Source: Chrysochromulina tobinii
Lineage: Eukaryota > Haptophyta > Prymnesiales > Chrysochromulinaceae
Assembly: GCA_001275005.1 (NCBI GenBank)
Contig: JWZX01001185.1
Coordinates: 1 to 25,258 of the forward strand
Length of the DNA stretch: 25,258 nucleotides
Direction: 5' to 3'
Shown here in pieces: positions 1 to 25,258 of the stretch; within the stretch, counting starts at the first letter, position 1, and each line of letters starts with the position of its first letter. The position numbers were made by a program, and so were the translations under genes. The notes under the pieces are model-generated. The model did not search any database, was not told the origin of the DNA, and saw only the letters and a list, made by a program, of their open reading frames with translations.

Positions 1-344
1 CGCATGGACCCATCAGAAATCCCAGGGATTGACATACGAAAACAGGGAGTTTTCTGCCCAAATGAACCCCACCCCGGTTTACCGCGCCCCGGGCACCGAC
101 CGGAGCGAAACTCCTGGGGCTGGGTCCGGTCCGCCTGGTTGTCCCCGAGCGTCCGCCTATCGACGCCGGCGCGACCCGCGCCGTGCGTTACGTTACGTAC
201 CATTTCCATAACGATTACGCGCGCTAACCCGTACCTTATGCGCGACGCTACGCCGAGAGCGCATTGCGAGAGCGCGGACGCAGAGCCCGCGCGGGCGGGG
301 TGTGTTCCTGTCTGTGAGCCTACTGTGTACGGTACCCGGTAACA
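1..344. other. Intergenic / 3' flank of the GDSL gene, no gene seen
   Basis: No convincing coding region on either strand. The open frames here are low in recognisable motifs and look like GC-driven chance frames. The only structure I see is a GTAC dyad at 327-335 (two GTAC cores five bases apart), just beyond the stop codon of the minus-strand hydrolase. Similar dyads occur in other intergenic parts of the window. Confidence 0.5.
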
Positions 345-1322
345 TCACGATCCGCCGCAAATGTCCTTCTCACCTTTGTCCCCCTTGTGTCCCCCAAAGG
401 TGCCTTCCACCGGCGCGAGCACCAGGTTCTCACAACGCACCGAGAGCACGGCCCCACCCTCCTCGAGCTCCACGCCCAGCCGTCGCCCCTCGCCACCACC
501 CGAGGGCGGGTCACGCGCGCTCAGCCTGCCATACTTGCCGTTGTGCTGCGCCGCCTTCGTCAAGCCGAAGATCGAGACGCGCGCGCCAGGGTGCCATCCA
601 GGCTCGGCATCGGCATCGGCCGCCGACGCCGCCGACGGTCCCGCTGGCATAGGCGCCATGTTGGGCGCTCCGCGCGTCGCGCGGACAAAGTCGGCGATCT
701 GCGGCGCGAGCGCGCGCCCAAAGGCCTCGTAGCCGCGCTGGGACAGGTGCAGCCCGTCGGGTTCCCACAGCCCATTCGTGCCGCTGTACGGCACGAGAGC
801 GGACGCGTCGACGAAGTGCACCTGGTGGGCGGGTTGCTTCGCGGCCCAAGCCCGGATGGCCTCGTTTGCATCCAAACGCACCCGGAAGGGAGGGCTGCGC
901 GTCTCGAAATAGACCGCACCCTTACTCTCCGGGATGGTCATGGCCACCGAGCGCGCGCCGGCCTCGTGCGCATAAGCATGCAGCGTGGCGAGATTGGACA
1001 CGGTCCTCTGCGTCGGCATGGGACCGTGGCCATAGTCGGCGAGGTCATTGGTGCCTCCAAGGATGAGCACCACGTCGTACCGATGACGGCGCAGCTGCGT
1101 GCGGTACCCTGGCCAGGACATCGGGACGACGTCAGTCACGTTCTGTTCATCCGCAGTGTCGAGCATCTGCTGCGTCGTGAAGCCCGAGAGGCCTATGTGG
1201 TCGCAGACGACGTCTGAGCCGAGGAGACTTTGGAGCAGCGGCGCCCACGGTGCGAAGGCATGCCCCATGTGGTGATAGCCCGCCGTGAGTGAATCGCCGA
1301 AGGCCAGGAGGCGCAGCTTCAT
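345..1322 (-). CDS. GDSL/SGNH-family hydrolase (esterase or lysophospholipase-like) with a C-terminal beta-barrel-like module
   Basis: A 325-residue protein that starts at the ATG at 1322 and ends at TGA 347-345. Block I GDSLTAG sits at residues 9-15, with Ser11 the expected nucleophile. The oxyanion-hole block is seen as GGTNDLADYG and the catalytic Asp/His block as PDGLHLS. This is the single-domain bacterial-style SGNH fold, which hydrolyses esters of lipids or acylated glycans; the substrate cannot be read from the sequence. There is no signal peptide, because block I begins within ten residues of the start, so a cytosolic enzyme is expected. After an Ala-rich linker, the last ~80 residues carry a module of the form G(x)NGKYGRL...GVELEEGG..LSVRCENL. 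It resembles the short SH3-like repeat common in algal proteins and is probably a binding module (inference). The gene lies 134 bp behind the GT31 stop on the same strand. Confidence 0.88.
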   Translation of the reverse strand: MKLRLLAFGDSLTAGYHHMGHAFAPWAPLLQSLLGSDVVCDHIGLSGFTTQQMLDTADEQNVTDVVPMSWPGYRTQLRRHRYDVVLILGGTNDLADYGHGPMPTQRTVSNLATLHAYAHEAGARSVAMTIPESKGAVYFETRSPPFRVRLDANEAIRAWAAKQPAHQVHFVDASALVPYSGTNGLWEPDGLHLSQRGYEAFGRALAPQIADFVRATRGAPNMAPMPAGPSAASAADADAEPGWHPGARVSIFGLTKAAQHNGKYGRLSARDPPSGGGEGRRLGVELEEGGAVLSVRCENLVLAPVEGTFGGHKGDKGEKDICGGS

Positions 1323-1456
1323 GGTCGCCTCACACGCAAAAACTTATAGCGTTCGGGTGTGAATTGCGAGGACCTCTGGTGAATTGGTTTGGATCAAGAT
1401 TCTACTTGTCCCCCTGCCACCGGGACCTGTGGGCGGGCCGCGGAGCGTGTCAGGTG

Positions 1457-2723
1457 TCACCCCGCCGGTCGACTCGGCTCCGCGAAAAAGGAGGCGCTAC
1501 TATTCTGCAGCTGCATGGGCAGCTTTGTTCGCTTATTAAAGCGCATCGAGAGCATGTTCGTCTTCTGGTCAAAATCCAGCGTGATCTCGCCCTCTCGAAT
1601 CTGCTGCTGCACGCGCTTATCGAAGACGAAGGCGCCCTTGGGAAGCTCAATCTCGGCATCGCGAGCACAGCGGATCGCATCATGAGGGAGGCCGTCGTGG
1701 AGGCGCGTCCACACGTAGGTCATGCCGGCCGCGCCTTTGATCCGGTGGATCACGATCGCGTTCGATTTCGGCTGCTGGTACAGGCCACCGTTCCGAAAGC
1801 AGCCGAGATTTGTAGCTCGCGCGTTGATCCCGACAAAGGAGATGTTGAACCGATGAAGCTGTCGTAACCGCCAGAGCCAGTAGCCGAGCGCGACATCCTC
1901 GTTGCTCTCGCGCGTGCGCTGGAACCCACTCGCGTTCGCCGCGCTCGCGAAGGCGGCCACGTCGGCCGAGCTGCCGAGCGCCTGGACCAAAGGTCGAGAG
2001 AGCAACTGAAAGGCGCCGAGCGGGAACGGAAAGGGCGGCACCATGCCGCGCGCCGCGCAGCCCCGCGCCTTCCAAGGCCGTACTGAGTCCTGCCACGACC
2101 AGCCGCACATGCGGAACGTGCTCGGGTTGTAGCCCGCGTGGGCCAGCGGCGCATAGCACAGGTGCGGCGTGTCGGCGGAGGCCCGCGCGAGATCGCGGAG
2201 CAGATTGGGCACGTGCACTGCGCACACGCTCACATGCGCGCGCGCAACGGCGTGCGTGAGAATAGGCTTCAGTAAAGGGCGTATGGGGCGGCGGCGGGGA
2301 TACGGCTACGCTCTCATTGCGCGGACCGTAAGTGTCATCGTCAACCTTGACGGCGTGAGTCAGCCAGTGAATCGCACTCGACGCTGCGCGCCACCATGCA
2401 AATACCTTTGACATGGTGAGCATGCGAGGCTCCTCGACATCGAGCCAGAGAACGTCAGTTGCGTCAAAAGATTTTCGCTCGCGCTTCGTTAGGCCACGTT
2501 CTCCCAGCGCGAAGCACACAAGCAGCTCTTCGCCCACGCCCGGATATCGCATCCATGAATTGCGTATGGCATTGCGCCGCTTTGTACCAGGCGCGCGTGG
2601 TCCGGATAGCACTCCGGCTAGCACACGCAGCGCAGAGGGCGGACTTTGCGTGGTCAGCGAGCTTGACGAGGACGCAACCGCTCCACAGGACAGGCAGCGG
2701 CAAGAGAAAGCGTCGATCGCCAT
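1457..2723 (-). CDS. GT31-family beta-1,3-glycosyltransferase (galactosyltransferase-like), two exons
   Basis: Exon 1 is 2723-2327 and exon 2 is 2217-1457; splicing gives about 385 residues. GT31 landmarks appear in order: RRNAIRNSW near the N-terminus, the DVLWLDVEEPRMLTMSK region, the metal-binding KVDDDTYVHVPNLL (DxD type, made by joining the two exons), GAFQLLSR, and the late acidic ESNEDVALGYWL motif. Family members transfer galactose or GlcNAc from UDP-sugars to glycans in the Golgi. The first in-frame ATG is at 2723. The N-terminus that follows is Cys/Ser-rich but has no strong type II membrane anchor, unusual for this family, so the true 5' end may lie elsewhere. A C-terminal extension of ~90 residues follows the core. 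Neighbours: divergent from the kinase and upstream of the GDSL gene on the same strand. Confidence 0.85.
2218..2326 (-). other. Spliceosomal intron in the GT31 gene (109 nt, phase 1)
   Basis: On the minus strand the intron begins GTCCGC at 2326 and ends GCGCAG at 2218. Removing it joins the frame ending in DDDTY to the frame starting HVPNLL through a split Val codon (g|tg). This restores the continuous GT31 DDDTYVHVPNLL segment. Reading through instead would destroy the family alignment in both frames. It is the only intron I can demonstrate in the window. Confidence 0.85.
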
Positions 2724-2863
2724 CGAAACCGTGAAGTGCCACAAGAGCTGTGAACGCGTATCGCTTCCGAACCACGACACTATGCAATCTTTACGGCCCT
2801 TAGTTCTGTTTACTTGACGACTTTGGCGTGTTTCACGTGTTTTGGCGAACTCGCGATCGCGAA
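2724..2863. promoter_or_regulatory. Shared divergent promoter region with a CACGTG box
   Basis: The 140 bp between the two start codons must hold the 5' flanks of both the GT31 gene (minus) and the kinase gene (plus). A palindromic CACGTG (G-box/E-box core) lies at 2834-2839, about 25 bp before the kinase ATG. No clear TATA box was seen. The function of the box is inference. Confidence 0.4.
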
Positions 2864-4780
2864 ATGGGCGCAGGCTGCTCGTGTCGGCGAGAGCGACGCG
2901 ATGTGGACAATGTGCGCAGGGTGGAGGAGAGGACCGTCGAGACCATCGAGAGGAAGGCGGGCTCTATGACGCTGGCGCGCGTCAACCAGTACCGTATGGA
3001 GCAGGTGCTGGGCAAGGGCTCCTTTGGCGCCGTGTACAGAGCGAGCGACATGGCGCGCAGGGATGCGGTTGCGGTCAAGGTCATGGACAAGGCGGAGCTA
3101 CGCAAGAAGATGAAGCAGCTCGGCAATAAGCCTCAGGAGCTCATGCCACAGGGCACGATCGTCTCGAACTCGATCCTCAAGGAGATCGCCGTGATGAAGC
3201 GCGTGCGGCACGCACACTGCGCCTGTCTCTTCGAGGTGATCGACGACCCGCTGGGCGACCGCATCTTCCTCGTGATGGAGCTGCTCTTGGGTGGGCAGGT
3301 CATGGACGAGCCCAATCTGCCCGCAAATCAGACATTTTTGGAGGAGTGGATGGCGCGTTCAGTATTCCGCAATCTGCTGGATGGGCTTCAGTACCTACAC
3401 TGCAACGGGATCTTGCACCGCGACATCAAGCCCGAGAACATCGTGTACTCGGAGCGCCCCTCGTTTGGGCGCGGCCATTGGATGGAGAACTTTGACCAGG
3501 TCGGCAGCGCCGTCGCGGGCTCCGTGGCGGGCGTGTTGCACGTGGGCACGAGTGTGAGCAAGGGACTGATTCATGTGACGGGAGACGTTCTAGAGGGCGT
3601 GGCGTCGACTGTGGCGCACGGCGCAAAGGACGCGTGGCGCGTCTCGTCAAAAGCCTTGCATCATTCGTTGTCGAGCAGCTCCCTTGGCGACCGTTACACT
3701 TTGGGCGACCCTTTGTCTAGTGACTCTCCCTCACCGATGCCGGCGACGCCACGATCGTCCATGACACGATCATTTAGGGGCGGCGCCATGAGCGGTGCAG
3801 TGGCGCCACGAGCCGGCGTGGCGGCCGCGACGGTGGTCGCCTCCATCAACGGACTGTCGACCGCCGTTGCCCACGCGACAGTACGTTTCGTCAACGCCGC
3901 GAGCGGGGCAATCCACGACGCCGTTGACGAAGTCCATCGCGAGGTGTCTTTCGCGGGCGAGGTTGCGGGAGATCTTGTCGACGGTGTCGTGGGGAAGGGG
4001 CTGACCCACACTCACTGGGCCCCTCCCGCGAAGCTGCTCGACTTTGGCATCTCGCAGGTTTGCGTGCGTGCATGCGTCGATAGCTTCGCCTCGGCCAAGG
4101 AGAAGACGACGCGCTTCCGGAGCAAACGGAGGGTGCTGCGCAGCAGCACCTCGTACTTCAACGACACGCTGGAAAAGGCGACGGGCACGCCGCCCTACTT
4201 TGCCCCGGAGATGCTGGTGGGGAAACCTTTTCGAGGCCGGCCGGCGGACGTTTGGGCGGCCGGCGTCACCCTCGCGATGATCACGGGAGGTCGCATGCCT
4301 TATTGGGCGGATAACGTCCCCGAGATTTGGCGCCAGATCGAGCGAGATGAGCCCGTCCTGGCCGAGCACCTGTCGCCGCCGCTGCGCGAGCTGCTGCTTC
4401 TGATGCTTCGGAAAGATCCTGCGGAGCGCCCGACGCTCGCGGCGCTGCAGGAGCACCCGTGGGTGACCGACAATGGCGCTCTGCCAGTTTCGGAACCACC
4501 GGCGACCTTCACGGTGGATGAGGCTGACGTGGCCACCGCCGTCCAACGTGCCTTCGTGGGGCTGACACTCTTCAAGTGTGCTTCCAAGTGGAAACGGCTG
4601 CCCGCGCGCAAGCGGGCGGCAAGGGAGGCCGCCAAGAGGCACGGGTTCGTAAGCCATGCCGATTGGGCCCCCGACAAGCCCTTTATCTGCCACGATCCGC
4701 CTTCCGCCGCTGCAGAAGCTCTCAGCCGAAGCTCTGTGCAGAAGAAACGAGGCGACCCACCGAATCTGCAGAAGGTGTGA
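2864..4780 (+). CDS. CaMKK-like Ser/Thr protein kinase with an N-myristoylation signal and large kinase-core insertions
   Basis: 638 residues from the first in-frame ATG at 2864. The start MGAGCSC fits an N-myristoylation signal (Gly2, Ser6) with Cys5 and Cys7 as palmitoylation candidates. The kinase domain is complete: glycine loop LGKGSFGAVY, Lys72 in AVAVK, HRDIKPEN (H185-N192), DFG (D393), APE (E449). The C-lobe reading LRKDPAERPT...EHPWVT and the following VDEADVATAV segment resemble CaMKK/SnRK-activating kinases, which phosphorylate AMPK- or CaMK-type kinases on the activation loop. Two oddities: about 185 extra residues lie between HRDxKPEN and DFG, and the DFG-APE segment is about 57 residues, roughly twice the usual. 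All catalytic residues are present, so activity is expected. The last ten codons fall within a 34-bp tandem repeat. Confidence 0.88.
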   Translation: MGAGCSCRRERRDVDNVRRVEERTVETIERKAGSMTLARVNQYRMEQVLGKGSFGAVYRASDMARRDAVAVKVMDKAELRKKMKQLGNKPQELMPQGTIVSNSILKEIAVMKRVRHAHCACLFEVIDDPLGDRIFLVMELLLGGQVMDEPNLPANQTFLEEWMARSVFRNLLDGLQYLHCNGILHRDIKPENIVYSERPSFGRGHWMENFDQVGSAVAGSVAGVLHVGTSVSKGLIHVTGDVLEGVASTVAHGAKDAWRVSSKALHHSLSSSSLGDRYTLGDPLSSDSPSPMPATPRSSMTRSFRGGAMSGAVAPRAGVAAATVVASINGLSTAVAHATVRFVNAASGAIHDAVDEVHREVSFAGEVAGDLVDGVVGKGLTHTHWAPPAKLLDFGISQVCVRACVDSFASAKEKTTRFRSKRRVLRSSTSYFNDTLEKATGTPPYFAPEMLVGKPFRGRPADVWAAGVTLAMITGGRMPYWADNVPEIWRQIERDEPVLAEHLSPPLRELLLLMLRKDPAERPTLAALQEHPWVTDNGALPVSEPPATFTVDEADVATAVQRAFVGLTLFKCASKWKRLPARKRAAREAAKRHGFVSHADWAPDKPFICHDPPSAAAEALSRSSVQKKRGDPPNLQKV

Positions 4781-4888
4781 ACGAGGCGACCCACCGAATC
4801 TGCAGAAGGTGTGAACGAGGCGACCCACCGAATCTGCAGAAGGTGTGAACGAGGCGACCCACCGATTCGATTCTGCAGAAGGTGTGAG
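4748..4888. repeat. 34-bp tandem repeat, four copies, spanning the kinase stop codon
   Basis: Units begin at 4748, 4782, 4816 and 4850, giving an exact 34-bp period. The first three are essentially identical; the fourth carries a 5-bp insertion (duplicated ttcga-type bases near 4865). The kinase TGA at 4778-4780 is in unit 1, so the repeat contributes the C-terminal residues RGDPPNLQKV. There are no unique spacers, so this is a minisatellite and not a CRISPR array. Confidence 0.93.
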
Positions 4889-4948
4889 CTGTTTCAACTA
4901 TCACTACTTACGAGTGACCGCGCTCGTGCATCGAGACTCGCGCGGCGC

Positions 4949-5030
4949 GCTGTATGTAGCGCCGCCTGTCAGGCCGTATGTAGCGCTGTATGTAGCGCTG
5001 TATGTAGCGCCGCTTGTCGGGCCTGCCCCG
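4949..5030. repeat. Degenerate short tandem repeat (GTATGTAGCGC core)
   Basis: The core gtatgtagcgc occurs four times in about 60 bp. Two copies in the middle are spaced by exactly 11 bp, and the outer copies are each followed by a similar gcc(g/t)cctgtc-like segment. This is a simple local duplication with no evident function. Confidence 0.75.
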
Positions 5031-5486
5031 GACGGGACGTATATACTCGCCCGGCGCTGGGGCCAGCACGGCGCGGCCCTCGGCGCACCGTCCCAGTCAG
5101 ACCCGCAGCCCGATGCCCGTTCCTCGGCGCGGACGTGAACACGTGATTTGTGGATCCGATGATCCATGATCGTCGATTGTGCGTTCCGCTCGCCGGCTCG
5201 GTTATGTCCCGGATAACTGTGCACTCGGACTCGCGCCGGTGCGCACTCTGACTCTCGGGTCTCGGCGCTGGTCCGACACGTCCGCGCTGACGGTCGTGAG
5301 CCATGCGGTACGAGCTCTGACGGCTGGCCGCACCGGCACAGCAGAGAGGGATGGCGCACAGTCTATTTTTAGCCAACCTACACGACCAATTGCCTACAAC
5401 GCTACTACCCACCACCCCTGTACCCCAGTCGCGGCGCCCGTGTTCGTGTTGCAATTTCACAGCTACTCAAAGTTGAAGTTAATTGA

Positions 5487-5708
5487 AGAGCTGTGAGTTC
5501 AATTGTGTGAGTTGCATTCTCATCAGAATCGGATTCTCACACATACGGCTCGTCGCAATAGTTGTAGCAGCTGTGAGTTTAAAACTCGCAGCTCGACAAG
5601 TTGTCGAGCTGCGAGCGTTTACACTCACAGCTGCTAAATGTTGCGACGAGCTGTGAGAATGCAACTCACAGCTGCTTGAAAAGTTGGAGCCTCTTTCACA
5701 GCTCCTTA
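5487..5708. repeat. Long imperfect inverted repeat (foldback/MITE-like hairpin) centred at 5600
   Basis: The centre is a perfect 15-bp inverted repeat with a one-base spacer (5585-5599 / 5601-5615). Pairing continues outward with few mismatches through 5565-5636 and, after an extra ~24-nt segment in the left arm, through the ttgcgacgag/ctcgtcgcaa and gagttgcattctca/tgagaatgcaactc blocks to about 5487 and 5708. Each arm contains several copies of agctgtgag. A transcript would fold into a hairpin of roughly 100 bp. No transposase or clear target-site duplication was seen. A foldback or MITE-type element is the most likely identity. Confidence 0.8.
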
Positions 5709-6019
5709 CAAAATGTAGGAACACCCTTTACCCGCACAGAGTCCTCAACGCCGCCAGCGCGCGCATGCTCCGCGTCTCATATGGGGTCATGTAAGGTGTG
5801 TGTATTCTGAGCGGGCAGTAACAGTGCCGTAGCACCGGCTGTCGCGTCTGTCGTGTTAACGTTCACAAACGGGACACACGGGACACATCCGTTACTGTTC
5901 GACTGTCTCGAGGTAATGTATTTTTGAACCGTCAGTAAGTTCAATAGGATGGAAGTTGAGAATTCGTCAACACATGAAGAGCCGCAGCCGCTCGCTCGCT
6001 CTCCCTCAAGGGACTCGGG

Positions 6020-7321
6020 ATGTTGCGGTGGCACTTCGTGCTCGTCCTTCTGCCGACATGCAGCGCCATCGTGTTTATGCCGCCTCCGAGTTCACGGGAT
6101 GCATTCGCCAAGGTGCAACGGCGGGCGCCTCGTTCCGCCCAAGTGGTTGCACTTCAGCTTTCAAGGCCGGCTGAGGCTCCCGAATCTGCCAACTACCAAG
6201 TGCCTGAAGACGACTCGACCCGCATGGCTGTGTGGAATCGGCGCTTCCCAATCCAGTGGCGAGTCCTAAGTTTGCTGGTGCTTCAGAATTCGGTCACAAC
6301 CTGTCTTGTCCGGCGAACGAGGCAACCGCACGCAGACGGGTCGATCCTGTATCTTGGCGGCGCGGCCGTGCTGGTGAGCGAGGTTCTCAAGCTGCTTGTT
6401 TGCTTGGTCGCGGTGGCGAGATCAGCCGGTGGCCTCAGAGGCCTTGCTCGCGAGCTGCGCTATACATTCAGCCGTGTCGGCGACACAGCACGCATGGGCG
6501 TGACCGCGCTCTCGTACGGGCTGCAAAACCAACTCTACTACGTGGCGCTGAGCCACATGTCGGCCACCTCGTACCAGCTGTGGTCGCAGACCAAGATCCT
6601 CTTCACCGCACTTTTCTTCGTCAACCTGCTCGGGCAGCAGCTCCGGCCGCGCCAGTGGCTTGCTCTCGGGCTCCTGGCTGCGGGTGTCGGTCTGGTTCAG
6701 CTCGCAGATGCAGCCGGCGCCGCGGCGGCGGGTGGCGCGGCGACGTCCGTTGCAGCAGCGAGTGGCTTGGCGATTGGGATCGCGGCGGTGCTGACCTCGA
6801 GCATTTTGAGCGGCTTCGCCAGCGTGTACCTCGAAAAGGCGCTCAAGCAAGCTCAGTGCGAGATAGATGCAGAGGGTTGCGACGTCCAAGGGGCAAGGCG
6901 GGAGCCCATGTCGCTGTGGCTGCGCAATGTGCAACTGGGCGCCTTTGCGATCCCACAGGCGGCGCTGCTACTGCTCGCCTCGCCGTCCTCGCGAGCGGTG
7001 CTGCGCACCCACGGCGTGCTTGCCGGCTTCACTCCGGTCGTGTGGCTCGCCACAGCGCTAACCGCGATCGGAGGGCTTCTAGTGGCGACAGTCGTTAAGC
7101 ATACGAACACCGTATTGAAGACGTACGCGACGGCGACGGCGATCTTGGTCACGTGCATCGCCACTGCGATCGCTACGCGCGCGCCGCCGTCGCCAGGCTT
7201 CGTACTTGGGCTCGGCACGGTGCTCTTCTCGATGGGCCTCTACAACGGCGTGAGCTGCAAGGCGGTCTTGCGGAAATGGCTCTCGCGACGGCGGAAAGAT
7301 TCTGGAAGCAAAGCGACATGA
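6020..7321 (+). CDS. Nucleotide-sugar transporter (SLC35A/NST family) with an N-terminal leader
   Basis: 433 residues from the ATG at 6020. The NST core (about residues 72-420) is hydrophobic throughout, consistent with about ten helices, and carries family signatures: SYGLQNQLYYVALSH, SYQLWSQTKILFTALFF, RQWLALGLLAAGVGLVQL, SGFASVYLEKALK, WLRNVQLG and VVKHTNTVLKTYAT. The family (UDP-galactose, UDP-GlcNAc and CMP-sialate carriers) exchanges nucleotide sugars for nucleoside monophosphates, usually in the Golgi; substrate cannot be assigned. It is about 70 residues longer than usual at the N-terminus. The extra part starts with a hydrophobic signal-like segment (LRWHFVLVLLPTCSAIVF) followed by a basic, Ser/Pro-rich stretch poor in acidic residues, as in a cleaved leader or a bipartite plastid presequence. 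The C-terminus is basic (KWLSRRRK). A role supplying the nearby GT31 enzyme is possible but not shown. Confidence 0.88.
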   Translation: MLRWHFVLVLLPTCSAIVFMPPPSSRDAFAKVQRRAPRSAQVVALQLSRPAEAPESANYQVPEDDSTRMAVWNRRFPIQWRVLSLLVLQNSVTTCLVRRTRQPHADGSILYLGGAAVLVSEVLKLLVCLVAVARSAGGLRGLARELRYTFSRVGDTARMGVTALSYGLQNQLYYVALSHMSATSYQLWSQTKILFTALFFVNLLGQQLRPRQWLALGLLAAGVGLVQLADAAGAAAAGGAATSVAAASGLAIGIAAVLTSSILSGFASVYLEKALKQAQCEIDAEGCDVQGARREPMSLWLRNVQLGAFAIPQAALLLLASPSSRAVLRTHGVLAGFTPVVWLATALTAIGGLLVATVVKHTNTVLKTYATATAILVTCIATAIATRAPPSPGFVLGLGTVLFSMGLYNGVSCKAVLRKWLSRRRKDSGSKAT

Positions 7322-7575
7322 GTTGTGTGCTTTGCCACAGAGTATGGATATGTTCGATTTCGCAATGAGGACTATTTTTGTATTGTCGATTGTGCGCATG
7401 CAAATATCGAACTTCGTAGCCTTCATTATTCGATTATAGCTACTCATTACATGTAGCACGATCGTGCCTCAACCGAACGGTCGGCGAGACCACTCTAGGA
7501 CGGTCAGTTGTGGCCATCTCAATTGTCGCAAGGCCTTCCGCTCACAAACAGCAAGGATCTACGCTTTGCATCCAA

Positions 7576-8418
7576 ATGCCCATCAAGATCCACGCTGCAC
7601 ATCCAAACGGTCAAGATGCGGTCTTCTTGTGTCGCCAGATTAGCTGTGCTAGCAACATTGTCATCTCCGCATCTTTTCTTGCTACACTCCTGCCCTTCCT
7701 TGCCTGGCTTCTTGCTTTCGCATATATCGTCCATCGAGCACAACGAACAACCACATCAGATACTACAGATACGACTGCGCCGACACCTTCGGCCGTGGAC
7801 GATTCGATCGAATACGCGGATGGCGAGGGTGGCCCTGACGGGTCGTGCTCGGATCAGTCGTGGGTCGATGGGTCAGAGGCGAGTGATGCCGACGAGTTCG
7901 CACGTCCGGGTGAAACGTCGAGCAACAACAAAGCTAGCTCCAAGGAACGCAAGCGTGCTGACGTGAGGACGACACGGCGACTCAGGTCCAAGGGAATCAT
8001 GAAGGTGACGGTTGTAAATGCAAAGAGTTTGATGAAGGAAAAGGTGCCTGCAATCAGCGACAGCAAGTCGGCGCGCAAATGGTTCATGGGTGTGAAGGGC
8101 ACGGAGTCGGAGACAGGTGCGGAGATGAAGGACATGGCCACAGTTGCGGCCGAGCTGGAGGCCAATAAGCCATGCGAGGAGCTCGACACGGCGCTTGACG
8201 TAGTAGACGAAGCTTTGATCGACGCGGTCCTCGTCGCGAGTGGGGAGGCCGTACGGCAGAGTCTCTACCTCGCTGAACGCACCACCATCGCCCAGGATTT
8301 TCGCATCGACCCTCGTCACTCCTTCAACCAATCCGGAGGCGGAGGTGCGGCGCACCAGCATCGGATGGCCCAAATTCTGAAATCCAATCGGATGGGCGCC
8401 GCGGTGGAGCTCGATTGA
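7576..8418 (+). CDS. Unrecognised single-pass membrane protein
   Basis: 280 residues from the first in-frame ATG at 7576; the frame opens further upstream but only with non-ATG codons. A single strong hydrophobic segment, NIVISASFLATLLPFLAW and onward through LLAFAYIV, occupies about residues 27-52. Next is a Ser/Thr/Asp-rich acidic region (about 57-110), then a basic segment rich in Lys/Arg (KERKRADVRTTRRLRSK), and a helical, mixed-charge C-terminal part (EELDTALDVVDEALIDAVLV). No family is recognised. Low homology and the ordinary composition make it less certain than its neighbours, but the 843-bp open frame with a sensible membrane segment supports a real gene. It follows the transporter by 254 bp on the same strand. 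Confidence 0.6.
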   Translation: MPIKIHAAHPNGQDAVFLCRQISCASNIVISASFLATLLPFLAWLLAFAYIVHRAQRTTTSDTTDTTAPTPSAVDDSIEYADGEGGPDGSCSDQSWVDGSEASDADEFARPGETSSNNKASSKERKRADVRTTRRLRSKGIMKVTVVNAKSLMKEKVPAISDSKSARKWFMGVKGTESETGAEMKDMATVAAELEANKPCEELDTALDVVDEALIDAVLVASGEAVRQSLYLAERTTIAQDFRIDPRHSFNQSGGGGAAHQHRMAQILKSNRMGAAVELD

Positions 8419-10068
8419 CGTCGTCTGCTACATGTATCACAGACGTTCTTACATGAAGAGATCAAGAGAACATGTGGTATAGTGGCCGGTCTGCGCCACG
8501 GTCGCGCCCGCTGTCGTGCCCTTGCTGTCCACGTGCGAACATCGCGTCCTGATCGCGAGACGCGTTTAATGAAGGGAATAATAAGCCGTAATCCCGTTGT
8601 ATTCCCGTATCTCGAACGCCAGCGTGATTACAGCGTGAGTGATACACGCAGCGACTAAAGTACTGTAGGTCAGTACATACCAACAGTGAATTCTGGTGCC
8701 CTATTCTGAAGTCGTCTGCGGTCTGGTGTACTGTACCGTACCGGGATGGACCGGGCACCTCGTAGTTGTAACCTAAAAACCTATGTACCAGTACGCCATG
8801 GTCCAAATATTGCCATGCTCATGGCCATGCTGTCGTCAAATCAGGAGAACGAACGTCACGCTCACGAGTGTAGAGAAGGTTCTTCAACCTGGTCGAAGAA
8901 CTTGTCGCGGGGCCGGCGGGGCGCGCGCATCCCGTTACATCACGCGTCGTTACAGAACAGGGTTTTTTACCGGTACCGGTACCGGTAAAGTCGTCTTCTT
9001 GGCTCCGCGTGGAGCGTGGACACAACATGGCGACGTGTGTGGCTGTGCGGCGGCTCGGAGTGGAGCGCCCATCAGTTCGCGGCCGCACGAGCACAAGTGG
9101 CACTCTTCATTATCGTCACGAGGTGAGCCGCGAGCGCTGCAGCCGTCCGCTGCTCGCCTGAGCCATGGCAGCCCACCCTTTGCCGTGCTGGCGCCCACTC
9201 CGGCCCTGAGCGCGAAGAACGAAAAAACATTGGTTAAGATCCGATGCAATGCGTGCGGACTTCAAAACGACATCGAATCGAGAGCGCTCTGGCCTGGCGC
9301 CTGCTGGGCGCTGCTGGTCGCCACGCTGTGACCTCTCTGCTTGCCCTGCTAAACTCGATGCGCACATGCCAAACTCCATGCGGCCGTCTTCTCATGGTCC
9401 CACCAACCTCCCTATGATGACTACCTTATTCCGAATGGTTACCATCCTGATGATAACCTTTGTAACGTGTTGTCCTATGAGGGAGTGCATTGGCCGATGT
9501 GCTTCGCGCCTTCGCCTTGTTGCGCAGCCACACAGAACGACCTCCCGCCGACCCGGGACCCGCCCCAGCCTTGGGCCACCACCCCACCCAGACTCACAGA
9601 GCTCAAGTCTGTACGTGTGCGTGTGATGTTGCGCACCGCAGGAGAGAGACCGAATGGCAGTCGTCGATCTGAGCGGGCACAGCACATACCGACAGAGACG
9701 CTTCGGGGTACAGTACCAAGGTATTCTATTCTGTAGTCCTGTAATCGGTGTCCGATATGATTGGTTTGCGGACTCTTCTGATACTTTCATCTGAGAATGA
9801 AACTCTCCCCCATCATTAACTCGACTCCACCCCAGAGCCCGGAATCGGCCGAAGCCTGAAGAAGCCTGCGCGGCAAGTGCACTATGCAAGGATACTATGC
9901 TGCACGCGGCCGGCACGCGGCAGGGACCCCCCTTCCCGGGCCTTCCGCCGGCAGCCTGGCTCCGGCCGAGCCGCTCGGACGGGGGGGTTGGCACCAGGGG
10001 GAAAACAGTGCCCGGTGTGAACATACGAGCTGGGAACCTCGGTCGGGGGCTCGGAGGGCCCGAAAGAA
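8419..10068. other. 1.65-kb region without an identified gene; may hold the 5' exon(s) of the next gene
   Basis: No open frame here has recognisable motifs. A palindromic accggt array lies at about 8969-8986, and GTAC dyads lie at 8728-8741, 8784-8794 and 9708-9716. A short plus-strand frame at the ATG 9414 starts with a hydrophobic signal-like segment (MMTTLFRMVTILMITFVTCC). The following gene has a glycosylated-looking ectodomain but no signal peptide of its own, so an upstream signal-peptide exon spliced into the open stretch 10021-10068 is plausible. I cannot prove the splice. Confidence 0.4.
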
Positions 10069-13000
10069 ATGCAAATCCTGTTAGGAAACGTCGCTCGCGA
10101 CTTGGCGTCCTGGCTGCCAGCGCTCCGCCTCAACGTGCCGGACCAACAGCTGAGTGCCCGCGAATCGCTGCAGAATCTCACGTGCGCGATTACTTCGGTC
10201 GGTAACTTCAGTGCAGGCACCGTGGCAGCAAACCTCAGCCTCCTCATGACTGGCTTCGGTGCATCGTGCGACGGCGAATTGGTGCGTCACGGCATCCAAG
10301 GTGACACGACACGAAACGAGTCGATTTCAATCGATGTGCCTCGCTTCGAAGCCGTAATTGCGATAGCTGATCCTGTCCGAGCGTGGCTGCCAAGCTGCTA
10401 CCTCGATGGTAGTGTAGCCGTCAGCACGGTACCAGAGAGGGCATTGAGCGGCAGCGCACTCTGTGATCGCATGGAGCTGCTCGTGAATGAGACGCTCACG
10501 CCGCTGCTCGTGTCTCTAGCTGGCGCGCTCCCTTCTACACCGCCTCCGTTGCCGCCCATGCCGCCTCCGTCGCCGCCCTCGCCATTGCGCTCGCCTGAGC
10601 CGGGCGGCGGATTGATCGACTGGACGAAGAGCCACGCGTTCGCCGTGGCCGCGTCCGTGCTCGACCAATACGGCGCCCCGTTTGTCGACCGGATAGTCGA
10701 CCGACTGACCAATGGCACTGGCACCCTCCACATCCTCCTCAGCCTGGAGGCCGCCTTGCTGGACCCTTCCACGCTGGTTGCCCCCTTGGTCGGCGCGTCC
10801 AATGGCACGAGCCCCTTACTCAACGTGAGCGTACAGCTCCAGGCGCTGCACCTAGCTGGACTCGACTCCATCCTCTCTCTCAGCCTCAAGGCGCCCGATA
10901 CGGCGCATCCGCAGAGCCTTCACGTGGGGATCGAGGCCCAGTCGCTGCGGCTCGGGGCGACCGTCTCGATTCTCGCGGCTCCCACCGGGGCCGTCGTATC
11001 GGGCGTCGGAGGTGGCGCCACCGACGCGATGGGGCTCTACGGCCCTGCACTCGAGGAGACATTTGAGATCACACTCGAGATGGTGAACGCCTCGATGGAC
11101 GTGTCCATGCTGTGGGGGCTCGATGCGGCGGGCATCGCATCCTTGCAGGCGGCGTATGCCGATGGCTCTGCGTCCTCCAGCTCGTCGGCCGCCCTCCTCG
11201 GCTGCATCCAGGCCGCGACTGTGGAGGTCAACCTGACGGCTATCCGAGCGGGCTTCGGGAGAGCGCCCGGCATAGGCATCGTGCGCGTGGCGGCGCCCGG
11301 AAGTGACGAGAAGCAGTTGGGAACGATGCTCAACCAGACGCAGCGCTGGCTCGAGGACGCCTTCGGACCGAACGTCGCTGCTGACCTCGCGATGGTCGCT
11401 CTCAACAACGCCGTCAAGCCGAGGCTCGAGCTCGCGCTGCAAGCTGCACTGCTGAACCAGAGTGCAGTGTGCGAGCTGCCGTCCCCCGCTGCGCCGCAGC
11501 CCGCCTTTAGCAAGAAGGAAGAGGTGAGTTATGCCGTCGGCGGTGCACTCTATGCACTGGTGGCGACGCTCGTTATGGCACGCTTCCTGCAGCAGCGGCG
11601 AACGAAGCAGCGCGCCGCCGCCAACCGGCTCCTCGATGCCCTACACGCCGCCGACAACCGGCTGCTCGATGCGCTTCTCGACGCCCAGAGCCCTCGACTT
11701 GAGCGCCGTGCTCAGCGAGCCGAACCGAGCCCGACGGCATATTACGAAGTCACACCTAGCGGGACCTCGTTGCCGCTGGTCGGGCATCGGTGCCAAGCCG
11801 AGGAGCCGGCCTGGGCGGCCCTCGCGGACCACTCGGACCTCGCGATTCGCCTGCTCGTTCCCTTGCTGCTTGCGATCCAGGCGGTGCTCAGCGCACAGCT
11901 CGCGCTCGGCTCGGTGTGGTCGTCGACAAAGCTCGTGCTCGGCCCCAGCCGGGAGCTGCCGCTGTACGAGTCGACGTTTTGGGACAATGTGAAGCAGTTT
12001 TGGGACAGCCAGGACGAGGCGACGGCGGTTTTGCTCGTTATGGCATCCGCGGTGCAGCCCGTCGTCAAGATCGGGATCATGAGCGCCGCGTGGTGGCTCC
12101 CTCTGCCCCCCTACCTCCGCAACCGCGCGATCACGATGCAGGAGCTCACGGCCAAGTACTCGATGGTGGCCGCCTACGTGAACGCGTACCTCCTCATCGT
12201 CTTTTCCTTGAGCCTCAGGCTGCCGCCGTCCCCGCGGCGCTCCGAGGCGGCGATCGCCTTGGAACCGAACGCTGCGGAACCTATCGCTGAGATCGTGACG
12301 GACGTTCTTCCGGGCGAGGTGCTCTTCGTGTATGCTCAAATCATCGCCCAGGCGACGATCACACTCCTGCGCGTCCTGCACGACCGTGCAGCCGCCTCCC
12401 AGCCCTCCTCAACCGCCGCCGCCGAGGCCGAGGCCGAGGCCGCCGCCAGAACGGCCAATCTCGCGGCCATCGACGTGGACTCATGGTTCCCCGCCGCCCG
12501 CACCCCGAGCACGAGCGCCGTCGTGAGCGGCAAGCCTCGCGCTCTTCGGATTCCATCATGCTCGACGGTCATCGGTGTGGCCTGCGGCGCCGTCGCGTCG
12601 GCCGCGTCGCTCTCGATGGTGGTCCACGGAGGGAAGCTGTATGGCGTCGAGCTCTCGTCGGTGAGCTTTGAGTACACCGGGCTCCTCGCGCCCTGGATCG
12701 ATGCATCAGGACCCGAGTGGACGATGGGTGCCAACGGCAGCCTGACCAGCGCGTATGCGCTCGGGGAGCTCCCGAGTTTGGTGCGTGAGCGCGTCTTGAA
12801 CGATGACGCCGTCCGCGACAACCTAGTCTTTTGGACCTGGGCACTGCCGATTGTGACGCCGGCGGCCACCATCGCCCTCTCCCTCATTCTCGCGCTTCTG
12901 TGGGGGCAAGCCGCCGCCGCGGGTGGGCGTCGGCGCGCACGGGCTGGCGGACGGACGCACCGACTGATCGGGCTCGTGCACCGCGCGCTGCAGCTGCTCG

Positions 13001-13248
13001 CCCCGTGGTCGTTCCTCGAGGTGTATGCGCTGGGGGTGCTCGTGCTCGTGCCGGATGTGCGCACCGTCGCGCACTTTGTCTTCGACGAGAATCGATGCCC
13101 TGCGGCGATCTCGACTGATCTCGGGGAGAGCTGCCTCGAGATCGATGGCCACTTCACCGATGGCACGTGGGTGCTTGTGGGTACGGCCTTCCTGATCTTT
13201 TGCACTGTGCAGCTCGCCATCTTGAGGCTGGGACCGCAGGCGCAGTGA
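10069..13248 (+). CDS. PqiA-like polytopic membrane protein with a large N-glycosylated ectodomain (5' end possibly incomplete)
   Basis: 1059 residues from the ATG at 10069. Residues 1-484 look extracytoplasmic: about a dozen N-x-S/T sequons, scattered Cys, and a Pro-rich hinge (about 157-180). About nine membrane helices follow, near 488-507, 591-616, 651-676, 699-716, 751-771, 834-854, 921-945, 982-1003 and 1034-1054. The last eight form two similar four-helix lobes. Each has an amphipathic stretch, then a helix with Pro (SAVQPVVK; PIVTPAAT), then a (K/P)(Y/W)S-x-x-x-x-Y segment, as in the paraquat-inducible protein A superfamily, which in bacteria belongs to lipid-trafficking systems. The ectodomain's alternating hydrophobic pattern could be a BPI/TULIP-like lipid-binding fold, which is inference. 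No signal peptide follows this ATG, and the frame stays open upstream to a TGA at 10018, so an upstream exon is suspected. The SPT gene starts 290 bp downstream. Confidence 0.75.
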   Translation: MQILLGNVARDLASWLPALRLNVPDQQLSARESLQNLTCAITSVGNFSAGTVAANLSLLMTGFGASCDGELVRHGIQGDTTRNESISIDVPRFEAVIAIADPVRAWLPSCYLDGSVAVSTVPERALSGSALCDRMELLVNETLTPLLVSLAGALPSTPPPLPPMPPPSPPSPLRSPEPGGGLIDWTKSHAFAVAASVLDQYGAPFVDRIVDRLTNGTGTLHILLSLEAALLDPSTLVAPLVGASNGTSPLLNVSVQLQALHLAGLDSILSLSLKAPDTAHPQSLHVGIEAQSLRLGATVSILAAPTGAVVSGVGGGATDAMGLYGPALEETFEITLEMVNASMDVSMLWGLDAAGIASLQAAYADGSASSSSSAALLGCIQAATVEVNLTAIRAGFGRAPGIGIVRVAAPGSDEKQLGTMLNQTQRWLEDAFGPNVAADLAMVALNNAVKPRLELALQAALLNQSAVCELPSPAAPQPAFSKKEEVSYAVGGALYALVATLVMARFLQQRRTKQRAAANRLLDALHAADNRLLDALLDAQSPRLERRAQRAEPSPTAYYEVTPSGTSLPLVGHRCQAEEPAWAALADHSDLAIRLLVPLLLAIQAVLSAQLALGSVWSSTKLVLGPSRELPLYESTFWDNVKQFWDSQDEATAVLLVMASAVQPVVKIGIMSAAWWLPLPPYLRNRAITMQELTAKYSMVAAYVNAYLLIVFSLSLRLPPSPRRSEAAIALEPNAAEPIAEIVTDVLPGEVLFVYAQIIAQATITLLRVLHDRAAASQPSSTAAAEAEAEAAARTANLAAIDVDSWFPAARTPSTSAVVSGKPRALRIPSCSTVIGVACGAVASAASLSMVVHGGKLYGVELSSVSFEYTGLLAPWIDASGPEWTMGANGSLTSAYALGELPSLVRERVLNDDAVRDNLVFWTWALPIVTPAATIALSLILALLWGQAAAAGGRRRARAGGRTHRLIGLVHRALQLLAPWSFLEVYALGVLVLVPDVRTVAHFVFDENRCPAAISTDLGESCLEIDGHFTDGTWVLVGTAFLIFCTVQLAILRLGPQAQ

Positions 13249-13538
13249 GTGAGGCTGAGGGCATGAAGTCGGGCCGCCGCGGGTCTCGAGCACACCGTCT
13301 GACATGGCACATGGCACAGTCTGTATGCGGACATGGTCAATCACGAAAGGGGCCTCAGGGCACGTACCGTATGTTCTCTACAAACAGGAATCTTCGGTAC
13401 GGTACATGTATGCGTCGGTCCCATTGTCAACTCTTTCTACTCAGCGGTGTGCTGGGGGAGCGCGTTGTCCCGAGCGTTTTTGTGACGGCGAACGCAAGGC
13501 GTCTCTCTTCACTTTGCCAAGTTGCGGCATTGGCCGAG
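13249..13538 (+). promoter_or_regulatory. Intergenic 5' flank of the SPT gene with a GTAC dyad
   Basis: Only 290 bp separate the PqiA-like stop from the SPT ATG. The SPT frame stays open through it and into the end of the upstream gene, but the extension overlaps the other gene and has no conserved features. A GTAC dyad (two cores five bases apart) lies at 13397-13405, with a single GTAC at 13363. No TATA box was recognised. Regulatory function is inference. Confidence 0.35.
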
Positions 13539-16500
13539 ATGCACCCGGAAGCAGCCAGCAGCAATCTAGCAGTGCAATTCCTCTCGAGCTTCATGGGCTC
13601 GGTGCCAACCCTCGCCTGGCGGCCGCCGCCGCCGCCGCCGCCGGAGAAGGTCGCGCTCGTCTTCGCGCGCGCCATTCAACGTAATTGGCCGGGCATCGTC
13701 ATCCTCGGGCTTCTTTTTGGCGCCATCCTGTGGCAAATTGGCGAGCGCAAGGCGGCGAAGAAGCCGTCCAAGGGCAAGGACAGCGGCCCAGCCGTCCCCG
13801 AACCCAAGAAGGAGAAGGACTTTGTCGACCCGTCGTTACCGATCCTGCTGCACGCCTACTCGGGCTACGCCTACCTCATCATGCGTGGCTACTTCCTAGA
13901 CTTCCTGCAGATCCTCGTCGGCACCCTTTTCTTCTGGCGCATGTTTGGAATGACCGGCGGCAAGCCGACGTCGCCGCCGCTCGCGGCCAAGGCGGGACCG
14001 CCCTTCAACTCAGGCTGGGTGATCTTCTACACACGTAGGCTCTACAGCCGCATCCAAGACTGCTGGAACCGGCCGATCGCCGGAGAGGCGGCGACATCGC
14101 TGGACGTGATCATCCGGCAAAAGCAGAGCAGCGGCGATGCGGCACCGCTCGTGCCCACGGGTGAGAAGCGCCGCTGCCTCAACCTGGGCTCGTACAACTA
14201 CCTGGGCTTTGGCGGCCTGGACGAGACTTGCACGCCAGCCGTCATCGAGGCGCTGCGCACGTACGGCGTTTCGGCGTGCTCGTCGCGGCTCGAGGCGGGC
14301 CATGTGCCGGTGCACTCGGAGCTCGAGTCGACTGTCGCGCGCTTCCTGGGCAAGGAGAGCGCCCTGGTCATCGGGATGGGCTTCGCGACGAACTCGACGA
14401 TCATCCCTGTGCTCGTCGATCCGGAGGGCAACGGCAAGGGTGTGCTGTTGCTCTCGGACACTCTCAACCACTCGTCGATCGTCGAGGGGGTGCGCGGCTC
14501 GGGCGCCAAGGTCGTGCCGTTCGCGCACAACAACATGCACCACCTCGAGGCCATTCTGCGCCGCGCGACTGACGACGGGCAGGCCTCGGGAGTCCCGTGG
14601 CGCAAGATCATCATCCTCGTCGAGGGGATCTACTCAATGGAGGGCCAGTTCTCGAGGTTGCGCGAGATTGTGGCGCTCAAGAAAAAGTACCGCGCGTACT
14701 TGTACCTCGACGAGGCGCACTCGATCGGGGCCGTTGGGCCGGGTGGACGTGGAATCACTGACCTCTTCGGCATACCGACGGCGGATGTGGACATCATGAT
14801 GGGCACGTTTACCAAGTCGTTTGGCTCGATTGGCGGCTACCTCGCAGCCGACGCGCACGTGATCTCGGCGCTGCGCCGCCACTCGGCCTCGTCGCTGTAC
14901 GCGGCGGCCATGTCGCCGCCCGCCGCTCAGCAGGTACTCTCCGCGCTCAAGATGATCATGGGGGAGGATCCAGCCTCGGGCGACCGAGGCACGAAACGGA
15001 TGGCGCAGCTCGTGCGCAACTCGAACAAGTTCCGCGAGGGACTCATTCGGATGGGCGGGCGCGTGCTCGGCGACCGCGACTCGCCCGTGATCCCGATGAT
15101 GCTCTACCATCCCGAGAAGATTTACAACTTCTCACAGGCGTGCTTGCGGCGTCACCTCGCGGTCGTCGTCGTGGGCTACCCGGCCACACCGTTGCTGCTC
15201 TCGCGTGTGCGCTTCTGCATCGCCGCATCGCACACCGAGGCGGAGCTCGATGAGGCGCTCGTCAAGATCGAGGCGGCCGCGAAGGAGGTGGGCGTGCTCT
15301 ACGACAAGGGCACCGAGACGGCGCTCTCGCCGGATCCCGACGCCGTCGCCAAGGCCCATATGGCTCAGCTTAAGGCCGCGCCGCTCGACGATGGGCTGGC
15401 TACTGCGTGGACGCCCGAGCCGCTCGTGCCGCCTTCGCCCCCGGGGCGAGAGGAGCCCGAGGCGGCGTACCAGCTCGCTCTCCAGACGGCGCTCACGGTA
15501 GCCAAAGGCAAGCCGGCGCTCGAGCTGCGCACGACCGACTTTCTGCGCATGACCAGTGCGGAGGCGACACGTGCCGCGGCGGAGGCCGCGCTGCGCAAGT
15601 ACGGCTGCGGCACGTGCGGCCCGCGCGGCTTTTACGGCACGCTCGACGTGCACCTTGAGCTCGAGAGCGCGCTCGCGTCCTTTCTGCAGACCGAGGCGGC
15701 GATCATATACTCGTATGGCATCGCGACGCCCTCGTCCGTCATCCCTGCTTTCGTGCGCGCGGGGGACGTACTGTTCGCTGATGAGGCGATCCATTTCACC
15801 ACCGCAGTGGGTGTGAAGCTCGCGCGCGGCGCGCCGCGATACTTTGCGCACAACGACATGGTGCAGCTCGAGGCGATGCTCGCCGCGCAGGCGCAGGCGG
15901 ACCGAGCGCTACCAGCCGCGAAACGTCCGCGGCGCTTCCTGCTGGCCGAGGGGCTGTACGCCAACGGCGGCGGCTTGTGTAACCTCCCCGAGCTGCTCCG
16001 GCTACGTGACGCCTTCGGCTGCTACCTGATCGTCGACGAGACTCTCTCGATCGGCGCCCTGGGCCCCACGGGCCGCGGCGTGGCGGAACATTTTGGGCGC
16101 GCCCCATGCGAGATCGACATCATCGTCGGGTCGATGGAGCACGCAATTGGCTCTGTCGGGGGCTTCTGCGCGGGCTCGACGATGATCGTCTCGCACCAGC
16201 GCCTCTCGGGCACGGGCTACTGCTTCTCGGCGTCGCTGCCCGCCTTCGCCACGTGCGCCGCGCTTGCGGCCCTAAAGCTGATAGACGACGAGCCGCAGCG
16301 CTTGGCCCAGCTGCGCGAGGCGACTGCAGTCCTCGGGAGCACGCTCACGACCCATCTAGGAGGGCTCAAGCACGTCACCATCGATGCGCATGAGGCGTCG
16401 CCGCTCGCGCACGTGGGCCTCTCGGCGGGCGCTCGCCAGGTGCTCTCCGTCCGACAGCAAGAGCAGCTGCTGCGCGCGGCGGCGCTCGCGACGGCGCGCG

Positions 16501-18008
16501 CCCGCGACGGCGCGGCGGTGCAGCTGATGGTGCACTCGGGCCTCGCCCACATCCAGACGCCGCGCCCGCCGACCATTCGGCTGGCCGTGCACTCGGGCGT
16601 CGTGCCGAGCGCGATGGACGCGGCGCTCAAGGCGCTCGCGACGGCGCTGGGCGAGGAGCTCAAGAAGCATGAGCGTACACTCGCGCTCGCGACGACGCCC
16701 TCCAACAGCGACAGCCGAGTGCACGACGACCACGACGACCACGACGCCGCGCGCACCAAAGCTGCCAACAAGAAGCAGGCGGTTGGCTCGTCGTCGTTGG
16801 ACGGCGGCGCGGGCGTCGAGCCGAACGCGATGGCGGGCGCTGGCGTCGCCTCGTCGTCGTCGCCCGCACTGCCCGCCGAGGCAGCGCCGCCCGTCACCAT
16901 CCCCGTGCTGTATACCATCGAGTTCATACGGCAGGTCGCGCGCCGTTACGTGCTTCGTCAGATGGAGTGGCATGCCTTCTGGCTCGGGCCGCAGCTCGCG
17001 CGCCTGCGTGCCGCGCGCAACCCGACGCTGCACGCGATCTTCACCGTCGGCCACTTTTGCGGATCGGAGGCTTTCTATCTGCTCGCGATTCCAGTCCTCT
17101 GCTGGTCGCTCGGCCAACGAGCGCACATGAACATGTTCGTCGCCTACTTTGCCCTCAACATGTACGCGGGCAACTGGCTCAAGAACTTTTTCGCTCTCGG
17201 CCGCCCCGAAGGAGCAGAGGGTTCCCCACAGCGTGCCATGTCTCTGCTGGCCATGTCGGACTACGGCTGGCCGTCCATGTACGCCGTGAACGCGGTCGGG
17301 CTGCCCTTTTTCGCGCTGCGCTACTGGTTCGGCGGCTTCGGTCAGGGGACGCTGTACTCGGCTGAGAATGAGTTCACCACCGCCGCGAGCTACACGATGG
17401 GGATCATTTGGGTGCTCACGGTGTGCGGCGCGCGACTGTACAGCGGAGCCTCTTCGCCCGCGGACGTTCAGGGCGGCATGCTCGTGGGTGGCGTGCTCGT
17501 GCGTGTCTGGCTACCCGTATGCGAAGACGTCGACCGTCTCCTCTCATCGTCTGCAACCATCTTCGGCCTGCCACAGCCAACCTTTCTGCTGCTGCTCGCT
17601 GTGCTGCTGCTGCTCGTACATCCCTTCACGCCAAACGACCCTCGCGCCTGGGCCGCCCTCGAGACTTCCACAAAGGCGGTCGCCTTCACCACCTGGTACA
17701 TCATCGGCGCCAATTACTGCTCGACGCAGCCCGCGTGCGCCGCCTTCGAGCCGCCGCCCGTGGCGACGCTTGGCCTCGCGCCCGCGGCGCTCCAGATGGT
17801 GGTGCGATCCGTGCTCGGGTTTGCTCTCCTGCTCGGCGCGAGCTACGGTGCCCAAGCGCTCACCGGCCTGGCCGACCCTTGGCTGCGCTTTGCGCTGCCG
17901 AACAAGCCGTGCTTACCGCGCCTGGCGCGCAGCGGCGCCGTCTTCACGGCGAGTGGGCTGATGGTCTCGTTGGTCGTGCCCACCGCCCTCGCGGCCAGCG
18001 GCTTGTAA
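13539..18008 (+). CDS. Serine palmitoyltransferase LCB2-LCB1 single-chain fusion with a C-terminal S1P-phosphatase-like (pseudophosphatase) domain
   Basis: 1489 residues if started at the ATG at 13539, which precedes the first family-like segment; earlier in-frame ATGs (13263-13410) would add a featureless leader. N-terminal helices lie at about 50-68 and 108-135, as in LCB2. LCB2 half (about 200-590): NLGSYNYLGF, DEAHSIG (Asp391) and GTFTKSFGSIGG with PLP-lysine Lys426. LCB1 half (about 660-1045): GTCGPRGFYGT (Cys693) and GSMEHAIGSVGG, where His868 replaces the lysine, as LCB1 subunits lack it. SPT condenses serine with palmitoyl-CoA at the ER, the first step of sphingolipid synthesis. A low-complexity linker (about 1045-1120) leads to a roughly eight-helix domain resembling sphingosine-1-phosphate phosphatases. 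PAP2 motif 1 is intact (KNFFALGRP, K1215/R1222), but motif 2 is PSMY (Tyr1248 for His) and motif 3 is ARLYSGASSPAD (Ser1305 for the His nucleophile). This domain is probably catalytically dead. Confidence 0.92.
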   Translation: MHPEAASSNLAVQFLSSFMGSVPTLAWRPPPPPPPEKVALVFARAIQRNWPGIVILGLLFGAILWQIGERKAAKKPSKGKDSGPAVPEPKKEKDFVDPSLPILLHAYSGYAYLIMRGYFLDFLQILVGTLFFWRMFGMTGGKPTSPPLAAKAGPPFNSGWVIFYTRRLYSRIQDCWNRPIAGEAATSLDVIIRQKQSSGDAAPLVPTGEKRRCLNLGSYNYLGFGGLDETCTPAVIEALRTYGVSACSSRLEAGHVPVHSELESTVARFLGKESALVIGMGFATNSTIIPVLVDPEGNGKGVLLLSDTLNHSSIVEGVRGSGAKVVPFAHNNMHHLEAILRRATDDGQASGVPWRKIIILVEGIYSMEGQFSRLREIVALKKKYRAYLYLDEAHSIGAVGPGGRGITDLFGIPTADVDIMMGTFTKSFGSIGGYLAADAHVISALRRHSASSLYAAAMSPPAAQQVLSALKMIMGEDPASGDRGTKRMAQLVRNSNKFREGLIRMGGRVLGDRDSPVIPMMLYHPEKIYNFSQACLRRHLAVVVVGYPATPLLLSRVRFCIAASHTEAELDEALVKIEAAAKEVGVLYDKGTETALSPDPDAVAKAHMAQLKAAPLDDGLATAWTPEPLVPPSPPGREEPEAAYQLALQTALTVAKGKPALELRTTDFLRMTSAEATRAAAEAALRKYGCGTCGPRGFYGTLDVHLELESALASFLQTEAAIIYSYGIATPSSVIPAFVRAGDVLFADEAIHFTTAVGVKLARGAPRYFAHNDMVQLEAMLAAQAQADRALPAAKRPRRFLLAEGLYANGGGLCNLPELLRLRDAFGCYLIVDETLSIGALGPTGRGVAEHFGRAPCEIDIIVGSMEHAIGSVGGFCAGSTMIVSHQRLSGTGYCFSASLPAFATCAALAALKLIDDEPQRLAQLREATAVLGSTLTTHLGGLKHVTIDAHEASPLAHVGLSAGARQVLSVRQQEQLLRAAALATARARDGAAVQLMVHSGLAHIQTPRPPTIRLAVHSGVVPSAMDAALKALATALGEELKKHERTLALATTPSNSDSRVHDDHDDHDAARTKAANKKQAVGSSSLDGGAGVEPNAMAGAGVASSSSPALPAEAAPPVTIPVLYTIEFIRQVARRYVLRQMEWHAFWLGPQLARLRAARNPTLHAIFTVGHFCGSEAFYLLAIPVLCWSLGQRAHMNMFVAYFALNMYAGNWLKNFFALGRPEGAEGSPQRAMSLLAMSDYGWPSMYAVNAVGLPFFALRYWFGGFGQGTLYSAENEFTTAASYTMGIIWVLTVCGARLYSGASSPADVQGGMLVGGVLVRVWLPVCEDVDRLLSSSATIFGLPQPTFLLLLAVLLLLVHPFTPNDPRAWAALETSTKAVAFTTWYIIGANYCSTQPACAAFEPPPVATLGLAPAALQMVVRSVLGFALLLGASYGAQALTGLADPWLRFALPNKPCLPRLARSGAVFTASGLMVSLVVPTALAASGL

Positions 18009-18030
18009 CCGTCTTCACACCGCGCCATCT

Positions 18031-18117
18031 GCAGCGAGTGCTCGCTTCACAGCGAGTTCTCTCTTCACAGCGAGTGCTCTCAGGCGATGCTAGCTTCACA
18101 GCGAGTACTCTCTTCAG
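18031..18117. repeat. Degenerate direct repeats of cttcacagcgagt
   Basis: Copies start near 18031 (partial), 18045, 18063 and 18094. The 18045 and 18063 copies form an 18-bp tandem pair. A related sequence, cttcacggcgagtgggct, occurs inside the SPT coding end at about 17942, so the array may descend from it. Confidence 0.75.
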
Positions 18118-18373
18118 ATCGGTGGCCCTTGGCCCCCGGCCCTCGCGGCCAACGGCTTGTACACGAGAAGAAGACGAGAAGAAGACGAGGGGGCGCTGTT
18201 GCTGCAACCGCTGCGGGTGTGGGAAGAGGCGTGTGGGAAGGGGGGCACTGGTCGTCAGATGAGCACAAGTCTATCTGTGGGGGGGCGTCGACTCCGGGTG
18301 GAGACACGATGAGGGGCGTGGCTAGTGCGATTCAGGGTGCCGCGCTGCAGGGCGCATCGGTGGAGTGTGTTGC

Positions 18374-18406
18374 GAGTCAAGTCTTGACTTGACTTGACTT
18401 GACTTG
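18374..18406. repeat. Pentanucleotide microsatellite (cttga)n with an inverted flank
   Basis: Four full cttga units and a partial one run from 18383 to 18406, directly preceded by gagtcaag, the reverse complement of the unit. It can form a small hairpin. Confidence 0.85.
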
Positions 18407-18649
18407 TTGCGAGAGCCCCGATCTCGTCGCGCTTTGCTGCAGAAGATTACGAAAGGTTGCGCGCATGGCGCTTCGTGACGTCCAGTACTTGTCGACGCTG
18501 GTGTGCTCAGCTGCTCGCTGGCGCCGGCAGGCCCGCGAGCGCTATCCGCTTAGTGTCAAAGTGGCACGCCGTACCACAGTTGACGAATCTTTCTCAAAAC
18601 TTCTCTCTTCGCCCATCCGTCGAACGAGACCTGGCAAGAACGAGCGAAG

Positions 18650-20128
18650 ATGCGCGCCTCACTGACCGTGACAACGCTGCTGGCTGCGACGAGTTCCTTT
18701 TACTGCTACGCGCCTTCGTCTGTTTTGCGATTGGCAGCCCCGGTCATGCAATCGCGAGACCAATCACCAGCTCGAAGAACGACCCTTCGGCAAAAGGTCG
18801 AAGCGATCTGCAATGGGCTCAACCTTGCCAAAGGCGAGACCCTCGCCGATACGATTGAAACCGCAGCTCGCGAGCTTGGATTGAAGAAGGACGAGAAAGA
18901 GGAGCTCTCTCTAGCGCAGAAGGTCGAGGCGTGCCTACAATGTATGGGCATGACGGGCATGAAGGTCCCCGATGATCCTGCTGAGCTCCGCGCGCAGCTG
19001 ATCCAGATGCGTGTGGACAATGCCTTGCTCCGGCAGCGCATCGAAGATCAGGATGAGTTTATCACCGAGGCGCTGGCTCGACTTGCCTCGCCTTCGGCAG
19101 GGCCGTTGCCGTTGCCACTTCCAGATGCGAAGCCTACGTCGGCTGCGGCTGGTGCTGCGGTGCAGTTTATGATCACGCAGCGCATGCGTATGCGGCTCGT
19201 CGCACTTGGCTACTCGGACGCCGAGATCGACCGCCTTGAGCCGAGTCGCGCAGCGGAGCTCATCCAATCTGGAGAATCTCCCGGACCTCCAGGGGACGTC
19301 ATTCGACGCACCCGTTCGGGTGCCGGAGGCGGCAGCAGCTCGGCTGGCTCCGCGTTCGGCGCCGGTGGTAGCAGCGGCGGCGTCGAACTCGGCGGCAACT
19401 GGGGCAGCGGCTGGGGCGGCGGCGGCGGGAGCGGCTACGGCGGCGGCTACGGCGCTGGTGTCGGTGGCGGCGGCGCTGGAGCGGGCGGCTACGGCGGCCT
19501 CAGAGGCCTCGGCGGCAGCATAGGCGAGGGCGTCTCCGATGGCTTTGGCTACGGTGGCGGCGCCGAGTACGGTGGTGGGGCCGAGTACGGTGGCTCCGAC
19601 GGCTCCGACAGCTACAGCGACTCGGGCAGCTATGGTAGCTCGAGCTCCGGCACTTACAGCGACTCGGGCAGCTATGGTAGCTCGAGCTCCGATGGCTTCG
19701 GCATTGACGAAGAGCGTCGCCGTCGCTCCCCGGGGCTCGCGCGCAACTTCTTTGACAGGCCGACGGCCGATTTCAAACGGCCGTACACTGGCGGCGGCGG
19801 TGGTGGCAGCAGCAGCTTTGGCAGGGGTGGTGGCGGCGTTTCCTTTGGTGGTGCCAGCTCTGGAGGCAGCTCTGGAGGCGGCAGTTTCGGTGGAGGCGGC
19901 AGCTTTGGTGTCGGCGGGGGTGGCTTTGGTAATGGCGGGGGTGGCTTTGGTGGCGTGCGCGGCCTCGGTGGCACTAGTGGCGAGGCCACGCGGCCCACGG
20001 GCCCCCCTCGCGGCGCCGAAGCTCGGGCTGCGGCACGCCGGGCGCAGGCGGCGGCGCGCGAACATCAAGCGGCGCAAGAGTCTCAGGTTCGTGAACAGGG
20101 CCAGACGAGCAAGCTGGACGACTTTTGA
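18650..20128 (+). CDS. Gly-rich protein with a plastid-type leader, coiled coil and UBA-like motif
   Basis: 492 residues from the ATG at 18650. Residues 1-16 form a hydrophobic signal segment (SLTVTTLLAATSS). Phe17 follows, then a basic, acid-poor stretch to about residue 45, matching the signal-plus-transit layout with +1 Phe used for plastids of red-algal origin. Residues ~47-145 are helical, with two QKVEA-type segments and a coiled coil ending MRVDNALLRQRIEDQDEF. A short LGYSDAEIDRLEPSRAAELI segment (~185-205) resembles UBA-like three-helix motifs seen in algal proteins. From about 215 to 445 the chain is Gly/Ser/Tyr-rich (GGGSGYGGGYG) with a 42-bp internal duplication and one charged island (DEERRRRSPGLARNFFD). 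The tail is a short Ala/Arg/Gln helix. No enzymatic motif is present. A structural or RNA-associated plastid protein is possible, but I do not recognise the family. Confidence 0.78.
   Translation: MRASLTVTTLLAATSSFYCYAPSSVLRLAAPVMQSRDQSPARRTTLRQKVEAICNGLNLAKGETLADTIETAARELGLKKDEKEELSLAQKVEACLQCMGMTGMKVPDDPAELRAQLIQMRVDNALLRQRIEDQDEFITEALARLASPSAGPLPLPLPDAKPTSAAAGAAVQFMITQRMRMRLVALGYSDAEIDRLEPSRAAELIQSGESPGPPGDVIRRTRSGAGGGSSSAGSAFGAGGSSGGVELGGNWGSGWGGGGGSGYGGGYGAGVGGGGAGAGGYGGLRGLGGSIGEGVSDGFGYGGGAEYGGGAEYGGSDGSDSYSDSGSYGSSSSGTYSDSGSYGSSSSDGFGIDEERRRRSPGLARNFFDRPTADFKRPYTGGGGGGSSSFGRGGGGVSFGGASSGGSSGGGSFGGGGSFGVGGGGFGNGGGGFGGVRGLGGTSGEATRPTGPPRGAEARAAARRAQAAAREHQAAQESQVREQGQTSKLDDF
19613..19696 (+). 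repeat. 42-bp in-frame duplication inside the Gly-rich gene
   Basis: Two 42-bp units starting at 19613 and 19655 encode the 14-residue unit YSDSGSYGSSSSGT and then YSDSGSYGSSSSDG. The near-identity at DNA level points to a recent in-frame duplication. Confidence 0.88.
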
Positions 20129-20491
20129 GGGTGGGTAGCAGGCTAGCAGGGCGCTGTCTGACGTGTCTAGCGTATCAATTCCAGAGCCCTTGAAACAACT
20201 GAAACTCTCGACGAACTAGCATCTACCCCAATCCGGAATCGCCCACGATGCCACAAATAGCCCATCACCCCGCGGACTGCGGTCCAGGCACGTTGCGTCG
20301 ACCGCTGCCCTCAACTCCACCACCCGTGCGGCCGTGGCCGCTGTCCGGTGATGGCTCTGTAAAAAGTGTCTGTCTGTGCTCGTGAGACACCCCCCCGTTT
20401 CAAAGTTTGGAAGCCCTCCTCGGCGGAACTGCCCATGCCCGGTGGGAGCCTTGTCAATCGCTAGCGGCAGAGGAGAGGCGGGCGAGGCCCG
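20129..20491 (+). other. Intergenic / 5' region of the PDZ-protein gene with a short uORF
   Basis: No gene seen on either strand. A nine-codon ORF starts at the ATG 20435 and stops at TAG 20462-20464, in the same frame as the large downstream ORF. This stop supports 20492 as the start of the large protein, and the short ORF could act as an upstream ORF if it lies in the mRNA (inference). Confidence 0.5.
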
Positions 20492-23400
20492 ATGCCACTT
20501 TTTGGCTCGAGCAAGAAGGCGACTAAAAAGCTTGCCAGCTCGTCTCCCGGCCCGGACGTGGCTCAGTCGCCAAGAGGCACGGTGACAGCAGACGTGCCAG
20601 CTACGCCAACCGTAAATCTTGCGGCGGATGCCGTCACAACCCCATCCTTACCAGCTAAGGGTGGCTCGACAACTTACGAGTTCGAGTCTGGGAAGCCCAT
20701 CGGCCTTCAGCTGGCGGATCACAGCAGCGGCGCTGTTGTGGTGGTTGACGTGGTGGACGGCACGTTAGCACAGCAGAAGGGCATCATGACCGGGATGACG
20801 TTGCTTGCAGTCAATGGCCAGAGCGTGGCGGCCATGAAAAAGGACGACGCGCTCAATCTTGTCAGGAGTACCCCCGCCGGGGCCGCGCGGGTGCTCGCCT
20901 TCTCGAACGAGCGGCTCCCAGAGGCCGGAGCCGCTGGCGCGGCACCAGCTTCCTTGGCCACGTCATCCGATGAGAACAAGGCCGAGTCTGTGCCATCCGC
21001 CGTAGCTGCGTCGTCCAGTGCTCTGTCCGAGGCCATCAGCCATCCCGGCGGCGCGACTACGTACGACTTCGAGCCTGGAAAGCCTATTGGTCTCGCGCTA
21101 TCAGACAAGGTGCTCAACGGTGCCATCGTGGTAACTGACGTTGTGGCCGGCTCACTGGCGCAGCAGAGGGGCCTCATCATTGGCGTGGCTCTGCTAGCTG
21201 TCAATGGCGAAAAAGTTGCAGGCATCTCCAAGGACGACGCGCTCAACCTCATCAAGCAGATCCCGGCAGGGGCGGTGCGGCGCCTCACGTTTACGGCTGA
21301 GCGGCTCGCACCTCCATCGGCCAGTGTGCTTGCAACCACGTACGACTTCGACGCTGGTAAGCCCGTCGGCCTCGGGCTAGGCGATCACGCAAGCGGCGCC
21401 ATTGTGGTGACCGAGGTGGTGGATGGCACACAGGCACAGCAGAAGGGCATCATGACCGGGATGACGTTGCTTGCAGTCAATGGACAGAGTGTGGTGGGCA
21501 TGAAAAAGGACGGCGCGCTCAATCTCGTCAGGATTACCCCTTCCGGGGCCGCGCGCCGCCTCACCTTCTCGAACGAGCGGCTCACAGAGGGCGCTGCTGC
21601 CGATCCTGTAGTGGTCACCACGCCTGCCGCCGCCTCGCCGCCTGCCGCCTCGCCGCCTGTTGCCGCGGCGCCACCCGCCTCGACCTCTATCACGTTGCCT
21701 GCTGGCTCCCAACCTCCAGCATCACCACCTCCAGCATCGCCTTTCTCAATCAAGCGACCTGCTGATTCTCCTCCTCCTCTCGCTTCCCCGCCTCCTGCCA
21801 CAGCTCCCGCCGCCGCCATGCCCCCCGCCGCCGCCGAGCCCATCGCCTCACCTCCTCCCACCGTGAAGCCGCCGCTGGACTCGTCTAGCACGCTGGGCAT
21901 CGCTCCATCTTCGAAACGCTCCATTCGGCGCGCATTCAGCTTTGGGAGCCGGTCGACGCGCGCACCCAAAACCGGACTTTCGCTCTTTGGACGGCATCCT
22001 CGCACGGAAGCCCCCGCTGCAGCGCCCGCCGCTGCAGCGCCCGCCGTGGCATCGCCCGCCGTTGCAGCCGCCAGCTCGACGCACTCGAAACCCGTGCGAC
22101 GAGCTTTCTCCTTTGGCAGTCGCGGACGAGCATCTGGTGCCCAGCCCGCTGCGAAGCTGGATAGATCACCACTTCCACGCCCAAAGCCATCATCGATCCA
22201 ATCTCCGACACAATCTCCGACACCCGCTGCCCCAGCAATCGACGCACCGACGGCGGCGGTGGCCGACCCCGCGTCACTGGTGAGCGTGGTCAAGTTCACC
22301 CTCAAGCTTGCCGGTGACGTCTCCTCGTTCACCCCGAGCGTGCAAGCCGAGATCACTTATGCGATCGCCGCCGAAGCGGGCGTCCAGCCGTCGGCGGTGG
22401 AGATTGCTGTGACTTCGGGCAGCGTCATCGTCGACGTGAGCATCAAGACGGCGACGGCGACGGCGACCTCAGTGCTGTCGAAGATGGCCAGCGCGACGAG
22501 CAGTCCGAGCAGCGCGACCGCCATGCTCGCGAGCGTCACCGGCGTCTCATGCGCCGTGATCGACGTTACGAAGCCAGCCACCATCACAGCCGATCAGGCC
22601 GAGGAAGCGGAGGAAAAGCAGACCAAGCTGGCGGAGCTCAACTCGCGTATCGACGCCATCGCCGCCGAGGACGGACAGATCAAAAAGGCGATCGCCGAGA
22701 CCGCGGCGGCCGAAAAGGCGGCTGCTGAGACAGCGGCGACCGAAAAGGCGGCGGTTGACAAGGCGGCGGCCGACAAGACGGCGGCCGAGAAGGCGGCGGC
22801 CGACAAGGCGGCGGCCGACAAGGCGGCGGCTGACAAGGCGGCGGCTGACAAGGCGGCGGCCGACAACGCGGCGGCCGACAAGGCGGCGGCCGACAAGGCG
22901 GCGGCTGAGAAGGCGGCGGCCGAGAAGGCGGCGGCCGAGAAGGCAGCGGCTGAGAAGGCGGCGGCCGACAAGGCGGCGGCCGACAAGGCGGCGGCCGACA
23001 AGGCGGCGGCTGAGAAGGCGGCAGCTGAGAAGGCGGCGGCTGAGAAGGCAGCGGCAGAGACCCCAAAGCGGGTCGGCTTGAGCTTGCGCGAGCTCGCCGA
23101 ACGCAGCACCTCGAAAGCTGAGTCGGGCTCTGAGACGCTAAGCGGGCCTCCTGATTCGCCCGCATTGGCTTTTGGTGTGGCGCTACGGAAGGCCTCGCCG
23201 ACGGCAAAGCCGGCCTCTTTGCTGCCGCCTCCCACACCGAGCTTTGCCGACCAGATTGCAGCCGCGAAGCTCAAACCAACGGCCAAGACCACGCCCGCCA
23301 CGACGCTCGACCCAGCTGTGCCATCGGCAGTGACAACTCCTAAGGCTGCACCCGCGAAGTGGAAGCGTCCAGCAGCACCAGCGCCGGCTACATCTCCTGC

Positions 23401-25258
23401 AGCGCCGGCAACACCTCGTGCAGCGCCGGCTGCAGCGCCATCAGCAGCACCGGCGGCAGCGCCACCCACCTCATCATCACCTCCAGCAGAAGCACTTAGA
23501 AAGTCGATGGTCGCATCTGGCAGGGCGGCGCCTTCCCCGCCAACTATTCCGCGCGTCACGTTGCCGTTGCCTCGGCAGTCGAGAGCGGCGCCGCCGTACA
23601 GTGCGGTTGCGGGCACGAGCGGCGCAGACGGCGGCGAGAAGGCACCATTGCTCGGGGAGACAACTCCTCGAGAGAGCGACTCTGACCTGCGCGACGTCGA
23701 TGGGCCTAGCACTCACAGCAGCCCGCGCACTGCAGATGAGCCGCCAAGCACTCACACCAGTCCTGCAAAGAAAGCGGGGGGAGGCGCCTCTGGATTGGCA
23801 TCAAAAGATCCCGCCGATAGCCCCACCAACAGTGATCCCGCCGACGACGTCGATGGGCCTAGCACTCACAGCAGCCCGCGCACAGCAGATGAGCCGCCAA
23901 GCACTCACACCAGCCCTGCAAAGAAAGCGGGGGGAGGCGCCTCTGGATTGGCGTCAAGAGATCCCGCCGATAGCCCCACCAACAGTGATCCCGCCGACGA
24001 CGACGCTCCAGACGAAGCCAAAAGCTTGCTTGGGGGCAATATCCGCTCGGACGGCGCCGAGGGCGAAGTGGAAGAGGTTCAACCTTTGCTCGCAGAGGCG
24101 AGCGCTGTGGACGGCGCGGGCAGCGGCAAGGCAGCCCCTACTACCTCCCAGCCCCTTGCACTGACAATGGGCAGGATGCGCGCGGGTGCGCAAGAACGCT
24201 CGGCACGCTCGGCACGGCTCCAGATCGGCTCGGGTGGAGGTGGCAGCTCGGGTGGAGGTGGCAGCTCGGGTGGAGGTGGCAGCTCGGGTGGAGGTGGCAG
24301 CTCGGGTGGAGGTTCGGGCCGTTGGAAGTGGACTGCAGCTTGTGCTCTGCTAACTGCGACCGCTCTGATTTTCGGATGGACGGTTGTAGCACAACCTCAT
24401 CCACCGTCGCCGCCGCTCGCACCGCCGCCGTCGCCGGCGCCACCGCCGCCGCCGGTCGCGCCTCCTCCAAGCCCTCTGCCTTCGGAACCACCGCCCTCGC
24501 CGACTCCCGCGCCTCCCCCAAGCCCTCTGCCTTCGGAGCCACCGCCCTCGTCACCGCAGCCGTCACCTCCGCCTTCACCGACGCCACTATCGCCGCAGCC
24601 TTCGCCGCCACCACCTGCACTACCGCCGCCGCCGCCATCGCCCTCGCCGCCGCCACCACACCCTCCGGCAACTCCACCACCACCCTCGCTGCCACCACCC
24701 AGCCCACTACCTCAGCCCCCGCCAGCTCCACCGCCTCCATCACCGCCCCCGCCTTCTCCACCGCCTGCTCCGCCTGGCGCGGAGTACTCATCCGTCGTGA
24801 CGGCCACTTTCGTCATCGAGGGCGATCCGTCCGACATCTCCGGTGACCTCGAGCAGCAACTCCGCGCCAACCTGGCCAGCAGGCTGGGGGTCGACCCCAC
24901 CGATGTCATCCTTCGCATCACCGCGGGAAGTACCATCGTCGAGGCCACCATCGCCGTTCCGTCACATGCCTCTTCTCGGACTACGGCACTGGCGGTGCTC
25001 GAAGACATTGTGCTCGAGGATCTCTCTACCGACCTCGGCGTGACCATCACCTCGATCAGCGGAGTGGCCGCCACCTCGCACGTGTTCTTGGCACCCTCTC
25101 CTCCACCGCCCTCGCCTCCGCCACCCTCGCCACCGCCCTTGCCGCCACCGCCCTCCCCTCCACCATCATCTCCGAAACCCTCCCCCCCACCATCGCCTCC
25201 GCCTCCGTGGCCAGACTCGCCTGAGCCATCGCCACCGCCGCCTCCTCAGCCGTTGGCT
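20492..25258 (+). CDS. Large type II-like membrane protein: three PDZ-like domains, Ala-rich repeat helix, Gly-Ser linker, one TM helix, Pro-rich ectodomain (3' end beyond the window)
   Basis: An uninterrupted frame of 1589 codons from the ATG at 20492 (MPLFGSSKK) to the last base of the window. Three PDZ-like domains lie at ~62-141, 191-271 and 284-364, each starting (T)TY(E/D)F and containing G(M/V)xLLAVNG. Next: Pro/Ala-rich sequence, two copies of RRAFSFGSR (from residues 479 and 536), a ~95-residue alpha/beta domain D1 (599-692), 24 Ala/Lys/Asp-Glu pentapeptides (~737-857), a duplicated 51-residue segment (from 1068), SGGGGS repeats (1247-1276), and a single membrane helix (~1280-1302). 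A Pro-rich stalk (~1304-1430), a second D-type domain (D2, ~1435-1535) and more Pro-rich sequence follow. No signal peptide is visible, so the PDZ side should be cytosolic and the Pro-rich side extracellular. The likely role is a membrane scaffold linked to the cell covering (inference). Confidence 0.88.
22694..23060 (+). repeat. 15-bp coding minisatellite encoding Ala-Ala-Ala-(Asp/Glu)-Lys
   Basis: About 24 units of a 15-bp repeat (forms of gcggccgacaaggcg) encode the pentapeptide A(D/E)KAA, with a few variants ([20 protein letters not shown]). The block is flanked by ordinary coiled-coil-like sequence. The predicted structure is one long charged alanine helix of about 120 residues. Confidence 0.92.
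23693..23998 (+). repeat. 153-bp in-frame tandem duplication
   Basis: Two copies (23693-23845 and 23846-23998) differ at only a few bases. Each encodes 51 residues starting [18 protein letters not shown], rich in Ser-Pro and Thr-Ser-Pro sites. High DNA identity indicates a recent event. Confidence 0.92.
24230..24319 (+). repeat. 18-bp perfect repeats encoding a Ser-Gly4-Ser linker
   Basis: Four identical 18-bp units (24230, 24248, 24266, 24284) and a variant fifth unit encode SGGGGS repeats directly before the membrane helix. Flexible-linker function is inferred from composition. Confidence 0.95.

What the first reader, a model, noticed from the sequence alone, without database searches (positions are those of the whole stretch)
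13539..18008. Three-part sphingolipid protein: LCB2, LCB1 and an S1P-phosphatase-like membrane domain in one chain
LCB2-LCB1 single-chain SPT is known from coccolithoviruses and haptophytes, but I know of no description of a third, S1P-phosphatase-like domain of about 360 residues at its C-terminus. The frame is uninterrupted from LCB2 through the last helix, with no splice or stop between domains. It places the first committed enzyme of sphingolipid synthesis and a relative of a sphingosine-1-phosphate turnover enzyme in one polypeptide with fixed stoichiometry.
Basis: partly seen in the sequence, partly recalled or inferred. Interest (0 to 1): 0.88.

Follow-up and report, generated by a model that had tools for sequence, protein, structure and literature searches.

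The report
Sphingolipid synthase fused to dead phosphatase
A gene of a likely haptophyte alga encodes, in one uninterrupted reading frame, both halves of the first enzyme of sphingolipid synthesis followed by a domain of the lipid-phosphatase family that lacks both catalytic histidines, so this third part would likely not cut phosphates and is predicted instead to sit in the membrane, bind lipids and regulate or anchor the enzyme.

Summary
One frame (13539-18008, 1489 codons) encodes LCB2, LCB1 and a PAP2-family domain, with a coding signature unbroken across the junction. It is no assembly join: in 15 of 15 relatives of comparable length the third domain follows LCB1, and the same order occurs in named Diacronema, Ostreococcus, Cymbomonas and Lotharella proteins. 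The domain models well and matches human glucose-6-phosphatase over nearly its whole length. The implied function fails: of 37 sequences with the domain, 0 keep the nucleophile His and 3 the other catalytic His, while K1215, S1246 and R1299 stand in 37. Two free-standing relatives in the same assembly keep both His. W1244, P1307 and Q1311 are invariant in the fused form and differ in both free ones; two near-identical proteins differ at 1 of 374 domain residues. Best reading: a single-chain SPT with a built-in pseudophosphatase, likely a lipid-binding regulator or anchor; this role is untested. My searches found no published description. New variant of a known kind.

The parts
13539..18008 (+). 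Complete open reading frame of the three-part protein, 1489 aa
   Evidence: third-position GC high throughout and low outside
13674..13931 (+). N-terminal hydrophobic segments of the LCB2 part (peaks at residues 46-64 and 113-131)
   Evidence: Kyte-Doolittle windows, a crude measure
14001..15302 (+). LCB2 catalytic domain, residues 155-588
   Evidence: 495.9 bits to Arabidopsis LCB2a chain, 436.7 to human SPTLC2; model, fold match
14814..14816 (+). Lys426, the PLP lysine position (GTFTKSFG)
   Evidence: aligned with the same motif in solved LCB2 chains; position
15303..15503 (+). Linker 1; no membrane helix (highest 19-residue hydropathy 0.47 over residues 576-700)
15504..16673 (+). LCB1 domain, residues 656-1045; His868 where LCB2 has the PLP lysine, Cys693 in GTCGPRGF
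   Evidence: (287.8 bits to human SPTLC1), positions
16674..16883 (+). Linker 2, residues 1046-1115, variable, predicted disordered (pLDDT under 50 at residues 1056-1117)
16884..18005 (+). PAP2-family domain, residues 1116-1489, predicted all-helical with the fold of nearly the whole of human G6PC1
17181..17207 (+). Motif C1, KNFFALGRP (K1215, R1222)
   Evidence: K in 37 of 37, R in 21 of 37
17265..17282 (+). Motif C2, GWPSMY: the catalytic His position is Tyr1248
   Evidence: His in 3 of 37
17430..17468 (+). Motif C3, ARLYSGASSPADV: the nucleophile His position is Ser1305; R1299 kept
   Evidence: no His between R1299 and Q1311 in any of 37, R in 37 of 37

Best explanation
The frame encodes a single-chain serine palmitoyltransferase (LCB2 then LCB1) joined to a PAP2-family domain that lacks both catalytic histidines and therefore likely works not as a phosphatase but as a built-in lipid-phosphate-binding regulator and membrane anchor of the enzyme. 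Shown: domain order, one frame, the PLP lysine in LCB2 only, loss of the two histidines, retention of K1215, S1246 and R1299, low divergence of the domain. Predicted: the membrane fold. Inferred from the published roles of the retained residues in active PAP2 enzymes: the pocket can still hold a phosphate group, most simply that of a phosphorylated long-chain base, a downstream product. Inferred and untested: occupancy of the pocket changes SPT activity, giving feedback control in the same chain, in place of or beside ORMDL. The domain may also replace the membrane helix that LCB1 has in yeast and mammals (recalled), which is absent from the linker here.
For: LCB2 and LCB1 with their diagnostic residues. 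PAP2 family and fold. Nucleophile His 0 of 37, C2 His 3 of 37; K1215, W1244-P1245-S1246, R1299, P1307 and Q1311 in 37 of 37. Free-standing L005 and L004 in the same assembly are the best hits of the all-lineage domain-3 profile (45.9 and 38.3 bits) among the seven other PAP2 loci fetched (L001-L005, L007, L008; one further match, on C366, was not fetched); they keep FPSLH or FPSTH and R-x5-H, and differ from the fused form at W1244 (F, F), P1307 (L, L) and Q1311 (A, L). One amino-acid change in 374 between P0001 and P0002 in this domain against 13 in 390 in LCB1 and 9 in 70 in linker 2. Roles of C1-C3 residues, and a catalytically inactive PAP2 precedent (PLPP7), from passages of PMC7564803. 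SPT feedback by sphingolipids, with S1P among the proposed signals, from the introduction of PMC10261145.
Against: No ligand, activity or interface was measured; linker 2 is unstructured in the model and no inter-domain confidence was available. R1222 of motif C1 is lost in 16 of 37 and D1309 is Asn in 14 of 37, so the phosphate site is weakened in the green lineage, where the C1 and C3 loops also align less surely. Retained residues could be structural. No ORMDL or small-subunit family match was found in the assembly, but these families rang in no control genome either, so absence is not shown. Nine two-part rows lie among the three-part rows of the tree, so the domain is either dispensable in some lineages or was gained more than once. 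Constraint rests on one pair of proteins without DNA, so no selection test was possible.
Confidence: 0.5

Rival explanations
1. The third domain is purely structural: an inert multi-helix ER anchor or assembly platform that replaces the LCB1 membrane helix and perhaps the small subunits, without binding a regulatory lipid.
For: No membrane helix between LCB2 and LCB1; catalytic residues lost; no small-subunit family match in the assembly (uncontrolled).
Against: Many of the conserved columns lie on the old active site: K1215, S1246 and R1299 stand in 37 of 37, and W1244, P1307 and Q1311 beside them are invariant in the fused form but not in the two free ones. A mere anchor would not obviously need these. 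Single-chain SPTs without the domain exist.
Confidence: 0.3
2. The third domain is an active S1P or lipid phosphatase, coupling synthesis and turnover in one chain.
For: PAP2 family by Pfam and fold; K and two R of the site kept in the window protein.
Against: Nucleophile His replaced by Ser (19 of 37), Asp 12, Glu 4, Thr 1 or Ala 1, and the other catalytic His kept in 3 of 37; free-standing relatives with both His exist in the same assembly.
Confidence: 0.04
3. The old site has taken up a new chemistry, with Ser1305/1306 or other residues acting on a lipid headgroup.
For: Ser or Thr at 1306 in 37 of 37 and new invariants W1244, P1307, Q1311.
Against: No invariant histidine replaces the lost pair in motifs C2 and C3; position 1305 varies among S, D, E, T and A.
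Confidence: 0.08
4. Two neighbouring genes joined by an assembly error or a missed intron.
For: None found.
Against: 15 of 15 relatives of comparable length have the domain joined to LCB1; coding signature unbroken across the junction; frame kept through indels in the linker; P0094, under a transcriptome-style name, has all three parts.
Confidence: 0.01

Closest known systems
Coccolithovirus single-chain SPT (EhV; here P0138 of EhV-201, 870 aa)
   Same: LCB2 then LCB1 in one chain
   Different: No third domain by profile; the PMC5371807 passages speak only of LCB1 and LCB2 parts, which are two genes in EhV-18 and EhV-145
Human and plant SPT (SPTLC1/SPTLC2, LCB1/LCB2a) with ORMDL
   Same: Both catalytic domains, PLP lysine in LCB2 only, fold; regulation by a sphingolipid-sensing membrane partner is the functional parallel (PMC10261145, abstract and introduction)
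   Different: Separate chains plus small subunits; the regulator is ORMDL, a different protein; no PAP2 domain
Human G6PC1 (glucose-6-phosphatase)
   Different: 12-13% identity; G6PC1 has a catalytic His176 (mutated in one solved chain, title), the fused domain has no His there
Free-standing PAP2 proteins of the same assembly (L004, L005), S1P-phosphatase-like by recalled motifs
   Same: Best profile hits, L004 aligned over most of its length, same order of motifs C1-C3
   Different: Intact histidines, Phe before PS, Leu two places after the C3 His; not fused
PLPP7/NET39, a PAP2 protein inactive by loss of catalytic residues
   Same: Catalytically inactive PAP2 family member (PMC7564803 passage)
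   Different: Not a fusion with a biosynthetic enzyme (recalled); not compared here by sequence

Membership tests
Serine palmitoyltransferase | LCB2 domain with PLP lysine | tested here: met
   K426 in GTFTKSFG aligned with solved LCB2 chains
Serine palmitoyltransferase | LCB1 partner domain without the lysine, with the GTCGPRGF motif | tested here: met
   H868 at the lysine site, C693; 287.8 bits to human SPTLC1
Serine palmitoyltransferase | Condensation of serine with an acyl-CoA | not testable with these tools
   needs an enzyme assay
Single-chain SPT | LCB2 and LCB1 in this order in one frame | tested here: met
PAP2 superfamily | Family profile above its cut-off | tested here: met
   PF01569 30.8 bits, cut-off 27.2; of 6 other three-part proteins scanned, P0055 and P0094 pass, P0132 is below (14.1), and P0134, P0146 and P0153 show none
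PAP2 superfamily | Helical PAP2 fold | tested here: met
   model pLDDT 88.8; the first six Foldseek rows are G6PC1 and a bacterial PAP2 enzyme and the first 18 VIA-align rows are PAP2-type phosphatases (the acid phosphatases counted as PAP2-type by recall)
PAP2 phosphatase (active enzyme), including S1P phosphatase | C3 nucleophile histidine | tested here: not met
   Ser1305; His in 0 of 37
PAP2 phosphatase (active enzyme), including S1P phosphatase | C2 histidine (PSxH) | tested here: not met
   Tyr1248; His in 3 of 37
PAP2 phosphatase (active enzyme), including S1P phosphatase | Phosphate-coordinating K and R of C1 and R of C3 | tested here: met
   K1215, R1222, R1299 present in the window protein
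S1P phosphatase subfamily by sequence | Closer to S1P phosphatases than to other PAP2 families | tested here: inconclusive
   best profile hits in the assembly are L005 and L004, called S1PP-like only by recalled motifs; no named S1P phosphatase was compared; the best solved fold is G6PC1
ORMDL regulator | ORMDL profile in the protein or assembly | tested here: inconclusive
   not among the Pfam families of the protein; 0 matches in the assembly, but the family rang in no control genome

The most novel reading that the evidence does not exclude
Several algal groups carry the sphingolipid feedback switch inside the synthase itself: a phosphatase that was inactivated long ago and turned into a receptor for phosphorylated long-chain bases, fused to LCB2-LCB1, working in place of ORMDL; coccolithoviruses hold the enzyme without this switch and so run an ungoverned SPT during infection.
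Probability: 0.2. Interest if true: 0.92.

Novelty: new variant of a known kind. Interest (0 to 1): 0.72.

Why it matters
SPT is the rate-limiting step of sphingolipid synthesis, and how cells sense sphingolipids to control it is still being worked out even in humans. A synthase with a conserved, by sequence catalytically dead phosphatase built into the same chain offers a one-gene system to test lipid sensing. It occurs in named haptophyte, green-algal and chlorarachniophyte proteins, and it changes how the well-known viral SPT should be read: that enzyme lacks a part which its haptophyte relatives have.

Tried and rejected
Active phosphatase: rejected on the missing histidines. Assembly error or hidden gene boundary: rejected. 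A free-standing, His-bearing close relative in the protein database: a search with the domain alone gave 31 hits (8000 candidates scored), none with the histidines where the motifs can be read (over P0001-P0047 C2 is readable in 39 of 47 and always PS[ML]Y, C3 in 45 of 47 and never with His; the rest are partial, and P0040 and P0043 are garbled in part). 29 of the 31 do not reach LCB1, so some could in principle be free-standing. Third domain in viral contigs: four scans answered and none returned an SPT relative, not even for the EhV query, so they say nothing about viruses. One origin without losses: a tree holding all 23 three-part rows in one clade is rejected (p-AU 5e-49), so losses or repeated gains are needed. 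Whether EhV SPT lies inside the haptophyte three-part group: unresolved (p-AU 0.379 for the 11 haptophyte-type rows without EhV, 0.144 for EhV and P0143 with the four other two-part rows). Sequence search of the domain in solved structures: four hits of E 0.72 or worse, all nucleoside diphosphate kinases, taken as chance. Solved relatives of L004: YodM, E 9e-5. Naming the organism by a haptophyte 18S primer: 0 matches, uninformative, as of the three universal SSU sites found two are bacterial/plastid-type genes and one matches no family. Papers: PMC4822627 and PMC4114960 are not held, so the E. huxleyi host SPT as described there was not read. In the structural second look, no solved S1P phosphatase stands in the 50 rows shown, which excludes nothing. 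Tree cautions: both trees used LG+G4; EhV, P0143 and Diacronema are odd in composition and Pelomyxa, P0144, Diacronema and Amoebophrya are long. Rows dropped: P0002, P0048, P0049 and P0050 were left out by hand (P0049/P0050, Leersia, match only the LCB2 half twice), as were rows covering 700 or fewer profile positions; the redundancy filter left 92 of 114 rows (33 three-part before, 23 after), and I chose 43 of those 92 for the second tree.

Full report
What is there. The window holds one open frame, 13539-18008 on the plus strand, 1489 codons. Pfam finds two aminotransferase I/II stretches and a PAP2 domain at residues 1200-1325 (30.8 bits, cut-off 27.2). Against solved structures, residues 155-588 match LCB2 chains (best Arabidopsis LCB2a, 494 bits) and about 618-972 match SPTLC1 (302 bits). 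The PLP lysine position is filled by K426 in the LCB2 part; the LCB1 part has H868 there and C693 in GTCGPRGF. No hydrophobic segment lies between the two parts.

One gene, not two. Third-position GC stays between 0.81 and 0.88 over seven successive segments, linkers included (0.70-0.93 in windows of 60 codons), and is 0.56 and 0.61 in the flanks. The closest database protein, P0002, is 98% identical; the gaps between them lie in the second linker and the frame is kept. A search with the third domain gave 15 proteins of comparable length (among the 7992 candidates scored), and in all 15 the domain follows LCB1 in one frame; 5 of the 15 are cut at the N side. A second search with the domain alone gave 31 shorter proteins, of which only 2 reach LCB1 and can show the fusion. 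No transcript of this locus was available; P0094, with all three parts, carries an assembler-style transcript name from the eukprot source (that this source holds transcriptome proteins is recalled).

How widespread. A search with the LCB2-LCB1 part gave 4247 proteins among 7990 candidates scored, of which the 120 best were listed. Of the 106 that were new (P0048-P0153), 20 have the third domain by a profile built from the window's family (each over 70 bits). Named ones among these 20 are Diacronema lutheri (Haptophyta), Ostreococcus and Cymbomonas (Chlorophyta) and Lotharella (Chlorarachniophyceae). Named single-chain SPTs without it are from Prorocentrum, Perkinsus, Amoebophrya, Pelomyxa, Effrenium and EhV-201. 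On a tree of the LCB2-LCB1 part only (92 rows), all 23 three-part rows fall in one set of 32 (support 98), with 9 two-part rows among them; the fewest changes are 3 against a mean of 20.6 for shuffled labels. Some of those 9 may be incomplete genes (P0105, 809 aa, for one). A more careful tree of 43 rows needs 4 changes, and a single clade of all three-part rows is rejected. Since the third domains are homologous and share fused-form invariants, one gain and several losses is the simpler reading, but repeated gains are not excluded. EhV SPT falls in a set with the haptophyte-type rows (96/98); whether it lies inside them, or elsewhere, is unresolved.

Why it is not a phosphatase. In active PAP2 enzymes the C3 histidine attacks the phosphate, the C2 histidine helps break the bond, and K/R of C1 and R of C3 hold the substrate (PMC7564803, passages). 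In an alignment of 37 sequences with the domain (two of them, P0007 and P0017, without an LCB2 part; some near-identical), the C3 histidine is present in 0 (S 19, D 12, E 4, T 1, A 1) and the C2 histidine in 3 (otherwise Y 17, A 16, S 1), while K1215, W1244-P1245-S1246, R1299, P1307 and Q1311 are present in 37; R1222 is present in 21, and 1309 is D in 23 and N in 14. The green rows have one residue fewer in the C3 loop, so their letter at 1305 is uncertain, but no row of the 37 has any His between R1299 and Q1311. The assembly also has free-standing PAP2 proteins. Two of them, L005 and L004, are the best hits of the all-lineage profile among the seven other PAP2 loci fetched (45.9 and 38.3 bits; one further match was not fetched). 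They keep FPSLH/FPSTH and R-x5-H, but have F, L and A or L where the fused form has invariant W1244, P1307 and Q1311. This is the pattern expected of a domain that lost catalysis early and was then held to a new role.

Constraint. Between P0001 and P0002 the changes are 6 in 154 (N-terminal part), 2 in 434 (LCB2), 4 in 67 (linker 1), 13 in 390 (LCB1), 9 in 70 (linker 2) and 1 in 374 (third domain). A decaying passenger would not be expected to change least. This is one pair, without DNA of the second, so it is not a test of selection.

Mechanism. Shown: architecture, loss of the catalytic histidines, retained phosphate-site residues, low divergence. Inferred: the pocket still binds a phosphorylated lipid and its occupancy alters SPT. 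The parallel is ORMDL, which makes human SPT respond to ceramide (PMC10261145, abstract and introduction); that introduction also cites evidence for S1P as the sensed lipid. Recalled, not tested: ER PAP2 pockets face the lumen while SPT acts on the cytosolic side, so a signal would have to cross the membrane. An ORMDL profile gave 0 matches and the small-subunit profile 0 in the assembly, while a ceramide-synthase-type profile gave 20; the first two rang in no control genome and prove nothing.

Organism. The assembly has 53.2 Mb in 2253 contigs. It contains bacterial/plastid-type rRNA genes and, on one of the same contigs (C2186), an rbcL whose nine best solved relatives score 887-955 bits, followed by 832, 824 and 651 and then 600 or less. 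The organisms of these chains are recalled, not printed: the leaders are of the red-lineage type, 1rsc (600) is cyanobacterial. This points to a red-lineage plastid, if that contig belongs to the same organism. With the kinship of the protein to that of Diacronema, haptophyte is likely but not proven.

Novelty. Searches for a description (listings, of which 20 of 29, 20 of 250, 20 of 40, 0 of 0, 10 of 78, 4 of 4, 1 of 1 and 8 of 8 papers were shown; PMC5371807 and PMC5519370: passages) showed single-chain viral SPT but no third domain. The library holds only open papers, and two papers on sphingolipid synthesis in the Emiliania host were not held. The chain is a new variant of a known kind: known SPT, known PAP2 fold, known idea of pseudoenzymes, in a combination that I did not find described.

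Noticed in passing
L004 (G000:C1771) and L005 (G000:C2227): Two free-standing PAP2 proteins with both catalytic histidines that resemble S1P phosphatases by recalled motif; useful presumed-active controls.
   Followed up: partly
P0094, P0100, P0104: A distinct three-part group in which the C2 histidine is kept (PSIH) but the C3 nucleophile is Ser; possibly an intermediate stage of inactivation.
   Followed up: partly
P0124 (Pelomyxa), P0112/P0116/P0117 (Perkinsus), P0128/P0149 (Amoebophrya), P0067 (Prorocentrum): Single-chain LCB2-LCB1 SPT is more widespread in protists than coccolithoviruses and haptophytes.
   Followed up: partly
L011 (G000:C1668:30807-31679): A second, distant aminotransferase-family relative of LCB1 in the assembly, 33% identity, 435 aa frame.
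   Followed up: no
10069-13248 +: 1059-aa frame just upstream with a PqiA-like membrane domain (PF04403, 36.2 bits).
   Followed up: no
20492-25258 +: Frame of at least 1588 aa with PDZ domains and a repeat (15-base unit, 23.5 copies) in the region of a match to the HC2 histone-like profile.
   Followed up: no
18032-18116: Short tandem repeat (18-base unit, 5 copies) directly behind the stop codon of the three-part gene.
   Followed up: no
G000:C2186 and C1598: Bacterial/plastid-type rRNA genes in the same assembly, with rbcL on C2186.
   Followed up: partly
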